Under the pieces are notes generated by a model, which saw only the letters and a program-made list of their open reading frames with translations, made no database searches and was not told the DNA's origin. A program made the translations under genes and the position numbers. Of a DNA stretch of 64,000 nt, positions 1-64,000 are shown piece after piece (the first letter of the stretch is position 1; the number at the start of each line of letters is the position of its first letter). Source of the stretch: an uncultured Prevotellaceae bacterium (GTDB lineage Bacteria > Bacteroidota > Bacteroidia > Bacteroidales > Bacteroidaceae). The stretch lies in NCBI GenBank assembly GCA_900316985.1, contig ONFE01000011.1:42117-106116 (forward strand), read 5' to 3'.

Positions 1-1158
1 GTCGCAGATAAGACGAGCCTCCTTAGGATGCTCTTCCAAGTAGTTGGTAAGAGCCTCACCTACAGCTTGCTGAACGGCACCAGCCACTTCTGAGTTTCCG
101 AGTTTTGTTTTGGTCTGTCCCTCAAACTGGGGCTCTGCTACCTTGATAGAGATAACGGCCGTAAGACCTTCGCGGAAGTCTTCACCGGCAATTTCAATCT
201 TGGCTTTTTCGATATTCTTGGATATCTGGGGGTCAGCATCAGCATAGGCCTTCAGGGTACGGGTCAATGCCATACGGAAACCTGTCAGGTGGGTACCACC
301 CTCAATGGTGTTGATGTTATTCACATAAGAGTGAATGTTCTCCGAATAGTCGGTATTGTACATCACAGCCACTTCAATAGGTGTTCCTTGTTTCTCAGTC
401 TTCAGATAGATGACATCGTCGAAAAGATGGGTGCGGTGGCGGTCCACATAGCGCACGAACTCCTTGAGTCCGTCCTTGGCGTGGAATACCTCCTGCTTGG
501 TCTTGCCATCCTCATCGGGACGTAGGTCGGTAAGCGTGATGGTGATACCGGCATTTAGGAAAGCCAGTTCGCGCATACGCTTGGCGATGGTGTCATAATT
601 ATAAGTGGTGGTGGTGAAGACGGTGGCATCAGGCCAGAACTGTTGGCGTGTACCGGTCTTGTCCGTATCACCTACGATCTTGACGTCATAGAGCGGTTTT
701 CCCTTTTCGTACTCCTGCTGATAGATATGACCATTGCGGAATACCTGACTCAGCATATGGGAAGAAAGAGCATTCACACAACTTACACCAACGCCATGGA
801 GACCACCACTGACTTTGTAAGAGCCTTTGTCGAACTTACCACCGGCATGGAGCACGGTCATAACCACTTCCAATGCACTCTTGTGCATCTTCTCATGCTC
901 GTCCACGGGAATACCGCGACCATTATCTTGAACAGTAATGGAATTGTCTTCGTTGATGGTTACCTCTATATGTGTACAGTAACCGGCCATAGCCTCGTCT
1001 ATGGAGTTGTCAACAGTCTCATTCACCAAGTGGTGGAGACCCTTTTCTGAGATGTCACCGATGTACATAGCCGGGCGCTTACGCACGGCTTCCAGACCTT
1101 CCAGGACCTGGATATTACTCGCGGAATAATTGTTTCCGTTGTTTTGATTTTCTGCCAT
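1..1158 (-). CDS. gyrB: DNA gyrase subunit B (5' part, runs off window)
   Basis: ATP-dependent subunit of the type II topoisomerase that supercoils DNA. The visible 386 residues hold the GHKL ATPase domain and the start of the transducer domain. Recognisable pieces are EGLEAVRKRPAMYIGD near the N-terminus, VDNSIDEA with the catalytic Glu, DNGRGIPV, the ATP lid GGLHGVGVSCVNALS, and EGGTHLTGFR. The start is the ATG at 1158 (MAENQNNGNNYSASN), about 27 nt from a TATCTTTG -7 box. The C-terminal TOPRIM part lies beyond position 1. ParE is a possible alternative, but the N-terminal block and spacing favour GyrB. It sits upstream of nothing visible in the same operon; rpsT next door has its own terminator. 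Confidence 0.95.
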   Translation of the reverse strand, partial: MAENQNNGNNYSASNIQVLEGLEAVRKRPAMYIGDISEKGLHHLVNETVDNSIDEAMAGYCTHIEVTINEDNSITVQDNGRGIPVDEHEKMHKSALEVVMTVLHAGGKFDKGSYKVSGGLHGVGVSCVNALSSHMLSQVFRNGHIYQQEYEKGKPLYDVKIVGDTDKTGTRQQFWPDATVFTTTTYNYDTIAKRMRELAFLNAGITITLTDLRPDEDGKTKQEVFHAKDGLKEFVRYVDRHRTHLFDDVIYLKTEKQGTPIEVAVMYNTDYSENIHSYVNNINTIEGGTHLTGFRMALTRTLKAYADADPQISKNIEKAKIEIAGEDFREGLTAVISIKVAEPQFEGQTKTKLGNSEVAGAVQQAVGEALTNYLEEHPKEARLICD

Positions 1159-1184
1159 TTTAGTATTTTGCTATTAATAGAGTG

Positions 1185-1192
1185 CAAAGATA
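1185..1192 (-). promoter_or_regulatory. -7 promoter box of gyrB
   Basis: TATCTTTG on the minus strand fits the Bacteroidota -7 consensus TAnnTTTG and lies 27 nt before the gyrB ATG. No clear -33 TTTG is seen at the expected distance. Confidence 0.6.
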
Positions 1193-1241
1193 CAAAATTT
1201 ATCGCTAAATACGTAGTATTTAGATGCTAAAAAATTTAAAA

Positions 1242-1272
1242 TAAAAAAGTCGCCAACCTTTTGGGTGACGAC
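1242..1272 (-). terminator. Rho-independent terminator of rpsT
   Basis: On the minus strand a stem-loop (GTCG...ACC with loop CAAAA and GGT...CGAC, 1249-1272) is followed directly by a TTTTTT run. It lies about 30 nt after the rpsT stop codon. Confidence 0.8.
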
Positions 1273-1303
1273 CTTTATTTTTTTGTTTGTTTTGTCCTTG
1301 CGG

Positions 1304-1558
1304 TTAGCCTAACTTCGCAATGTGCTTGGCCAAGCTTGACTTCAGGTTTGAAGCCTTGTTCTTGTGGATGATGTTGGTCTTAGCCAACTTGTCCAGCATC
1401 TTCTGTACGGTGGGGTACATCTTTACAGCCTCTTCCTTGTCAGTGGTTGCGCGGAGTTTACGAACAGCGTTACGCATTGTCTTTGCGTAGTAGCGGTTGT
1501 GCTCATTGCGAGTCTTGGTCTGACGGATTCTTTTCTCCGATGATTTGTGATTTGCCAT
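1304..1558 (-). CDS. rpsT: 30S ribosomal protein S20
   Basis: 84-residue, strongly basic primary 16S rRNA-binding protein of the small subunit. The N-terminus [20 protein letters not shown] and the Lys/Arg-rich helical body ending in LAKHIAKLG are typical of S20, and the length is normal for the family. It is monocistronic towards gyrB, with a stem-loop and T-run just after its stop. It lies about 150 nt downstream of tRNA-Glu on the same strand, so part of its transcription could read through from the tRNA promoter; no separate -7 box was identified for it. Confidence 0.96.
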
Positions 1559-1709
1559 TTTCTTTTAATCTTTTAATTAATCTTTGAAATTTCGAATGTA
1601 GGTCTTATGTCACGAGGACTGCCTTAAAAAAGAAAAATCCCCCATCTTTTCCCTTGGCAATGGTTTGCCTCGTTAGCGCAGTCACTGCGCGGATGGCGGT
1701 TTTCTGTAG

Positions 1710-1781
1710 TAGTCCCTAGGAGAGTCGAACTCCTCTTTAGAGAATGAAAATCTCTCGTCCTAGCCGATAGACGAAGGGACC
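1710..1781 (-). tRNA. tRNA-Glu (TTC)
   Basis: The minus strand folds into a 7-bp acceptor stem (closed by G-U), a D arm, an anticodon stem AGAGA/TCTCT with loop TTTTCAT giving anticodon TTC, and a T arm AGGAG/CTCCT with loop TTCGACT. The discriminator is A; CCA is not encoded. Length is 72 nt. A TACCTTTG -7 box lies 22 nt upstream. Confidence 0.95.
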
Positions 1782-1802
1782 ATCGTGCCTGTAAAGCGGG
1801 TG

Positions 1803-1810
1803 CAAAGGTA
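1803..1810 (-). promoter_or_regulatory. -7 promoter box of tRNA-Glu
   Basis: TACCTTTG on the minus strand, 22 nt upstream of the tRNA 5' end, fits TAnnTTTG. The flank is followed by GAAGAGTGAAGAGTGAAG simple repeats, which hide any -33 box. Confidence 0.65.
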
Positions 1811-1816
1811 CGAATA

Positions 1817-1946
1817 AAAGTGAAGAGTGAAGAGTGAAGCATGAAGAATTTTTAGGAAATTAATAATTTTTAAGAAATTCGTCAGCTTTCAAGCCTCTTC
1901 AAATGAACTCCCAATTCTTCACTCTTCACTTTTCATTCTTCACTTT
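1817..1946. repeat. Simple inverted GTGAAGA-type repeats between tRNA-Glu and the aldo-keto reductase gene
   Basis: A run of GAAGAGTGAAGAGTGAAG (about 1820-1843) faces its complement CTTCACTCTTCACTTTTCATTCTTCAC at 1916-1944. Together they could fold into a hairpin at the 3' end of the aldo-keto reductase gene. Such low-complexity blocks are common in Bacteroidota intergenic DNA; no gene is seen here. Confidence 0.5.
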
Positions 1947-2886
1947 ATAGAATGCACTTCAGATTTTTGGCCAACTGTTCCTTGCTGCTAGCGCCTACAA
2001 GGACTGATGTAGTGCCGCGCTGTTCCAGAATCCATCGCAGCGCCTTCTCGGCCAGCGTCTGTCCGGCCGCCAGTGCCTCAGCATTCCATGCCTTCAGTTG
2101 GGCCAGCAGTTCGGGCGTCAGCATTTCTTCCCGGAGGAATTTGCCTTTGCTCATGCGGCTGTCTTGGGGAATGCCGTTCAGGTAGCGATCGGTGAGCAGT
2201 CCCTGTGCAAGGGGGGAGAAGGAAATGAAGCCAATACCGTTGTCAGCACAATAGTCGAGGATGCCCTGCTCCTGCGGTTCGCGGTTGAGCATGTTCAGCT
2301 TGTCCTGGAAGATGAGCAGGGGCACATCGCGTTCCGAAAGATATTTGTCGGCAATCTTCAGCGCTTCCAGTGGCCAGCGGGAGATACCCACATAGAGTGC
2401 CTTACCTTGACGAACGATGTCCACCAATGCCTGAAGTGTTTCTTCCAGCGGTGTGTTGGGATCATAGCGGTGGCTGTAGAACAAGTCCACGTAGTCAATC
2501 TTCATGCGTTTCAGGCTTTGGTCGATGCTTGCCATCAGATATTTGCGGGAACCCCAGTCGCCGTAGGGCCCGGGCCACATATCATATCCAGCCTTCGATG
2601 AGATGAACAACTCGTCGCGATAAGGGCGGAAGTCATCGTCCATCAGCCGTCCCATCGTTTCCTCGGCGCTGCCGTAAGGAGGACCGTAGTTGTTGGCCAG
2701 GTCAAAATGTACCACTCCGTGGTCGAATGCATAGCGTGCCGTTTCGCGGCAATGCTCATAAACATCGACTCCGCCGAAGTTATGCCAGAAGCCTAAACTC
2801 ACTTCGGGTAGCATCACACCCGAATGTCCGCAACGGCGGTATTTCATCCGCTCGTAGCGCTGTTCGTCAGCAATATATTTCTCCAT
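1945..2886 (-). CDS. Aldo-keto reductase (YghZ / L-glyceraldehyde 3-phosphate reductase-like)
   Basis: 313-residue cytosolic NADPH-dependent oxidoreductase with a TIM-barrel fold. The aldo-keto reductase tetrad is visible: Asp62 and Tyr67 in HFDLANNYGPP, Lys98 in ISSKAGYDM, and His139 in YSHRYDP. The WPGPYGDWGSRKYL segment and the length fit the YghZ/GPR branch (related to the Kv-beta/AKR14 type), which reduces methylglyoxal and L-glyceraldehyde 3-phosphate in E. coli. The C-terminal VGASSKEQL is the usual cofactor-binding helix. It is transcribed alone; a canonical promoter lies in the repeat just upstream. The substrate here is inferred only from the family. Confidence 0.88.
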   Translation of the reverse strand: MEKYIADEQRYERMKYRRCGHSGVMLPEVSLGFWHNFGGVDVYEHCRETARYAFDHGVVHFDLANNYGPPYGSAEETMGRLMDDDFRPYRDELFISSKAGYDMWPGPYGDWGSRKYLMASIDQSLKRMKIDYVDLFYSHRYDPNTPLEETLQALVDIVRQGKALYVGISRWPLEALKIADKYLSERDVPLLIFQDKLNMLNREPQEQGILDYCADNGIGFISFSPLAQGLLTDRYLNGIPQDSRMSKGKFLREEMLTPELLAQLKAWNAEALAAGQTLAEKALRWILEQRGTTSVLVGASSKEQLAKNLKCIL

Positions 2887-2904
2887 TGTTCAGATAGTTT
2901 TCGG

Positions 2905-2936
2905 CAAAGGTACGATTTAGTGAGCACAAATGCAAA
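2905..2936 (-). promoter_or_regulatory. Promoter of the aldo-keto reductase gene, inside a hairpin repeat
   Basis: On the minus strand TTTG (2933-2936), a 20-nt spacer and TACCTTTG (2905-2912) form a Bacteroidota promoter. It lies 19 nt upstream of the start codon and is one arm of the first 72-nt hairpin unit. Confidence 0.7.
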
Positions 2937-3140
2937 TAAAACTTGTTTTAATTTGCTTTGTCGAGCGTAAGTACCTTCTGGAAAGGTACGAATAAGTGAG
3001 AACAATACCAAAAAGAAACTTGTTTATTTTTGTATTGTCGAACGCAAATACCTTCACGGAGGAACGACGTAAAGGTACGATTTAGTGAGCACAAATGCAA
3101 ATAAAACTTGTTTTAATTTGCTTTGTCGAGCGTAAGTATC
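2906..3140. repeat. Three tandem hairpin units of about 72 nt
   Basis: Units at 2906-2977, 2982-3054 and 3071-3140 share the frame AAAGGTACGA...ACTTGTTT...TCGA(G/A)CG...GTA(C/T). Units 1 and 3 are identical over about 68 nt. Each is an imperfect inverted repeat whose outer arms are AAGGTAC and GTACCTT. The inner stem differs between unit 1 (TGCAAAT/ATTTGC) and unit 2 (ACAATAC/GTATTGT), yet pairing is kept. One arm contains a TACCTTTG promoter box. Confidence 0.85.
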
Positions 3141-3149
3141 GTTTTAATA

Positions 3150-3176
3150 GAATCGGAGGGACAGGTTTGAGGTGAT
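3150..3176. repeat. REP-like half site
   Basis: GAGGGACAGGTTTGAGGTGA resembles the arm of the REP-like hairpin at 6566-6643 (GGGGACAGGTTTGAAGTGAA on the minus strand). It is a single arm without its partner. Confidence 0.5.
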
Positions 3177-3191
3177 CCCAAATTCGTCATC

Positions 3192-3628
3192 CTCGTACGC
3201 GCGTGCGCGAGATTTTTCATTTTAAGGGTGCAAGGGTGTCAGAATGCCGATAAACACTGGCTTTGCACCCTCCTGAAGAGGGTGTCAAGGGTGTCATAAG
3301 GGTGTAACGGGAGACCCACCCCAGCCCTCCCTGCATAGGGAGGGAGTTATGTCTTTAGGGTTAGGGTTAAGGTTATCGTTTAAAAATTCTCTAGAGAATT
3401 TTCTCCAAACGATGGTTAAATGAAGTGCAAACACCCTTCGATTGCCACAAATTCTCTAGAGAATTTATTAACGATGACGAAAACGAAGACGAAAGCATAA
3501 TTCTCAACTCTACACTCTACACTAAAAGTATGACACCCTCCTGACACCCTTGACACCCTTCCGAACAGGGTGCAAGCCCAGTGTTTATCGGCATTCTGAC
3601 ACCCTTGCACCCTTAAATCAAAAATTTC
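3192..3628 (+). repeat. Palindromic gene-free element, copy A
   Basis: About 430 bp. A GC-alternating tract (3194-3210) leads into terminal inverted repeats at 3222-3307 and 3530-3615. Their outer 39 nt match exactly, and the inner parts carry direct repeats of AAGGGTGTCA pointing inward. The core holds a CCTCCCT/AGGGAGG hairpin (3326-3344), a TTAGGGTTAGGGTTAAGG stretch, and two copies of a palindrome (AAAATTCTCTAGAGAATTTT at 3383-3402; an 18-nt version at 3449-3466). A second copy in the opposite orientation lies at 58326-58736. No reading frame is supported inside. Confidence 0.85.
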
Positions 3629-3860
3629 CTATGTAAAAAGCATGCTCCCTTATTCTTGTTACCACCAAATATTCTTCATCAAAATGAATCAAAAATTGAT
3701 TCCTTCCCTTGCTTCACATGGCAGATGCCCGTGCCGTTTTTCTCTCGCTTTAATCTCACAGGGGGGCTGTCCCCCTGTGAGCAGTTAAAAATGATTAATG
3801 AGCGGGTGGCTCTGATTTCAAGATTATTGAAAAATGCTATTGTTCTCATGATTTGAAGTG
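3629..3860. other. Gene-free stretch with a short palindrome
   Basis: Completes the 974-nt stretch without genes that starts at 2887. The only structure seen is a hairpin of CTCACAGGGGG and CCCCCTGTGAG at 3756-3782, which recurs in degraded form at 5640-5663. No convincing gene or promoter was found. Confidence 0.5.
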
Positions 3861-4355
3861 TTATCTTTTAATTGTTGGTAATAAAAAATCCAACAGCCAT
3901 CCTTTGAATTCAAGTAAGTTTCTAAACCTGCTTCCATACACATCACTTGTGAAAAACAAATGTTCTGTATGATCCCCTGTCTTTATTTCTACTTTAATCT
4001 TATCCCCAACATATTGATAATATACTTTTGACTTGCCGTATTTTTCAATTTGATATTTTGGCCAGGAAGATAAATTGATCGTATGTTGGAAGTTAGATAT
4101 AAGCATCCCCTCTTCAGTCTCTTTTGTCGTGACAGGTTGCATCTCTCCACCATAAGTAAGGATATATAGGCGCCCATCATGTATTTCAAAACCTTCAATA
4201 GGGAAGATTTGCTCGCTTTGTAGGCTCTTCTTATTTATGATTTGAAGTGCAAACCGCTCCGAAATCCATGCTTTATCACCGTTGCCCGCTAGTATGTTAT
4301 TAGCGTAGTTGGCAAATACTATCATGCAGATAATTAGAAATGTTTTTCTCATCAT
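3861..4355 (-). CDS. Hypothetical secreted protein
   Basis: 164 residues, not assigned to a family. The N-terminus MMRKTFLIICMIVFANYANNILAGNG is a Sec signal peptide with a likely cut after ILA. The mature part is mostly beta-prone with polar strands (FEIHDGRLYILTYG; YYQYVGDKIKVEIKTG) and ends in a hydrophobic helix-like tail. It has no lipobox Cys or recognisable motif. It precedes, with a 67-nt gap, the WG-repeat lipoprotein on the same strand, so the two may be co-transcribed from upstream of the lipoprotein. Local base composition is more AT-rich than the dcw genes, in keeping with an accessory region. Confidence 0.6.
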   Translation of the reverse strand: MMRKTFLIICMIVFANYANNILAGNGDKAWISERFALQIINKKSLQSEQIFPIEGFEIHDGRLYILTYGGEMQPVTTKETEEGMLISNFQHTINLSSWPKYQIEKYGKSKVYYQYVGDKIKVEIKTGDHTEHLFFTSDVYGSRFRNLLEFKGWLLDFLLPTIKR

Positions 4356-4422
4356 GTTGAACTACTTTATATACCAACCCCAGATTTCATGTATCTCGGG
4401 ATATGACTGATTTGATTGTGAA

Positions 4423-5568
4423 CTAGATAAACGGGAATAACAAATGTTTTATGAAAAGGAAGGGCAAAACTAACAAAGACTCAATGCCGGTCAGACATTT
4501 GCCATTCGGGCCATCAACCCGTTGCCCGTTCTTGTCGATATAGAACCACTCATCGCTTTCCCATTCGCTATGCTCATCCATACTGTTCTTCTTTCCATGA
4601 TAAGCCACACGCGCACGACCACCCTCAAACGGATATGCACACTGGAACTGAGGTTTAATGACTACATTGCCCAAGGTGTCGGCATAGCCTATCTTCCCAT
4701 CATCGTCTAAGATTCGGTAGAGTCCCTCATGGACATCATCCGCCTGGAAATTGTCTATCATCATTACCTCGAACAACTTTTCCCCCTTATTGTTAATCAT
4801 AACGATTCCGACATGAGGTTCCGCCACGATGCCAATAGGGGCTATCGAGTCGAATCCGCAATACTCATATTTGCCGTAGGGTACAATGGTGTCGCCCTGT
4901 TCGTTCAGATAGCATACAGGATTGAGAAATTCTGATCCTTTAGCAGCAAACAATTTCTTACCTTTCCATCCTCGGGATCTTCCTGCCTCGATAAAGCCGC
5001 AGGGCTCTGGGTTCTGAATAACACTTATTGTGGACAATATCTTGATACGGCACAGCGTATCTTTGTCGAAATAAAAGTATGTCTTGCCGTAAGTGGGATA
5101 AAAGCCTACAATCAACACGTGGAAATTGGGAACTTCTTCCTTCATGTGCAGTTTGCTCAGAACACTGTCCCTTGTTTCACCCACATGAATTCCCGACTTC
5201 AAGACAATTCGGGGATCTGTAATATTCGCATAAATGACAGTATGGATTGGGTCATCTTCTGTTAATTCCTGAAGAATGATCTGATTATCTTGACTGCTAA
5301 ATGTATAATAGTTCTGAATACATTGATAATCAGATGTCTTATTCTCTTTAAGGAAAGAAAAATCTTTCCTGTAATCAGCAAAGGGCTTCTGGAATCCAAA
5401 AGGATATGGTGCCATGCAGTCACCATTCACGGGTTCAATCGTCAGCGTGTCGTTGCTGTAGATAAAGGTATTAACGTGATCCCCTTTTTCTTCGCTGGCT
5501 GTTTCCTGGCGACCAACACAACTGATTGTCAATAAGGCCGCAAATATGAAGATTATTGCTTTGTTCAT
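4423..5568 (-). CDS. WG-repeat lipoprotein
   Basis: About 381 residues from the chosen start MNKAIIFIF; an in-frame ATG three codons earlier is possible. The signal peptide ends in the lipobox LTISC, so the mature protein should be lipid-anchored. The C-terminal half carries WG/KWG-type beta repeats, for example GLYRILDDDGKIGYADTLG followed by NVVIKPQFQCAYPFEGGRAR, and the pattern FYIDKNGQRV. WG repeats are found in many Bacteroidota surface or periplasmic proteins and have no single known role. The N-terminal half (YTFSSQDNQIILQELTED and a strand-rich block with KTYFYFDKDTLCRI) is unassigned. The ending LLFPFI is unusually hydrophobic. Confidence 0.7.
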   Translation of the reverse strand: MNKAIIFIFAALLTISCVGRQETASEEKGDHVNTFIYSNDTLTIEPVNGDCMAPYPFGFQKPFADYRKDFSFLKENKTSDYQCIQNYYTFSSQDNQIILQELTEDDPIHTVIYANITDPRIVLKSGIHVGETRDSVLSKLHMKEEVPNFHVLIVGFYPTYGKTYFYFDKDTLCRIKILSTISVIQNPEPCGFIEAGRSRGWKGKKLFAAKGSEFLNPVCYLNEQGDTIVPYGKYEYCGFDSIAPIGIVAEPHVGIVMINNKGEKLFEVMMIDNFQADDVHEGLYRILDDDGKIGYADTLGNVVIKPQFQCAYPFEGGRARVAYHGKKNSMDEHSEWESDEWFYIDKNGQRVDGPNGKCLTGIESLLVLPFLFIKHLLFPFI

Positions 5569-5593
5569 ATCTATCATCAGTAGTTTATTGTTT

Positions 5594-5663
5594 GTGTGAA
5601 CGGGGAACCCCGTTCACACGGCCAGTTCAAGGCCAAGTAACAGGGGCTGTCTCCCTGTGAGCA
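5594..5663. repeat. Two short palindromes upstream of the WG lipoprotein gene
   Basis: 5594-5619 is a perfect 12-bp stem (GTGTGAACGGGG / CCCCGTTCACAC) with a 2-nt loop. 5640-5663 (ACAGGGGCTGTCTCCCTGTG plus AGCA) is a variant of the hairpin at 3756-3782. A half REP site (CAGAACCGTCCCCCGTTC) follows at 5802-5819. Confidence 0.7.
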
Positions 5664-5827
5664 GGTTTTAAGCCTAAGCAATTGTCAATCCATTGCTTTT
5701 CTTTCTTGTACTCCTTGGCATATTCGTTAAGTTTTTGTTCCTGCTTGCAAAAGTACAACTTATTTCTATAACCTCCAAATCTTCTAATTCAAAAATGAAC
5801 ACAGAACCGTCCCCCGTTCAAAATAAG

Positions 5828-6517
5828 TCAAAGAGTCCCTGTGATTCCTTCAGGCCTCGCTATTTGAATGTTTTTAGGGAAACCTATCGTATTTTGAATA
5901 TATAAAAAATCTTCAACAGACAAGGCCATCTTTTGATTATAGTTCCTAATTTCAGGTATATCAAGTATGCTGCCAAAGATCTCATAATCTGCCCAAGAAT
6001 TTTCGTAATCGCACCATTTTCCCCAGCTGCAACTATCACCAAAGATGCGATACTTGTTATATGGCATGTTGAATAAAACCGCCGAGATGAAACTTCCAGA
6101 CTTTAATTGCTCCCAACTAGTTGTAACTGGTATTTTCAGTTGAAACACTGTATCTTCAAGACTATCCTCAACAATATAGAAATAACGATCACCACATGCG
6201 TGACAAATCTTTTGGATTAGATGATAAGTCTCTTCCGTAAACATCGGGGAGGAAATCTGAAGCGTCGTTTTAAAATCAGGTTGAAACAGCATACTGACAG
6301 GAGATGTGCATATATCAAATTCGTCAACTCCAACGGAGCAGAATACTTTCTGCATTTTAGGAACGCATTCATACTGATACTCATCAGCATTTAGAGCGTA
6401 CTCTGATAAGAACTTCGATGCGCAACCAAAGCTATCAATAGTTTTAGTATTAGAAAGACCAAACATGTCTTCGTAATAACTGCCAGAATATTTTTTCAAA
6501 CAATTATTTATTTCCAT
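5828..6517 (-). CDS. Hypothetical protein, unassigned
   Basis: 229 residues, acidic, no signal peptide and no membrane segment. I do not recognise a family. Notable segments are the Cys/Trp-rich FGDSCSWGKWCDYENSWADYEIFG and the LPNV-free C-terminus that runs into a repeat (PEGITGTL). The size and the lone position among repeats would suit an immunity-type protein, but no toxin gene is seen beside it, so this is not claimed. The gene is flanked by REP-like half sites at 5802-5819 and 6566-6643. The start is the ATG at 6517. Confidence 0.55.
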   Translation of the reverse strand: MEINNCLKKYSGSYYEDMFGLSNTKTIDSFGCASKFLSEYALNADEYQYECVPKMQKVFCSVGVDEFDICTSPVSMLFQPDFKTTLQISSPMFTEETYHLIQKICHACGDRYFYIVEDSLEDTVFQLKIPVTTSWEQLKSGSFISAVLFNMPYNKYRIFGDSCSWGKWCDYENSWADYEIFGSILDIPEIRNYNQKMALSVEDFLYIQNTIGFPKNIQIARPEGITGTL

Positions 6518-6565
6518 TGTTTAGAACGTATTTTATAGAGTTTTTCTCCATTATTATAATTAAAA

Positions 6566-6643
6566 GATCACGGGGACGGTTCTGAAGTGAACCTTTAAGT
6601 TGTGTCCAACTTTCTGGGTTCACTTCAAACCTGTCCCCTTGAT
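6566..6643. repeat. REP-like hairpin
   Basis: Arms at 6566-6593 (CACGGGGACGGTTCTGAAGT...) and 6615-6643 (ACTTCAAACCTGTCCCCTTG...) are imperfect inverted repeats. A second small stem AAGTTG/CAACTT sits in the loop. Similar half sites lie at 3150-3176 and 5802-5819. The right arm supplies the last codons and the stop of the DUF1016 gene. Confidence 0.8.
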
Positions 6644-7020
6644 TTTTTTTGGTCATCATCTTGTGATTTTGCAGTCAGTGATTGCAAAATGTTTCCATAT
6701 TTTTCACTCACTGCGTAGAAAATGTTTGGGTGATTCTGGTAGAACGATAAGAAATTGTAGAGATTCCTCATAGAAAAGCCTCTCCCATATCGTTTAGCCA
6801 ATGAGGTTGCCAAGTTTCTCACCACCTGCTCGCCATACTCCGCACGCTTGTCTTTCAACACCTCATGCTGAATTCTAAGGCCTAACAGCCAGTTACGCTT
6901 GATTAGAGTCACGTCAACAGCATGATAGGCAGCTGCCTGTGCCTGCTCAATAATCTGACAGGCGTCTTGAAACAACAGTGTCTCTTGTTGCCCTGTTACT
7001 ATAATGTTGTTTTTCTCCAT
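6625..7020 (-). CDS. DUF1016 (YhcG-type) N-terminal fragment, truncated
   Basis: 131 residues. The block from YHAVDVTLIKRNWLLGLRI through SLAKRYGRGFSMRNLYNFLSFYQ matches the DUF1016 N-terminal domain of YhcG-type proteins, usually about 340 or more residues with a C-terminal PD-(D/E)XK nuclease domain. That nuclease part is absent. The reading frame ends in KKSRGQV, whose last codons come from the REP-like hairpin. It is therefore most likely a 3'-truncated remnant, although stand-alone N-terminal domains do exist. YhcG relatives often sit near restriction systems or defence genes; none is visible here. Confidence 0.7.
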   Translation of the reverse strand: MEKNNIIVTGQQETLLFQDACQIIEQAQAAAYHAVDVTLIKRNWLLGLRIQHEVLKDKRAEYGEQVVRNLATSLAKRYGRGFSMRNLYNFLSFYQNHPNIFYAVSEKYGNILQSLTAKSQDDDQKKSRGQV

Positions 7021-7118
7021 ATAAACTTTTCTGTTTAAGGCGTTCTGTGTGCAAATTTAGCAAATTGTTCTCGAAAGAACAAACTTATTGGTGTTTATTA
7101 TTTGCTCTCGATTTTTCG

Positions 7119-7126
7119 TAACTTTG
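7119..7126 (+). promoter_or_regulatory. Upstream TAACTTTG box before recO
   Basis: TAACTTTG in the setting CTCTCGATTTTTCGTAACTT, a near duplicate of the recO promoter 83 nt downstream. It is followed by a GGCTTCGCCGAAG hairpin. It lacks a well-spaced -33 box, so it may be a remnant or a weaker second start. Confidence 0.4.
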
Positions 7127-7178
7127 GCTTCGCCGAAGTTACTGGCACTCGGCAATGAAAAGAAAAACGCTTTTTTCT

Positions 7179-7209
7179 TTTGCATTTCTCTCGTTATTTC
7201 GTAACTTTG
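7179..7209 (+). promoter_or_regulatory. recO promoter, close to the start codon
   Basis: TTTG (7179-7182), a 19-nt spacer and TAACTTTG (7202-7209) give a textbook Bacteroidota promoter. The recO ATG is at 7215, only 5 nt past the -7 box, so the transcript is predicted to be leaderless or nearly so. Confidence 0.75.
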
Positions 7210-7214
7210 TCCAC

Positions 7215-7940
7215 ATGCTGGTGAAGACGCAGGCTGTGGTGCTCCGCACGATAAAATACGGTGAGAATAAACTCATTGTGGACTTCCTGACTGAACAGGA
7301 GGGGCGGCTGTCGTGTGTGGTGGGGATTCCCAAGACGCAGAGGGGAAAACTGAAGAAGCAGTTTTTCCAGCCACTGAGTATTCTGGAGGTGGAACTTGAC
7401 ATTCGTCCCCGCCAGCAACTTCACCATATCCGTGATGCTCGAATCGGTGTACCCTATGCTTCAATTCCTTTTGAACCCAGTAAACTGAGTATCTCACTCT
7501 TTCTGGCTGAGTTTATATATTATGGTACACGCGATGAACAACTGAATCCTGCGCTCTATCAGTTCGTGGTGAACAGCCTTCAGTGGCTCGACGGCTGCGA
7601 GGGCCAGTTTGCCAATTTCCATCTGGTCTTTATGATGAGGCTGAGCCGTTTTATCGGATTCTTTCCATACGTGGAAGACTATCATGAAGGAGACTTATTT
7701 GACCTCCGTACCGCTAATTTCACCTCGCTGACACCCGTGCATGCCGATTTCCTACCACCTGCCGATGCTGCCCGCATCAACACATTGTTGCGTATGAAAT
7801 ATGCCTCCATGCATCTTTTTCGCATGAGCCACGACGACAGAAACCGCATTGTGGATGTCATAATACAATTCTACCGCCTCCACGTGCCTGCTTTCCCTGA
7901 ACTCCGTTCACTCGAGGTGATGAAAGAACTGTGGCGATAG
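7215..7940 (+). CDS. recO: DNA repair protein RecO
   Basis: 241 residues from the start MLVKTQAVVLRTIKYGENK. RecO works with RecR (and RecF) to load RecA onto SSB-coated DNA in gap repair. The N-terminal OB-fold (TQAVVLRTIKYGENKLIVDFLTEQEGRLSCVV) and the helical C-terminal part are clear. A longer frame from 7155 exists, but its first 20 residues cover the promoter boxes and do not look like RecO, so the inner ATG is chosen. The classic zinc-binding cysteines of some RecO proteins are not evident. The gene converges on ftsZ, with a shared stem-loop between them. Confidence 0.93.
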   Translation: MLVKTQAVVLRTIKYGENKLIVDFLTEQEGRLSCVVGIPKTQRGKLKKQFFQPLSILEVELDIRPRQQLHHIRDARIGVPYASIPFEPSKLSISLFLAEFIYYGTRDEQLNPALYQFVVNSLQWLDGCEGQFANFHLVFMMRLSRFIGFFPYVEDYHEGDLFDLRTANFTSLTPVHADFLPPADAARINTLLRMKYASMHLFRMSHDDRNRIVDVIIQFYRLHVPAFPELRSLEVMKELWR

Positions 7941-7964
7941 CCTTAACCTCCTATAAACGCGAAA

Positions 7965-7992
7965 TCCCGAACTGCTGTCACAGCGTTCGGGA
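7965..7992. terminator. Stem-loop between convergent recO and ftsZ
   Basis: TCCCGAAC and GTTCGGGA form an 8-bp stem around a 12-nt loop. It could end transcription from both sides, though neither flank has a strong T-run. Confidence 0.6.
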
Positions 7993-8031
7993 CTCCTCTC
8001 ATTTATGATGAATAATTGTTATGATATTAGT

Positions 8032-9360
8032 CTATGAGAATTTGATGATGCCCTGGATGGCCTCATGGGGGCCTTCATCCTTCGACTTGATTTCTCCGGC
8101 AGCCTGATTGCGGATTTCATCTAATACCGCACGTGTACGCTTGTAGGTAGGCGTCTGTTCCACGGCAGAGATGACATCATCGTTGTCGAGGTCTTCCTGA
8201 CGGAAGATGAAGATATGCGGGCGACGCTTGTACTGGCTGGTGCTGCCGTCCTTGCCATAATAGCGGTTACGGCGGTCCTGGCGCTCGGCTGCCTTCTCTT
8301 CCTCGGCAGCGATGCGGTCTGCCTCTTCCTGCGTACGCTTGGTGAAGTGGCCGCTCATACCGTCAACATCTTCAATGCCGAAGCCTGTAGCCAAGATGGT
8401 TACCTTCACTTTCTCGCCCAGTTCGGGATCGGTGGCAAGTCCCCATTTGATTTCGAAGTCGCTGCCGAACTTGGCCATGAAGTCGTTCACGTCGTTCATT
8501 TCCTCCATCATCAGACCCTGCTTTGACTGTTTGTCGCTGCAGAAAGAAATGGAGAGCAGGATCTTCTTGGAGTTGAATACGTCGTTATCGTTGAGCAGCG
8601 GGGAGTTCAATGCATCGTCGATGGCCTTCTTCACACGGCCTTCGCCTTCGCCGTAGCCTGTTGACATAATGGCTACACCGCCGTCCTTTAGTACGGTCTT
8701 TACGTCGTTGAAGTCGAGGTTGATCAGACCGTGAACCGTAATAATCTCGGCAATACTCTTGGCGGCCACACTCAGGGTGTCGTCAGCCTTACCGAAAGCA
8801 TCGAGAACGGTCAGCTCCGGATAGATCTCACGCAGACGCTCGTTGTTGATAACAAGCAGGGCGTCAACATGTTTTGACATCTCCTCCACGCCGTCGAGGG
8901 CCTGGTCTATCTTCTTCGGGCCTTCAAAACGGAAAGGTATGGTGACAATACCCACTGTGAGGATACCCATCTCCTTAGAGATACGGGCAATGACAGGGGC
9001 GGCACCTGTTCCTGTACCACCACCCATACCAGCGGTGATGAAAGCCATCTTCGTGCCGTCGCTGAGCATGTTCTTCACATCCTCAATGCTTTCTTCGGCA
9101 GCCTTGCGTGCTTTCTCGGGTTTGTTACCGGCTCCTAATCCTTCCTTGCCCAACTGCAGATGCACAGGCACGGGTGAATCGTTAAGGGCCTGGTTGTCAG
9201 TGTTGCAGAGTACGAAGGATACATCATGGATGCCTTCGCGGTACATGTGATTGACGGCATTGCCGCCACCGCCACCAACACCAATCACCTTGATGATACT
9301 GTTCTCTTTCTCGGGCTCACCGAAATCCAATATATCGAAATCTGGTTTCATATTCTTCAA
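8032..9360 (-). CDS. ftsZ: Cell division protein FtsZ
   Basis: 442-residue tubulin-like GTPase that forms the Z ring at midcell. The nucleotide-binding glycine loop IGVGGGGGNAVNHM (about 26-39), the tubulin signature GGGTGTGAAP (113-122) and the T7-loop residues NLDFNDV are intact. After the conserved core comes a charged, variable linker (AAEEEKAAERQDRRNRYYGK) and a C-terminal tail ending EAIQGIIKFS. It is the last gene of the dcw cluster, 43 nt after ftsA. A terminator-like stem follows before convergent recO. Confidence 0.98.
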   Translation of the reverse strand: MKNMKPDFDILDFGEPEKENSIIKVIGVGGGGGNAVNHMYREGIHDVSFVLCNTDNQALNDSPVPVHLQLGKEGLGAGNKPEKARKAAEESIEDVKNMLSDGTKMAFITAGMGGGTGTGAAPVIARISKEMGILTVGIVTIPFRFEGPKKIDQALDGVEEMSKHVDALLVINNERLREIYPELTVLDAFGKADDTLSVAAKSIAEIITVHGLINLDFNDVKTVLKDGGVAIMSTGYGEGEGRVKKAIDDALNSPLLNDNDVFNSKKILLSISFCSDKQSKQGLMMEEMNDVNDFMAKFGSDFEIKWGLATDPELGEKVKVTILATGFGIEDVDGMSGHFTKRTQEEADRIAAEEEKAAERQDRRNRYYGKDGSTSQYKRRPHIFIFRQEDLDNDDVISAVEQTPTYKRTRAVLDEIRNQAAGEIKSKDEGPHEAIQGIIKFS

Positions 9361-9403
9361 ATCTTAATTCTTAAAACTTCAATCTAACTCTGAAAATCAA
9401 ATT

Positions 9404-10858
9404 CTACTCGTCCTCAGCTACCATCTTGCGGAAGAAGTTGCCGAGTTTCTTGCCTAACGTTTTTAAGCCGTTCTCCTTGTCTTCGTCCTCTTCTACAGCC
9501 TTGGCAGCAGCCTCTTCTGCAGCAGCCTTGGCTGCAGCTTCCTCTACGGCACGTTGCTTCTCTTCCTCTGCTTTCTGCTTTTCTATTTCGGTAAGAACCA
9601 CACCGCTCTGAATTTCGTTAACCTTGCGAGGCTCACGGTGAATGTCAGCAGTGGTCGTAGTGGTGGCAGGCTTGCTCTCGGCGAAAAGATCGGCATTGGG
9701 ATCGATTTCAGACCCTGCACAGTTCATATCGCCTTTTGCCAAAATTCCCAGAACGGTATTCATACGACCATCTTTGGCAGTAATGAGCGGGTCTTTGGCT
9801 GTGATGGCCTGGGTAACGAATTTTGCAATGCGGATTTTCTCTACATGTGTATGGTTGCGGAAGGCCGTCTCGATGTTTGTCATGTTCGAGCCGCCACCCG
9901 TCAGAATGATACCACCCAGCAACCGGTCGGCATACTCGCTTGGAACCTGATACCAGACGTTCTCCACGATTTCCTGCATACGTCCTTCCACGATTTCCAC
10001 GAATTTGCGGCTTTCGATGGAACGGTCGCTGTCGATGCTGAGATTGAGTGAGGAATCAATGTCGCTGTTGTCGGTGTAGGCCGAGGCATATTTCAGTTTC
10101 ATCTCTTCGGCGTGACTTTCCTCCATCTGCAACGAAGCGATGTCTTTGGTGATATTGTTACCACCAAGAGGAATGACAGCCAAATGGCGCAGCACATTCT
10201 TGAAATAGACAGAAACAGTAGTGGTATCGGCACCGAGGTCAACAAGCACGCAGCCGGAGCGCTTCTCGGCATCGGTAAGTACCGAGTCGGCGAGTGCCAG
10301 CGGAGCGAGATACATCTCAGCAATGGCGACATTGGCCAGGTCAAAGCACTTGTTGAGATTGCGGTAGAACATCTTGCGCCAGAGAATATTCAGGAAGTTT
10401 CCTTCCAGACGGCTGCACTGGATGCCCACGGGATCCATCTGATACTGGTTGTCCACCTTGTATTCCTGTGTGGCGGCATCAAGAATCTCCTGGTCTTGGT
10501 AACTCATATTGCGGTTACCGTCCATCAGTTCGTTGACCATTTCCTGTGTAACGATGGTGTCTTCGGGAAGATTCTTCACAATATTGTTTTTCACACTGCG
10601 AATGCTCTGTCCTCCCACACCGACATAGACGTGTACAATTTCAGTCTTCAGTGTAGTGGTTAACTTCTTCACGATGTTTGAGATGCACTGGGCTGTCTTG
10701 TCAATATTATAGACCACGCCCTTGCGGATGAAACTCCCTGACTCCTCTGTGACTACTGCGAGAACAGAGATACTGCCGTCAAGATTCTTCTTTCCTGCAA
10801 TACCGGTCATTTTTGATGATCCCAGTTCAATAGCGACGATAAAATCCTTTGCTGCCAT
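9404..10858 (-). CDS. ftsA: Cell division protein FtsA
   Basis: 484-residue actin-like ATPase that tethers FtsZ to the membrane. The N-terminus FIVAIELGSSKMTGIAG carries the phosphate-1 motif. VLVDLGADTTTVSVY and GGIILTGGGSNMTNI are the phosphate-2 and adenosine motifs. A long Glu/Ala/Lys-rich linker (about residues 430-465, EKQKAEEEKQRAVEEAAAK) separates the fold from a C-terminal amphipathic helix LGKKLGNFFRKMVAEDE, the usual membrane-targeting sequence. The linker is longer than in enterobacterial FtsA. It sits between ftsQ and ftsZ as in other dcw clusters. Confidence 0.97.
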   Translation of the reverse strand: MAAKDFIVAIELGSSKMTGIAGKKNLDGSISVLAVVTEESGSFIRKGVVYNIDKTAQCISNIVKKLTTTLKTEIVHVYVGVGGQSIRSVKNNIVKNLPEDTIVTQEMVNELMDGNRNMSYQDQEILDAATQEYKVDNQYQMDPVGIQCSRLEGNFLNILWRKMFYRNLNKCFDLANVAIAEMYLAPLALADSVLTDAEKRSGCVLVDLGADTTTVSVYFKNVLRHLAVIPLGGNNITKDIASLQMEESHAEEMKLKYASAYTDNSDIDSSLNLSIDSDRSIESRKFVEIVEGRMQEIVENVWYQVPSEYADRLLGGIILTGGGSNMTNIETAFRNHTHVEKIRIAKFVTQAITAKDPLITAKDGRMNTVLGILAKGDMNCAGSEIDPNADLFAESKPATTTTTADIHREPRKVNEIQSGVVLTEIEKQKAEEEKQRAVEEAAAKAAAEEAAAKAVEEDEDKENGLKTLGKKLGNFFRKMVAEDE

Positions 10859-10879
10859 ACTGTTTCGTTTTTTACTGTT

Positions 10880-11680
10880 CTATATCTGATTCTTTTTTCT
10901 TTTCTTGCAAATAATCTGGTTGTCAAATTCCAGATTGATGTAGGCATATTTGTTCCAGCCTGCCTGACTGAGGCCATAACGGTAGAATTTCTCCAGACGG
11001 GCCAGCTTGCCGTTGATGAAGTCGCTTACCAGTTTCTGCCGCTCTTCGAGTATTTTGGTCTGCGGGAGATGACCTACATAGATGACATGGTCGCCCACGC
11101 GGGGTACGATCTCGATACCCAAATCGGGCAATACATTAATCTGCTCAATCTGGTTCTTCCACAGTTCACTTTCCATTAGGGCGATGGTGAGGTGTGAGAT
11201 GTAGTTCTTGGCAAACCATTTCGTCACATAGCCCGTGCAGATAATAAGGTCACTCGTGTATTTGGAGTTAGGCATGATGCCACCCTGGTCATCTACATAA
11301 TAATCCTCGCCCTTGATGTTCTTGATGCGGACAATGGGCAGGCGCTGGGTAACGTTGATGACAACGTGGCCGTCTTTGGTCTTATAGCACTGTGACGTGT
11401 TTACAAACGAACTGCTTTTCAGCGCATCCTCAATGCTTCGCGGATTGACATTGGCCATGGGCTGTTTGTAGGGGTAGAGCTTCTTTTGCTCCAAAATGCG
11501 CTTAATCTCCTTGGCACTGAGGAATCCGTTGGTGGTCTCATCGTCAATCTGGATGCTCACATTGGTGCACGCCTTCATCGTCTCGTCCGGATTGTTGAAC
11601 GAAGTCATTGCAAATCCCAGATATACGGCAAGTACGATATCCAGTAGCACGATGATGGTTTTCTTGACGCTGACCTTCAT
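10880..11680 (-). CDS. ftsQ: Cell division protein FtsQ
   Basis: 266-residue bitopic protein that links the cytoplasmic and periplasmic parts of the divisome. A short basic N-terminus (MKVSVKKT) leads into one membrane helix (IIVLLDIVLAVYLGFAM). A POTRA-like region follows (residues about 40-110, SIQIDDETTNGFLSAKEIKRIL), and then the FtsQ beta domain. The C-terminus is basic (KKRKKN). Sequence similarity between distant FtsQ proteins is low, so the assignment rests on topology together with its place between murC and ftsA. The gap to murC is 6 nt. Confidence 0.9.
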   Translation of the reverse strand: MKVSVKKTIIVLLDIVLAVYLGFAMTSFNNPDETMKACTNVSIQIDDETTNGFLSAKEIKRILEQKKLYPYKQPMANVNPRSIEDALKSSSFVNTSQCYKTKDGHVVINVTQRLPIVRIKNIKGEDYYVDDQGGIMPNSKYTSDLIICTGYVTKWFAKNYISHLTIALMESELWKNQIEQINVLPDLGIEIVPRVGDHVIYVGHLPQTKILEERQKLVSDFINGKLARLEKFYRYGLSQAGWNKYAYINLEFDNQIICKKRKKNQI

Positions 11681-11686
11681 TTCGTC

Positions 11687-13069
11687 TTATTTGTATTTCT
11701 CTTTAAGGATGTCGGTGATCTCTGGCACCTGGTTGTCCAGGTCGCCGGCACCTAAAACGATGAGTACCTCGAAGTCGTGGTTTTTCACGAACTCCAACAC
11801 GTTTTTCTTCTCGATAATCTGTTTTTCTACGCCCGGCTTCAGGTTGTCGTAGATGAGTCTTGAGGTTACTCCCTCAATCGGCTCTTCGCGGGCTGGATAG
11901 ATTTCCGTGAGAATCACTTCGTCTAACTGACTCAATGCATCGGCGAAATCCTGATAGAAGTCGCGGGTGCGGGTATAGAGATGCGGCTGGAAAATAGCCG
12001 TGATCTTCTTGTCTTGATAGAGTTCACGGATGCTCTTCGCACTCTGGTATATTTCCTTCGGATGATGGGCGTAGTCGCTGAGGAAGGTGATACGGTCGTT
12101 CTTCAGTTTGAAATCGAAACGACGGTCCACGCCGCCGTAGGTCTTCATACCGTAACGCAGTTCCTCGGCATTGCATCCATTCAACTGTGCCATAGCCATA
12201 GCTGCCACACCGTTCTCGATATTGATGGGCACGGGTTGGCCGAGTTCCACGTTCAGGACATTCTCAATCGGTGAGATGAAGTCGAAAGTGATTTCTCCAT
12301 TCTTTATGACGATGTTCTCGGCGTGGAAATCCCCTTCGTGGAGACTGTATTCATAAACCTTTACTCCATCTTGTACGTCAGCCTTCATCTCCAGATCTTT
12401 GTGGATGATGAGCGCGCCGCCAGGCTGGATAAGTGTGCTGTAATGGCGGAAACTCTCCAGATAGGCTTCCTTGGTACCATAGATGTCGAGATGGTCGGGG
12501 TCTGTGCTGGTGATGACGCTCATCCACGGGCGGAGCCAGTGGAAGGAACGGTCGAATTCGTCGGCTTCGATAACCACAAAGTCACTCTTCTCTGAAAGGA
12601 TATAGTTGGTTCCGTAGTTCTTGGAGATTCCTCCGAGGAAAGCGTTGCAGTCGATGCTGCTTTGGTGCATGATATGCGCACACATCGTGGAAGTGGTTGT
12701 CTTTCCGTGGGTTCCTGCCACGCAAAGTCCCTTATGTGTACGGGTAAGCATACCCAGGACCTGAGCTCGTTTTTCCACATCGAATCCGTTTTCCTGGAAG
12801 TATACCAGTTCCGCGTGATCCTTGGGGACTGCCGGAGTGTAGATGACAAGTGTGTTGCTGCTATTTTGGCATGCTTTTGGAATGAGGTTCACGTCTTCTT
12901 CATAATGAATCAGTGCTCCCTCTTTTTCCAATTGCAGGGTAAGTGCAGACGGTGTCTTGTCGTAACCGCCTACAATCATGCCTTTTTTGAGGAAGTAGCG
13001 GGCAATGGCACTCATGCCGATGCCGCCAGCTCCTACGAAATACACAGCCTTTATATCTTTCAGTTCCAT
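11687..13069 (-). CDS. murC: UDP-N-acetylmuramate--L-alanine ligase
   Basis: 460-residue cytoplasmic ATP-dependent ligase that adds L-Ala to UDP-MurNAc, the first step of stem-peptide synthesis. The N-terminal Rossmann loop VGAGGIGMSAIARYF binds UDP. The ATPase motif GTHGKTTTSTM (about 120) and the Mur-family blocks VIEADEFDRSF, DPDHLDIYGT and DYAHHPKEI are all present. Length and start (MELKDIKAVYFVGAGG) match other Bacteroidota MurC. It is separated from the downstream end of murG by only 5 nt and from ftsQ by 6 nt, so it should be co-transcribed with both. Confidence 0.98.
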   Translation of the reverse strand: MELKDIKAVYFVGAGGIGMSAIARYFLKKGMIVGGYDKTPSALTLQLEKEGALIHYEEDVNLIPKACQNSSNTLVIYTPAVPKDHAELVYFQENGFDVEKRAQVLGMLTRTHKGLCVAGTHGKTTTSTMCAHIMHQSSIDCNAFLGGISKNYGTNYILSEKSDFVVIEADEFDRSFHWLRPWMSVITSTDPDHLDIYGTKEAYLESFRHYSTLIQPGGALIIHKDLEMKADVQDGVKVYEYSLHEGDFHAENIVIKNGEITFDFISPIENVLNVELGQPVPINIENGVAAMAMAQLNGCNAEELRYGMKTYGGVDRRFDFKLKNDRITFLSDYAHHPKEIYQSAKSIRELYQDKKITAIFQPHLYTRTRDFYQDFADALSQLDEVILTEIYPAREEPIEGVTSRLIYDNLKPGVEKQIIEKKNVLEFVKNHDFEVLIVLGAGDLDNQVPEITDILKEKYK

Positions 13070-13074
13070 TTTGC

Positions 13075-13410
13075 TTAAGCGTTTGATTTTCCGGAATAAC
13101 CGGTGAGTTTGATAACCTCGTCAGCTATGATGTCGGCCGAGTTGGGCAATGCCAGTTTCAATATGTTTTCACTCAGAGAGCGGAGGGCCTGCTCATCCTG
13201 CACGGTTTCCAGGGCTAGGGAGATAACCTTTTCAGGAGCCTCGGCATCTTTTACATAGAGGGCAGCCTGTTTGTTGACCAGCGCCATGGCGTTCTTGGTC
13301 TGGTGGTCTTCAGCCACATTGGGTGAGGGAACGAGGATAACCGGTGTGCCTAAAAGGCAGAACTCAGAGATACTCAGAGATACTCGATGCACCGGCACGG
13401 CTGATAACAA
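13075..13410 (-). CDS. murG: MurG, C-terminal fragment after a frameshift
   Basis: Carries the C-terminal UDP-GlcNAc-binding part of MurG: SISEFCLLGTPVILVPSPNV, then AEDHQTKNAMALVNK and a terminal helix. Real MurG homology starts only at about position 13381; the first residues of this frame (MLSAVPVHRV) are out-of-frame translation of the N-terminal fragment. Removing one copy of the 10-bp tandem duplication at 13362-13381 joins it to the upstream fragment and restores ASSISEFCLLG. On its own it should not be translated efficiently or be active. Confidence 0.8.
   Translation of the reverse strand: MLSAVPVHRVSLSISEFCLLGTPVILVPSPNVAEDHQTKNAMALVNKQAALYVKDAEAPEKVISLALETVQDEQALRSLSENILKLALPNSADIIADEVIKLTGYSGKSNA
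13362..13381 (-). repeat. 10-bp tandem duplication that shifts the murG frame
   Basis: ATCTCTGAGT is present twice in a row on the minus strand. With both copies the frame reads ASSISEYL and stops; with one copy it reads ASSISEFCLL and continues to the end of MurG. Confidence 0.95.
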
Positions 13411-14209
13411 GGTCGGCAGCCTTGTAGGCAGCTCCCATGTCGCTGATGAAGTCCATAACCTTCACATTCGGCAGAACGCGGCCTTCCAGTTCCTTGATGA
13501 TGTTGTCGTAGTAATACTTACCTGTTTGCCAGATTACCTGTACATCACTCTTCTCGATATCATCCAAGTGTTGCATCACACTTTTGTTTACCGTCCCGGC
13601 ACCAAGCGAACCACCTACAATCAGAATGGTCTTCTTCTGTGGATCGAGTCCGAAACTTTGAATGGCTTCTGCCTTGGTCATCTTGTTCTCCAGCAAAGCC
13701 TGACGTACTGGATTGCCTGTCATGATGATTTTCTCGGCAGGGAAGAAACGATCCATCCCTTCGTAGGCCACGCATATTTTGTCGGCCTTTTTTGCCAACA
13801 ATTTGTTGGTCACGCCAGCATAGGAATTCTGTTCCTGAATCAGACAGGGAATGCCCATTGCTGCGGCTTTGTTGAGTGTCGGGCCACTGGCATAGCCACC
13901 CACACCCACCGCGGCCATAGGACGGAAGTCCTTGATAATCTGTCTGGCCATACGCTGGCTTTTCCATATCTTGAAAAGAACTTTCACGTTCTTCAGCAGA
14001 TTCTTGCGGTCGAAACCCTGAATGGGGAGACCTTTTATTTCATAACCAGCCGCGGGGACGCGTTGCATCTCCATTCTGCCGAGAGCCCCTACAAAGAGAA
14101 TCTTTGCATCAGGATGCTTTGCCTTGATGGCATTGGCAATGGAAACAGCCGGGAAGATGTGGCCTCCCGTGCCGCCGCCGCTGATGATAATCCTTAATTC
14201 CTCGTTCAT
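13364..14209 (-). CDS. murG: MurG, N-terminal fragment (undecaprenyl-PP-MurNAc-pentapeptide GlcNAc transferase)
   Basis: MurG makes lipid II by adding GlcNAc to lipid I on the inner membrane face. This fragment holds the glycine-rich acceptor loop ISGGGTGGHIFPA, the second G loop GVGGYASGP, IQEQNSYAG, GNPVRQ, and the donor-site motif VGGSLGAGTVN. It runs to SRAGASSISEYL, where a 10-bp tandem duplication causes a frameshift and stop; the remainder is encoded at 13075-13381. All neighbours are intact and the gene is normally essential, so a sequencing or assembly error, or a minority variant, is likelier than true loss. The start MNEELRIII is chosen; another ATG lies three codons earlier. Confidence 0.9.
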   Translation of the reverse strand: MNEELRIIISGGGTGGHIFPAVSIANAIKAKHPDAKILFVGALGRMEMQRVPAAGYEIKGLPIQGFDRKNLLKNVKVLFKIWKSQRMARQIIKDFRPMAAVGVGGYASGPTLNKAAAMGIPCLIQEQNSYAGVTNKLLAKKADKICVAYEGMDRFFPAEKIIMTGNPVRQALLENKMTKAEAIQSFGLDPQKKTILIVGGSLGAGTVNKSVMQHLDDIEKSDVQVIWQTGKYYYDNIIKELEGRVLPNVKVMDFISDMGAAYKAADLVISRAGASSISEYL

Positions 14210-14286
14210 ATTTCGCATGGTTTATATTTAATGGGCAAAAGTACTATATTTTTTTCTCTTTAGAGAAAGAATAGTGTTATTTTATG

Positions 14287-15567
14287 TTATGCCGAAGCCA
14301 AAGCTTGTCTTACTTCATTTTTCTTGTTTGCATCCACCTTTTTCTTGGCTGTGTAACTGACACTTAGGATGATACCGACATACACGCAGTTCATAATGGT
14401 GGAAGTTCCACCACGGGAAATGAGGGGTAGGGGCTGTCCGGTGACAGGTGCCAGTCCCACGGCCACCATCATATTGAAGAAAGCCTGTGTGACGAGCAGC
14501 AGGGCTATGCCCATGATGAGTAGGGCGGGGAAGGCGTTGGCACAGCGGTTGGCAATGGTTGCTGTACGGAAAAGTAGGATGACATAGAGCAGACAAACGA
14601 AGAAGGCTCCCCAGATACCCATCTCTTCGATGATGATGGCATAGATGAAGTCGGAGAAAGCCTGCGAGAGGAAGTCGCGTTCCACGGAATTACCGGGGCC
14701 CTTTCCTACAATGTTTGAAGAGGCGATGGCGATATTGGCATGTGCCACTTGTCCGTCTTTGTCGAGGTCATAGTCAGCCGGCGCTATTTCTTCGTTGCTG
14801 AGAAACTTGTCAATACGTGCCTTCCAGGTGTCGGCACGGTGGAAAATCTTGGACAGGCTGCCTTTCTTTTCCGGTGTCTCCACTTGCTCTGTCATGACCA
14901 TCTTGCTGTCTGCTTCCTTGGCTTTTGCTTCGTTGTTTCCCATCAGCATGATGGCACCGAGGCCTAAGGCAGCCATCAATACGACGACGCCAATGGTACG
15001 GTTCAGTTGGCTTTTGGGAACACGTCCAACAAACATCATGATGAAAAGGGTAATACACAGGAGCATGGCCGTTGAGAGATTCTCCATGGCGATAAGCAGG
15101 ACAAACGGCAGACTCAGCCAGCAGATGTATTTGAAAGCACGTCGGTCGGCTCCCGTTTCTGTCTGCATGGCACTCAAGATCTGAGCTTCGGCCAAAATCA
15201 GTGCACCCTTAGCCAATTCGGAAGGCTGGAATTGGATACCGAAAAGACCGATCCATCGCTGTGCTCCGTTCGTACTTTGTCCGACGGCCAGTACGGCTAT
15301 CAGCATAATCAGTGAGAGCAACAGGGCGAAAGGTGTGACAATCTTAAAGTATTTACACTTGATGTTCATCGTGGCCACCATAAATACCACTCCGATTATC
15401 AGCAATCCGGTATGGCGCAAGACGGGGCCGAAATAACTGCCGCTCTTAAACGTCAGCGTACTCGAAGCGCTGAATACCTCGATGATACTGATGATACAGA
15501 GGAAGAAGAACACCATCCAAATGATGCCGTCACCTTTGATCTTGAGTTTTAACAGTCTGTCTATCAC
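14287..15567 (-). CDS. ftsW: Septal peptidoglycan glycosyltransferase FtsW (SEDS family)
   Basis: 426-residue multi-spanning inner-membrane protein of the SEDS family. With its transpeptidase partner FtsI it polymerises lipid II at the septum. The signature GAQRWIGLFGIQFQPSELAK and the C-terminal PLISRGGTSTIMNCV are intact, and about ten hydrophobic segments are seen. A hydrophilic extracytoplasmic loop (about residues 215-285, KAKEADSKMVMTEQ to DKDGQVAHAN) is typical of the family's large loop. It lies between murD and murG, which points to FtsW rather than RodA. It is followed by a 77-nt gap before murG. Confidence 0.95.
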   Translation of the reverse strand: MIDRLLKLKIKGDGIIWMVFFFLCIISIIEVFSASSTLTFKSGSYFGPVLRHTGLLIIGVVFMVATMNIKCKYFKIVTPFALLLSLIMLIAVLAVGQSTNGAQRWIGLFGIQFQPSELAKGALILAEAQILSAMQTETGADRRAFKYICWLSLPFVLLIAMENLSTAMLLCITLFIMMFVGRVPKSQLNRTIGVVVLMAALGLGAIMLMGNNEAKAKEADSKMVMTEQVETPEKKGSLSKIFHRADTWKARIDKFLSNEEIAPADYDLDKDGQVAHANIAIASSNIVGKGPGNSVERDFLSQAFSDFIYAIIIEEMGIWGAFFVCLLYVILLFRTATIANRCANAFPALLIMGIALLLVTQAFFNMMVAVGLAPVTGQPLPLISRGGTSTIMNCVYVGIILSVSYTAKKKVDANKKNEVRQALASA

Positions 15568-15587
15568 GTAATTATAGTTTCAAGTTC

Positions 15588-16919
15588 TTATAATGCACGG
15601 GCGAGCGATTTGAACTGTTCGCCGCGATCCTCCATATTCTTGAAGAGATCGAAACTGGCGCAGCAGGGAGAGAGCAGCACGGTCATACCGGGCTCAGCCA
15701 TTTCGTAACAGGCTTCCATGCACTCTTTCATAGAGTGGGTGTCACGTACCGGCAGTCCCAGGGGATCGAAGAAATTGTGTAGTTTGGTGTTGTCTGCACC
15801 GAGATACACCAGTCCTGCACATTTCTCCAGCACCAGGTCCTTGATGGCATTGTAGTCATTGCCTTTGTCCTTACCGCCAATGATCAGGATGGTCTTAGTC
15901 TTCATGCTTTCCAGCGCATACCAGCAAGCATCCACATTGGTGGCTTTGGAGTCATTGACATAGCGGACGCCGCGAACGGTCGTCACATATTCCAGGCGAT
16001 GTTCCACACCAGGGAAGTCGCTCAGACTTTTCCTGATCACTTCTTTCTTGATACCGGCTACATCTGAGGCAATACCTGCCGCCAGCGAGTTGTATATATT
16101 ATGCTTGCCCGTCAAGGAGAGTTCTTCCTGTTCCATGTTGAAGGGCGTAGGCTTTTCTATCTTGTATTGCCCTTCCTCAATGTAGGCTATGGAACCTTTC
16201 TCCTTGAGTTCAGAGAAGGGCAACTGGATAGCCTTGATGTCGTATTTTTTCAATTCCTTGCGGATAATGGGATCGTCGTTCCAATAGATAAATGCATCTT
16301 CGGGTTGCTGATTCTGGATAATGCGCATCTTGGCGTCCACATAGTTCTGCATACAATTCTGGTAACGGTCCAGGTGATCAGGGGTGATGTTCATCAGGAT
16401 AGCGACATTGGCTCGGAAATCATACATGTTGTCTAACTGGAAACTGGACAGTTCGATGACATAGTATTCATGGGGTGTCTCTGCTACCTGAAGCGCAAGT
16501 GAATTTCCGATATTACCTGCCAGTCCCACGTCATAGCCAGCTTCTTTGAAGATGTGGTAGATGAGGCTCGTGGTGGTTGTCTTGCCATTGGAACCGGTGA
16601 TGCAGATCATCTTTGAATTCGTATAACGCCCTGCAAACTCTATCTCGCTGATGATGTGGATGCCCTTGGCGATGATTTTCTGTATCATCGGGGCTTCGTC
16701 GGGAATGCCGGGGCTCTTGATGATCTCGTCGGCATTCAGTATCTTTTCTTCCGTGTGATGGCCTTCTTCCCATTCTATTTGGTGGTCATCCAGTAGCTTT
16801 TTGTAACGATCTTTAATTGTTCCCATATCGGAAACGAATACGTCAAAGCCTTCCTTTTGGGCAAGGACGGCAGCCCCTGCACCACTTTCTGCGGCTCCTA
16901 ATACAACAATTCTTTTCAT
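15588..16919 (-). CDS. murD: UDP-N-acetylmuramoyl-L-alanine--D-glutamate ligase
   Basis: 443-residue cytoplasmic Mur ligase that adds D-Glu to the stem peptide. It shows an N-terminal Rossmann-like block VLGAAESGAGAAVLAQK, the P-loop CITGSNGKTTTTSLIYH (about 112), the NITPDHLDRY block, and the C-terminal VNDSKATNVDA and IGGKDKGNDY motifs typical of MurD. Length is normal. The gaps are 4 nt to mraY upstream and 20 nt to ftsW downstream, so it belongs to the same transcript. Confidence 0.97.
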   Translation of the reverse strand: MKRIVVLGAAESGAGAAVLAQKEGFDVFVSDMGTIKDRYKKLLDDHQIEWEEGHHTEEKILNADEIIKSPGIPDEAPMIQKIIAKGIHIISEIEFAGRYTNSKMICITGSNGKTTTTSLIYHIFKEAGYDVGLAGNIGNSLALQVAETPHEYYVIELSSFQLDNMYDFRANVAILMNITPDHLDRYQNCMQNYVDAKMRIIQNQQPEDAFIYWNDDPIIRKELKKYDIKAIQLPFSELKEKGSIAYIEEGQYKIEKPTPFNMEQEELSLTGKHNIYNSLAAGIASDVAGIKKEVIRKSLSDFPGVEHRLEYVTTVRGVRYVNDSKATNVDACWYALESMKTKTILIIGGKDKGNDYNAIKDLVLEKCAGLVYLGADNTKLHNFFDPLGLPVRDTHSMKECMEACYEMAEPGMTVLLSPCCASFDLFKNMEDRGEQFKSLARAL

Positions 16920-16923
16920 CTTC

Positions 16924-18195
16924 TTATCTAATCTTCAACGTTATGATGGTCAATGCAGCTAAAATGATGGTGACAATCCAGAAACGGATGGTAATCTTTG
17001 ACTCGTGGAACTGACGTTTCGGCCAATTTTTGAATACGTAGCGACTGGTCTCGTCGAGTTGTGAGTCAAGTTTTCTGAAATTATCGTGAATAGGCGTGGC
17101 ACGGAAAATACGCACGCGTAGTCCCTTTCTCTTGTTATATTTGAAATAGAAGGTCTGGATCATGACACTCAGACTCTCCACGAGGAAGATACCGCAAAGA
17201 ATGGGGACGAGCAGTTCCTTGTGGATGATGACGGCACAAACGCCGATGATGCCGCCGATTGTCAGTGAACCTGTGTCGCCCATAAATACCTGAGCGGGGT
17301 AAGCATTGTACCAGAGAAAACCGATCATAGCACCGATGAATGCGCACATGAATACTACCAGTTCCTGAGAACCAGGTATGTACATAATGTTCAGGTAGGC
17401 TGCATATTCCAAATGGGAACTTACATAAGCCAGAATACCCAAGGCCACTCCAATGATAGCCGAGTTTCCGGCAGCCATACCGTCCATACCGTCATTCAGG
17501 TTGGCACCGTTGGAAACAGCCGTGACTACGATGATGGTCATGATGACAAAGAGCACCCATCCGGCAGCCGTCTTGTATTTGCCCAAGAAACCAAAGGCCT
17601 GTCCATAGTCAAGATTATGGTTTTTCACAAACGGGATGGTGGTCTTTAGGGATTTCACCGGTTCGGATTTGTGGACAACTACCGTTTGCTGGTTTTGTCG
17701 TTGCATTTCAACGTTCTCACGTACTTTAGCGTCGGGGCTGGCCCAAAGAACAAGGCCAACAATCAGGCCGATGCTCACCTGGCCTACAATCTTGTATTTG
17801 CCTGACAAGCCTTCTTTGTTCTTTCTGAATATCTTGATATAATCATCCAGGAATCCGAGGAATCCGAGCCATACCGTCGTGATGATCATCAAGATGAGAT
17901 AGATATTGCGCATGCGGCCAAGCAAGAGGGCTGGTATCAGAATCGAGACGATGATGATGATGCCACCCATGGTGGGTACGCCTTTCTTGGCAGTTCCAAA
18001 GGGGTCTATGGAAACGTCGCGCTGTGTCTCTGAAATGTTTTTACGTTTCATGTATTTGATGAAACGCTCTCCAAACCAAGCCGAGATAATCAGGGCCAGG
18101 ATCAGTGCAAGTAATGCACGGAATGAGATGTATCCCCATACGTGTGAACCGGGGATGCCGAATTGTTCTAAGAATCTGAAAATGTAGTATAACAT
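16924..18195 (-). CDS. mraY: Phospho-N-acetylmuramoyl-pentapeptide transferase
   Basis: 423-residue integral membrane enzyme that makes lipid I from UDP-MurNAc-pentapeptide and undecaprenyl phosphate. Diagnostic pieces are PTMGGIIII, the Asp pair in GFLDDYIKI, NLNDGMDGMAAG and VFMGDTGSLTIGG, with a C-terminal His-containing segment (RATPIHDNFRKL). It has the expanded loop between helices seen in Bacteroidota MraY (KVRENVEMQRQNQQTVVVHK), which makes it longer than the roughly 360 residues of E. coli MraY. It sits 12 nt after murE. Confidence 0.97.
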   Translation of the reverse strand: MLYYIFRFLEQFGIPGSHVWGYISFRALLALILALIISAWFGERFIKYMKRKNISETQRDVSIDPFGTAKKGVPTMGGIIIIVSILIPALLLGRMRNIYLILMIITTVWLGFLGFLDDYIKIFRKNKEGLSGKYKIVGQVSIGLIVGLVLWASPDAKVRENVEMQRQNQQTVVVHKSEPVKSLKTTIPFVKNHNLDYGQAFGFLGKYKTAAGWVLFVIMTIIVVTAVSNGANLNDGMDGMAAGNSAIIGVALGILAYVSSHLEYAAYLNIMYIPGSQELVVFMCAFIGAMIGFLWYNAYPAQVFMGDTGSLTIGGIIGVCAVIIHKELLVPILCGIFLVESLSVMIQTFYFKYNKRKGLRVRIFRATPIHDNFRKLDSQLDETSRYVFKNWPKRQFHESKITIRFWIVTIILAALTIITLKIR

Positions 18196-18207
18196 AATTC
18201 TTATCTC

Positions 18208-19659
18208 TTAATTCTGAAAAATCTCTTTCACCACCTCTTTGTCGTCGAAGTGATGCTTTACACCTTTTATCTCTTGATAGTCTTCATGGCCTTTGCCGGC
18301 AATGAGGATGACATCGCCCTTTTCGGCCATCATGCAGGCCGTGCGGATAGCTTCTCTACGGTCCACGATACTCACTACTTTCTTCATCTGTTGCTTGTCC
18401 AGTCCGGCCAGCATGTCGTTGATGATGTCCTGCGGTTCCTCAAAGCGGGGATTGTCGCTGGTGATGATGACTTTGTCACTTTGCTTGACGGCTTCTTGTG
18501 CCATCAGCGGACGTTTGCCCTTGTCGCGGTTTCCACCGGCTCCACAGACGGTGATTACCTTGCCTTTTCCGTTCAACACTTCGTGAATGGCTTTCAGCAC
18601 ATTCTCCAATGCGTCAGGGGTATGGGCATAGTCAACGATCGCGGTATAGCCTTCTGGAGATTGAATGGGTTCCAGCCGTCCACTAACGCTCTTGAGGGTG
18701 CTCAATGCGATAAGGATGTCTTCGGGCTTCTGTCCAAGCATGACAGCAGCACCATAGACGGCCAGCAGGTTGCTTACATTGAACTTGCCGATAAACTGCA
18801 CGCCAACTTCATGCCCGTCAATTTCCAGATACATTCCCTCGAAGTGGCATTCCAGGATATGTGCCCTGAAATCGGCCATAGAACGTGTACTGTAAGTCTT
18901 GATTTGTGCCTTGCAGTTCTGAACCATCACCATGCCGTTCTTGTCATCTGCATTTGTAATGGCAAATGCCGACTTGGGCAGTCCGTCAAAGAATGCTTTC
19001 TTGGCATTGCGGTAGTTCTCCACGGTCTTATGGTAATCCATGTGGTCACGGGTCAGATTGGTGAAGATGCCTCCCGCGAATTTCAGTCCGCCGATACGCT
19101 TCTGGTGGATGGCATGGCTAGAGCATTCCATAAAGGCATATTGGCAGCCGACCTCCACCATCTTGCTGAGCAATGCATTCAGTTCGATAGGATCTGGCGT
19201 GGTATGGTCGGCAGGAATAGCTTCCCCTTCAATATAGTTGCAAACGGTGCTCAGCAGTCCGCACTTATAACCCAGTTTGCGGAACATATTATATAATAAG
19301 GTGGCGATGGTTGTCTTACCGTTTGTTCCAGTCACACCCACCAATTTCAGTTTCTCACTGGGATTGCCATAGAAGATAGTAGCAACCTTGCCAACGGCAT
19401 CTTCGGTGGAAGCCACTTGTATGTAGGTTACGTTCTCTTTTAGTTCAGCAGGCAGATCCTCACAGAGGATGGCAGAAGCGCCTAAGTCCAGTGCTTTGGG
19501 AATAAACTGATGACCATCCACTTGTGTGCCTTTCATCGCCACGAACAGATGTCCTTGCTTTATCTTACGGCTGTCAATATTGACGCCTGTGATGTCTGTG
19601 TTCTCATCTCCCACGACCTGTGTGGGCTTGATGTTCTTCAGCAACTCCTTCAGTCTCAT
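18208..19659 (-). CDS. murE: UDP-MurNAc-L-Ala-D-Glu--meso-diaminopimelate ligase
   Basis: 483-residue cytoplasmic Mur ligase for the third stem-peptide residue. The P-loop [14 protein letters not shown] (about 110), [13 protein letters not shown] and [12 protein letters not shown] are present. The motif [10 protein letters not shown] contains DNPR, the hallmark of meso-diaminopimelate-specific enzymes, so the wall should be of the DAP type. Its ATG overlaps the ftsI stop by 4 nt (ATGA), which suggests translational coupling. mraY follows after 12 nt. Confidence 0.97.
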
Positions 19660-21806
19660 ATCTCTAGTTTTAAGTTACATATATCACCTTTCTTTATTTC
19701 GTGGCCGGCCGGCAGACTTTGGCCTACGACCTTGCCGCGGCCTGTCAGTCTTACACTGACGCCACGACTTTCAAGCATAAAGACCGCATCGCGCGCACCC
19801 ATTCCCAAGACGTCGGGGATAAGGTTCTTGGCATAACTCTGGCCCTTAGCCAATTGCACGGTGTTGTTCTTGAAAACAGCATTTCCCCAGATGGGGTTGC
19901 CTTCTGTATAGCTGCCACTCCAGTTGTTGTCTGTTTTGATGCCCAAATGGCTAAGTACATAGTCGGCAGCCAGCAGGTTGCCATTCTTCACGTCGGGCAG
20001 CATAATGGACAGAGAGTCGCGGGCGTCTGCCACGCTCAGTTTCACATCCTGGGCCATAATACCCTCTGCAATATGGTGGAAGACGACGCCGCTCATACCG
20101 CCACCAGAAGCTGGCAGACCGCTTTTCTGGATGCAGACAATACAGGAATAGCGCGGATTGTCGGCAGGGAAGAATCCTGCAAAACTCAGCAGGTAAGCAG
20201 CCGTATTACCGAAACGGTTCCATATCTGTGCGGTACCTGTTTTTCCTGCAACTTTGAAACTCTTGGAACCGGCCTTTTTACCCAATCCCTGACTGACCAC
20301 ATGGGTCAGGATGGTTTGCATCATCTTTACCGTTTCAGGATTCTTACAAATCATCTCGCGCTGGACAACAGGTGGGAAATCCATCAGTACTTCGCCGTTT
20401 TTCACCACTTGCTTGACAAATCGCGGGCGCATCATCTTACCGTTATTGGCAATGGCGTTATAGAAAGTCAATGTAGATATCGGTGGCACCTGCGTCTCAT
20501 AGCCGATACTCATCCATGGCAGGGCTGTTTTGCTCCAGTTAAGCCATTGTCCGCGTTCGTTCTTTTTCGGCATGCGGATTTTTGCTGGAGAGGAACCCAC
20601 CAATGGTATCTCCAGGTTGTCATGGAGTCCTGTACGATATAACCCCTCTACGTATTTCTCGGGATTCTTTCCATAGTGTTCGTCTATTATACGACTCACA
20701 CCGATATTCGAACTAACTTCCAATGTGCGAGGCAGTGAGATCCTGCCATAACCGCCACGCCGCCAGTTGTGGTCACGCATCTTTGCACCGTGCATGTCCA
20801 TCACACCGCCGTAAGTTTCCACCCAAAGGTTGGTGTCACATTTGTGGTCGTCCAGATAGACAAGGATGGAAGCCGTCTTGAATACTGAACCGGGCTCCAG
20901 CAAGTCGCTTACGGCATTATTCTTGACTTCGCGGTAAACGCCATCCTCACATTTCGTCATATTCACGATAGCTTTGATGTCGCCGGTCTTCACCTCCATC
21001 ACAATGGCAACACCGACATTGCCGTTGATGAGTTTCAGCTCGTCGATGACCGAACGTTCAGCCAAATCCTGCATGTTGACGTCAATAGTCGTCACGATGT
21101 CGGCTCCATCCACAGGCGGGCGCTCGGTGATGCTGAGGTATTTGTTCATCACCTTCTTGCGCTGTACGATGCCCGATTTTCCGCGCAGGATAGTATCGAA
21201 TGACAGTTCAAGTCCGCAGCGTGCCGTGTCCTTTGCACCGAACATATCTCCCACGGTGCGTTGTGCCAGTGAACCGAATGGGCGTTGGCGGGAATTGAAT
21301 TCCTCCACATGGAAACCGCTCTTGTATTTTGAGAGGTTGAAGAATGGCAGATGCTTGACTTCTGTGTAGGTGTCATAGCTGACACGTTTATCCCAGATAG
21401 CCCAGTGGCGGCTCATTTTTTCCCGGCCCTTTTCAAAATGGCTCTTGAATTCCGCGGCGGTCTTTTGGGGGAATATCTCGTGTAATCCTGTGCAGACGCT
21501 ATCTATCTTTTCTTCCCAAAGTGAGTCGCTCTTGCTGTCTTCAATGGCTTTGAAGTCGAGGAACAGCTTGAATTCCGGAAGTGAAGAAGCCATCAGTCGT
21601 CCGTCACATGAAAGGATATTTCCACGTACTGGCTTTACATCCACAGAGTCGCGTTTCAGGCGGTCTGCCACCTGCATCCAGTAGTCACGTTTCACGGTGG
21701 CAATATAGAATGCTTTGCCCACGATGAGCAGCCCCAACACGACCATTACATATCCAATGATCTTGTATCGGGGAATAATCTTTTTTCTGTCAAACAGGCT
21801 GCTCAT
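19656..21806 (-). CDS. ftsI: Division-specific transpeptidase FtsI / PBP3 with PASTA domain
   Basis: 716-residue class B penicillin-binding protein that cross-links septal peptidoglycan. One N-terminal membrane helix ([20 protein letters not shown]) is followed by the pedestal domain and the transpeptidase domain. The catalytic motifs are SVFK (307-310), SSN (365-367) and KTGT (522-525). A PASTA domain ends the protein (about 655-716, [20 protein letters not shown]). A C-terminal PASTA domain is typical of Bacteroidota FtsI and absent from E. coli FtsI. It overlaps murE by 4 nt and lies 27 nt after the ftsL-like gene. Confidence 0.96.
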
Positions 21807-21833
21807 ACCTTATTATATATAGTTGATGTCTTT

Positions 21834-22346
21834 TTAATTTGGAATTTCGATAATGTAGGGCGGTTGGGCCGGTATCTTCAGCAGGGAGTCCTTGTTCGTC
21901 TTCAGCATATCCAGGACGTTGCTTTCGCGGCAGCGTTCCGTGAGTTCGCTGGCTGATGAGAGTGACTTGTATTTGGCATCCTGCAGTTCAATGTTCAGCT
22001 TGTCTATCTCCAGCATTTTCTTTTGGCAACTGTAACGGTTGGAGATGTAGATAATGATGAAGACCACACACAGCAGAATGACGCCGATCTGACGGCGCAG
22101 CATCTGCGTTGTCAGAAAGTCACCGCCTAGGATACGGCGCAACGTGAAAGTCGACGACTGGGCAGCCTCGTCTTCACGGGCCTGCTCTTTAATGGCTTCT
22201 TGCAGGGAAGGTGTCTCTTCGTCCTGACGGGGAGACTCTTCCGTAACGGGAGTCCCATTTTTCTCGGGCTTTTCAGACTTTTCCGCAGAAGCATTTTCCG
22301 GCTTCACGTCCATAGGTCGTTCTTCTATGTAGTTTTCTTCTGTCAT
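21834..22346 (-). CDS. ftsL: FtsL-like division protein
   Basis: 170-residue bitopic protein. A long acidic, Pro/Glu-rich cytoplasmic N-terminus (about residues 1-75) precedes one membrane helix (IGVILLCVVFIIIYI) and a short periplasmic coiled-coil-like region (MLEIDKLNIELQDAKYKSLS). FtsL proteins are very divergent; the call rests on topology and on the position between rsmH and ftsI, where ftsL lies in most dcw clusters. Its start overlaps the rsmH stop by 4 nt. The cytoplasmic tail is longer than in E. coli FtsL. Its partner is expected to be FtsB/DivIC, not encoded here. Confidence 0.82.
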   Translation of the reverse strand: MTEENYIEERPMDVKPENASAEKSEKPEKNGTPVTEESPRQDEETPSLQEAIKEQAREDEAAQSSTFTLRRILGGDFLTTQMLRRQIGVILLCVVFIIIYISNRYSCQKKMLEIDKLNIELQDAKYKSLSSASELTERCRESNVLDMLKTNKDSLLKIPAQPPYIIEIPN

Positions 22347-23287
22347 TTCTTTTCTGCAATTCTGAGTTTCGCACTCCGGCTGCGCGGATTCCGCTGTTGC
22401 TCCTCTTCCGAGGGTGTGATGACCTTACCGTTGACCAACTGGAAAGGCGATTGGATACGGCCGAAGAAGTCTTGTTCCACTTTCCCTTCGGCATTGCCGG
22501 CCTTCATCACGTTCTTTACGATGCGGTCTTCTAGCGAGTGATAGGTAATGATGGACAGCCGTCCACCCTCGCACAGCACTTCTGTGGCACCTTTCAGCAT
22601 TTCCTTGAGTGCGTCCATTTCATGGTTCACTTCAATGCGCAAGGCCTGAAACACTTTGGCCATTTCTTTTTTCTCCCGTTCTTTGGGAAGCATCGGGCCG
22701 ATGGCATCAAGCAAGTCTTGCGTGGTTTGGATGCCCATTACAGTCCTTTTCTTCGCGATGGCTGCTGCAAGTCGGCGGGCATTCTTTATTTCCCCGTAGA
22801 GGTAGAAGATGTCTGCCAGTTTTGTCTCTTCTGCATGGTTTAGCAGGTCGGCCGCCGTCTGCCCGGCTCTTTTGTTCATCCTCATATCGAGAGGTGCATC
22901 GAAACGGAAGGAAAACCCACGTGTCTCATCGTCAAAGTGGTGGCTCGATACACCCAGGTCGGCTAACAGTCCGTCCACGTGGTCTACCTCGTAGTATCTC
23001 ATCCAGTTTTTCAGGTAGCGGAAATTGCTTCTCACGAAGGTGAACCTTGGGTCATCGGCAATCTCTTTCTCTTTGTCCATGCCCCCTTGTCCTTTTAGGT
23101 TCAGTTCGGCATCCGCATCTTGGTCAAAACTGTAAAGGTGACCGTTTTCCCCTAACCGCGAGAGAATTTCTTTGCTGTGGCCACCGCCACCGAAAGTTAC
23201 GTCCACATATATCCCGTTGGGCTTGATGTTCAGTCCGTCAACACTCTCTTTCAACAGTACCGGAATATGGTAGGGACTCTCGCTCAT
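22343..23287 (-). CDS. rsmH: 16S rRNA (cytosine(1402)-N(4))-methyltransferase
   Basis: 314-residue SAM-dependent enzyme (formerly MraW) that methylates C1402 in the decoding centre. The SAM loop DVTFGGGGHSKEIL (about 29-42), the LLADLGVSSHHFD motif, and FQALRIEVNHEMDAL with SIITYHSLEDRIVK are all conserved. The start MSESPYHIPVLLKESVDGL matches the family. It is the second gene of the dcw operon, 44 nt after mraZ, and overlaps the ftsL-like gene by 4 nt. Confidence 0.97.
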   Translation of the reverse strand: MSESPYHIPVLLKESVDGLNIKPNGIYVDVTFGGGGHSKEILSRLGENGHLYSFDQDADAELNLKGQGGMDKEKEIADDPRFTFVRSNFRYLKNWMRYYEVDHVDGLLADLGVSSHHFDDETRGFSFRFDAPLDMRMNKRAGQTAADLLNHAEETKLADIFYLYGEIKNARRLAAAIAKKRTVMGIQTTQDLLDAIGPMLPKEREKKEMAKVFQALRIEVNHEMDALKEMLKGATEVLCEGGRLSIITYHSLEDRIVKNVMKAGNAEGKVEQDFFGRIQSPFQLVNGKVITPSEEEQQRNPRSRSAKLRIAEKK

Positions 23288-23331
23288 TCTTTTTTATTTC
23301 ATTTACGCTTTCGCGCCAATCTTAAAGGTCT

Positions 23332-23790
23332 TTAATCTTCGTTCTTCACTTCTTTCATCACATCTTCCAGGGCCTCACCGAACAATTCAGCTTCCATGAA
23401 AGGTTTCTCGGCCTTCTCGGCAGCCCAGATTTCGATGGTGTCGTCCATTCCGAGGAATTTCACGTCACGGTCGATTCCTGCCAGTTGAAGATAACGCTTG
23501 CCAATGAGGAAGCGGCCGTTGCCGTCAAGCTCTATCCGCTCTGCATCGCTTACGAACTGGCGCAGAATCTCCTGATGCTGGCGGTTGTAACGGTTCAGCT
23601 TGCTGCGTAGCAGGTCCATCTGTTCGTTCCAGACGCTTTCCGGATAAAGTTTCAGACAGTCCTGAAACACGTCCTTGCGCATCACCAAGGCTTCTTGGCC
23701 CGATGCTTGGAGCACCTTGCGGAATGCAGCAGGCAGAAATACCCTGCCTTTGGCGTCGGTTTTGGCTTCTATATTACCTAAAAAACGCAT
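23332..23790 (-). CDS. mraZ: Transcriptional regulator MraZ
   Basis: 152 residues from the chosen start MRFLGNIEAKTDAKGRVFLP. MraZ has two SpoVT/AbrB-like DNA-binding domains, seen here as DAKGRVFLPAAFRKVL and ELDGNGRFLIGKRYLQLAG. In E. coli it represses its own dcw operon. A longer frame up to 23862 is open but crosses the promoter box (23820-23827) and the MraZ boxes, so the inner ATG is taken. It is the first gene of the dcw cluster and is probably autoregulated through the boxes at 23837-23862. Confidence 0.93.
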   Translation of the reverse strand: MRFLGNIEAKTDAKGRVFLPAAFRKVLQASGQEALVMRKDVFQDCLKLYPESVWNEQMDLLRSKLNRYNRQHQEILRQFVSDAERIELDGNGRFLIGKRYLQLAGIDRDVKFLGMDDTIEIWAAEKAEKPFMEAELFGEALEDVMKEVKNED

Positions 23791-23819
23791 ACGTACATTA
23801 TTAAATTCGAATTCGTTGG

Positions 23820-23862
23820 CAAAGATAATCATTTTCCTCCACTTTTCACCACTTTCCCCCAC
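23820..23862 (-). promoter_or_regulatory. dcw promoter with three MraZ boxes
   Basis: On the minus strand TATCTTTG (23820-23827) is the -7 box, 30 nt before the mraZ ATG. Upstream lie GTGGAG (23837-23842), GTGGTG (23847-23852) and GTGGGG (23857-23862), spaced exactly 10 bp apart. This matches the known MraZ operator design of GTGG(G)-type repeats with short spacers. The middle box covers the -33 region, which fits repression by blocking the promoter. Confidence 0.85.
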
Positions 23863-24073
23863 ATTTTTTTTAAATTAACTAATTTTTGTTTGTTTACCTC
23901 AATTTTGAACGTGATTTCTCAAAGATTGGAATGCTGGTTATTTGATTTTGGCCAACGAATAATGCTCTATCAAAAGTGTGCTTAGTCGTTATCAGACTCG
24001 ACGTTTTGTTGCAAAAAACCAAATTAATGAAACATTTTTCTTGAAAATGTGCACGTTTATGAAAAATAAGTGC
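23863..24073. other. Divergent intergenic region between mraZ and glsA
   Basis: AT-rich region holding the outer flanks of the two divergent promoters. Apart from these no repeat, RNA gene or supported reading frame was seen. Confidence 0.5.
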
Positions 24074-24081
24074 TATTTTTG
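24074..24081 (+). promoter_or_regulatory. -7 box of the glsA-glsB operon
   Basis: TATTTTTG fits TAnnTTTG and ends 19 nt before the chosen glsA ATG at 24101. No well-placed TTTG was found for the -33 position. Confidence 0.55.
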
Positions 24082-24100
24082 CACATCGTTTTATGTTTTT

Positions 24101-24925
24101 ATGAAAGAGATAGCAGAAAAGACAATCGACATAGAACAGATTCTTCGTGGGAAGATGGGCGCGAAAGCTAAATTCGTGCCAGGGTTTTTAGTAAACTGGC
24201 TGAAACGCATCGTTCACGAGGATGAAGTGAACCGTTTCCTCTGGGAAAGCCGTCACCTGACGGGCACGGAATGGTTAGAGGAGTGTGTCCGCTATCTTGA
24301 CATGACGCTTGAACTGGAAGGCGTGGAGAATCTTCCGTCAAAGGACGATGGCCGCCTCTATACTTTTGTGAGCAACCATCCTCTGGGTGGTGCTGACGGC
24401 GTAGCACTGGGCAGTATTATCGGCCGCCATTATGACAGCCGTTTCCGGTATTTGGTCAATGATCTCCTGATGAACCTGCCTGGTTTGGCTCCACTTAGCA
24501 TCCCTATCAACAAGACTGGAAAGCAGAGCCGTAACTTCCCTGCTATGGTTGAAGCAGGATTTCAGAGCGACAACCACATGTTGATGTACCCTGCCGGCAT
24601 CTGTTCTCGCAAGATTAACGGTGAGATTCACGACGTTCCATGGACGAAGACTTTTATCACGAAGAGCGTACAATACCAGCGTGATGTGGTGCCTATCCAT
24701 TTTAGCGGTCAGAACAGTAACTTTTTCTACCGCCTGGCCAACTTCAGCGACAAGCATCTGAAATTTAATTTGGCCATGCTTTTCCTGGTCGACGAAATGT
24801 ATAAGAATGTCCACAAGACCTTTAAGGTGACTTTTGGAAAGCCCATACCCTGGCAGACTTTCGACAAGTCCAAAACACCGTTGGAATGGGCGAAATTTGT
24901 AGAAGACCGCGTCTATCAACTGTAA
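24101..24925 (+). CDS. glsA: O-acyltransferase of glycine-lipid synthesis (GlsA-like, PlsC fold)
   Basis: 274 residues from MKEIAEKTIDIEQIL. The motif SNHPLGGADG is the acyltransferase catalytic block (His...Asp) of the PlsC superfamily, and PAGICSRK is the matching second motif. In Bacteroides thetaiotaomicron a paired GNAT-type N-acyltransferase (GlsB) and a PlsC-type O-acyltransferase (GlsA) make glycine lipids; the same pairing is present here, with this gene first. It is expected on the inner membrane face, acylating the beta-hydroxy group of an N-acyl-glycine. The frame is open from 23978, but the -7 box lies inside that extension, so the inner start is used. Confidence 0.8.
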   Translation: MKEIAEKTIDIEQILRGKMGAKAKFVPGFLVNWLKRIVHEDEVNRFLWESRHLTGTEWLEECVRYLDMTLELEGVENLPSKDDGRLYTFVSNHPLGGADGVALGSIIGRHYDSRFRYLVNDLLMNLPGLAPLSIPINKTGKQSRNFPAMVEAGFQSDNHMLMYPAGICSRKINGEIHDVPWTKTFITKSVQYQRDVVPIHFSGQNSNFFYRLANFSDKHLKFNLAMLFLVDEMYKNVHKTFKVTFGKPIPWQTFDKSKTPLEWAKFVEDRVYQL

Positions 24926-24977
24926 AAAGAAATCCACGATCATAAACCATTAATATCAAATCCTAAATCCAAACACT

Positions 24978-25970
24978 ATGTCCGAACAGCCGATTATTCA
25001 GCCTGTCGATAAGGCACTGCTTAAGAGTGAACTTACACCCGACAAGCAACTCCGGATGACCAACAAGAGCAACAATGAGATTTACATTGTAACCGCACAT
25101 AATGCGCCTAACACGATGCGTGAAATTGGTCGTCTGCGTGAGGAAGCTTTCCGCGAGGCTGGAGGCGGTACGGGTTTGGAAATGGATATTGATGAGTTTG
25201 ATACCTGCGAGAACTGCTATAAGCAATTGATAGTATGGAACCCTGAGACGGAAGAGATTATTGGCGGCTATCGTTACTTGTTGGGAACGGATTGGGAACT
25301 TTCAGATAACGGACAACCCAAATTGGCCACGAGTCATATGTTCCACTTCTCGGAGAAATTCCTGAAGGAATATATGCCCTACACCATTGAATTGGGGCGT
25401 TCCTTCGTCTCTCTGGGCTATCAGAGTTCCCGTATGGGCGCCAAAAGCCTTTTTGCGCTCGATAATCTCTGGGACGGTCTGGGAGCACTTACCGTAGTTA
25501 TGCCCAATGCTAAATATTTCTTTGGAAAGATGACGATGTATCCTTCTTACATCCGTAAGGGTCGCGATATGATTCTCTATTTCCTGAAGAAGCATTTCGA
25601 TGACAAGGAAAACTTGATAACTCCGATGAAACCGCTGAAAATTGAGACTGATCCCGCAGAATTGGCTTCTATTCTCACAGAAGACGATTTCCGTAAAGAC
25701 TATCGTATCCTGAACTCGGAAATACGAAAGATGGGTTATAATATTCCCCCGTTGGTGAATGCCTATATGAATCTTTCACCCACGATGAAACTCTTCGGCA
25801 CGGCAATTAATTACGGTTTCGGCGATGTAGAGGAAACAGGTATATTGATTGCTGTGGATGAGATACTTGCAGAAAAGCGAATCCGCCATATCGACACTTT
25901 TGTCCGCCAGAATCCTGATGCGCTCCATATCACTTCCGGAGCCAACAGGATCATCACTAAGGAAAAGTAA
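24978..25970 (+). CDS. glsB: N-acyltransferase of glycine-lipid synthesis (GlsB-like, GNAT fold)
   Basis: 330 residues. The OlsB/hemolysin-type acetyltransferase domain is clear in the N-terminal two thirds: REIGRLREEAFREAGGGTG, then EEIIGGYRYLLG and ELGRSFVSLGYQ. Proteins of this type transfer a 3-hydroxyacyl group from acyl carrier protein to an amino acid. Next to the PlsC-like gene this points to N-acyl-glycine formation, as in Bacteroides GlsB. The roughly 130-residue C-terminal extension (from about residue 200) is usual for the Bacteroidota form. It follows glsA after 52 nt and ends at a stem-loop at 25990. Confidence 0.82.
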   Translation: MSEQPIIQPVDKALLKSELTPDKQLRMTNKSNNEIYIVTAHNAPNTMREIGRLREEAFREAGGGTGLEMDIDEFDTCENCYKQLIVWNPETEEIIGGYRYLLGTDWELSDNGQPKLATSHMFHFSEKFLKEYMPYTIELGRSFVSLGYQSSRMGAKSLFALDNLWDGLGALTVVMPNAKYFFGKMTMYPSYIRKGRDMILYFLKKHFDDKENLITPMKPLKIETDPAELASILTEDDFRKDYRILNSEIRKMGYNIPPLVNAYMNLSPTMKLFGTAINYGFGDVEETGILIAVDEILAEKRIRHIDTFVRQNPDALHITSGANRIITKEK

Positions 25971-25989
25971 ATAGCTGCTAAATAATCTG

Positions 25990-26015
25990 TGCCCGAATCC
26001 CTTAGGGTTCGGGCA
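25990..26015 (+). terminator. Stem-loop after glsB
   Basis: TGCCCGAA and TTCGGGCA form an 8-bp stem around a short loop, followed by CTGCTTTTA. A probable intrinsic terminator with a weak T-run, 20 nt after the glsB stop. Confidence 0.65.
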
Positions 26016-26067
26016 CTGCTTTTATGGTATTAAAACAGGTTTTTACCTTTTCCCTTTACCGTCTAGA

Positions 26068-26199
26068 TTAAATCATCGGTTTCTGTGAACCTGCCATAGG
26101 GGAAAAGAGGGCATTGCTGTTGTTAACATACATCTTGTCGCTGATAATCTTATAGTTGTCATACATCTTGCTGATGACATTCTTAAATATGTCTTTCAT
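26068..26199 (-). CDS. Small ORF, 43 residues
   Basis: Encodes MKDIFKNVISKMYDNYKIIS followed by DKMYVNNSNALFSPMAGSQK and PMI, then a stop. It has an amphipathic, Lys/Tyr-rich N-terminal half and no signal peptide. An AT-rich leader precedes the ATG, and TATATTTG (26268-26275, minus) could be its -7 box. It lies in an otherwise gene-free 461-nt gap between two terminator stem-loops. Coding status is likely but unproven; I recognise no family. Confidence 0.4.
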   Translation of the reverse strand: MKDIFKNVISKMYDNYKIISDKMYVNNSNALFSPMAGSQKPMI

Positions 26200-26364
26200 A
26201 CGCTTCTAATTTTTTAGTTATTACTATTTTTACTGACTCTGAACAACAGTTTCGCTGTTTCTGATAGCAAATATATGGTAGATTTTGAAAGAATGGTCCG
26301 TAATTGTCGAAAAATTGTTCAGGTTGTTGCGACAAATGGCCTGATTTACGACAAAGTAAAAAAC

Positions 26365-26399
26365 GCCCTCAAAATCTGTCGCTAACAGATTCTGAGGGC
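26365..26399 (-). terminator. Terminator of dgt
   Basis: GCCCTCAGAATCTGTT and ACAGATTTTGAGGGC form a long stem with a short loop on the minus strand, followed by GTTTTTTAC. The plus side also ends in TTGTCTTTTTT, so it may work in both directions. Confidence 0.8.
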
Positions 26400-26431
26400 T
26401 TGTCTTTTTTGATACCCTTTGCTTTTGTGTT

Positions 26432-27757
26432 TTACACAATGGGCAGGGAGATGCCGTTGATCTTTTGGTAAATATCAAGGGCATAGACATCAGTCATGCC
26501 TGAGATGTAGTCGATAACAGCTAGGATGCGTGTTTCCAGGTTAGGGGAGTCGATATCGTACTGGCTACTGACACGGCGAATGAGTTGCTGGGAATAGAAG
26601 CGGTCGGGATGGACTGCGGCCTCAATGAAGGTTTCCATCAGTGTGGCCATGATTTTGTAACCGGAGAGTTCAACGTCCAGAACGGGCTTGCTTTTGTAAA
26701 TTCTCTTGACTGACATTTCTGTGCAGGTCCTATAGGCTTTTTGTTGCTTTTCGGCAATATGGTCGATGAGGCTTCCTTGGAAAGTTCCGTTGAGAATGGC
26801 CTGCTCGTTTTCCATAAAAGCATCTACGCAGCAGTTTTCGAGTTTGCCAATGACACTTGCTCGCATGTAGATAACCTTTTCATTATCATCTGTGATTCCT
26901 TCATCTAAAATACGCTGTTGAATTCTGTTTTTGTCGGTTTCATCGAAAAATCCGAGTAATAGTTGTTGTGTCTCTGCGAAGGATAGGATTTTCAGCTTGT
27001 GGGCGTCTTCTATATCCATTATCTCATAGCAGATGTCATCTGCGGCTTCCACGAGATAGACAAGCGGATGGCGGGCGTAGCGGTCTTCGCCCTTGGGAAT
27101 GATGCCTAATTCCTGTGTAATTCTATTGTAAATATCTTTCTCTTCATGAAAGAAGCCGAATTTCCCTTTCTTGCCGGCTGAGGAAGACGATACCGGGTAT
27201 TTCACGATGCTGGCCAACGTGGTGTAGGTCATGGCGAATCCCCCGTCGCGGCGACCTTTGAAACGGTGTGCCAATAGGCGGAAAGCATTGGCGTTGCCTT
27301 CGAAGTGGGTGATGTCGTCCCACAGTTCTTTCGAGACCATTTCTTTCAGGTAGGCCCCCTTCCCTTCGGTGAAATAGGTCTGAATAGCCTTTTCTCCACT
27401 GTGTCCGAAAGGCGGATTGCCCATGTCATGAGCCAGGCAGGCCGTACTGACGATGGTGCCAATCTGTGGAAACAGCGTGTCAATGAGTTCGGGGCTGTTT
27501 TGCAAAACTCGGTGGGCCACATCGTTTCCCAATGACATTCCCACGGAAGCCACTTCGAGAGAATGTGTCAGCCGGTTGTGCACGAAGATGCTACCAGGTA
27601 ACGGGAACACTTGCGTCTTGTTCTGCATGCGTCTGAAAGGAGCCGAAAAGATGAGCCGGTCGTAATCGCGTTTGAATTCTGTGCGGTCGTCATGCCTTTC
27701 GGAATGTCGGTTTTCCTGTCCCAACCGCTTATTTGATATGAGTTGTTTCCAGTTCAT
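26432..27757 (-). CDS. dgt: Deoxyguanosinetriphosphate triphosphohydrolase (dNTPase)
   Basis: 441 residues from MNWKQLISNKRLGQENRH. An HD-superfamily hydrolase that cleaves dNTPs to nucleoside and triphosphate. Metal-binding residues are seen in RLTHSLEV, ACLAHDMGNPPFGHSGE (His-Asp) and YLVEAADDICYEIMD. The length fits the Dgt branch. The frame is open 15 codons further upstream, but that stretch contains the TATCTTTG promoter box, so the inner ATG is chosen. It is divergent from dut, and the two dNTP-pool enzymes share a 93-nt promoter region, a functional pairing that makes sense. Confidence 0.93.
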   Translation of the reverse strand: MNWKQLISNKRLGQENRHSERHDDRTEFKRDYDRLIFSAPFRRMQNKTQVFPLPGSIFVHNRLTHSLEVASVGMSLGNDVAHRVLQNSPELIDTLFPQIGTIVSTACLAHDMGNPPFGHSGEKAIQTYFTEGKGAYLKEMVSKELWDDITHFEGNANAFRLLAHRFKGRRDGGFAMTYTTLASIVKYPVSSSSAGKKGKFGFFHEEKDIYNRITQELGIIPKGEDRYARHPLVYLVEAADDICYEIMDIEDAHKLKILSFAETQQLLLGFFDETDKNRIQQRILDEGITDDNEKVIYMRASVIGKLENCCVDAFMENEQAILNGTFQGSLIDHIAEKQQKAYRTCTEMSVKRIYKSKPVLDVELSGYKIMATLMETFIEAAVHPDRFYSQQLIRRVSSQYDIDSPNLETRILAVIDYISGMTDVYALDIYQKINGISLPIV

Positions 27758-27773
27758 GGATTTTAATTTTTTG

Positions 27774-27781
27774 CAAAGATA
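27774..27781 (-). promoter_or_regulatory. -7 box of dgt
   Basis: TATCTTTG on the minus strand, 16 nt upstream of the chosen dgt ATG. Confidence 0.65.
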
Positions 27782-27826
27782 CGAAAATATTTCATAATTC
27801 ATCGTGAGTAATTCATAATTATTTCC

Positions 27827-27834
27827 TATCTTTG
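27827..27834 (+). promoter_or_regulatory. -7 box of the dut operon
   Basis: TATCTTTG on the plus strand, 16 nt before the dut ATG. It mirrors the dgt promoter on the other strand. Confidence 0.65.
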
Positions 27835-27850
27835 CAAATTAAAAAAAGAT

Positions 27851-28288
27851 ATGATAAAGGTACAGGTTATAAATAAGGGCCATCAGCAGTTGCCCGCCTA
27901 CGCTACTCCACTGAGTGCCGGAATGGATTTGCGTGCCAATCTTGATGCCCCCGTGGTGCTCCGTCCGCTGGAGCGCAAGTTGATAAAGACTGGGCTTTTC
28001 ATCGCTCTGCCCGAAGGCTATGAAGCCCAGGTACGTCCCCGTAGCGGACTGGCTTTGAAGCATGGCATCACCGTTCTGAACACACCCGGTACCATCGATG
28101 CGGATTACCGTGGAGAGATAGGTGTGGTGCTGATAAATCTTTCCCAGGAGGATTTCGTGGTGGAAGACGGTGAGCGTATTGCTCAGATGGTCATAGCCCG
28201 GCACGAACAGGCCGATTTCATCATCGTGGAAGAACTCGATGAAACTGAGCGCGGTGCTGGTGGTTATGGGCATACTGGGGTTAAATAG
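27851..28288 (+). CDS. dut: dUTP diphosphatase
   Basis: 145-residue trimeric enzyme that hydrolyses dUTP to dUMP and keeps uracil out of DNA. All five family motifs are visible: [33 protein letters not shown] (with the catalytic Asp region), [11 protein letters not shown] and the C-terminal arm [11 protein letters not shown]. It is the first gene of an operon with the TPR lipoprotein (17-nt gap), DUF4292 lipoprotein and EnvC-like protein, an order I associate with other Bacteroidota. Confidence 0.97.
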
Positions 28289-28305
28289 ATGATGGTTGAT
28301 AGGTA

Positions 28306-30069
28306 ATGGTGATTAGAAAGTTATTCATTGTTCCGCTTGTGGCGCTGTTGGTAGCGTGTGGTGCTGCTTCCAAATCAGGGAAGTCGGTTAATCACCACGC
28401 CAACCCCTCTATAGCCTATACTCCGCTCTCGAAGAATGCTTCGCAACGCTTCAAGTATTTCTATCTAGAGGCTATCAACCAGCAGAACAAGGGTAATTAT
28501 GCCGGTGCTTTCGACCTTTTGAACCATTGTCAGGAAATCAATCCCAATGCTGCAGAGGTGTATTTCATGCGGTCAGCCTATTATTCCTCCATGAAGGATG
28601 ATTCGCTGATGAGGGCCGATATTGAACGCGCCGCAGCTTTGAATCCCAATAACACTACCTATCTGGAGCGATTGGGGCAGGCTTATATCGCTTGGGGAAA
28701 TTTTCCGCAAGCCATAGAGACTTATGAGACAATCTTTGCCAATACCCGTGACCGTGATGACGTGCTGAATATCTTGATCCAACTCTACGACCGCCAGAAG
28801 GACTACGACAATATGCTTCGTTCAATCGACCGATTGGAGAGTTTGGAGGGGAGCAGTGAGGAAATCACGCTTGCCCGTATGCGGGTGCTTTCCATGAAAG
28901 GCGACAAGGAAGCGGAACTGGCGGAACTGAAGTCGCTGTCTGCGAAACATCCCAATGACATGAACTATCATGTGATGATGGGTAACTGGCTGTTGCAGAA
29001 TGACCGGGCTAACGAAGCACTGAATGAATATCAATATGTGCTGGGTATGGAACCCGAGAACCTGATGGCGCGGATGTCGATGCTCGACTATTACCGCAAT
29101 GTAGGAGAGGACTCTTTAGCCACAGACTTGCAGGAGAAGATGCTCATCAGCGAGACTACACCTGTCAACAGCAAGATGACGCTGATGCGTAAGGTGGTGG
29201 CCGACAATGAACAGCAGGGCGGCGATTCTACGGAAGTGCTCGACTTGTTCCGTCGTATTCTTGCCCGACCACAGAAGACCACGGATATGCACGAACTCTA
29301 TGCTGCCTATATGACGCTGAAGAAAATGCCAAAGGACAGTATCTGCCAGGCATTGTCAGATGCATTGGCCATCGCTCCCGATAATGCCGGCGTGCGTCTG
29401 GAACTGATTCAGTCAAAATGGGGTGATAAGGAATTCGACGAGGTCATCCGCCTGTGCAAGGCGGCACAAGAGTATAATCCCGATGAAATGGCCTTTTATT
29501 ACTTCATGGGACTGGCCCACTTCCAGAAAAACGAGAAAGATGAGGCACTGCAGTCGTTCCAGTTGGGTGTGAGTCAGATCAATGAGAACAGCAACAAGGA
29601 AATCGTCAGCGACTTCTATGCCATCATGGGTGACATCCTTCATGAGAAGAACCGTGAGGCAGAGGCTTATGCCGCCTATGACAGTTGCCTGCAATGGAAG
29701 CCAGACAATGTCGGATGCCTCAACAATTATGCCTATTATCTCAGTGAGAAAGGAAAAGACTTGCAGAAAGCCGAGCAGATGAGTTACCGTACCATCAAGG
29801 CAGAGCCTGACAACAGTACGTTCCTGGATACCTATGCCTGGATTCTGTTTATGCAGGAACGCTATGAGGAATCGAAGATTTATATTGACCAGGCCGTTCA
29901 GAAAGATTCCACGGTGAGTGAGGTGATATTGGAACATGCCGGTGATATCCATGCCAAGGTGGGCGATATGGAAAAGGCTCTTGACTATTGGCAGCAGGCC
30001 CGTGAGAAAGGAGCAGACTCAAAGGTCTTGATTCGAAAAATAAAACTTAGAAAATATTTGAAGAAATGA
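28306..30069 (+). CDS. TPR-repeat lipoprotein
   Basis: 587 residues. A signal peptide with lipobox LVAC (MVIRKLFIVPLVALLVACGA) predicts a lipid-anchored periplasmic or outer-membrane protein. The rest is an almost continuous array of tetratricopeptide repeats, for example NYAGAFDLLNHCQEINPNAA, then AIETYETIFANTRDRDD and a C-terminal run typical of TPR (LNNYAYYLSEKGKDLQKAEQ). TPR arrays mediate protein contacts; the partner is unknown. The stop overlaps the start of the DUF4292 gene by 4 nt, so the two are translationally coupled. The genes around it suggest a role in envelope assembly. Confidence 0.85.
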   Translation: MVIRKLFIVPLVALLVACGAASKSGKSVNHHANPSIAYTPLSKNASQRFKYFYLEAINQQNKGNYAGAFDLLNHCQEINPNAAEVYFMRSAYYSSMKDDSLMRADIERAAALNPNNTTYLERLGQAYIAWGNFPQAIETYETIFANTRDRDDVLNILIQLYDRQKDYDNMLRSIDRLESLEGSSEEITLARMRVLSMKGDKEAELAELKSLSAKHPNDMNYHVMMGNWLLQNDRANEALNEYQYVLGMEPENLMARMSMLDYYRNVGEDSLATDLQEKMLISETTPVNSKMTLMRKVVADNEQQGGDSTEVLDLFRRILARPQKTTDMHELYAAYMTLKKMPKDSICQALSDALAIAPDNAGVRLELIQSKWGDKEFDEVIRLCKAAQEYNPDEMAFYYFMGLAHFQKNEKDEALQSFQLGVSQINENSNKEIVSDFYAIMGDILHEKNREAEAYAAYDSCLQWKPDNVGCLNNYAYYLSEKGKDLQKAEQMSYRTIKAEPDNSTFLDTYAWILFMQERYEESKIYIDQAVQKDSTVSEVILEHAGDIHAKVGDMEKALDYWQQAREKGADSKVLIRKIKLRKYLKK

Positions 30070-30956
30070 ACAGAATAACGATAGTGAAAACAATTGCCTT
30101 GACGCTGGTAACGGCTGCAATGCTTGTCTCCTGCGGAACGAAAAAGGTCGTTGCCGATCAGGTTTCTGATGTCAAGACCGTTTCGGGTGTGACTGATTCG
30201 GAGCAGTTGAAATTGAATTATATGCGTCGTGTCTATGATAATGCTGTCTATACCAAGAATATCGTCAGCAATATTGATTTCTCGCTAAACGCAGGTTCTA
30301 AGGACATCTCCGTAAGCGGTTCGCTCCGGATGCGCAAGGATGACGTGATTCGTATCCAACTCACGGCTTTCGGGCTGATGGAGGTGGGGCGTCTGGAGTT
30401 TACCAAGGATTACGTGATGATTGTGGACCGCATTCATAAAGAATATGTCAAGGCCGACTACAACAAGGTGGAGTTCCTGAAGCGTAACGGTCTGAACTTC
30501 TATTCCATGCAGGCCCTGTTTTGGAATATGCTCTTCGTGCCTGGAGCAGGGAATATCACTGATGAGCAACTGAAGAAGTTTATGCTTAATCTCAATTCTT
30601 CGGCAGCCACTGTCCCCGTAAGCCTGAAACAAGGGAACATGGACTATGTATGGCAGACCGAATCGAAGACTGGCTTGATCAAGCAGACCGATGTGACCTA
30701 TTCCGACAAGGCCAACGGTACAACCAAGTTGTCGTGTAAGTATGATGATTTCAAGGCTTTGGGCACCAAGATGTATCCCAATCTGCTGATCCTTAACGGA
30801 AAGACACAGGCTACGCAGAAGTCCCGCGACATCACGGTGACCATCAAGATGAAAGGCGTAAAGATGGACAACGACTGGGAGACGCGTACCACCCTGTCAG
30901 ACAAGTATAAGGAAGTCAGTGTCGATGAGGTGCTGGAGAAAATCACAAGTCTGTAA
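30066..30956 (+). CDS. DUF4292 lipoprotein
   Basis: 296 residues with a lipoprotein signal (lipobox LVSC in TLVTAAMLVSCGTKK). The mature part matches the DUF4292 pattern, a LolA/LolB-like beta-rich fold: ISVSGSLRMRKDDVIRIQLT, FGLMEVGRLEFTKDYVMIVD and YPNLLILNG. A LolA/LolB-type role in lipoprotein or lipid handling is a structural inference, not shown. It overlaps the TPR gene by 4 nt, and the EnvC-like gene begins immediately after its stop (30957). Confidence 0.82.
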   Translation: MNRITIVKTIALTLVTAAMLVSCGTKKVVADQVSDVKTVSGVTDSEQLKLNYMRRVYDNAVYTKNIVSNIDFSLNAGSKDISVSGSLRMRKDDVIRIQLTAFGLMEVGRLEFTKDYVMIVDRIHKEYVKADYNKVEFLKRNGLNFYSMQALFWNMLFVPGAGNITDEQLKKFMLNLNSSAATVPVSLKQGNMDYVWQTESKTGLIKQTDVTYSDKANGTTKLSCKYDDFKALGTKMYPNLLILNGKTQATQKSRDITVTIKMKGVKMDNDWETRTTLSDKYKEVSVDEVLEKITSL

Positions 30957-32621
30957 ATGAGAGTACTGTTAACGGTCATATTGTCGCTGATGATGCTGGT
31001 TCCGACGGGAGCACAGCAGAAGAAAACTGTGGCCAAAAAACCGGCCACCACTCAGCGCTCTGCCGCAAAACCAAGGACGACCGCAAAGCCAAAAACGGCA
31101 GCCAAACCGAAGACAACTGCCAAAACAGGTAAATCCAAAGCCAAAACCGGCAAATCCACAACGACCACCAAGAAAGCCCCTGTCTATACGAATGCCGAAA
31201 TCAAAGGCCTTCAGAATCAGCGTGCTGCCATCAAGAAGAAAATCCAGGAACAGGAACAACTCCTCAAAGCCAATCGGGCGGATGTGAAGAAGCGTCTTGA
31301 CAATCTGATGGTCATTAACAGCGAGATAGACGAACGCCAGAAGAACATTGATAATATCCAGAAGGACATCACGCATATCGAGGGTAACATCGGATTGCTG
31401 AAGGCGCAGTTGGCCACTTTGGAATCACAACTGAAGGAACGTCAGCAGAAATACCTGAAGAGCTTGCGCTACATGGCCCGACATCGGAAGATCCAGGACC
31501 AGCTGATGTTCGTTTTCTCAGCAAAGAACCTTAGCCAGATGTATCGTCGTATGCGCTTTGTGCGTGAGTATGCCGCCTTCCAGCGGGCACAGGGCGAACT
31601 GGTCAAGGCCAAGCAGGACCAGATTGCTTCCAAGCATGTGGAATTGGAGAAAGAGAAAGGCAATAAGAATACGCTTTTATATAAAGGTAAGAAAGAACAG
31701 GCTGCACTGCAAGGCAAGAAGGACGAACAGCAGCAGGTGGTAAATACACTTCAGAAACAGCAGAAGACCATTCAGGGCATCATTGACGATCAGCGTAAGA
31801 AAGACCAGGCCCTCAATGCCCAGATTGACAAGTTGATTGCCGAAGAAGTGGCCAAGGCGCGTGCTCGTGCTGCCGAAGAAGCACGCAAGAAAGCTGCTGC
31901 CGAGGCTGCTGCCAAGAAGAAACGTGAAGAAGAACTGGCCCGTAAGAAGGCAGCCGCCGAGGCTGCTGCCCGCGAGAATGCCCGTAGGATAGCTGAAGCC
32001 CGTGAACGTGAAGCCGAGGCAAAGCGTCTGGCCCGTGAGGCTGCGAAGAAGGATGCTGCCGAACGAGCACGTGCCGATCAGGCTGCCCGTGAGGCACAGG
32101 CTGCCCGTGAGGCTGCCGAGCGTAAGGCGGAAGTGGAGAATCGCCGCCATGAAAAAGAGGTGGCTGACGCCAAAAGGGAGAATGAAACGATATCGCTGGT
32201 CAGCAGTGTGGACCGTAAGCTGAGCAGTAACTTTGAGAGCAACAAGGGGCGTCTGCCTATTCCCATCACTGGTTCATACCGTATTGTGAGCCATTATGGA
32301 CAGTATAATGTGGAAGGTTTGAAGAATGTGCGTCTCGATAACAAGGGAATCAACATCTTGGGCTCTCCTGGCGCTCAGGCCCGTGCCATCTTCAATGGTG
32401 AGGTCAGTGCCGTCTTTGCCTTCGGAGGAACCAGCGTGGTGATGGTTCGCCATGGCAGTTATATCTCCGTCTATTGTAACCTTCGCTCGGTCAGTGTCTC
32501 CCGAGGCCAGAAAGTAAGTACCCGCCAGACATTGGGAACCGTGGGAACAGACAATATCCTTCAGTTCCAGCTCCGTCGTGAAACTGCCAAACTCAACCCT
32601 GAAGTCTGGTTAGGCAGATAG
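30957..32621 (+). CDS. EnvC-like murein hydrolase activator (degenerate M23)
   Basis: 554 residues. A signal peptide (ending GAQQ) and a Lys/Thr/Ala-rich segment precede long coiled coils (about residues 75-275), then an Ala/Glu/Arg-rich charged helix (about 285-400). The C-terminal LytM/M23 domain runs from about 425. The zinc ligands of active M23 peptidases are replaced: NKGINI stands where HxGxD-type His is expected, and LQFQL replaces the LHFEL His. Such a domain should not cut peptidoglycan but may activate amidases at division, as E. coli EnvC does. It is the last gene of the dut operon. Confidence 0.87.
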   Translation: MRVLLTVILSLMMLVPTGAQQKKTVAKKPATTQRSAAKPRTTAKPKTAAKPKTTAKTGKSKAKTGKSTTTTKKAPVYTNAEIKGLQNQRAAIKKKIQEQEQLLKANRADVKKRLDNLMVINSEIDERQKNIDNIQKDITHIEGNIGLLKAQLATLESQLKERQQKYLKSLRYMARHRKIQDQLMFVFSAKNLSQMYRRMRFVREYAAFQRAQGELVKAKQDQIASKHVELEKEKGNKNTLLYKGKKEQAALQGKKDEQQQVVNTLQKQQKTIQGIIDDQRKKDQALNAQIDKLIAEEVAKARARAAEEARKKAAAEAAAKKKREEELARKKAAAEAAARENARRIAEAREREAEAKRLAREAAKKDAAERARADQAAREAQAAREAAERKAEVENRRHEKEVADAKRENETISLVSSVDRKLSSNFESNKGRLPIPITGSYRIVSHYGQYNVEGLKNVRLDNKGINILGSPGAQARAIFNGEVSAVFAFGGTSVVMVRHGSYISVYCNLRSVSVSRGQKVSTRQTLGTVGTDNILQFQLRRETAKLNPEVWLGR

Positions 32622-32644
32622 TTCTCTTTATCGAAAAAAAGGAA

Positions 32645-33718
32645 TCAACCGATGTGCGTGCCATCCAGCAGTTCAATGTAAGTGCTGATGGCATGTTCTA
32701 TTTCTGAGATTCTGATGAATTCATCGGCACCGTGGGAACGCGATGACTGTCCCGGTCCCAACTTGAATGAAGGGAATGACATCAGTGCCTGATCACTGAG
32801 TGTGGGCGAGCCAAAGGGCACCATTCCCATTTCCACGCAACGTTTCACCAACGGATGCTCCGGGTCAATACGTGAAGAATGCAGACGGAACGAACGGGCT
32901 GTCACCTCACTCTTCAGTTTCTTCTTCAAAAACTCATAGACAAACTCGTTCTGGTAATATTCGTTGGTGCGCACATCCACCACCATCTCACAACGGTCAG
33001 GAACCACGTTGTGCTGAGTGCCTGCATGGATGACCGTCACGTTCATCACCGTGGGACCCAGGAACTCACTCACTTTCTTGAACTGATGATGCTGCAGGAA
33101 TTGCAAATCCTCCATCGCTTCATAGATGGCATTCACCCCTTCGCCGCGGGCTGCATGTCCCGACTTTCCGTGAGCTACTACGTCCAGTACCATTAGTCCC
33201 TTTTCGGCAATGGCTGGTTGCATACCCGTCGGCTCGCCCACGATAGCCACGTCTATTTTGGGCAACAGCGGTAAGACTCTCGATATACCGTCTTTTCCAG
33301 ATACTTCCTCCTCGGCAGAAGCCAGATAAATGAGGTTGTAAGGTTGCTTTTTCTTAATCAGCCAGCCAAAAACCTGAAGCAGGGACACCAGTCCGCCGCC
33401 ACAGTCATTGCTTCCCAAGCCGTAGAGCGTGTCACCCTCTTGCTCGGGACAATAGGGATTGCGCGTCCAGGTAGCCACCGGCTTTACGGTGTCAATATGC
33501 GCATTGAGCAGCAGGGTGGGGCGTTTCTCATCGTAGTCAGGATCAGTCACCCACACATTGTTCGCCTCCCGCCGGGGCTCCAGTCCCATATCGCGGATAG
33601 CCTGTTCCATTACGTTTGCCGCCTGTTCTTCCGAACGGCTCACCGAAGGCGTAGCGATGAGATGCTTCAGCAGTTCCACCGCCCGCTCTGTCAGTTCAGG
33701 GTATTTCATATCAACCAT
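32645..33718 (-). CDS. M20-family deacylase (ArgE/DapE type)
   Basis: 357-residue zinc metallopeptidase-fold enzyme. Metal and catalytic residues appear in LLNAHIDTVKP (His, Asp), GLGSNDCGGGLVSLL (Asp), ASAEEEVSGKDG (Glu-Glu) and the terminal RSHGADEFI (His). The dimerisation lid follows AHGKSGHAAR. In Bacteroidota close relatives act in arginine synthesis on N-acetyl- or N-succinyl-ornithine/citrulline, so an acetylornithine-type deacetylase is the best guess, with DapE-like activity an alternative. It is a single gene with its own promoter and converges on the EnvC-like gene with a 23-nt gap. Confidence 0.8.
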   Translation of the reverse strand: MVDMKYPELTERAVELLKHLIATPSVSRSEEQAANVMEQAIRDMGLEPRREANNVWVTDPDYDEKRPTLLLNAHIDTVKPVATWTRNPYCPEQEGDTLYGLGSNDCGGGLVSLLQVFGWLIKKKQPYNLIYLASAEEEVSGKDGISRVLPLLPKIDVAIVGEPTGMQPAIAEKGLMVLDVVAHGKSGHAARGEGVNAIYEAMEDLQFLQHHQFKKVSEFLGPTVMNVTVIHAGTQHNVVPDRCEMVVDVRTNEYYQNEFVYEFLKKKLKSEVTARSFRLHSSRIDPEHPLVKRCVEMGMVPFGSPTLSDQALMSFPSFKLGPGQSSRSHGADEFIRISEIEHAISTYIELLDGTHIG

Positions 33719-33731
33719 TTTTCTCCTGATG

Positions 33732-33739
33732 CAAAGTTA
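33732..33739 (-). promoter_or_regulatory. -7 box of the M20 deacylase gene
   Basis: TAACTTTG on the minus strand, 13 nt upstream of the ATG at 33718. Confidence 0.6.
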
Positions 33740-34140
33740 ATCAGAATCAGCCAAAAACCTTCGTTTCCCCCTCTTCCTTACCTTATTATATATATTTTTT
33801 TAACGATTCGTTTTTACAGGTTGCAACTCAGTACCACCTCACTTTCAAAACAAAATCTTCAAAAATCTAGCACAAATTCTCCCTTTAAGCCTATTTTAAC
33901 GCAACTATATGGCAAAAAAGAGCAGTTCCAGCCAATATTTTTGTGAGATTTTTGTAGATTTTTGTCCTTAGGTGTTTAGTTGAAACCTCTTCACTTCTCC
34001 AGGTATGCGAATGAGATTGTAATAGCAACACGTAATCGTTTACGGAACGGAAGAGTGTGTGAATTTCAGTTAAATTCAGTTAAATATAGCGCGTTTTGGT
34101 TCGAATTTAGTTAACCGTTTTTTTTTTTTGCGAATTTTTG
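33740..34140. other. AT-rich gene-free region before the structured leader
   Basis: About 400 nt without a supported gene. It contains TATATATATTTTTTT, a repeated phrase ATTTTTGTGAGATTTTTGT (33938-33956, seen again near 40116-40134) and two copies of GTTAAATTCAGTTAAAT-like words near 34065-34085. A T-run at 34118-34129 precedes the leader promoter. Confidence 0.5.
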
Positions 34141-34148
34141 TAAATTTG
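34141..34148 (+). promoter_or_regulatory. -7 box of the long leader
   Basis: TAAATTTG fits TAnnTTTG. A T-rich block lies at the -33 position. Transcription would start near 34155 and give a roughly 370-nt leader before the ATG at 34525. Confidence 0.55.
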
Positions 34149-34154
34149 CAGCCG

Positions 34155-34524
34155 AATTATTTTTATTAGTCCAGAGCCCTTAGGGGCAGGATATTAGTTA
34201 TCCAAGTGGAGAAAAACTGAGAAGCCGAGTATCCATCTTTTAAAAAACTGGCGCTAAAGTCGTGAGACCAACGCGCCATTCTCTGTGAACCAGTTGATAA
34301 GAGCAGCGAGCAACTGCATGGCTACGCGATATACTTGTCTGATAGATTGCCATACAGACGCTCAACCCTGGCTGACTCCTCAAACATATAAAAACTCAAT
34401 AACCGTCCCCATCAGGGCTGAGGACAAATCATGAAGGCCCCAACAACCTTTTCGTGTTAGCGCCTAGTAGCGTAAATTAATTCAAAATGACAATATAATA
34501 ACAACATTTTAATAACAAACAAGT
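34155..34524 (+). ncRNA. Long structured 5' leader, candidate cis-regulatory RNA
   Basis: GC content is higher here than in the flanks, and several stems can be drawn. ACTGGCGCTAA (34247-34257) pairs with TTAGCGCC plus AGT (34457-34468) across about 200 nt. Inside lie CAGTTG/CAACTG (34291-34316) and GTCTG/CAGAC (34338-34359). The same 5' strand can instead pair locally, TGGCGC (34249-34254) with GCGCCA (34273-34278). The two pairings exclude each other, as in a switch. No ORF-like conservation can be judged, no known riboswitch motif is recognised, and no strong terminator precedes the ATG. Confidence 0.5.
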
Positions 34525-37500
34525 ATGAGAAAACTATTACTGTTTTTCGCTATGCTTTGCGTCTCGATAGGGACGTGGGCACAAGGCGTGGTTGTTTACG
34601 ACACGGATGGGACAACCCCGATTGCCTATCTCTCAAAAACTACATGGACCAACAATGGTACCGTTGAGGATGTCGTAAGAATCAAGATGGAGAAGGCAGG
34701 AAGTCTCGCTGCCGCCATCACTATGTATCAAAGCCTTAGCGACTATTCTAACGTTAAGGTGGCTCACATCTATTTTACGGATACTAACACCGATGGCTTG
34801 AACGATGACGACCTCACTGCACTTGCTACCCTTAACGTGGAGACCATCGACCTGCAGGATGCTTTCTACACCAGCAGCAAGACAGCTTTCACCTTCACCA
34901 ACGCCAATGTGAAGTCGGTTATCCTTCCTGACGGATGGAGTAAGGCCGATGTCAACGCCGCAGGACTGGCTCTCGCCGGAAGCGGCAGCGGCACCAACAA
35001 CTTCGGTTCGTGCTTCAGCATGACGGTTCACAGCATCGTTACCCGCGATACCAACGGTGATCCTGTGGTTTATAATTATGGCACTGGCAATACACCGGAT
35101 GGAACATCGGTGATAGCCTATGTGGCTAAGGGCAACACCCTGCGCAACGCTATTCTGCATGTTTACGATGATACACACGCGAACTCTAAGTTGCGTTACG
35201 AAGGTACGAGTCAACATAATACCAAGTTGACGAATGTGAAGTCGCTCACCGTGAGCGGATATCCCTCAGCCAGCGACTACACAGAGAGCGCTGACTTCGA
35301 TACCAACGGACACTTTATCGAGAACTGCGCACCCTTTGAGCATTCATCTACAGTGAATGCCGGCGGAACTGACGGCAAGACAACGCGTGCCCCCTACTAC
35401 GATGGAACAAATAAAGATGGTGCGATGGCAGGAAGTGAAGGTCTGTTAGTGCTCGACCTGAGCGACGCTGTCATCTATGAGGCATACAATAATGACCTCA
35501 CGCTGACGTGGACTAATACTCTCGGCGCAACGACCGAACAGGTGTGGATTCCCACCAGCGAAGAGGTTCAGACCATTCCCGCCGACTTCCTCAGTGCAGG
35601 CGGACTGGGTAACTTCCGCGAAATCTGTATTCCTGCCAACATCAAGCGCATCAAGACGCGTGCCTTCGCTTCTTCGAGTCATAACCTCGTTCACGTATGG
35701 ACAACAGGCACCGACAATAACACCGTATATGACAATGGTGCATACACTACTTCAAGTTCAAGTGACAACGATCCTTCCGACGATGTGAAGCATTTCGGTT
35801 TTACTGATCTTTGCACCTACAATGAATACAGCAACTCATGGGGTACCTACACATTCTCGCCTAATCTGGAATGCATCGAGAGTTACGCTTTCGCCACGGG
35901 CTATCGCGTGAAGGATGTATATTGCTTGGGCACAAAGGCACCCGAGTGCCACGTGGATGCTTTCACCTCGGTGATGTATAACGGTAACAACACATACGAC
36001 CAGAGTGCCATCACCGACGGTATTATCACCCGTGAGGCTTATACCAACAATAAGCAGAGCCGTATGTATATGACCATGTTGCACTATCCTAAGGCAACTA
36101 CCACTCCCGACCTGCAGCGCTATACCGACCCCACACGTGAGTACAACGTGGCAACGGGTGAGCGCGACGGTAAAGGTAACACCCTCTACTTCCCCAACCA
36201 GAGTGAGTTCACTCAGGCTTACGGTCAGGGAACAACAGGCTACCTGTGGGAAGCATGGGACAATACACGTACTACATGGGGTGACATGGAAATTGTCAAC
36301 GGCCCTGGTATTCTTACCGAGCATACACAGGCAGTACAGCAGAAAGCCAATGATGCATGGACTTCAAATACATACAGCGGAAAGGGAGACCGCTCGTTCT
36401 ACGACGTTACCCTTGATGGCACAGAGATAAGCTCGTTCACCACACAGCCCAGCGGACTGGACTACTATTATAACACTGTGTGGGAAGGCTCTACCCTCTA
36501 TCCGCAGGCCGAGACCTCTACAGAGGCTCACTATAATTATGTGCTGGCCACGCAGGAAGATGCCGACAACAACATCAACCTCTACACCTTGAGTGGCTCA
36601 GACTATGTTTCTGCCTCAACTTACACTGAGGGATCAACCTACAAGCGTGTTCAGACTCAGAAACTTGTTGATGGCGAACCTCAGTATGAGACTTGCGACA
36701 ACGGTCACTTCGTTAAGGACTATCAGTATGTCGCTGATGATGAGGGTGGTTTCGTGAATGAACCTACACTCAATGGATATGTTGGAACAACAACTCCAGT
36801 TGACGGCGTTTCTACTTACTATTCTGACGATCAGGGTGCAACCGAGACAGCTCCGAAGGTGCAGAATGGTTACTACTTGCAGGATGGCATGAAGGATGTA
36901 TATACACAGGTGGATAAAAACAACAGCGCAAATATTGGTACTCAGGCTCCGTATTATACAAAGAACGGTGACACTTATACCGAAAGCAATCTGATGTTCA
37001 ATAATACTTATTACTATCCTACAGGAAATAAGACTCAGGCCCCTGAATATACTAATATAAATTATGGTCTTCTTGTTCCTAATGTGACATATTATGCACT
37101 AAATAATGGAACATATACAGAAACTCTGCCTAATTTCAATGGTACATGGAAGTATTTTGATGAATCTACAAATACTTATGTTGATACAAATAAGTTGATA
37201 GAAGGTGTGTGGACCTATTATAAATTTGGATGGCATAGTAATGCTCAGGGTCAATGGGTAGAAGAAACGTATGAAGACACTCCTTATTTGGGAGGTAGTT
37301 ATTATTATATAAGTGGTTATAATGAAGTTGACGAGTATCTTGGCTCTACATATTATATTGCTGACAAGTCGTGGTATTCCTATGACCAGAACAATAAGAC
37401 CTACACTGCTATCACTCTGAATTGGTATAATCATTTCACAGGAGATTATTATTATGTCTCAGGCCAAGAGGCTAACATTGTTAGCGCAAATGGCACAGCC

Positions 37501-38940
37501 TATGATGCAAGCGTGACTTATTATAGTGATGCTGCAGGTACAACTGAGGTTGAGACAGTTAACTTCGACAATACCTACTACTATGCATCTTACACAGACA
37601 ACTACGTAGAATATACTAGTCAGGAAGGCCAGCGTTATACTCGGAAGGAGTATTATCGCGCCTATACCGACGCTGATGGCTCAGCACAGCGTTATTGCCC
37701 CGTTATGGAGGATGTAGAGTTCTTTGACATCAAAGACTCTCACGACTACCGCGGATGGCACCAGTTCGTGCTCGCAGCCTACGGAAAGATGTCGAAGATT
37801 GACTATGAGCCCGTGCGCTGGTGGATCAGCGACAACGACTGGTGGACCATCTGCGAGCCTTACGACCTGAAGTACTCCGACCTGATTATGTTCTTCGGAA
37901 CAGAGGCTGAAAACAACAACGGAAAAGCCAAGCTGCCTTATCTGAGCAAGCTGATGTATGTGGTTCGCGATGGTGACAATGGTAAGATTACTCTCAACTT
38001 CAGTAAGAACCTGATGGAGTATAAGGAGATGATTCCTGGTTCAACTAACGCCATCTCTGGTACAGCCTATAAGCATGGTACTTTCAGCGATGACCAGAAG
38101 TGGTCTGCACAAGAACTGGCTAATGATCCTGTTATCCTGCATGCAGGTGTGCCTTACCTGATCAAGCCAAACATGACTAAGACCGGCACGGGAACGAATG
38201 CTTACTACAACCGTCAGTTCGACATCTATGCTGACACCAAGGCCGACCTTTGGAGCCGCTTGGTTACTGCTCAGAACCTGGGTGGATCGGCCTTGATGAA
38301 TTTGATTTACGAAGGTGAGTACACCGTTCCCTCATACGTGGTTAGCGGCAGTGAGTCAACATCTGATTCCAAGGAAATTAAGAATAAGGATGGTTCGACG
38401 TTTACCTATAACGCTGGTACCATCACTTACAAGGGTGAACAAAAGGAATACAAACTCTCTAACGACTTCACCTACACCTTCGTGGGTAGTTTCTTCAAGA
38501 GCGTGATGCCGAAGTTCTGTTACTTCTTGGGATGGGACAGTAAGGCAGGCAAGGCTGCCTTCTGGTTCAACCGTAAGGAAGAGAAAGATGCTTGGAACTG
38601 GAACAATGAGACAGGTATCATCTGTCCGAACTTCAATACCAATCTTGAAATCGATCCGGCTTCAGGCCTGAAAGATCCTGCACGCTGGATATTCTCATCA
38701 GCCGACATCAAAGTTGATGACTTCGGATCCACTGGCACAGCCAAGAGTTACACCATGGACTTTGGTGCCACTAACTACTTCGAGTGGGATGAGGCTACTG
38801 GCGTAAGCGAGATGGTTGTTAAGCCTTTGTTCGAGGAGACCAAGGTTTACGATACCAATGGTCGCTTTATGGGTTCTTCTCTCCAGAATCTGCCTAAGGG
38901 TGTCTATATCGTGAACGGTAAAAAATTTGTTGTTAAGTAA
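34525..38940 (+). CDS. Large secreted BspA-like protein with a type IX secretion signal
   Basis: 1471 residues. The Sec signal peptide is MRKLLLFFAMLCVSIGTWAQ. The N-terminal third has leucine-rich LRR_5/BspA-like segments (NVKSVILPDGW; REICIPANIKRIKTRAFA; LECIESYAFATG). The middle (about 680-1050) is Tyr/Thr/Asn-rich and made of degenerate repeats such as TYYSDDQGATET and TYYSDAAGTTEVET. A globular part follows (HDYRGWHQFVLAAYG...). The last 30 or so residues (KVYDTNGRFMGSSLQNLPKG then VYIVNGKKFVVK) look like a type A C-terminal sorting domain, so the protein is probably exported by the type IX system and surface-attached. An adhesin-like role is inference. A small acidic-protein gene follows 19 nt downstream. 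Confidence 0.8.
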   Translation: MRKLLLFFAMLCVSIGTWAQGVVVYDTDGTTPIAYLSKTTWTNNGTVEDVVRIKMEKAGSLAAAITMYQSLSDYSNVKVAHIYFTDTNTDGLNDDDLTALATLNVETIDLQDAFYTSSKTAFTFTNANVKSVILPDGWSKADVNAAGLALAGSGSGTNNFGSCFSMTVHSIVTRDTNGDPVVYNYGTGNTPDGTSVIAYVAKGNTLRNAILHVYDDTHANSKLRYEGTSQHNTKLTNVKSLTVSGYPSASDYTESADFDTNGHFIENCAPFEHSSTVNAGGTDGKTTRAPYYDGTNKDGAMAGSEGLLVLDLSDAVIYEAYNNDLTLTWTNTLGATTEQVWIPTSEEVQTIPADFLSAGGLGNFREICIPANIKRIKTRAFASSSHNLVHVWTTGTDNNTVYDNGAYTTSSSSDNDPSDDVKHFGFTDLCTYNEYSNSWGTYTFSPNLECIESYAFATGYRVKDVYCLGTKAPECHVDAFTSVMYNGNNTYDQSAITDGIITREAYTNNKQSRMYMTMLHYPKATTTPDLQRYTDPTREYNVATGERDGKGNTLYFPNQSEFTQAYGQGTTGYLWEAWDNTRTTWGDMEIVNGPGILTEHTQAVQQKANDAWTSNTYSGKGDRSFYDVTLDGTEISSFTTQPSGLDYYYNTVWEGSTLYPQAETSTEAHYNYVLATQEDADNNINLYTLSGSDYVSASTYTEGSTYKRVQTQKLVDGEPQYETCDNGHFVKDYQYVADDEGGFVNEPTLNGYVGTTTPVDGVSTYYSDDQGATETAPKVQNGYYLQDGMKDVYTQVDKNNSANIGTQAPYYTKNGDTYTESNLMFNNTYYYPTGNKTQAPEYTNINYGLLVPNVTYYALNNGTYTETLPNFNGTWKYFDESTNTYVDTNKLIEGVWTYYKFGWHSNAQGQWVEETYEDTPYLGGSYYYISGYNEVDEYLGSTYYIADKSWYSYDQNNKTYTAITLNWYNHFTGDYYYVSGQEANIVSANGTAYDASVTYYSDAAGTTEVETVNFDNTYYYASYTDNYVEYTSQEGQRYTRKEYYRAYTDADGSAQRYCPVMEDVEFFDIKDSHDYRGWHQFVLAAYGKMSKIDYEPVRWWISDNDWWTICEPYDLKYSDLIMFFGTEAENNNGKAKLPYLSKLMYVVRDGDNGKITLNFSKNLMEYKEMIPGSTNAISGTAYKHGTFSDDQKWSAQELANDPVILHAGVPYLIKPNMTKTGTGTNAYYNRQFDIYADTKADLWSRLVTAQNLGGSALMNLIYEGEYTVPSYVVSGSESTSDSKEIKNKDGSTFTYNAGTITYKGEQKEYKLSNDFTYTFVGSFFKSVMPKFCYFLGWDSKAGKAAFWFNRKEEKDAWNWNNETGIICPNFNTNLEIDPASGLKDPARWIFSSADIKVDDFGSTGTAKSYTMDFGATNYFEWDEATGVSEMVVKPLFEETKVYDTNGRFMGSSLQNLPKGVYIVNGKKFVVK

Positions 38941-38959
38941 GCAGAAAGGATTATAAATC

Positions 38960-39208
38960 ATGAAACTGATATATTTGCAACCAGAAACAGAGGTGTTCTC
39001 TTCTTATAGCGAAGGCTCACTGATGGCAGCTACTGTAGAGTCTGACCGTAATGTCAGCGGTGCTGATGGCACTCTGCCAGGAGCTGTAGGCGAGACCGAT
39101 GAGAATAATAACGGTTATGGTCATGGTGTAGGTGATCCGAGTGATCCTGTTGGCGGTGGTAACCGCTCGAAGAGCAGCATTTGGGACGACTGGGATGATG
39201 AAGAATAA
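38960..39208 (+). CDS. Small acidic protein paired with the large secreted protein
   Basis: 82 residues with no signal peptide: MKLIYLQPETEVFSSYSEGS, a Met-Ala-Ala stretch, a Gly/Asn/Asp-rich low-complexity middle and an acidic end (SSIWDDWDDEE). Short Bacteroidota proteins starting MK-x-x-Y-x-x-P-E, with a Gly-rich middle and a Trp/Asp tail, are often seen near surface-protein genes; I know of no function for them. It is 19 nt downstream of the large secreted gene and is followed by a terminator, so both form one unit. Confidence 0.65.
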   Translation: MKLIYLQPETEVFSSYSEGSLMAATVESDRNVSGADGTLPGAVGETDENNNGYGHGVGDPSDPVGGGNRSKSSIWDDWDDEE

Positions 39209-39244
39209 TACTCGTAATTATTATAAATCATTCGATTCAAAAGA

Positions 39245-39276
39245 GGAGTTCACTGGAAGTGGTGGACTCCTTTTTT
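39245..39276 (+). terminator. Terminator after the secreted-protein operon
   Basis: AGGAGTTCAC and the complementary GTGG(T)GGACTCCT form a stem, followed by TTTTTT. Confidence 0.8.
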
Positions 39277-39397
39277 AGCAAAAACACTGACACCACCGTA
39301 CACCCCCGATAAACAAAGGGCTGTAGCGTGACATAAGGTATGTCACCACTGACGCACCACTGAGACATTTCCGGGTGATGGGTGGTGGTAAAATCTA

Positions 39398-40036
39398 TAG
39401 CCTATCTTATTCACACAAGAAAAAGTTTTCCCGTTTTTGCTATCACTGCTATCATTAAAATCGGCAATTGGCTGGTTTTCAATAAATTGCTGAGAAATTT
39501 TTAGTGATAGCACAGGTGATAGCAGTGATAGCAAAACGCCGATTGACTCGTCCTGAATAAGGTTGATGGTTAATCCTGATTTTTTATGATAAAAAGCCCG
39601 TTTTTTGAGATTATTCACGCAGCGTGCATGGAATCTGCAGAGTGAATAATATCTCTGCGAACTCTTATGACTCGGCGTGAGTTTTCTTAGGAATGGGATG
39701 ATGGCTGATGATGCGTTAAATTACTGCGAAGGCTCCGCAGTAGTACTGCGGATGATGCGCAGCAGTACTGCGGATGGGTTGCAGGAGTATTGCAACTGGT
39801 TCGCACTTTTGCGTGAAACAACAGCGTGTTTTGCGAGAGATAAAAGCGCGTATGCGAAAAACTGAGTGTTTAGGGGCGATTTTTCAGTCAAAGGCCTTTT
39901 TGCTATCACTGCTATCACCTGTGCTATCACTAAATTCAGCGTTGCAACTCACAGACATTCAGCTGGTTACTGATTTTAGTGATAGCAGTGATAGCAAAAA
40001 CATGAAAACTTTTTCTTATGTGAATGATATAGGCTA
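39398..40036. repeat. Nested inverted-repeat element without genes (second family)
   Basis: About 640 bp. Outer arms 39398-39454 and 39980-40036 match at 52 of 57 positions when inverted. Inner arms at 39499-39542 and 39891-39936 match almost perfectly and carry direct repeats of GTGATAGCA, spaced like iterons. The centre holds a stem GAGATTATTCAC / GTGAATAATATCTC (39607-39655), repeats of AGTACTGCGGATG (39742-39776), and GTTGCA/TGCAAC (39779-39796). Small frames in the region do not look like genes. Confidence 0.85.
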
Positions 40037-40322
40037 AAGAATATAGAGCCCCTCCCTAACCCTCCCCCGTAGGGAGGGAATCCTATGAGGATAAAGGCTA
40101 TGGTTATCGTTGAACATTTTTGTGAGATTTTTGTTTAAAGAAGTGTGTCAGTGTTTTAACGCATAAAATTAGTTTTCAATGGGTGGAATAAGGCTTCTGA
40201 TGGGAGGGAGCAGAGCCTGTTTCGAGGCGAAAGTGTAGCCAAAACGGCTACACTTTTTGTCGGTGCTGAGTCTTTGGGGAAGGTGGGCGACGGCTGGATG
40301 TAATGGTTTTTTTCGGCAAAAA
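40037..40322. other. Gene-free region with a fragment of the first element family and a stem-loop
   Basis: 40049-40112 (CCCCTCCCTAACCCTCCCCC... TATGGTTATCGTT) resembles the core of the element at 3192-3628. At 40231-40255 AAGTGTAGCC and GGCTACACTT form a perfect 10-bp stem followed by TTT, a terminator-like hairpin on the plus strand. Confidence 0.6.
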
Positions 40323-40353
40323 TTTGTTTTTTTGATTTTTTTTTGTACTTTTG
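40323..40353 (+). promoter_or_regulatory. Promoter of the acyl-CoA ligase gene
   Basis: TTTG (40323-40326), a 19-nt spacer and TACTTTTG (40346-40353) match the Bacteroidota consensus. It ends 24 nt before the ATG at 40378. Confidence 0.75.
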
Positions 40354-40377
40354 CGTTTTAATAAAACATTTACGCTT

Positions 40378-42189
40378 ATGCAGACAAGATGTCATTATTC
40401 GGTGCTTATTCATAAACAGGCAGAAAAGTATGGCGACCGTGCCGCTCTGATCTACCGTGAATTCGGTAGTCTGAAGTGGAAGGAATGTTCGTGGAATGAG
40501 TTTTCCAAGAACGTGCGGATTGTCAGTAATGCCATGCTCAACATGGGCGTGAAAGTACAGGAAAATGTGGGCGTATTCTCGCAGAACACGGTGCATTATC
40601 TGTTTACGGACTTTGGTGCTTTCGGCATTCGTGCCGTCACGGTGCCTTTCTATGCCACGAGTTCGGAGCAGCAGATACAGTTTATGATTGGCGATGCGCA
40701 GATCAGGTTCCTCTTTGTGGGTGAGCAGGAGCAGTATGACAAGGCTTACCGCGTGCTCTCTCTTTGTCCCACTCTGGAGAAGATCATCATCTACGACCCT
40801 TCTGTTCGGAAGGCGCAGCATGATACGATGAGCATCTATTGGGACGAGTTCCTGAAACTGGGTGAGGGCTGTCCGCGTCAGAGCGAGGTGGAAGGTCTCT
40901 ATGCACAGGCCAATGACGATGATATTGCCAATATCCTTTATACAAGCGGAACGACGGGCGACTCAAAGGGCGTGATTCTGACTCATGGACAGTTTAATGC
41001 GGCCATGATTGCCAATGATGAGAATCTGCCGGTGGATGAGAAAGACCGTGTGATGTGCTTCCTGCCGCTGACGCATGTCTTTGAGCGCGGTTGGTGCTTC
41101 CTGTGTCTGACGGAAGGAGCCACGGTGATTGTGAACACCTATCCGAAAGAGGTGCAGCAGTCACTCAAGGAGACTAATCCTACGTGTATGAGTAGTGTAC
41201 CCCGCTTCTGGGAGAAGGTGTATATCGGGGTGAAATCGAAGATTGAGAATTCTGGCCCCGTACAGCGCAAACTGTTTAAACACGCCTTGGCTGTAGGCCG
41301 CAAGCATAACGTGGAATACCTGAGCCGCGGCAAGCGTCCGCCCCTGCCCTTGCAGATGGAGTATAAGATGATGGATAAGACGGTCTTCTCGCTGGTGCGC
41401 AAGCAGTTGGGTCTGGTGAATCCTAATTTCTTTCCCACGGCAGGTTCGTATGTGTCGCCAGATGTGGAGGAGTTCGTCCTCAGCGTTGGCATCTTCATGA
41501 TGGTGGGCTACGGACTGACGGAGAGTCTGGCCACGGTGAGCAACGTCCACAAAGACAAGCCTTTTACCATCGGTTCGGTGGGACGTCCCATCAGTGGACT
41601 GGATATCAAGATAGGCGAGAATGACGAGATTCTGCTGAAGGGTCCAACGATTACCCGCGGATATTATAAGCGCGATGCCCTGAACCAGGAGGCTTTCACC
41701 GAAGACGGCTATTTCCGTACGGGTGATGCCGGCTATCTGAAGGACGGCGAGCTTTACCTGAAGGAGCGTATCAAGGAACTCTATAAGACTTCCAACGGTA
41801 AGTATATTGCCCCGCAGATGATTGAGTCGAAACTGTTGGTGGACAAGTTCGTGGAGCAGTTGGCGGTGATTGCCGACCAGCGTAAGTTCGTGAGTGCATT
41901 GATAGTACCTGCTTTTGACGAGCTGGAGGAATACGCCAAGGACAATGATATTGAGTTTACCTCCCGTGAGGATCTCTGTCAGAACAAGAAGATATACAAG
42001 ATGATGGAAGAGCGTATCGAGACGCTGCAGCAGCAGTTGGCCAACTACGAGAAAGTGAAGCGTTTCACCCTGCTGCCCCATCCGTTCACGATGGAGAACG
42101 GTGAACTCACCAATACGCTGAAGATCAAGCGTCGTGTACTGAATAAGAACTACGCAGCTCAAATCGATGCGATGTACGCTGATTCGTGA
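40378..42189 (+). CDS. AMP-binding long-chain fatty acid--CoA ligase
   Basis: 603 residues from MQTRCHYSVLIHKQAEKYGD. It belongs to the adenylate-forming enzyme family. The P-loop-like signature ILYTSGTTGDSKGVILTH, the A5 block MVGYGLTESLATVS, the A8 block GYFRTGDAGYLKDGELYLKE and the C-terminal KTSNGKYIAPQMIESKL are present. It should activate long-chain fatty acids with ATP and CoA. The frame is open to 40351, but that start lies inside the -7 box. It is followed by prfB after 12 nt, so they may be co-transcribed. Confidence 0.9.
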   Translation: MQTRCHYSVLIHKQAEKYGDRAALIYREFGSLKWKECSWNEFSKNVRIVSNAMLNMGVKVQENVGVFSQNTVHYLFTDFGAFGIRAVTVPFYATSSEQQIQFMIGDAQIRFLFVGEQEQYDKAYRVLSLCPTLEKIIIYDPSVRKAQHDTMSIYWDEFLKLGEGCPRQSEVEGLYAQANDDDIANILYTSGTTGDSKGVILTHGQFNAAMIANDENLPVDEKDRVMCFLPLTHVFERGWCFLCLTEGATVIVNTYPKEVQQSLKETNPTCMSSVPRFWEKVYIGVKSKIENSGPVQRKLFKHALAVGRKHNVEYLSRGKRPPLPLQMEYKMMDKTVFSLVRKQLGLVNPNFFPTAGSYVSPDVEEFVLSVGIFMMVGYGLTESLATVSNVHKDKPFTIGSVGRPISGLDIKIGENDEILLKGPTITRGYYKRDALNQEAFTEDGYFRTGDAGYLKDGELYLKERIKELYKTSNGKYIAPQMIESKLLVDKFVEQLAVIADQRKFVSALIVPAFDELEEYAKDNDIEFTSREDLCQNKKIYKMMEERIETLQQQLANYEKVKRFTLLPHPFTMENGELTNTLKIKRRVLNKNYAAQIDAMYADS

Positions 42190-42201
42190 AATAATTAGAA
42201 T

Positions 42202-43323
42202 ATGATCACGCAAGACCAATTGAAGGATGTCATGCAGCGGGCAGAGGATTTGCACCGCTATCTTGACATCGACCGCAAACAGATAGAATTCGAGGAGGAA
42301 GACCTCCGCACACAGGCTCCCGATTTCTGGGAAGATCCCAAGCGTGCACAGGAGCAGATGAAGAAGGTGAAAGACATCAAGCGCTGGCTGGATGGCTATC
42401 AGGAAGTGCGTACGCTGGCTGACGAACTGCAACTGGCCTTCGATTTCTATCATGAGGAAATGGTAACCGAGGCGGAAGTTGATGAAGACTACAATAAGGC
42501 CATCAAGGCCATCGAAGACCTGGAACTGAAGAATATGCTGCGCCAGAAGGAAGACCCAATGGATGCCGTGCTGAAGATCAATTCGGGTGCCGGTGGCACG
42601 GAGGCTCAGGACTGGGCCGGCATGCTGATGCGTATGTATATGCGTTGGTGCGAGGCTCATGGCCATAAGGTAACCATTGCCGACCTTCAGGAAGGTGATG
42701 AGGCTGGTATCAAGAGTGTGACGATGGAGATTGAGAAGGGTGAATATGCCTACGGCTTCTTGAAGAGCGAGAACGGTGTGCACCGTTTGGTGCGTGTCTC
42801 GCCGTTCAATGCGCAGGGTAAGCGTATGACTTCCTTCGCTTCAGTTTTCGTGAGTCCGCTCGTGGATGATACCATCGAGGTGTATGTGGATCCCGCCAAG
42901 TTGTCATGGGATACATTCCGCTCCTCTGGTGCCGGCGGACAGAATGTGAACAAGGTGGAGTCGGGCGTGCGTTTGCGCTATTGGTACACCGACCCTGATA
43001 CCGGCGAGGAAGAGGAAATCCTCATTGAGAATACGGAAACGCGCGACCAGCCGAAAAATAAGGAAAAGGCTATGCTGCTGCTGAAGTCGCAACTCTATGA
43101 CCGTGCGATGAAGAAGCGCTTAGAGGCACAGGCCAAGATAGAGGCAGGCAAGAAGAAGATAGAGTGGGGCAGTCAGATCCGCTCGTATGTCTTTGATGAC
43201 CGTCGCGTTAAAGATCATCGTACCAACTACCAGACCACCGATGTGGATGGCGTGATGGATGGCAAGATTGACGATTTTATCAAGGCCTATCTGATGGAGT
43301 TCCCGGTTGATGAGGAGAGTTGA
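42202..43323 (+). CDS. prfB: Peptide chain release factor 2, without programmed frameshift
   Basis: 373 residues. RF2 releases peptides at UGA and UAA. The stop-codon recognition tripeptide SPF lies in RVSPFNAQGKR, and the catalytic GGQ in SSGAGGQNVNKVES. Many bacteria control prfB by a +1 frameshift at CUU UGA C near codon 25. Here the aligned spot (HRYLDIDRK) reads CTT GAC at codons 21-22 in a single frame, so no frameshift is needed and that autoregulation is absent. Length and start match the family otherwise. Confidence 0.95.
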   Translation: MITQDQLKDVMQRAEDLHRYLDIDRKQIEFEEEDLRTQAPDFWEDPKRAQEQMKKVKDIKRWLDGYQEVRTLADELQLAFDFYHEEMVTEAEVDEDYNKAIKAIEDLELKNMLRQKEDPMDAVLKINSGAGGTEAQDWAGMLMRMYMRWCEAHGHKVTIADLQEGDEAGIKSVTMEIEKGEYAYGFLKSENGVHRLVRVSPFNAQGKRMTSFASVFVSPLVDDTIEVYVDPAKLSWDTFRSSGAGGQNVNKVESGVRLRYWYTDPDTGEEEEILIENTETRDQPKNKEKAMLLLKSQLYDRAMKKRLEAQAKIEAGKKKIEWGSQIRSYVFDDRRVKDHRTNYQTTDVDGVMDGKIDDFIKAYLMEFPVDEES

Positions 43324-43329
43324 GGAGGA

Positions 43330-43378
43330 AGAGGTAAGATGTAAGAGGTAAGAAGTAAGATGTAAGAGGTAAGAAGTA
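43330..43378. repeat. Short tandem repeats of GTAAGA(A/T)
   Basis: GAGGTAAGATGTAAGAGGTA and near copies follow each other for about 50 nt between prfB and the small membrane peptide. Confidence 0.7.
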
Positions 43379-43416
43379 AACGAAACTTTAATAAAACATT
43401 AAATAATAATAAGATT

Positions 43417-43560
43417 ATGAGTCAAAAAAGAAAATTACAGCGTGCGCGCCACGCCGCTCAGGAAGAAGAAAAGGGTAAGAACATTGTGAAGTGGATCTTC
43501 GGTTGCCTGGTGGCACTGGCCGTAATCTACATGGTTTATATCGTCATCACAATGTCCTAA
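43417..43560 (+). CDS. Small membrane peptide, 47 residues
   Basis: Encodes MSQKRKLQRARHAAQEEEKG followed by KNIVKWIFGCLVALAVIYMV and YIVITMS. A basic N-terminus and one C-terminal membrane helix predict a bitopic inner-membrane peptide. It has an AT-rich Bacteroidota-type leader, and the CYTH gene starts on the next base (43561), which argues that it is truly translated. I recognise no function. Confidence 0.7.
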   Translation: MSQKRKLQRARHAAQEEEKGKNIVKWIFGCLVALAVIYMVYIVITMS

Positions 43561-44091
43561 ATGAGCGGACTGGAGATAGAACGCAAGTTTCTGGTGCGCG
43601 GCGAAGATTATCGCCGGCAGGCTACTTCCAAAAGTCGTATCAAACAAGGGTATATCATGAGCAGGAACGGACGCACCGTCAGGGTTCGCGTCCGCGATGA
43701 CCGTGGGTTCCTGACCATCAAAGGACCGTCGCAGAACGGCGGCCTGTCACGTTACGAGTTTGAAAAGGAAATTACACTCGACGAGGCAGAGCACCTGATG
43801 GAGATATGTGAGCCGGGTATTATCGATAAGACTCGCTATCTGGTACCCAGTCCTGACGGGCAGCATACGTTTGAAGTGGATGAGTTCTATGGTGATAATG
43901 CAGGTCTGGTGATGGCCGAAGTGGAACTCAAAAATGAGGGTGAACCGTTCAAAAAGCCCGATTTCATCGGTGATGAGGTGACGGGTGACCGTCGGTTCTA
44001 TAATGCCCATATGCGTCAGATGCCCTTTATCGTCTGGCGTGGTACCATCCCCACAGAGTTCCGTCACATTGAATTAGAAAGCAGTACCTGA
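43561..44091 (+). CDS. CYTH domain protein (triphosphate tunnel metalloenzyme)
   Basis: 176 residues. It starts MSGLEIERKFLVRGEDY, the ExExK signature of the CYTH superfamily, followed by the paired charged strands RVRVRDDRGFLTIKGP, FEVDEFYGDNAGLVMAEVEL and the helix-rich end. Members hydrolyse tripolyphosphate or act on thiamine triphosphate; bacterial relatives are usually inorganic triphosphatases. The exact substrate cannot be read from sequence. It begins immediately after the small membrane peptide, and its stop overlaps the next transporter start by 1 nt. Confidence 0.88.
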   Translation: MSGLEIERKFLVRGEDYRRQATSKSRIKQGYIMSRNGRTVRVRVRDDRGFLTIKGPSQNGGLSRYEFEKEITLDEAEHLMEICEPGIIDKTRYLVPSPDGQHTFEVDEFYGDNAGLVMAEVELKNEGEPFKKPDFIGDEVTGDRRFYNAHMRQMPFIVWRGTIPTEFRHIELESST

Positions 44092-45452
44092 TGATCAATT
44101 CAGAAAGAGGCAACTTCGGAACAAAGTTAGGCGTTATTCTTGCCACTGCCGGCGGTGCCGTCGGTCTGGGCAATGTGTGGCGTTTTCCGTATGTGACCGG
44201 ACAGAACGGCGGTGCTGCCTTTATCCTCATTTATATCGGATGCGTGCTCGTAATGGGTATTCCCGTGATGCTTTGCGAGATGATGATCGGTCGCCATGCA
44301 CAGGCCAATACAGCTCGAGCCTATTCCATCATGGGCAATGGTACGGCCTGGAAACTGGTGGGCTATCTCGGCGTGCTTACCTCGGCTTTGATTCTTGGCT
44401 ATTACAGCGTGGTGAGTGGCTGGACGCTGCAGTATATCTTCTCTTCTATTGCCGGTAATATCCATGGCACGCCTGAATATTTCAAGGAGTATTTCACTGC
44501 TTTCTCCACACATCCTGTCAAACCGATTATGTGGGGTGCCCTCTTGATTGGCTTTACCCATTTCGTGATTGTCCATGGCGTGCAGAACGGCATTGAGAAG
44601 GCTTCCAAGATTATGATGCCCCAGCTCTTCGTGCTGCTGATCGTGCTGGTGGTCTGTTCCCTTTCCCTGCCGAATTCGTGGAAAGGCGTGGAATTCCTGC
44701 TGAAGCCTGATTTCTCGAAAGTAACGGGGAAGACTTTCCTAGAAGCCCTCGGCCAGTCGTTTTTCTCTCTGAGTATAGCAATGGGCTGTCTGTGTACCTA
44801 TGCCAGTTATTTCAAACGCGAAACCAAATTGCTGCCTTCTGCCCTTCAGATTGCGGGTATTGACACCTTGGTGGCCATCCTGGCAGGTCTCATTATCTTC
44901 CCCGCCGCCCTCTCGGTAGGTGTGGAACCCGACAGCGGTCCTTCGCTGATCTTCATCACTTTGCCCAATGTTTTTGAACAGGCTTTTGGCAGTATGCCCT
45001 TGGTGGAATACTTTGTGAGTATCCTTTTCTACCTGTTGTTGGCCATAGCCGCCTTGACCAGCAATATCTCCATTCATGAGGTGAGCACTTCGTTCCTGAG
45101 TGAGGAGTTGCATCTGGGCCGTCGGAATGCAGCCCGTCTGGTAACACTCTATGCCGTTATCATGGGTGGTATCTGCTCTCTTTCATTGGGTATGTGGGAT
45201 TGGTGCTCGCTCTTTGGCATGCCGCTATTTGAATTCCTCGACTGGTTCACGGCAAACTGCTGCCTGCCTGTCGGTGCTTTCCTGACGTGTCTGTTCATTG
45301 GCTGGTATGTGGAACACAAGGTGGTGCATGATGAAATCACCAACTGGGGAACCACCAACGTACGCTTTGTCCATCTGTTTGTGTTGGCCGTGAAATATAT
45401 CTGCCCGTTGTTCATCCTTTTTGTGTTCTTCCATCAACTCGGGTGGATTTAG
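44091..45452 (+). CDS. Sodium-dependent transporter, NSS family (copy 1)
   Basis: 453 residues with about 11-12 membrane segments and the LeuT fold. The helix 1 sodium/substrate signature GLGNVWRFPYVTGQNGGAAF is intact. VTYASYF-like and ITLPNVF segments follow in helices 6-8. NSS proteins co-transport amino acids or related amines with Na+. The substrate is unknown. It is tandem with a close paralog 45 nt downstream; both start with the same pattern (FGTKLGVILATAGGAVGLGN versus FASKIGIVLATAGSAVGLGN). Confidence 0.92.
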   Translation: MINSERGNFGTKLGVILATAGGAVGLGNVWRFPYVTGQNGGAAFILIYIGCVLVMGIPVMLCEMMIGRHAQANTARAYSIMGNGTAWKLVGYLGVLTSALILGYYSVVSGWTLQYIFSSIAGNIHGTPEYFKEYFTAFSTHPVKPIMWGALLIGFTHFVIVHGVQNGIEKASKIMMPQLFVLLIVLVVCSLSLPNSWKGVEFLLKPDFSKVTGKTFLEALGQSFFSLSIAMGCLCTYASYFKRETKLLPSALQIAGIDTLVAILAGLIIFPAALSVGVEPDSGPSLIFITLPNVFEQAFGSMPLVEYFVSILFYLLLAIAALTSNISIHEVSTSFLSEELHLGRRNAARLVTLYAVIMGGICSLSLGMWDWCSLFGMPLFEFLDWFTANCCLPVGAFLTCLFIGWYVEHKVVHDEITNWGTTNVRFVHLFVLAVKYICPLFILFVFFHQLGWI

Positions 45453-45494
45453 GTTTCAGATTTCAAGATTCAGGTTTCAAGATTCAGGTTTCAA
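45453..45494. repeat. Tandem TTCAGGTTTCAAGAT repeats between the transporter genes
   Basis: About three near-identical 15-nt units. A related block (TTCAAGTTTCAAGTTTCATG) lies at 46845-46880 after the second transporter. Confidence 0.75.
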
Positions 45495-45497
45495 GAT

Positions 45498-46841
45498 ATG
45501 GAAAGCAGAGGGGCGTTTGCATCGAAAATAGGTATTGTACTGGCAACGGCGGGTTCTGCCGTCGGCCTCGGCAATATCTGGCGCTTCCCTTATGAGACGG
45601 GAATGAATGGCGGTGCTGCTTTCCTTCTCATCTATCTGGGCTGTCTGCTGATTCTCGGACTGCCTGCTATGCTTTGCGAATTTATTGTGGGGCGGCATGC
45701 TCAGCAAAATGCCACGCGAGCTTATGGCGGTTGGCCGTGGAAGTTCGTGGGCTATATGGGTGTGTTCACAGGTTTCATCATCATGGGGTTCTATAGTGTA
45801 GTGGCCGGTTGGACACTTCAGTATGTCTTCGCTGCTGTTGCCGGACACCTGCAGGGTAATGCCGATGCCATCCAACAGTATTTTACAGATTTCACCAACA
45901 ATCCAGTGAAACCCGTGATGTGGACGCTACTATTCCTCTGCATCACCCATTTCGTGATTGTTCATGGTGTGCAGAAAGGCATCGAGAAGGCTTCCAAGAT
46001 TATGATGCCTGTGCTGTTCCTGCTTTTGCTCTTGCTGGTAGTCTGCTCATTGATGCTGCCTGGCAGCATGAAGGGTGTAGAATTCCTTTTCCACCCCGAT
46101 TTCTCGAAGGTGACGGCGAGTACCTTCTTCGATGCCCTTGGACAGACCTTCTTCACGCTCAGTACTGGTATGGCCTGTCTGGTGACCTACGCCAGTTATT
46201 TCGGAAAAGACATCAACCTGACGCGCAGTGCTTTCCAGATAGCTGCCATTGACACCTTGGTGGCCATCCTCTCAGGACTCGTTATCTTCCCTGCGGCTTT
46301 TTCCGTAGGCGTTCAGCCCGATTTGGGGCCTTCGCTCATTTTCATCACCCTGCCTAATGTCTTTCAGCAGGCTTTTGCCCCCGTGCCTGTGGTGGGTTAT
46401 CTCATCGGTATAATCTTTTACGTGCTTTTGGTACTTGCTGCCCTGACCAGTATTATCTCCATGCACGAGACGCCTACGGCTTTTGTCAGTGAGGAATTCA
46501 GAATGGGACGTAAGAACGGAGCCCGTATCGTGACGGTACTGGCCATGATTACAGGTGCACTCTGTTCTTTGTCGTTAGGACCTGTTCCCGAACTGCAACT
46601 TTTCGGCAAGTCACTTTTCGATTTCTTCGATTTCCTCTCTGCCAACATACTGCTTACGTTGGGCGGTTTCCTCACGAGTATCTATGTGGGGTGGGTAATG
46701 CCGCATAAGGCTGTTCATGACCAGATGACCAACTGGGGAACCCTCAGCAGCCGCTATTTCCACCTTTTCGTGTTTGCCGCCAAATATGTGTGTCCTTTGG
46801 GGATGCTCTTTATCTTCCTCCATCAGTTTGGGTGGGTGTGA
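45498..46841 (+). CDS. Sodium-dependent transporter, NSS family (copy 2)
   Basis: 447 residues, paralog of the preceding gene with the same topology. Helix 1 reads GLGNIWRFPYETGMNGGAAF. Shared blocks include HFVIVHGVQKGIEKASKIMM and GPSLIFITLPNVFQQAF. The pair likely arose by tandem duplication and then diverged; different substrates or kinetics are plausible, not shown. Simple TTCAAG-type repeats flank the gene on both sides and may have helped the duplication. Confidence 0.92.
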   Translation: MESRGAFASKIGIVLATAGSAVGLGNIWRFPYETGMNGGAAFLLIYLGCLLILGLPAMLCEFIVGRHAQQNATRAYGGWPWKFVGYMGVFTGFIIMGFYSVVAGWTLQYVFAAVAGHLQGNADAIQQYFTDFTNNPVKPVMWTLLFLCITHFVIVHGVQKGIEKASKIMMPVLFLLLLLLVVCSLMLPGSMKGVEFLFHPDFSKVTASTFFDALGQTFFTLSTGMACLVTYASYFGKDINLTRSAFQIAAIDTLVAILSGLVIFPAAFSVGVQPDLGPSLIFITLPNVFQQAFAPVPVVGYLIGIIFYVLLVLAALTSIISMHETPTAFVSEEFRMGRKNGARIVTVLAMITGALCSLSLGPVPELQLFGKSLFDFFDFLSANILLTLGGFLTSIYVGWVMPHKAVHDQMTNWGTLSSRYFHLFVFAAKYVCPLGMLFIFLHQFGWV

Positions 46842-46894
46842 GGATTCAAGTTTCAAGTTTCATGTTTCAAGATTAAAGATTCAATCATTCATCT

Positions 46895-47803
46895 ATGTCA
46901 CTTAGGGAGTTTTTCTATTTACAGAAATCCGACCGCATGGCCATTCTGATGCTGTTGCTGGTGGCCGTCATTGCAGTGGTGGTCATCTTCTGGGTAGGTG
47001 GCCGTCAGGAGGCAACTGATTTCTCCATGACAGACTCTTTGGAGATGGCCCTTCAGCGCGACACGGTCTATCGGTATTCCTCCCGACGATATCCTGTTGC
47101 TCATGAGGCTCAGCAAGGAGGCCGGCAGGCAGAAACTTTCCCCTTCGATCCCAATACCGCAGATGCCCGGCAACTGAGTCGTTTGGGACTGAAAGACTGG
47201 CAAATCCGCAATCTTTATAAATACCGTGAGGCTGGAGGAGAGTTTCGCAAACCTTCCGATTTTGCCCGCCTTTACGGACTTTCCAAGAAAGACTACGAGC
47301 GGCTGTTGCCCTATATCCAGATCAATGAATACTATCAGGAGGCGCACATCGCCTACAAATCCCCCCATGAGGAATTCCACCGCGACACCACGCTCTACCC
47401 CATAAAGTTGGTGCCAGGACAAACCGTCATGCTCAACAATTCTGATACCACGGCCTTTCGCCACGTGCCAGGCATTGGCTCGGGCTATGCCCGTCGCATT
47501 GTGAACTACCGCCAGCGTCTGGGAGGCTTCTACCGTGTGGAACAGTTGCGTGAAATTGACGGTTTCCCCGAGTCGGCATTGTCTTATTTTGAGTTGGGGG
47601 ATGTGAATCTCCGGAAGTTGGATATCAACCGCCTCACCCTCGAGCAATTGAAGGCCCATCCCTATATCGGATTCTTCAGGGCGAAGGCTATTACCGATTA
47701 CCGTCGCTTACACGGCCCGTTGCAGAGTCTGCAGCAACTGCGCCTGCTGAAAGAGTTCTCACCACGGGATATAGAGCGTCTGGAGCCTTATATCCAGTAC
47801 TGA
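46895..47803 (+). CDS. Helix-hairpin-helix protein, ComEA-like
   Basis: 302 residues. One N-terminal membrane helix (MAILMLLLVAVIAVVVIFWV) leaves the rest outside the cytoplasm. Three or so HhH motifs follow: FDPNTADARQLSRLGL, HVPGIGSGYARRIVNYRQRL and LDINRLTLEQLKAHPYIGFF. This layout fits ComEA-type DNA-binding proteins and the HhH proteins common in Bacteroidota. DNA uptake is a possible role, but no other competence gene is nearby. A tRNA gene follows 164 nt downstream. Confidence 0.8.
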   Translation: MSLREFFYLQKSDRMAILMLLLVAVIAVVVIFWVGGRQEATDFSMTDSLEMALQRDTVYRYSSRRYPVAHEAQQGGRQAETFPFDPNTADARQLSRLGLKDWQIRNLYKYREAGGEFRKPSDFARLYGLSKKDYERLLPYIQINEYYQEAHIAYKSPHEEFHRDTTLYPIKLVPGQTVMLNNSDTTAFRHVPGIGSGYARRIVNYRQRLGGFYRVEQLREIDGFPESALSYFELGDVNLRKLDINRLTLEQLKAHPYIGFFRAKAITDYRRLHGPLQSLQQLRLLKEFSPRDIERLEPYIQY

Positions 47804-47837
47804 GATACACAAAAAAACAAAATTTTCGCCCTTTTAT

Positions 47838-47868
47838 TTTGAATTCTCTCTAAATCTCACTACCTTTG
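47838..47868 (+). promoter_or_regulatory. Promoter of tRNA-Pro
   Basis: TTTG (47838-47841), a 19-nt spacer and TACCTTTG (47861-47868). The 5' leader to the tRNA is about 95 nt and contains two hairpins (CAGTCAGTT/AACTGACTG at 47870-47892 and the GCCAT element at 47911-47936). Confidence 0.75.
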
Positions 47869-47910
47869 CAGTCAGTTTTCAGAACTGACTGCGATATTTG
47901 GCTGCATTCG

Positions 47911-47936
47911 GCCATTTGAAAGTGAACTTTCATGGC
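47911..47936. repeat. GCCAT...ATGGC hairpin, single copy in the tRNA-Pro leader
   Basis: GCCATTTGAAAGT GA ACTTTCATGGC-type hairpin. It shares the frame GCCAT-TTG...CATGGC(A/G)CTC with the 66-bp repeats at 55177 and 62423, while the inner stem differs (GAAAGT instead of GCAAAC) and still pairs. Confidence 0.7.
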
Positions 47937-47967
47937 GCTCTTTTGCACAAATATTGCACGAATAGAT

Positions 47968-48043
47968 CGGGATGTAGCGCAGTTGGTAGCGCACTACGTT
48001 CGGGACGTAGGGGTCGGGCGTTCGAGTCGCCTCATCCCGACCA
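47968..48043 (+). tRNA. tRNA-Pro (CGG)
   Basis: Acceptor CGGGATG/CATCCCG, D arm, anticodon stem CTACG/CGTAG with loop TTCGGGA giving anticodon CGG, and T arm GGGCG/CGCCT-like with TTCGAGT loop. It ends in A plus an encoded CCA. Length is 76 nt. A canonical promoter lies upstream and a strong terminator directly after it. Confidence 0.95.
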
Positions 48044-48047
48044 GTAA

Positions 48048-48080
48048 AGAGACAGTCGTTTGTTAGGCTGTCTCTTTTTT
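48048..48080 (+). terminator. Terminator of tRNA-Pro
   Basis: AGAGACAG and CTGTCTCT form an 8-bp stem with a 12-nt loop, followed by TTTTT. Confidence 0.9.
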
Positions 48081-48324
48081 ATTTCCTGTAGAGAATCCCG
48101 ATGCCGATGAGCAGATAGCCCGCCAGACACATAATGGGTGCCACCGTAATTCTTCGGGTGGAAAAAATATCGGGAATGAAAGACTGTTCGGTACTGCCGG
48201 GACCAGCCATCAGGATGTAGCCTGTGATAATGAGTGCGCATGCTGTCAGAAGGACGTGACGATGGGTGATGGTGAAACGTCGGGGATGGTTACTCTTGTT
48301 GGTATAGTTTGATGTGATTCTCAT
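48079..48324 (-). CDS. DUF3098 membrane protein
   Basis: 81 residues from the inner start MRITSNYTNKSNHP; the frame is open 10 codons further. Two membrane segments are seen (VLLTACALIITGYILMAG and IMCLAGYLLIGIGILY). Between them lies FIPDIFSTRRITVAP, the conserved signature of the DUF3098 family in Bacteroidota. That family often neighbours ftsX and undecaprenyl-phosphate genes; here it follows the DUF2723 gene, whose 3' end it overlaps by 35 nt. Function unknown. Confidence 0.75.
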   Translation of the reverse strand: MRITSNYTNKSNHPRRFTITHRHVLLTACALIITGYILMAGPGSTEQSFIPDIFSTRRITVAPIMCLAGYLLIGIGILYRK

Positions 48325-51304
48325 ATTGATTGCTGTATTGTTGAATAATTTCATTTCTTTCGTAATCTACGGCTGTTGAAAGGGCCAGCTGCATGGTCTG
48401 TAGCCATGTGTACCGGGAGTATCGGGATGAAGGACGACGAGCGGGAGTGATGGTTTCTATCCATGAAAGCCATTCTTCGGAGCGGCGCAGCAGACTGCTG
48501 ACGATTTCATCGCCCTTCTTTGCGTGATGGGTCTGATAGTAGCAGCGGGCCATGGCCAGGGCTGCATCGGTATAAGGTATGTTTCCCGGCGGCATCTCCT
48601 GTTGCCATTTCCGGCATACGGCCAACGCCCGTCTGGTGTCATTCTGCTGAAGCAGCGAGTCAATGAGCAAGCCCATGACAAACTGGTGTGTATTGGCAAG
48701 ATGCCGCACGTCTTCATCCACATAGATTCCCTTGGTGTTCAGACCACCGAAGCGAAAACGGTGCATGACGTTTTCATAGAGTCGTTCTACGTCTATCCGT
48801 CGTTTAGTGGCCGTGGGGGAGATGCGATAGGCGAGGCCTTCCAACACCAAATGTTCGCCGAGTAAAGAAAGCATGTCCGTGCCCATGCTGATGGAAAGAT
48901 AGATAGGACGGCTCCAGTCTGCGTGTGACAGCATTTCAAACACTATCAGTTCGTTCTTGGACAATGCGTTTTTGTCTTTTAATGAGATGACCATATGGCC
49001 TATGGTGACGCTGTCTGTGGGTATGCATTGCATGTCTGCCTCCTCGCTGAGCACCCATTTATCAATGATATTCCTCAGCTCGAAAGGTTTTTCGCCCAGG
49101 GCTTCCACGGCTTCATCGGGGTATTGCGCCACAAACTGCTCCACGTCCTTTTTCAGTTCTGGGCGGATGGGAATATACTCCCGCGTGCCTTCCTGGTAAT
49201 CCTCATGACGCCAACTGATGGGCAATGCCGGTGAGTCGTAGGCAGGGCGTTTCATCTGGTCGATATACCAGTCGGTCTGCAGATACTCCATATTGCAGTC
49301 GCGCGTGTCTGTTCTGACGCCTTCCACCTCATGATTGTACCAAAGCGGGAAAGTGTCGTTGTCGCCATTCGTGAGGATGATAGGATGGCCTGTCCGTTGC
49401 ATACTTTCCAGATAGTTGGCTCCGAAGTCACGACAGGTGTAGCGTCCGGAGCGATCGTGGTCATCCCAGGTCTGACTTACCATCTGCAAAGGAACGAAGA
49501 GACAAAGCAGCGACAGGCTCGTTTGCTTTCTGCTGATACCCGCCACTCCCAGTCCTATCCAGATGGCATAGGCATAGAAGGAACCCGCATAGGCATAGTC
49601 GCGTTCACGGGGTTGGAGCGGTGTCTGATTAAGGTAGACCACGATGGCCAGACCTGTCATCACAAACAGCAGCGTGACGATCCACAGCTGCTGCCGGCCT
49701 TCATGTCCTCGCCGCCATTGCCATACGATCCCCACCAATCCGAGCAGTAACGGAAGGGCGAAGTAAACATTGCGCCCTTTGTTGTCGGAAAGGTCTGAGG
49801 GCAATTTCGAGGTATCGCACCCCAGCAGCAGGTCGTCAATCCATCTGAAGCCTGTGATCCAATTGCCATGCTCCACCTCACCATTGCCCTGGATGTTGTT
49901 CTGCCGTCCCACGAAGTTCCAAAGGAAATACCTCCAGTACATGAAATACAACTGATAGGAAATGAAGAAACGCTGGTTCTCAGCCGTTGTCGGCAGGTTC
50001 CCTTCCTTCTCCACTCCGCCCATCCACTCTTCGTAGGCCTTGGCATGGCGCTGGGAGTGCATGCGGGGAAAGAACATGTTTTCTTCATACTCGTATTCTA
50101 TGTCGTGGCGTATGACGGTGTATTTCTGGGTGTTGGATGATGGGTGTTGGGTGTTAGCGTTAGGGTTAGCGTTAGGGTTAGGTCGGTAGATGGCTTTCCC
50201 CTCCCGCTGTTTCGGAACCAGATATTCGCCTATGGGTTCACGCTTCAGTTCGCTGCAATAGGCAGGGCCATAGAATAGCGGTGTGTCTCCATATTGCTCG
50301 CGATTTAAATAGCTTCCAAGCGAGAAGATGTTGCCGGGGGCATTCTCGCTCATGGGCGTATTGGCATTGGCTCGGATAAAGATAACCCCATAACTGCTGT
50401 AGCCTGCCAGAATCATCAGCACACAGGCCAGCGACAATTTGAGCAAACCTGGTTTTACCTTGTAGTAGGCAATGATGAGTGCTCCCGCAAGCAGCAGGAT
50501 GTAGACGGTGAGTCCGACGTTGTAGGGACACTCCAATACGTTGGTAAACAGCAGTTCCGCCCAACCGCCCATTTTCACCACGCCGGGGATGAGGCCATAG
50601 AGAATGAGACCTACTAATAATCCTCCTGATATGAGTGTCTTTAGCATGCCAAACCGTGTGACACGTTTCGCCTTATGGAAATAGACCACAAACGACATGG
50701 CGGGCAGACAAAGCAGGCAGAGCAGATGGACTCCTATGGAAAGTCCCGTGATATAGGCTATGAGAATAATCCACCGGTCACTTTGCGGACTGTCTGCTTC
50801 TTCTTCCCATTTCAGAATCAGCCAAAACATCAGGGCTGTCAGAAAACTGGAGAAGGCATAAACCTCTGCTTCAACGGCCGAGAACCAGAAGGTGTCGCTG
50901 AAAGCATAGGCCAGTGCTCCCACTGTTCCACAGCCTTCTATACGGATGACATCCGCCATGGTGAGGCTTTCTCCAGAAGGGCAGATGAGTCTTTTGGCGA
51001 GGTGTGTAACGGTAAGAAACAGGAAGAAGATGCAGCCCGCACTCAAGAGGGCAGACAGGAGATTGACCATCTTTGCCACCTGCGACGGCTCGGTGGCAAA
51101 ATGTGAGAACAGATTTGCGGCTAACATATAGACGGGAGCACCCGGCGGGTGTCCAATCTCTAGTTTGTATCCGCAGGCGATGAATTCCGGGCAGTCCCAC
51201 AAACTGGCTGTCGGTTCAATTGTCAGTCCATAGACGATGGCGGCAATGGCAAAGACCAGCCAAGCCGCCATCATGTTGATTCTGTAAAATGTTGTTTGTT
51301 GCAT
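48290..51304 (-). CDS. DUF2723 multi-spanning membrane protein (GT-C type)
   Basis: 1004 residues. The N-terminal half has about 12 membrane helices and the DUF2723 block (TIEPTASLWDCPEFIACGYK, then LEIGHPPGAPVYMLAANLFS). The conserved Asp-Cys-Pro-Glu and HPPGAP are hallmarks of this GT-C-like family, linked in Bacteroidota to protein O-glycosylation. The C-terminal half is soluble and helical. A low-complexity stretch PNPNANPNANTQHPSSNTQ (about residues 372-390) is encoded by a GTTAGGGTTAGC/TTGGGTGTTGG-type simple repeat at 50127-50192 that looks inserted in frame. The start is the ATG at 51304, with TAGCTTTG upstream. Confidence 0.85.
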   Translation of the reverse strand: MQQTTFYRINMMAAWLVFAIAAIVYGLTIEPTASLWDCPEFIACGYKLEIGHPPGAPVYMLAANLFSHFATEPSQVAKMVNLLSALLSAGCIFFLFLTVTHLAKRLICPSGESLTMADVIRIEGCGTVGALAYAFSDTFWFSAVEAEVYAFSSFLTALMFWLILKWEEEADSPQSDRWIILIAYITGLSIGVHLLCLLCLPAMSFVVYFHKAKRVTRFGMLKTLISGGLLVGLILYGLIPGVVKMGGWAELLFTNVLECPYNVGLTVYILLLAGALIIAYYKVKPGLLKLSLACVLMILAGYSSYGVIFIRANANTPMSENAPGNIFSLGSYLNREQYGDTPLFYGPAYCSELKREPIGEYLVPKQREGKAIYRPNPNANPNANTQHPSSNTQKYTVIRHDIEYEYEENMFFPRMHSQRHAKAYEEWMGGVEKEGNLPTTAENQRFFISYQLYFMYWRYFLWNFVGRQNNIQGNGEVEHGNWITGFRWIDDLLLGCDTSKLPSDLSDNKGRNVYFALPLLLGLVGIVWQWRRGHEGRQQLWIVTLLFVMTGLAIVVYLNQTPLQPRERDYAYAGSFYAYAIWIGLGVAGISRKQTSLSLLCLFVPLQMVSQTWDDHDRSGRYTCRDFGANYLESMQRTGHPIILTNGDNDTFPLWYNHEVEGVRTDTRDCNMEYLQTDWYIDQMKRPAYDSPALPISWRHEDYQEGTREYIPIRPELKKDVEQFVAQYPDEAVEALGEKPFELRNIIDKWVLSEEADMQCIPTDSVTIGHMVISLKDKNALSKNELIVFEMLSHADWSRPIYLSISMGTDMLSLLGEHLVLEGLAYRISPTATKRRIDVERLYENVMHRFRFGGLNTKGIYVDEDVRHLANTHQFVMGLLIDSLLQQNDTRRALAVCRKWQQEMPPGNIPYTDAALAMARCYYQTHHAKKGDEIVSSLLRRSEEWLSWIETITPARRPSSRYSRYTWLQTMQLALSTAVDYERNEIIQQYSNQYENHIKLYQQE
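50127..50192. repeat. Simple repeat block inside the DUF2723 gene
   Basis: TGGGTGTTGG, GATGATGGGTG and two copies of GTTAGCGTTAGGGTTA follow each other and keep the frame open. A similar TTGGGTGTTGGATGTTGG-type block occurs in reverse at 60755-60799. Confidence 0.75.
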
Positions 51305-51323
51305 GATACTTCGCTTTTGGGTG

Positions 51324-51331
51324 CAAAGCTA
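51324..51331 (-). promoter_or_regulatory. -7 box of the DUF2723 gene
   Basis: TAGCTTTG on the minus strand, 19 nt before the ATG at 51304. The -33 box is not clear. Confidence 0.55.
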
Positions 51332-51382
51332 GCAACAAGGCGGCAAATGCCCGAAAAAACTTCCTGACATTTGCCTGACATT

Positions 51383-52870
51383 TTATTCGTTTTGTATCTC
51401 TTTCACGTACTTGTTGACTTCATCAAAATCGACTACATTGCCATCTTTATCAACGCCAATACTGAAGGGAATGGCGTAGAAGTTGAATTTAGCGGCAAGG
51501 AGATTCCACTCGTTGTGCGTCACATAGATGTGCTCACCCTTGATGTTGTTCTTCGTCAGCCACTGCTCGGTGTGTTCTCGTGGACTATCTTTCTCATCGC
51601 AGATGTAGAGGAAACGCACGGGGGCGTCTTTCTGTCGCTCCACCTTCTCGCGCTCGTCCAGCATTTCGCGCCGGCAGGGCGCACAGCTCATGCCCCAGAA
51701 GTGAACGAGGAGGGTGTTTCCCTTGTATGGCTCAATGATACGCTGGAAGAGAGCATCCGCCTCTGGTGTGGAAGAAACAGTAGCAGCAGCTTTTACTTCG
51801 CGCTGCTGTATGTATTGGCGATAGCGCTGCAGGGCTTGATGGGCCACAACTGGATAATTGAGGAGAGGAATGATAGCTGCGAATTTGTCAGTCAATAGGT
51901 TGGGGTCGGAGTCTTCATCGAGATTGCTTTCTCTGAAAACGTCCCTGCAAAGCGCCATCTGATGCAAGAAACCGATATTCTTGAAACCGTAGCGCGACGT
52001 GATGACGTCCGACGCCTTTCGGTAGTAGTCGGCAGAACTCTCCCCCTTCTCATGGGGCGAGAAACTGATGTCTATCATGATGTAGATCCATGTGTAGTTG
52101 AATAAAGTCCCCGGGTTATCGATGGCGAAAAGCATGGATGGATTGTCTGCCAGCCATCGCTCGCGTCCTGTCAGAAAATCGTAGTAGTCGCCAAGTTCTT
52201 CTCTATTGATTTGATAATAGCCTCCGCTGGTCATGTTGAAACGATAGTTTTCCATCGCGGCCATGAGTAAATCACCCAGCAAGCTGAATCCCAGCACTTC
52301 CTTGACACTGGCACTCATTGAGGTAGGTACGGGCAGGCGGTCGGCCTCAATGTCTGCTATGACGGTGTCCGTCAGCTTCACCATCCGCTGCTTCCACGCA
52401 GGAATATCCTCTCTCTCCAGACCTTTGACAAACAAATCCTTGTCTCCGAAATAGTGTTTCTTTACGCCTGGCCATAGGCGATTGACGGCGGCACTCATGC
52501 CGTGGCCGCTGAAAGTGACGCCTTTTTCGTTCTCCTCTTGCAGAGCGTCTTTCGTCACTTCCAAAGTATCGCCCACAGCAAGGAAAACATACCCCATATC
52601 CTGTATCATTACACTTTGAGAGTGTAGCAGTGGGATTCTGCCCTCGAACGAGCCATCGGCGGCAACGGGGATGGCGTGTACCTGCTCCTCGTCTGAAAAC
52701 AGGTTGGAAGTGACAACGTTGACAATGCTCCACTCGCTCTCGGCCTTGTTCAGTATGCGCCCTTTCAATACGGCCGAACCGCTGCGAAAGTGGTATTCTT
52801 CGATGGTCGTCGCCTGCCCTGTCAACGAGACGAATGCTAGCAGGAGAGTAATGATAGTTGACTTGTGCAT
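51383..52870 (-). CDS. TlpA-like thiol-disulfide protein, CAPC active site
   Basis: 495 residues. Signal peptide MHKSTIITLLLAFVSLTGQA, then a beta-rich region (residues about 25-110), a long helical middle (about 115-370) and a C-terminal thioredoxin fold. The active site is WGMSCAPCRREML near residue 390, with the cis-Pro in FYAIPFSIGVDKDG. It should act in the periplasm as a disulfide reductase or a redox sensor; the target is unknown. It lies 13 nt after the second TlpA-like gene and shares its promoter. A few bases of the signal-peptide region are shared with the neighbouring genes (TIIT...ALVA...GQ pattern). Confidence 0.87.
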   Translation of the reverse strand: MHKSTIITLLLAFVSLTGQATTIEEYHFRSGSAVLKGRILNKAESEWSIVNVVTSNLFSDEEQVHAIPVAADGSFEGRIPLLHSQSVMIQDMGYVFLAVGDTLEVTKDALQEENEKGVTFSGHGMSAAVNRLWPGVKKHYFGDKDLFVKGLEREDIPAWKQRMVKLTDTVIADIEADRLPVPTSMSASVKEVLGFSLLGDLLMAAMENYRFNMTSGGYYQINREELGDYYDFLTGRERWLADNPSMLFAIDNPGTLFNYTWIYIMIDISFSPHEKGESSADYYRKASDVITSRYGFKNIGFLHQMALCRDVFRESNLDEDSDPNLLTDKFAAIIPLLNYPVVAHQALQRYRQYIQQREVKAAATVSSTPEADALFQRIIEPYKGNTLLVHFWGMSCAPCRREMLDEREKVERQKDAPVRFLYICDEKDSPREHTEQWLTKNNIKGEHIYVTHNEWNLLAAKFNFYAIPFSIGVDKDGNVVDFDEVNKYVKEIQNE

Positions 52871-52883
52871 AATACGTTTTGCT

Positions 52884-54956
52884 TTACTTGAATTTCTCTT
52901 TCAGCCTGTTCAACGTGAAGTCAAAGTTGTAGTAGCCGTTGAAGTTAAGGTCGTCGCGTACACGGCGGCCATCGGGCGTGATGGTCTCGTAGTGAGGGAT
53001 GCCGTTGAAGCGGAAGAGCTCCTGCATACGGGTGAAGTCAGTGTTGGAAAGACAGATGGTTTCTTCGTCGGCAAGCCATTCCTTTACATAGTTATGATAG
53101 GCCTCGCTACCCTCGGCAGTTCGTTCGCCGGCGATAAAGATGAGTTTGATGTCATCGCGCTTGGCAACCTCTGCCCGCAGGTTCTTACTGTTCTGGATGG
53201 CTGAGCGGCAGGGACCGCAGCCCATTCCCCAGAAGTCGATCATCAGGAAGCGGCCGGGATATTTGGCAGAGAGCTTTCGGATGAGGTCGGCAGAAGGATT
53301 GTCGGCCGGCAATGGCGTGGAGAGTTCCGTCTGTGCCATCTTTGCGGCATAGAAAGCCTCCGCCTTCTGGTGGATATAGGCATCAGAGAATCTGCTGAGA
53401 TAGAGGGGCATCATCTTGCCGGGTGACTGAAAGCTGGCCTCTGCTTCCTTGCGCTCATCGGCAGTCATCGTTGTGTCGGCAAGGATGCGCTGGAGTTCAT
53501 CCTCATCACTGCGCCAGTTGTCGAAACTGCCCGTCATGTCTTTATAGGCGCAGAGTTGCATCATGAAGCCATCGTGGTCTGTTCCCATCAGGTTTCGCAA
53601 GGCCAGAAAATTATTGGAAATTATCTTCTCTGCATTTTCCAGACTGTTCACATATCCGCCATTCTCATCCAGCAACCCTTTGTACTTTTGCCTGCTGACA
53701 GGTCTGGCATACTGGATGCGGTTGAGGGTGATGGGATAGCTGTCGCTGGTCAGCAGCAAAGGATTGTCGAAATCCACACGATGCAGCGCCTTGTAGCTCT
53801 CCGTCTTGTATATCTCGTTCCATTCCAGACTGTCTAGAATGACCATTTGGTAGCGGCCGTCTCGTTGCTCATATTTCCTCACTGCATCCTCGTGATACAT
53901 CGCATAGTCCATCACGGCATAGGTGAAATGCACCTGCAGGTCGGCCAACGCCAGTTGCATCTCCTGGGGAGTGAAATGCTGGCGGAGACCTTCTTTTTGC
54001 AAGCTGTACAACATATTGTTCCACGTGCGCTCCATCATCTCGTTGGCTTCGCTGAACTTCCCTTTAAACATACGTAGGGGGTAAGCCAGGTCGCTCATCT
54101 TCAGACTGGATTTCAGCCAGCGCTCCACGTCCTTACTGCTGCCATCGCCGTAGAAACAATCGTACTGGCCGCGTTCATTGGGGCGCACGATAACCTCGAT
54201 GGTCTCGCCGGGACGGGCGAAGAAAGGTATCGCATCGAAGCCTATCTTTGTTTGTTCAGCAAAGAACATCTCACGGATAGGATAGCTGGCCTGGAACTTC
54301 TTTTCGAACGAGCCGTCGGCAGCAATGTCGAACACCAGCGTATTTGCATCTTTCTCAAACACGTCCTCATAAAGGCACTCCATGGAGGAGAAGCCGAACT
54401 TCTCGGCATCGTAGCCCTCGAAGCGTCCGCGGATGGTGATGGTGTCGGTCTTGAACCAGTCTTTAGGAACGGCGTATGGATTGGCATCCGATAGCGCTTT
54501 CAGCGTCGGAGCCTTTAGTTTGGTTTTCTTGTCGTGGATGCCCAGCAGCATAAACGCTCCTTTCACGTCGCCCTCAATAAAGTCGAAAACCTGCACCCAC
54601 TTGGGAATTGGCTCGAAGTGCATCGTGAAGTCGGTCACTCCGCTCTCAGGCGACTGCACCCATGTATCGAGCGCGATGCCTTCTGCCGAGCGCAAGGGAT
54701 AGCGATGGCCGTCCTCGTCCATCAGGTAGCTCTCCTTGACGAAACGATAATACTGTCCCTTGGGATACTCCATCGAGAAATGCACGGTGGTTGCCGTGTC
54801 CCTGAAAACCACTTCGCAGGCTTTCAGCCCATCACCCCTGACATTCACACAGGCCATCCACTCTGGGGCCTTTATGGTCTTGTAGGTTTTTGCCTGCCCC
54901 CCTATTGCAACGAGGGCAAGGAGGATGGTAATGATAGTTGACTTCTTTTTCAACAT
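52884..54956 (-). CDS. TlpA-like thiol-disulfide protein, CGPC active site
   Basis: 690 residues. Signal peptide MLKKKSTIITILLALVAIGG. The N-terminal half is beta-rich; the segment FIEGDVKGAFMLLGIHDKKT resembles DUF4369/prealbumin-like strands and is followed by a long helical domain. The C-terminal thioredoxin fold has IDFWGMGCGPCRSAIQNSKN and the cis-Pro in NGIPHYETITPDGR. It precedes the CAPC-type gene by 13 nt on the same transcript. Promoter and a palindromic operator candidate lie about 175-205 nt upstream. The role is probably redox handling of exported proteins, inferred from the fold. Confidence 0.87.
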   Translation of the reverse strand: MLKKKSTIITILLALVAIGGQAKTYKTIKAPEWMACVNVRGDGLKACEVVFRDTATTVHFSMEYPKGQYYRFVKESYLMDEDGHRYPLRSAEGIALDTWVQSPESGVTDFTMHFEPIPKWVQVFDFIEGDVKGAFMLLGIHDKKTKLKAPTLKALSDANPYAVPKDWFKTDTITIRGRFEGYDAEKFGFSSMECLYEDVFEKDANTLVFDIAADGSFEKKFQASYPIREMFFAEQTKIGFDAIPFFARPGETIEVIVRPNERGQYDCFYGDGSSKDVERWLKSSLKMSDLAYPLRMFKGKFSEANEMMERTWNNMLYSLQKEGLRQHFTPQEMQLALADLQVHFTYAVMDYAMYHEDAVRKYEQRDGRYQMVILDSLEWNEIYKTESYKALHRVDFDNPLLLTSDSYPITLNRIQYARPVSRQKYKGLLDENGGYVNSLENAEKIISNNFLALRNLMGTDHDGFMMQLCAYKDMTGSFDNWRSDEDELQRILADTTMTADERKEAEASFQSPGKMMPLYLSRFSDAYIHQKAEAFYAAKMAQTELSTPLPADNPSADLIRKLSAKYPGRFLMIDFWGMGCGPCRSAIQNSKNLRAEVAKRDDIKLIFIAGERTAEGSEAYHNYVKEWLADEETICLSNTDFTRMQELFRFNGIPHYETITPDGRRVRDDLNFNGYYNFDFTLNRLKEKFK

Positions 54957-55098
54957 AGTTGCGTTAGTTATTTGAATAAAATCTTCACGTTCGAGCGAAC
55001 AAAATCTTTTGTTTGCTTCTCACTTACTCAGATTTTTGTATGAAATCTTAAAATAATCGAGCAAGGAATTGTTTTACTGATACATACTCCATCTCTTC

Positions 55099-55161
55099 TA
55101 TCGGCAAGGTTTTTAACTCATTTTAAGTTGCAAATATACCACTTTTTGCCGATATCGGCAA
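55099..55161 (-). promoter_or_regulatory. Promoter with palindromic operator candidate for the TlpA operon
   Basis: On the minus strand TTG (55159-55161), a 20-nt spacer and TATATTTG (55131-55138) fit the promoter consensus. The perfect 16-nt palindrome TTGCCGATATCGGCAA (55146-55161) covers the -33 box and spacer. A matching half site CTTGCCGATAG lies downstream of the start point at 55098-55108. This is the layout of a repressor or redox-sensor operator. The regulator is not identified. Confidence 0.6.
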
Positions 55162-55176
55162 GAAAATCACACCTTA

Positions 55177-55310
55177 TTGAATAAAATATTCACGTTCGGC
55201 CATTTGCAAACGAGTTTGCATGGCACTCTCTTAATCACATTTTTAGATAAAATGTTCACGCTCGGCCATTTGCAAACGAGTTTGCATGGCACTCTCTTAA
55301 TCACATTTTT
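55177..55310. repeat. Two tandem copies of a 66-bp repeat
   Basis: Units share TTGAATAAAAT.TTCACG(T/C)TCGG, the hairpin GCCATTTGCAAAC GA GTTTGCATGGC (55199-55224 and 55265-55290) and CACTCTCTTAATCACATTTT. The two hairpins are exactly 66 bp apart. Confidence 0.9.
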
Positions 55311-55378
55311 CCTTCAATTGGTTACCATTATTTATGGAATACTGCGCCAATGATATAATAATGTGGACCATTCAATAG

Positions 55379-58219
55379 TTATTTATCTTCTTTTTTAGGT
55401 TTATGGGAGAATCGGTAGCTGATGGTAAGCAGGGCATATCGGCGCATGGAGTTAGTCCATGTTTCTGTGCGTCCTTGCGCTCCGATGTTATAACGCAGGT
55501 TGGAAACCTGACCTAAGAGGTCGTAGCCGCGAAGTTTGACAACCCACTTTCCTTGTTGGAATGATTTTGTGAGCGAGGCATCCCAATAGAGACGGTTGTC
55601 GTTCATTTCCGCGTCAGTATATCCACGGCGTGAATGCATCGTGATGTCGGTGTCGAACGTAAAGTCCCACGGCAGTTTGTAGGTGCCGTTCATACCATAG
55701 ACGATGTCCCAGATATCAGTTGGCTGCTCGCCGAGCGTGATGTTTCGATGAAGATTGCGATAGGTGAAATCGCCTTTCAAGATCAGGGTAAGGTTGTCTT
55801 TCTGGTACTTGATACCTGGTTTGTAGTTCAAGCGAAGAGTGCCGACGCGGCTCAACTCCGATTCGCTGCTCTCCGTAGCAACGGCGAGACCCGTATTTTT
55901 GTTATAGCTGAAAGTGAATTCGTTGCCAATGTTCCAGATTTTCTTTTTGCCAAGCGCACGGTCCCAATTGGTGGAAAGACTGAAATACCAGTTTCCGCTG
56001 CTGATATTTTCCGGGCGATAGGTGCGAACACCAGTTGTCATGTCGTAGGTGTAGCCTTGTGTTCGTGCATTGTGAGTCAGATTGGCGTTGAGACTGATAG
56101 CAATGGTCTGGTTGATGCTGTCGTTGCGCAAACGGTAGTCGGCCATCCAGTTGTGCTGTTCACTCTTCTTCAGATTGGGATTGCCAAGATAGATGTTCAG
56201 TGGGTCGCTGGTAATCGGGCGGTCGATTAGGTCGGTAACGGATGGGGTTGTCGGCCACATATAGTATTGCATATTAAGACTGTGCTTCTGATTCATGCTC
56301 ATGAGATAGAAATACACGTTTGGAGTGAGCAACGTGTAGTGGCGGGTAAATGTCGTGCTGAGCGGTTCGCTGTCGTAATTCATCCGCTGTCGCTCGAAGT
56401 TGGCGCTAAGACTACTATACAAACCCAAATACCATTTCCCCATGTTTTTATTGAAGTCAATGCTCAGCTGTGAGCGACGCTCCAGATTCTGGGTGCGCTG
56501 TTCGTAACTGTTCTTGGCATCAAACTGGTAATCGATACTATCGCGCAGATACTCGTGACGGTCACTGTTATTGTCGCTTATGCCGATACCAACGGTAGGA
56601 GTAATTCGTATGCTTTTCGTCAGCTGATAGTTGTATGATAAACTGCCCTGATAGTTATAGTTGTAAGATGGCGATTCCGTGCGGCGGTCGCGGTCATCTT
56701 GTGTGCCCAGTTTGTGATAGGTATAGTGATTTACGCTCGATGACTCTGGATTGTAGCTGCGGTTGAAGTTGCCCTGCACATTGAATGTGAACGAGTCGCC
56801 CGACGGCAGACGATAGGCAAGATAGGCATAGCCACTGCCATTGAAAATATCTGACTTGCTGCGCGACCGATACCACGAACTGTTGATGCTGTCGGTCATC
56901 ATGGCATCGGCTGTGCTTATGTTCCATCCTTCACTTTCGTTACGATTGCGGTTATAACCGATATACGCCGTTGAATAGAAACGGAATTTGCCTGTGGCCC
57001 GCAGGGTGTTGCTCAGCGTGAACGAGGAAGGTTTGTTGCGGCTCCATCCTTCCGACTGTCCGAAGGTGCTGGCACCGTTCAGATAGGTTTCGCCGTTGCT
57101 TCGGTTTTCGCTGAAATCGTTGTTCCATGTAGCGCTCGCTTCGGTCGAGTTGGTCAGTTTTTCCTCGGGTGCCTGATAGACGAACTGGCCGCCAATCTGC
57201 TTGAAGTGGCTGTCGCCCGACAGGTCTGTCTTATCCCTGTATTCAGAGTTCTCTCTGATATACTCCATTTTCTCGTTGATGTTGTTCATGCCGCCGAAGA
57301 CCACGGCACGTGTGCGGTCGGAGAATCTTAATCCGAAGCCCTTCAGTTTGTATCGGTCGTCAGTGCCATAGCCTGCCTCCACATTCGCTGAGCCACCGAT
57401 GTTGTACTCCCGTTTCAGGATAACGTCCATCGTGTACTCCTTTTCGTCCTCGTCGTCGATGCCGAGGTATTTGTTCTCTTCAGTCTGCTTCTTATATACC
57501 TCGATATTCTTCACGGTGAAGTAGGGCAGGTTTTGCAGCATAATCTGATTCTTGCCCTTGAAGAAGTCCGCGCCGTTGAGCGTCAGGTTATCTATCTTCT
57601 TGCCGTTGACGAATATCTCGCCATTATCTTTCAGCTCCACGCCCGGCAACTGCTTGATGAGTCCGTCGAGCATCGAACCCTCGGGCACATTGAATGCATC
57701 GGCATTATAGACCAGCGTGTCGCCGCGCCACACCATCTTTATCTTCGTGGCCTTCACCATAACCTCGTCCAGTTGTCCGCCTTCGAAGTGGCTGGCTCGT
57801 ACTGCCTTTTTCATATACACTTTCGGTCCCTCGATATCATCCCGCCTTCGGCTCACCTTCTTCATCTCGAAGTCCGTAAAGGCCGTTTCATAGTTCGGGT
57901 GTTCAAACTTGAGGATATACCTGGCTGGCTCGCGACTGATTTGGAAGTAGTATCGCGTTGTTCCTGCCGAGCGTCCGATGCCGCTGCTGTAGCTGTAGTT
58001 CTTCCACACCTTCACCGTGTCCACCACCGTAGAGTCAGCGTTCATCAGCGTCACCCTCACGTCGGGAATCGCAGCTTTCGTAAAACCATCAGCCACCGTT
58101 CCGTACATTGAGATGGTATTATCTTTCTTTTTTACCTTTGTAGTGTCTTCCTGTCCATAAACCGCCATTGCGACGAGAGCGAAGAACATGGTGATGATGG
58201 TTTGCTTGTTCATGTTCAT
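55379..58219 (-). CDS. TonB-dependent-receptor-like outer-membrane beta-barrel protein
   Basis: 946 residues. Signal peptide MNMNKQTIITMFFALVAMAV. The N-terminus has a carboxypeptidase-like regulatory (CarbopepD_reg) fold (NTISMYGTVADGFTKAAIPD). A plug-like region follows (MLDGLIKQLPGVELKDNGEI, FVNGKKIDNLTLNGADFFKG). The rest is a long beta-barrel of the PF14905 outer-membrane type with many alternating strands, ending in LLTISYRFSHKPKKEDK. It has no clear TonB box. It sits beside the ECF sigma and TlpA-like genes on the same strand and may import a ligand or report it. The gap to the next gene downstream carries the 66-bp repeats. Confidence 0.83.
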   Translation of the reverse strand: MNMNKQTIITMFFALVAMAVYGQEDTTKVKKKDNTISMYGTVADGFTKAAIPDVRVTLMNADSTVVDTVKVWKNYSYSSGIGRSAGTTRYYFQISREPARYILKFEHPNYETAFTDFEMKKVSRRRDDIEGPKVYMKKAVRASHFEGGQLDEVMVKATKIKMVWRGDTLVYNADAFNVPEGSMLDGLIKQLPGVELKDNGEIFVNGKKIDNLTLNGADFFKGKNQIMLQNLPYFTVKNIEVYKKQTEENKYLGIDDEDEKEYTMDVILKREYNIGGSANVEAGYGTDDRYKLKGFGLRFSDRTRAVVFGGMNNINEKMEYIRENSEYRDKTDLSGDSHFKQIGGQFVYQAPEEKLTNSTEASATWNNDFSENRSNGETYLNGASTFGQSEGWSRNKPSSFTLSNTLRATGKFRFYSTAYIGYNRNRNESEGWNISTADAMMTDSINSSWYRSRSKSDIFNGSGYAYLAYRLPSGDSFTFNVQGNFNRSYNPESSSVNHYTYHKLGTQDDRDRRTESPSYNYNYQGSLSYNYQLTKSIRITPTVGIGISDNNSDRHEYLRDSIDYQFDAKNSYEQRTQNLERRSQLSIDFNKNMGKWYLGLYSSLSANFERQRMNYDSEPLSTTFTRHYTLLTPNVYFYLMSMNQKHSLNMQYYMWPTTPSVTDLIDRPITSDPLNIYLGNPNLKKSEQHNWMADYRLRNDSINQTIAISLNANLTHNARTQGYTYDMTTGVRTYRPENISSGNWYFSLSTNWDRALGKKKIWNIGNEFTFSYNKNTGLAVATESSESELSRVGTLRLNYKPGIKYQKDNLTLILKGDFTYRNLHRNITLGEQPTDIWDIVYGMNGTYKLPWDFTFDTDITMHSRRGYTDAEMNDNRLYWDASLTKSFQQGKWVVKLRGYDLLGQVSNLRYNIGAQGRTETWTNSMRRYALLTISYRFSHKPKKEDK

Positions 58220-58325
58220 ATCTTTTATATGTTGCTCTTTTATTATATATACACCGTTTTTGCAGAAATATCCCGCTTGGGGGAGTTAAATTATTATAAT
58301 GATACTATTTAAGTCATGTTACGTA

Positions 58326-58736
58326 CAGAATGCCGATAAACACAGGGCTTGCACCCTGTTTCAGAGGGTGTCAAGGGTGTCATAAGGGTGCAATACCCAC
58401 CCCTGCCCCTCCCAAAGGGAGGGAGTAGAGACGTTGAATTAGAGACCGACGATAAATTCTCTAGAGAATTTGTTGCTATCAAAGGAAGTTTGCGTTTCAT
58501 ACTGCCATCGTTTGAAGAAAATTTTCTAGAGAATTTCTAAATGATAACGATAACCTTAACCCTAACTCTAAAGACATAACTCCCTTCCTATGCAGGGAGG
58601 GCAGGGGTGGGTCTCCCATTACACCCTTGTGACACCCCTGACACCCTTCCAAGGAGGGTGCAAGCCCTGTGTTTATCGGCATTCTGACACCCTTACACCC
58701 TTAAACAAAAATTTTCGCGCGTACGCGCGCGCGAAG
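58326..58736 (-). repeat. Palindromic gene-free element, copy B
   Basis: Inverted relative to copy A (3192-3628). The right arm (58619-58704) repeats the full terminal sequence of A, and a GC-alternating tract follows (58715-58734). The left arm (58326-58392) lacks the outermost 17 or so nt. The core is also shared: AGGGAGG/CCTCCCT hairpin, TAACCTTAACCCTAAC stretch (58551-58566), two AATTCTCTAGAGAATT-type palindromes (58455-58471 and 58520-58537; the second has one change). It lies between the outer-membrane gene and the third TlpA-like gene. Confidence 0.87.
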
Positions 58737-58827
58737 CAGATATGATATTTCGGGAAAACATGGGACGCATCACTACGGCCCATGTCGTTGCCTTAATTTA
58801 AACCTAAAATATGTCATTGAATAAAAT
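58737..58827. other. Flank with a CATGGG...CCCATG hairpin
   Basis: Hairpin CATGGGACGCATCACTACGG plus CCCATG at 58759-58785. The same frame recurs at 62385-62410 (CATGAGCCGCATCGCTGCGA plus CCCATG). TTGAATAAAAT, the start of the 66-bp repeat, is also present at 58816-58826. Confidence 0.6.
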
Positions 58828-60831
58828 CTAATTATGCAGTTTCTTTAATACGGAACCGAGTTCTTCAACATTGCGGGGGCAGGCCACGATAGTGCCTTTT
58901 GCATCGATGACTATCAACTCGGGATAGGAACGGATGCCGTAGGCGGTAAGTGCATTTCGCGGGTTGGTGTCTGGATCGGGCATCAGCTGCGGCCATGGCA
59001 GTTGGTGCTGCTTTACTTCCTCCCGCCATCTCTGCACACCGAAACTGAAGGCCAAGGTGACGAACTCCACTCCGCGGGAACGGTAAGTGTCGTAAAGCGT
59101 CTTCATGGACGGATGGATTTCAGATCCATAACCGCCAAGGCCATCCCAGAAATGCAGCACGACATATCCCTTGCCGATATATTCGCTTAGCTGATGTGGG
59201 CGGCCCTTCGTGTCCACCAGTTCCAGGTTGGTGTAGGGAGTGCCGGGACGGCGCTTCTCCAGTCCTTCCACGTATTCGCGCATCGGTGCCAGGAGAATGT
59301 GATGCGAGAAGGCATAGTCGTCACGGAGATAAGGCTTCAGTTCCTCGTAACTCATTTCGGTATAGACCTGACTGAGTGCACATGCTGAGATGATATTGTC
59401 ACGGTTTTCACGCACTGCCTTGAGAAGCCGTTCGCCGCGCTGGCGGTTGATCTCCGCTTTTTTCTGGCTGTCGGTCTCATGGAGTTCGGCCAGGCGTTCG
59501 CGCTCTACTGTCTGCAGGAAATCGTTAATCTTTTGGCTGGCCTTGCCGCCTTCTATTGTCAGGTGCTCCATGTCTGCGCTGATGGGATTACCGTCGGTAT
59601 AGAAGTAAACGACTTCTCTGTTATCGAGATATATCCGGCACACCTCGTTCTTCGGCAGTTTGCAGGTAAAGGAGAATTTGCCGTTGGTGATAGGGCACGT
59701 CCCCAATAGTTCAGAGGTAATGCAGCGTCTCACTTCCACTTTTTGGCCTTTCAAGGGGGCAGTGCCACTAATCTGACAATCCACCATCTCCTTTCCCACC
59801 ATTTCATTCATCAGCATACTGTTATAGACAATGGTCTTCGATACCTGCGTGGTGGTGATTTCTGAAGCGGCTGTCGGTGCATGTGTGACATCTGTTTCTC
59901 TGTCACCCTCGTATAATTCGCTCTTCTTGTAAATCATGTAGCAGGAATAGCCCAGGATGCTCTTCAGGTTTTCATTCTTTTCGCTGTCAACTAACGGCTG
60001 GATATTGCTCAGCAGGTCAAAATACTGTTCTTTTGTCAGTTTTCCATTAAATGTGTTACACGTCTTGTTGAGCACCACCCCGGCTGCCGTCCTGCCTTGC
60101 GGCGTCTCGCGCTGAAATATCTCACAGGTGCGTTTCACCTTGGCCATGAACTCTTCGACAGACATAGCATCAGCAGGGGTGTTATATTGCAAACCAGCAG
60201 TAAAGGTGCCTGACGCGCTGGGCTGTTTATAGTGGGCGATATATGGTCTGTCGTCCATTTTCCATCCGCTGATTTCGTAAATCTTGCCGTCCATCAGGAA
60301 TGTATCACCGACTTTCTTGTCAGGGTCAACGGTCTGGTCCCACATCAGCAGCAGGGCATAGATGCTGCCGTCGTCCTCTTCAAAGGAAAGCAGGCGAATG
60401 TTCTTGTTGAGGTCGAATGTCACAGCATGTATCATCGGATGTTGTGCGTCTGTCATCAACTGGAACTTAACGCCTGACAAGGGCGAGTCGCCGTCGCTGG
60501 CATCATGGATATATACGGTCTTGGCATTCACGGCCTCCGCCCTGAAAGCATTCTCCAGTTCCAACATCCGGGGCGTAAACAACGGGCCGTAGTACTGGCC
60601 GCCCAACTCCCCATCGATGGCAAACTGCTGGGCAAACTGATAAACATTGAGTCCGTCCTGTGGGATATTGAGCCGATGAACGCCATACTCCTTCGACTCC
60701 ACAAAGGCTTTCAGTTTTTCCCGTATGTTGTTGTGATGAACAGTCTGTGCACGGCACCAACCACCATCACCCAACCACCAACATCCAACACCCAAAAGGG
60801 CTGCTATGGTTATAATAATCCTATTCTTCAT
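58828..60831 (-). CDS. TlpA-like thioredoxin-fold protein without CXXC
   Basis: 667 residues. The signal peptide region MKNRIIITIAALLGVGCWWL GDGG is partly encoded by a simple repeat (60755-60799). A helical N-terminal domain, a beta-rich middle (residues about 350-430) and a C-terminal thioredoxin fold follow. At the active-site position the sequence reads VLHFWDGLGGYGSEIHPSMK, so both cysteines are missing; the later cis-Pro strand IRSYPELIVIDAKG is kept. It should therefore not do thiol exchange and may instead sense, bind or scaffold. It overlaps the putative anti-sigma gene upstream by 11 nt. Confidence 0.83.
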   Translation of the reverse strand: MKNRIIITIAALLGVGCWWLGDGGWCRAQTVHHNNIREKLKAFVESKEYGVHRLNIPQDGLNVYQFAQQFAIDGELGGQYYGPLFTPRMLELENAFRAEAVNAKTVYIHDASDGDSPLSGVKFQLMTDAQHPMIHAVTFDLNKNIRLLSFEEDDGSIYALLLMWDQTVDPDKKVGDTFLMDGKIYEISGWKMDDRPYIAHYKQPSASGTFTAGLQYNTPADAMSVEEFMAKVKRTCEIFQRETPQGRTAAGVVLNKTCNTFNGKLTKEQYFDLLSNIQPLVDSEKNENLKSILGYSCYMIYKKSELYEGDRETDVTHAPTAASEITTTQVSKTIVYNSMLMNEMVGKEMVDCQISGTAPLKGQKVEVRRCITSELLGTCPITNGKFSFTCKLPKNEVCRIYLDNREVVYFYTDGNPISADMEHLTIEGGKASQKINDFLQTVERERLAELHETDSQKKAEINRQRGERLLKAVRENRDNIISACALSQVYTEMSYEELKPYLRDDYAFSHHILLAPMREYVEGLEKRRPGTPYTNLELVDTKGRPHQLSEYIGKGYVVLHFWDGLGGYGSEIHPSMKTLYDTYRSRGVEFVTLAFSFGVQRWREEVKQHQLPWPQLMPDPDTNPRNALTAYGIRSYPELIVIDAKGTIVACPRNVEELGSVLKKLHN
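60755..60799. repeat. Simple repeat block in the signal-peptide region of the CXXC-less TlpA gene
   Basis: CACCAACCACCATCACCCAA, then CCACCAACATCCAACACCC. It is the complement type of the repeat inside the DUF2723 gene (50127-50192) and encodes WWLGDGGW in the signal peptide. Confidence 0.7.
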
Positions 60832-61474
60832 ATTGCTCAGATTTTTCGTTATACATATTTGCTGCCGTTTGCGGGCGGCCTTCCTTGTCGAGGGTGTGCA
60901 AGATATAGCTGTTGACCATGCGCTGCAGTCGCTCGTCAGCTCGTATCACCTTGTTCATCCGCTCTATGTAGAGGCTTTCGTCCACTTGGGCCAGTTCGCG
61001 TTCTATCTTGTCGATATAGTAGTCCAGACTGTCGGTTGCAGGAACCGCTGTCGGATTCTTACTCTCTGAAACGGAGGCTTTTGACCGCTTATTAACCATA
61101 GTTGTTTTGGCCACGAAAGCTTTTTCTTCTTTCGCCATCTGCACGGGTTCCTTTTCTATGGTTTTAGGCTCGCTTCCCTTTTGTTCCGTCTTTTTCACCA
61201 CAATCGGCTGTTCAACCTTTGTTACCTCTTTATTATTTATATAATGGAACGTCAGCAACAGCACTACGCTGGCGACAGCTACAGCACCTACCCATTTCCC
61301 CCAGTAGAAGAGGCTTTTGGTTCTCCCTCCCTTCGGGAGGGCAGGGGTGGGTTTCCCTATTTGCTCCATCAGTCGGTCGGTGAAGTCATCCGGCAGCGTC
61401 ATCCGCTCGGCGGCCTCATTCCTGCGCTGCAAGGCTTGGCGCAGTCCCTGGTCTTTATATTCTTCCTTCTTCAT
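60821..61474 (-). CDS. Putative anti-sigma factor-like membrane protein
   Basis: 217 residues. An N-terminal acidic/helical part (MKKEEYKDQGLRQALQRRNE) precedes one membrane helix (GAVAVASVVLLLTFHYINN) and a charged extracytoplasmic region that is helical at its end (DYYIDKIERELAQVDESLYI). No zinc-binding ZAS motif is seen, so this may be a different class. The position directly after an ECF sigma gene and before a TlpA-like gene makes an anti-sigma partner likely; that is inference. The segment KPTPALPKGGRTK is encoded by a fragment of the palindromic element (61323-61357). Confidence 0.6.
   Translation of the reverse strand: MKKEEYKDQGLRQALQRRNEAAERMTLPDDFTDRLMEQIGKPTPALPKGGRTKSLFYWGKWVGAVAVASVVLLLTFHYINNKEVTKVEQPIVVKKTEQKGSEPKTIEKEPVQMAKEEKAFVAKTTMVNKRSKASVSESKNPTAVPATDSLDYYIDKIERELAQVDESLYIERMNKVIRADERLQRMVNSYILHTLDKEGRPQTAANMYNEKSEQYEE
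61323..61357. repeat. Fragment of the palindromic element inside a coding region
   Basis: CCCTCCCTTCGGGAGGGCAG followed by GGGTGGGTTTCCC resembles 58582-58616 in copy B (TCCCTTCCTATGCAGGGAGGGCAGGGGTGGGT region). The frame stays open and gives the peptide PTPALPKGG, just before the membrane helix of the putative anti-sigma protein. Confidence 0.75.
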
Positions 61475-61599
61475 TCTTCACTCTTTATTTAAAGATTCTT
61501 CACTCATCTTTTATCTCTGGTCGCTTCGCTCGAAATTGTATTTAAAATTATATTTAGAATTATCTCAAAGGATTTATAAACCAAATTTTAAAAATAATT

Positions 61600-62208
61600 T
61601 CAAGGGCGAAGCCCGCCCAATGATTCTTCACTTTCAAGACTTCTGATGGTGATGGCCAGTCTTTTCCGTATCCATTGCAGCCGCGAATGGAGATAGCTTT
61701 CTTCACGTTCCGTGATGCAGGCTATTTCGCGCATCGGGCGGTTGTCAAAGTAGTAGAGGTTGAGCAGCATTTGGTCGTCGGGTTTCAGCGTTTCGATGGC
61801 TCTTTCCATGAGTTCCACGCGGTCGGTGTCGTCAAGCAGGGCGTCGGTCTCATCGTCAGGGAAGGTATCGAGCCTTTGTTGTTCCACTTCCACCATAGGC
61901 AGCGACCTATGATGCTGTCGGTAATGCTTCAGAGCCGTATGGTAGGCTATGCGCATGAGCCATGTTCGGAAACTAGCCCGACGGGCATCGTATCGGCTAA
62001 GGCTCTGGAAGGCTTCCATTAGTGTGTCCTGCGTTGCCTCCTCGGCTTCTTCGGGCGAAGGAATCAGGCGGGCCACCATCAGTAGCACCTGCCCGGCATA
62101 TCGGCCTGCCAGCTCACGGAACAGCGCGGTCTGTCCGTCGAGGATGCGGCTGATGAGCAGCGTCTCGTCTTCTCTGGCTTTGGATGTATTGCCTGTTGTT
62201 GTTTCCAT
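61600..62208 (-). CDS. ECF-type RNA polymerase sigma factor
   Basis: 202 residues from METTTGNTSK; an ATG 11 codons earlier is also in frame. Region 2 is seen as ELAGRYAGQVLLMVARLIPS, EEAEEATQDTLMEAFQSL and ASFRTWLMRIAYHTALKHYR. Region 4 is LKPDDQMLLNLYYFDNRPMR with the helix-turn-helix EIACITEREESYLHSRLQWI. It is first in a minus-strand set with the putative anti-sigma protein and the CXXC-less TlpA-like protein and should control genes of this locus, though its target promoters cannot be told by eye. Confidence 0.92.
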   Translation of the reverse strand: METTTGNTSKAREDETLLISRILDGQTALFRELAGRYAGQVLLMVARLIPSPEEAEEATQDTLMEAFQSLSRYDARRASFRTWLMRIAYHTALKHYRQHHRSLPMVEVEQQRLDTFPDDETDALLDDTDRVELMERAIETLKPDDQMLLNLYYFDNRPMREIACITEREESYLHSRLQWIRKRLAITIRSLESEESLGGLRP

Positions 62209-62241
62209 TCGCTTTGGTGTTCTACACTTATATATTACCAC

Positions 62242-62422
62242 TTTCCGGGGAATTCTATAATCGCAAGACCAACTTTTTTCGAATTAGTTTATCTGCTGCG
62301 AAATTACGAAAAAATCAAGGCTTCTGCAAGTAAATCCCTGAAAACCCGAAATTCTTCGCGAAAAAAGGACATAATAAAACAAAACATGAGCCGCATCGCT
62401 GCGACCCATGCCTTGACCATAA
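62242..62422. other. Upstream region of the sigma factor gene
   Basis: AT-rich. TAATTTCG at 62299-62306 (minus) is one mismatch from the -7 consensus. The hairpin CATGAGCCGCATC...CCCATG (62385-62410) matches the one at 58759-58785. No gene seen. Confidence 0.5.
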
Positions 62423-62554
62423 TTGAATAAAATGTTCACGCTCGGCCATCTGCAAACGAGTTTACATGGCACTCGCTTAATCACATTTTTGAATAAAATG
62501 TTCACGCTCGGCCATCTGCAAACGAGTTTGCATGGCACTCGCTTAATCACATTT
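62423..62554. repeat. Two tandem copies of the 66-bp repeat, second locus
   Basis: TTGAATAAAATGTTCACGCT with the hairpin GCCATCTGCAAACGAG...CATGGC and CACTCGCTTAATCACATTTT, repeated at exactly 66 bp (62423 and 62489). Same family as 55177-55310. The unit length is a multiple of three, so open frames run through it on both strands. Confidence 0.92.
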
Positions 62555-62599
62555 TTGAACCTAATAATAATTATAGTAATGATAGTTGAAACATCTATG

Positions 62600-64000
62600 T
62601 CATTGCTTCGACATCTCGTTCAGATACTTTTCTATCTGGCTGGTGATGTACTTCTGCAACTTTTGTGCGCTCTTGTTGTAATGGATGCTACTCGCTTCGT
62701 TGAGTTTTTTGTTCTGGTCACGGTACATATCTAATATGAACTTGTACATCTCCATCTGTTCATTTGGCGACAAGCAGTTGTCTTTCACCGTCTTCGCTAA
62801 TCCTTGGAAGTGAGTATCAATTGACTTGCTCAAAGTGAGAATCTTCTTATATAACGACTCCAGTTGGACTCCGTTAGCAGGATACGGTGTATTTTTTATC
62901 GCATCGAAGGTTTCATCAATTATTTGCGCATCGGCTTCGATGGCGTTTATTGTGACATTCGTTTTTGCCTCATCCTCAGGTGGTAATTTTCGCCCTAAAT
63001 CTGCCACCTTGTCGTCTTTCGAATCCACGAATTTGAAGTCGCCTGTTATCGTGACGCTTTTTTGCTGAGGTGCAATCAGACTCTTTCCAGAGAATCGGCC
63101 CACACGAAGCTCATAGTCGAGATCTTCGTCGTAGTAGCCATTGTGAGTGGTGATGTGATAGGTTTCACCTGGCACAAAATCGAGGTTGGTCCATATGTGG
63201 CAGAGTGAACCGTCGGGCATGACCGTACGAATACGCCCCACCTTAGGCTTGTCGATTTCCACGCTGAAACTAAAGTGTCTGTTCACTACAGGCATATACT
63301 CAATAAAAGCATCGTCGGGCAGTTTGTCCAGTTCCTCTTTGGTATCGGCCATATAGACCACATAGAGGGAGTCTGTCAGGTCGTTACCCACGCGTCCGTC
63401 AATCCTGAAGGTATTCTTCGAAGCGTCTTGATTCTTGGTATAGAGGTCTGGGCGCAGCGAGGAAATGCCATAGATGGTGCCTTTGGCTTCAATACCGAGA
63501 TCGTCCGTCTCCCATACGATGGCATAAACATCGCGCAGCTGGGGGTTCTCCAGGTTCTTCGCTGCCAGATACCACATCTCTTGCGAACTCTTCGTTCGGA
63601 TAGGCAAGGTCGAGCTGCGCTGTCCGTCGGCAGAAACGACCTTGATGTCGAACTGCTGGGTGTTGCCGGGTAGTAGGTGCAGAATCTGATAGCTGAACGG
63701 CTCGTCGTCCATAAACACCCGGTCGATGGTCTTCAGTTCATCGACGAGGCAGCTGAAGCGTGTGATGCGTTCGGCCGACTCGATGAGGCCAGTGTTCGGA
63801 TTCTTCAGAACGGAATAGGTTTGGCCCTTCCTCATGCCAAACTTGTCTCGGATGTCTCTGAGCAGACGGAACACGCGGAGCGGATACTGTTGCTCCTTGT
63901 CCGTCATGATGGTAAGGTCGTACTTCTTCTGTGCTTTAGACTTCGACTGTGCCAGCGTTGGCACGGCTGCGCTGCTGGCAATGAGCAGCATGATGATAAG
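62600..64000 (-). CDS. Secreted protein of unknown function (5' end outside window)
   Basis: At least 466 residues; the frame stays open to the window edge, so the start is not seen. The visible N-terminal part (LIIMLLIASSAAVPTLAQ) is the end of a Sec signal peptide. A beta-rich region follows (KKYDLTIMTDKEQQYPLRVF; GTIYGISSLRPDLYT; VEIDKPKVGRIRTVMPDGS). A helical C-terminus (KILTLSKSIDTHFQGLAKTV to the terminal KYLNEMSKQ) resembles the helical tail of DUF4369/TlpA-like proteins, but no thioredoxin fold or CXXC is present. It probably belongs to the same locus. Confidence 0.6.
   Translation of the reverse strand, partial: LIIMLLIASSAAVPTLAQSKSKAQKKYDLTIMTDKEQQYPLRVFRLLRDIRDKFGMRKGQTYSVLKNPNTGLIESAERITRFSCLVDELKTIDRVFMDDEPFSYQILHLLPGNTQQFDIKVVSADGQRSSTLPIRTKSSQEMWYLAAKNLENPQLRDVYAIVWETDDLGIEAKGTIYGISSLRPDLYTKNQDASKNTFRIDGRVGNDLTDSLYVVYMADTKEELDKLPDDAFIEYMPVVNRHFSFSVEIDKPKVGRIRTVMPDGSLCHIWTNLDFVPGETYHITTHNGYYDEDLDYELRVGRFSGKSLIAPQQKSVTITGDFKFVDSKDDKVADLGRKLPPEDEAKTNVTINAIEADAQIIDETFDAIKNTPYPANGVQLESLYKKILTLSKSIDTHFQGLAKTVKDNCLSPNEQMEMYKFILDMYRDQNKKLNEASSIHYNKSAQKLQKYITSQIEKYLNEMSKQ

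Follow-up and report, generated by a model that had tools for sequence, protein, structure and literature searches.

Dispersed iteron-bearing elements of Prevotella are probably tied to VapE/BT4734-type initiator helicases

The window, a stretch of 64,000 nucleotides from the genome of an uncultured Prevotellaceae bacterium, carries at 3192-3628 an element, here called element A, that is genuine, repeated and gene-free (Table 1). A first-pass annotation of this DNA had described inverted arms with direct repeats, a CG tract, two palindromes and a CCTCCCT hairpin, and all of these are present, the arms measuring 92 nt and the palindromes 18 nt. The two arms are 86% complementary, with 227 nt between them, and AAGGGTG(TC)A repeats occur in both. 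The CG tract is followed by T-rich DNA and, among the loci whose ends were compared, is a one-sided variant, the other element ends being TATATAGGAAATTTTT-like. The same annotation placed a copy with the full layout, in opposite orientation, 55 kb away; the orientation of this copy B is as described, but the layout is incomplete, its left arm being shortened by about 23 nt at the outer end. An Rfam scan of 2800-4000 returned four matches, none at its gathering score (MIR5638, for example, scored 70.2 against 500), and a known RNA family was rejected as the identity of element A on this ground.

Table 1. Features of element A, of copy B and of a second-family element, in window coordinates
Feature	Position	Strand	Remarks
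CG-alternating self-complementary tract CTCGTACGCGCGTGCGCGAG	3192-3211	.	left end of element A; read from sequence
Left inverted arm of element A	3214-3305	+	92 nt; repeat computation and arm comparison
Left arm, direct iterons (two)	about 3224-3241		read from sequence
Left arm, CCGATAAACAC box	about 3247-3257		read from sequence
Left arm, inverted iteron (one)	about 3263-3271		read from sequence
Left arm, direct iterons (three)	about 3279-3305		read from sequence
CCCTCCCTGCATAGGGAGGG (CCTCCCT) hairpin in core of element A	about 3325-3344	.	read from sequence
Perfect 18-nt palindrome AAATTCTCTAGAGAATTT, copy 1	3384-3401	.	repeat computation
Perfect 18-nt palindrome AAATTCTCTAGAGAATTT, copy 2	3449-3466	.	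identical to copy 1
Right inverted arm of element A	3533-3624	-	92 nt; iteron order from outside inwards as in left arm
Gene-free second-family element (AGTGATAGC iterons)	39394-40040	.	arms 39394-39548 and 39886-40040
Copy B	58326-58729	-	opposite orientation to element A
Copy B, left arm	58326-58393		outer ~23 nt and outer iterons absent
Copy B, right arm	about 58616-58729		complete; CG tract outside arm

Other repeats lie close by. A dispersed repeat of ~68 nt with a palindromic centre, AAAGGTACGATTTAGTGAGC...GAGCGTAAGTA, is found at 2906-2973 and 3071-3138, with a diverged copy at about 2982-3050, and has many matches in the related genomes G040-G043. A CACAGGGGGGCTGTCCCCCTGTGAGC hairpin stretch at about 3696-3785 likewise recurs in related genomes.

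Element A is not a chance occurrence, since 109 pieces matching it are present in its own genome (3.73 Mb in 166 contigs), some of them consisting of the CCTCCCT hairpin alone; the hairpin is also found apart from arms at L048-L050. Arms could be resolved at 19 loci in the window and 20 regions fetched from the same genome, 18 of them two-armed and one (L042) one-armed, and the arms of one element resemble each other slightly more than randomly paired arms do (0.874 vs 0.847; 2 of 5000 permutations). Within a set of 40 genomes of relatives the arm sequence was confined to the own genome, and a pattern scan of public genomes located it in five rumen-type Prevotellaceae assemblies (RUG030, RGIG5985, UBA3294, RUG12994 and Reindeer_1_mag_250), 11 stretches in all. 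The corresponding scan of viral contigs was empty. Plasmid records gave no DNA match to element A, and a plasmid origin was rejected on this ground.

Three of the elements in the own genome have long interiors. The arms of L038 enclose a BspA-type LRR protein (LRR_5; L038 2040-5524), and those of L045 enclose DuOB and DUF488 genes (L045 1641-3772), which in PADLOC match PDC-M45A and PDC-M45B, respectively, both of them candidate defence families. At L040, the arms of element A recur on either side of a gene for an AAA+ helicase of the VapE/BT4734 type, the only gene of the arm-bounded unit. The long relatives that were found enclose only helicase, LRR protein or DUF488 and DuOB genes, and no transposase or recombinase gene was seen in these three interiors. 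The first-pass annotation had proposed a search for a longer, gene-bearing element with matching ends, and L040 is such an element. Of the genes it considered, a primase-polymerase, together with its notion of a satellite of a replicating island, comes close to the L040 helicase, whereas a transposase or recombinase does not. Its description of element A as MITE-like and in need of help in trans holds in so far as the element is repeated, gene-free and probably non-autonomous, but finds no transposase or recombinase in L038, L040 or L045 to lean on. At a further locus (L090 223-1691), element arms surround an LRR protein with internalin-like repeats that score below NCBIfam cut-offs.

The L040 protein (694 aa) has Pfam matches to VapE-like_dom (6.3e-31), BT4734-like_N (5.4e-11) and DUF5906, and none to a HuH family. 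Its sole sequence match with a solved structure (E 3.6e-5) is to 7pds, 'Similar to D. nodosus vapE', which we take to be a SaPI protein. The L040 protein has ten more matching places in the own genome, and several of the helicase genes there, those of L093, L095, L096, L097 and L098, likewise lie between inverted arms, the iteron being different at each. Just upstream of the L040 gene are the same palindrome pair and hairpin as in element A, so that element A looks like L040 minus its gene. We read element A as a putative non-autonomous satellite of a SaPI-Rep-like initiator helicase, encoded at L040.

The association of arms with helicase genes extends beyond one locus. PF08800 is present in 14 of 24 genomes of the genus, and a first survey covered 49 loci, comprising 47 of 63 PF08800 matches and two helicase-only genes; four loci with short flanks (L144, L161, L166 and L170) were left out. 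Wide-window arm scores were compared with those of 452 mismatched arm pairs, for which the 99th percentile was 36 and the maximum 60. Ten loci scored above 36, including L040 (92), L093 (103), L095 (101), L097 (88) and L098 (151). L167, which is AT-rich, scored 55, near the control maximum, and L096, L142, L143 and L149 (42-51) were accepted yet lie below the highest mismatched pair.

Searched with the L040 protein at E <= 1e-60, the order-wide set gave hits in 2 of 149 genomes; at E <= 1e-90, the genus set gave hits in 63 of 299. We examined 40 of the 83 genes listed from other genomes, including all 21 with at least 54% identity; these 21, at 54-62% identity, and two own genes are referred to as the close clade. 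Here the mismatched-pair control is unsuitable because the arms are homologous to one another (its 99th percentile rises to 142, with 10 of 39 loci above and L240 left out), and 50 dinucleotide shuffles per locus were used instead, with DxD genes as background. Inverted, iteron-bearing arms scoring above all 50 shuffles were present at 21 of the 22 testable close-clade loci, and the exception, L221, has kept a single arm, upstream. In the armed loci other than the truncated L260, the downstream arm starts between -31 and +19 nt from the stop codon. At 18 of 23 close-clade loci an HU-HIG gene lies 35-142 nt beyond the helicase gene, and the downstream arm, where there is one, is located between the two; at 4 of 23 no HU-HIG match was found. 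Apart from HU-HIG, 20 of 22 loci have no upstream neighbour in common with another locus, indicating that the position of gene and arms varies between genomes. Carriage of the close clade by phages was considered and rejected: a pattern scan of viral contigs yielded no close-clade helicase relative, and the relatives of the L040 protein in phage (232) and plasmid (33) records are all below 60% identity.

Sorting 89 genes by primase motif I revealed two layouts, with counts taken over testable loci only. Of the genes with DxD, the background, 1 of 19 is bracketed by arms and 3 of 19 have a pair upstream. A second helicase group, with ExN, has no bracketed gene (0/18), and 14 of 17 of its genes have a gene-free inverted pair just upstream. 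The remaining genes (group C) are bracketed in 28 of 41 cases and have an upstream pair in 3 of 41; the 13 testable genes of this group without bracketing arms at threshold include L221 and L244-L249 (scores 28-35). Among five genes without a usable motif I, one of four testable was bracketed. On inspection of the four DxD positives, L167 proved AT-rich, and L152, L153 and L158 had inverted repeats of other make-up. DxD, named as motif I of primases (PMC5862659), is absent from the bracketed proteins with an aligned N domain and present in 22 other PF08800 proteins. Because this motif is lost, the N-terminal primase-like domain of the bracketed helicases is probably no working primase; Walker A, Walker B and sensor/arginine motifs are kept despite the loss. 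The arrangement is not confined to Prevotella, since a BT4734/BF3469 gene of Bacteroides finegoldii (L337, NZ_OY725909.1) is bracketed by CTGACAATA iteron arms at 1945-2004 and 4427-4486.

Arm layout is constant, with direct iteron(s), a spacer, an inverted iteron and direct iterons, and the iteron sequence differs from gene to gene. Close-clade examples are GGGTGACA, GGTTGTCA, GACTGACA and CGCTGACAC, and the iterons of the ExN group are quite different words. At 20 close-clade loci we compared upstream-arm distance with windowed protein distance, holding the rest of the protein constant. Residues 655-694 gave a partial r of 0.55 and residues 641-680 one of 0.37 (each 0 of 500 permutations); a window in the AAA+ core, 481-520, gave 0.51 (1 of 500), so the C-terminus is not the sole signal. 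By domain, the partial r was 0.41 for C (0/1000), 0.27 for AAA+ (19/1000) and -0.43 for N (1000/1000). Simple linkage does not explain this covariation, since the arm used is the upstream one, some 2 kb from the C-terminal codons. Individual pairs are also informative. The proteins of L225 and L228 are 88%, 97% and 49% identical in their N, AAA+ and C domains and have different iterons, whereas those of L225 and L223 (73%, 90% and 83%) have iterons in common. The former pair looks like a natural exchange of the C-terminus and would agree with C-terminal recognition of the iterons.

Gene-free copies are dispersed. Further matches to one arm type were found in 15 of 18 close-clade genomes, reaching at least 40 in G187 (40 of 51 candidates scored) and 19 in G349; G250, G261 and G383 gave none with this query, which covers a single arm type and may miss other iteron types. 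Many of the G187 arms are 92-95% similar, and the partner arms of many copies there are degraded or missing. Two sites of G304 whose flanks are unrelated carry copies of a 526-nt unit that are 99.8% identical. Together, the G304 pair and the similar G187 arms point to recent copying within a genome.

Two further element families are present in the own genome besides that of element A. One is represented in the window by the element at 39394-40040, which sits in a stretch (38941-40155) free of ORFs of at least 100 aa and is related to the arms carried by the L096 helicase gene. This AGTGATAGC family has 14 arms of at least about 100 nt in the own genome; G040 has 20 of at least about 95 nt, and G041 has none. 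Two more copies of the L094 element, about 70% identical, occur in the own genome. In G040, the orthologue of window gene 3861-4355 has a single AGTGATAGC-family arm (L101) next to it, at the place that element A occupies in the window.

Empty sites were sought by comparing the flanks of 16 own-genome elements in three related genomes (20 regions). At L032, L035, L039, L040, L041, L045 and L047 the element or part of it was at the matching place in G040 or G041, and at the sites of L037 in G043 and of L043 in G040 there were short remnants with the two ends fused. The latter remnant lies beside a DUF488 gene (L210) whose product is identical to the L045 cargo at 94 of 118 residues. L031, L036, L041 (in G043), L044 and L046 had one flank alone in common with the related genome. 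No clean empty site was found among these flanks, nor did L276 (G204) against G449 give a clean filled/empty case, and the two G304 copies showed no target duplication; empty sites and target duplications, both raised as checks in the first-pass annotation, have therefore not been recovered. Its statement that the element is or was mobile fares better. Copies exist elsewhere; some occupy orthologous positions in related genomes, but many lie at sites unrelated to one another, which makes past mobility of the family likely.

We consider it probable, from the arms in common with L040 and the survey, that element A is a gene-free member of an origin-like iteron family tied to a VapE/BT4734-type initiator helicase. 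Under this proposal each element family would belong to one such AAA+ helicase, encoded between the two arms or right beside a gene-free arm pair. The C-terminus of the helicase would bind the iterons of each arm, and helicase rings may then load at the arms and open up the core with its palindromes, in the manner of SaPI Rep at its own origin. Local over-replication of the arm-bounded DNA could yield copies, and host recombination could re-insert them; these are the weakest steps of the scheme. Elements without a gene would spread in trans and might carry cargo, such as an LRR protein or a candidate phage-defence pair. The data suggest a dispersed DNA that depends on a replication starter and not on a transposase. 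We advance more tentatively, as a possibility short of even, the wider idea of a class of chromosomal mobile DNA that spreads by replication initiation, in which a dead-primase AAA+ helicase would recognise iteron arms, copy arm-bounded DNA whether or not this includes the helicase gene, and keep several coexisting satellite and cargo populations per genome, each with its own helicase specificity.

Other readings deserve consideration. The dispersed inverted doublets, single arms and near-identical copies resemble REPINs or MITEs (PMC3116915), and the arms might be substrates of a transposase encoded elsewhere, the helicase gene being a captured passenger. A passenger role leaves unexplained the bracketing of 21 of 22 clade genes, the upstream pairs of the second helicase group (14/17) and the covariation of the arms with the helicase C-terminus; moreover, no transposase gene was seen in the long elements inspected and no target duplication at the G304 copies. 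We regard this reading as unlikely, and on the latter two observations a plain transposase MITE was set aside.

It could also be argued that the helicase, or a neighbour such as HU-HIG, binds the arms to control transcription, and that the dispersed copies are regulatory or terminator-like and not replicative. Arms that directly precede the gene and overlie its stop codon, the closeness of HU-HIG genes downstream (35-142 nt, at 18 of the 23 close-clade loci), and a CG hairpin followed by T residues at one end of element A would all fit. HU-HIG is, however, missing near some armed genes (4 of 23 loci without a match), and neither dozens of near-identical copies at unrelated sites nor copies enclosing other genes are expected of plain operators, so that we hold control of transcription to be less probable still than a captured passenger. 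Slightly further down we would rank the idea that the arm pairs are former origins of integrated plasmids or phage satellites, the rest of which was lost and which are inactive today. The helicase relatives in 33 plasmid and 232 phage records are in keeping with such a history, as are the fused-end remnants and degraded partner arms; even so, those relatives are below 60% identity, no plasmid record matches the element itself, and the 99.8% identical G304 pair and many 92-95% similar G187 arms speak for recent copying within a genome. Among the readings discussed, decayed origins are the least probable.

If the initiator-helicase proposal is correct, a large Bacteroidales protein group named only 'BT4734/BF3469 family' in the plasmid records inspected gains a partner and a likely job, and intergenic Prevotella repeats that had been unexplained would be tied to these proteins. 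An iteron code in which arms change with the helicase C-terminus makes sequence-specific origin recognition directly testable. Dispersal driven by an initiator, independent of transposase or integrase, would be a mode of genome colonisation able to carry candidate phage-defence genes; we know of no description of such a mode in the literature.

Several known systems invite comparison. The BrickBuilt MITE of Porphyromonas gingivalis (PMC4596501), also from the Bacteroidales, is gene-free and intergenic, has terminal inverted repeats and reaches tens of copies. Its ends are 12 nt long, like those of IS5-family elements, and target duplications were proposed for it; in contrast, the Prevotella ends are long iteron arms of the kind that a helicase gene also has, and no target duplication was seen. 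REPIN/RAYT systems (Bertels and Rainey 2011, PMC3116915) combine short intergenic inverted doublets with one associated gene per repeat class, and dispersed inverted doublets bracketing one associated gene are found here as well. That gene, however, encodes an AAA+ helicase and not a Y1 (HuH) transposase, and the arms are iteron arrays of 80-155 nt, unlike the 20-40 nt palindromes of REPINs (PMC3116915).

The protein itself has the architecture of BT4734-like AEP primases, in which a PF08800 N-terminal domain is fused to a VapE-type helicase, PF05272, and which have been classed among mobile-element primases (Kazlauskas et al. 2018, PMC5862659). The arm-linked genes described here lack the DxD catalytic motif. 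Flanking arms are not mentioned in the excerpts of PMC5862659 used here, and searches of open-licence literature, which lacks most subscription papers, listed no paper in which BT4734/VapE genes are connected with arms at their flanks or with repeats dispersed in the genome.

The closest parallels are the SaPI Rep-ori and SCCmec Cch2 systems (PMC7581432). There, a single origin lies downstream of the gene, within an island or cassette. The Prevotella iterons instead make up inverted arms, placed either on both sides of the gene or as a gene-free pair upstream of it, and gene-free copies are spread over the chromosome. The arm-bounded units examined also differ from SaPI and SCCmec in that they lack integrase and packaging genes: where a SaPI or PICI has integrase, regulator and packaging genes, L040 has the helicase only, L038 and L045 have other cargo and the window elements are gene-free. 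The common ground lies in the initiator and its site. In both cases a D5/VapE-type helicase, a self-loading initiator in SaPI and SCCmec (PMC7581432) and putatively so in Prevotella, is encoded beside an iteron-bearing site, and in Prevotella the VapE-type AAA+ protein has intact Walker A and B motifs and a gene-specific iteron array next to its gene. The C-terminal domain of SaPI Rep recognises the iterons, and Cch2 binds its putative origin likewise (PMC7581432); in the Prevotella helicases it is the C-terminus, too, that tracks the sequence of the arms.
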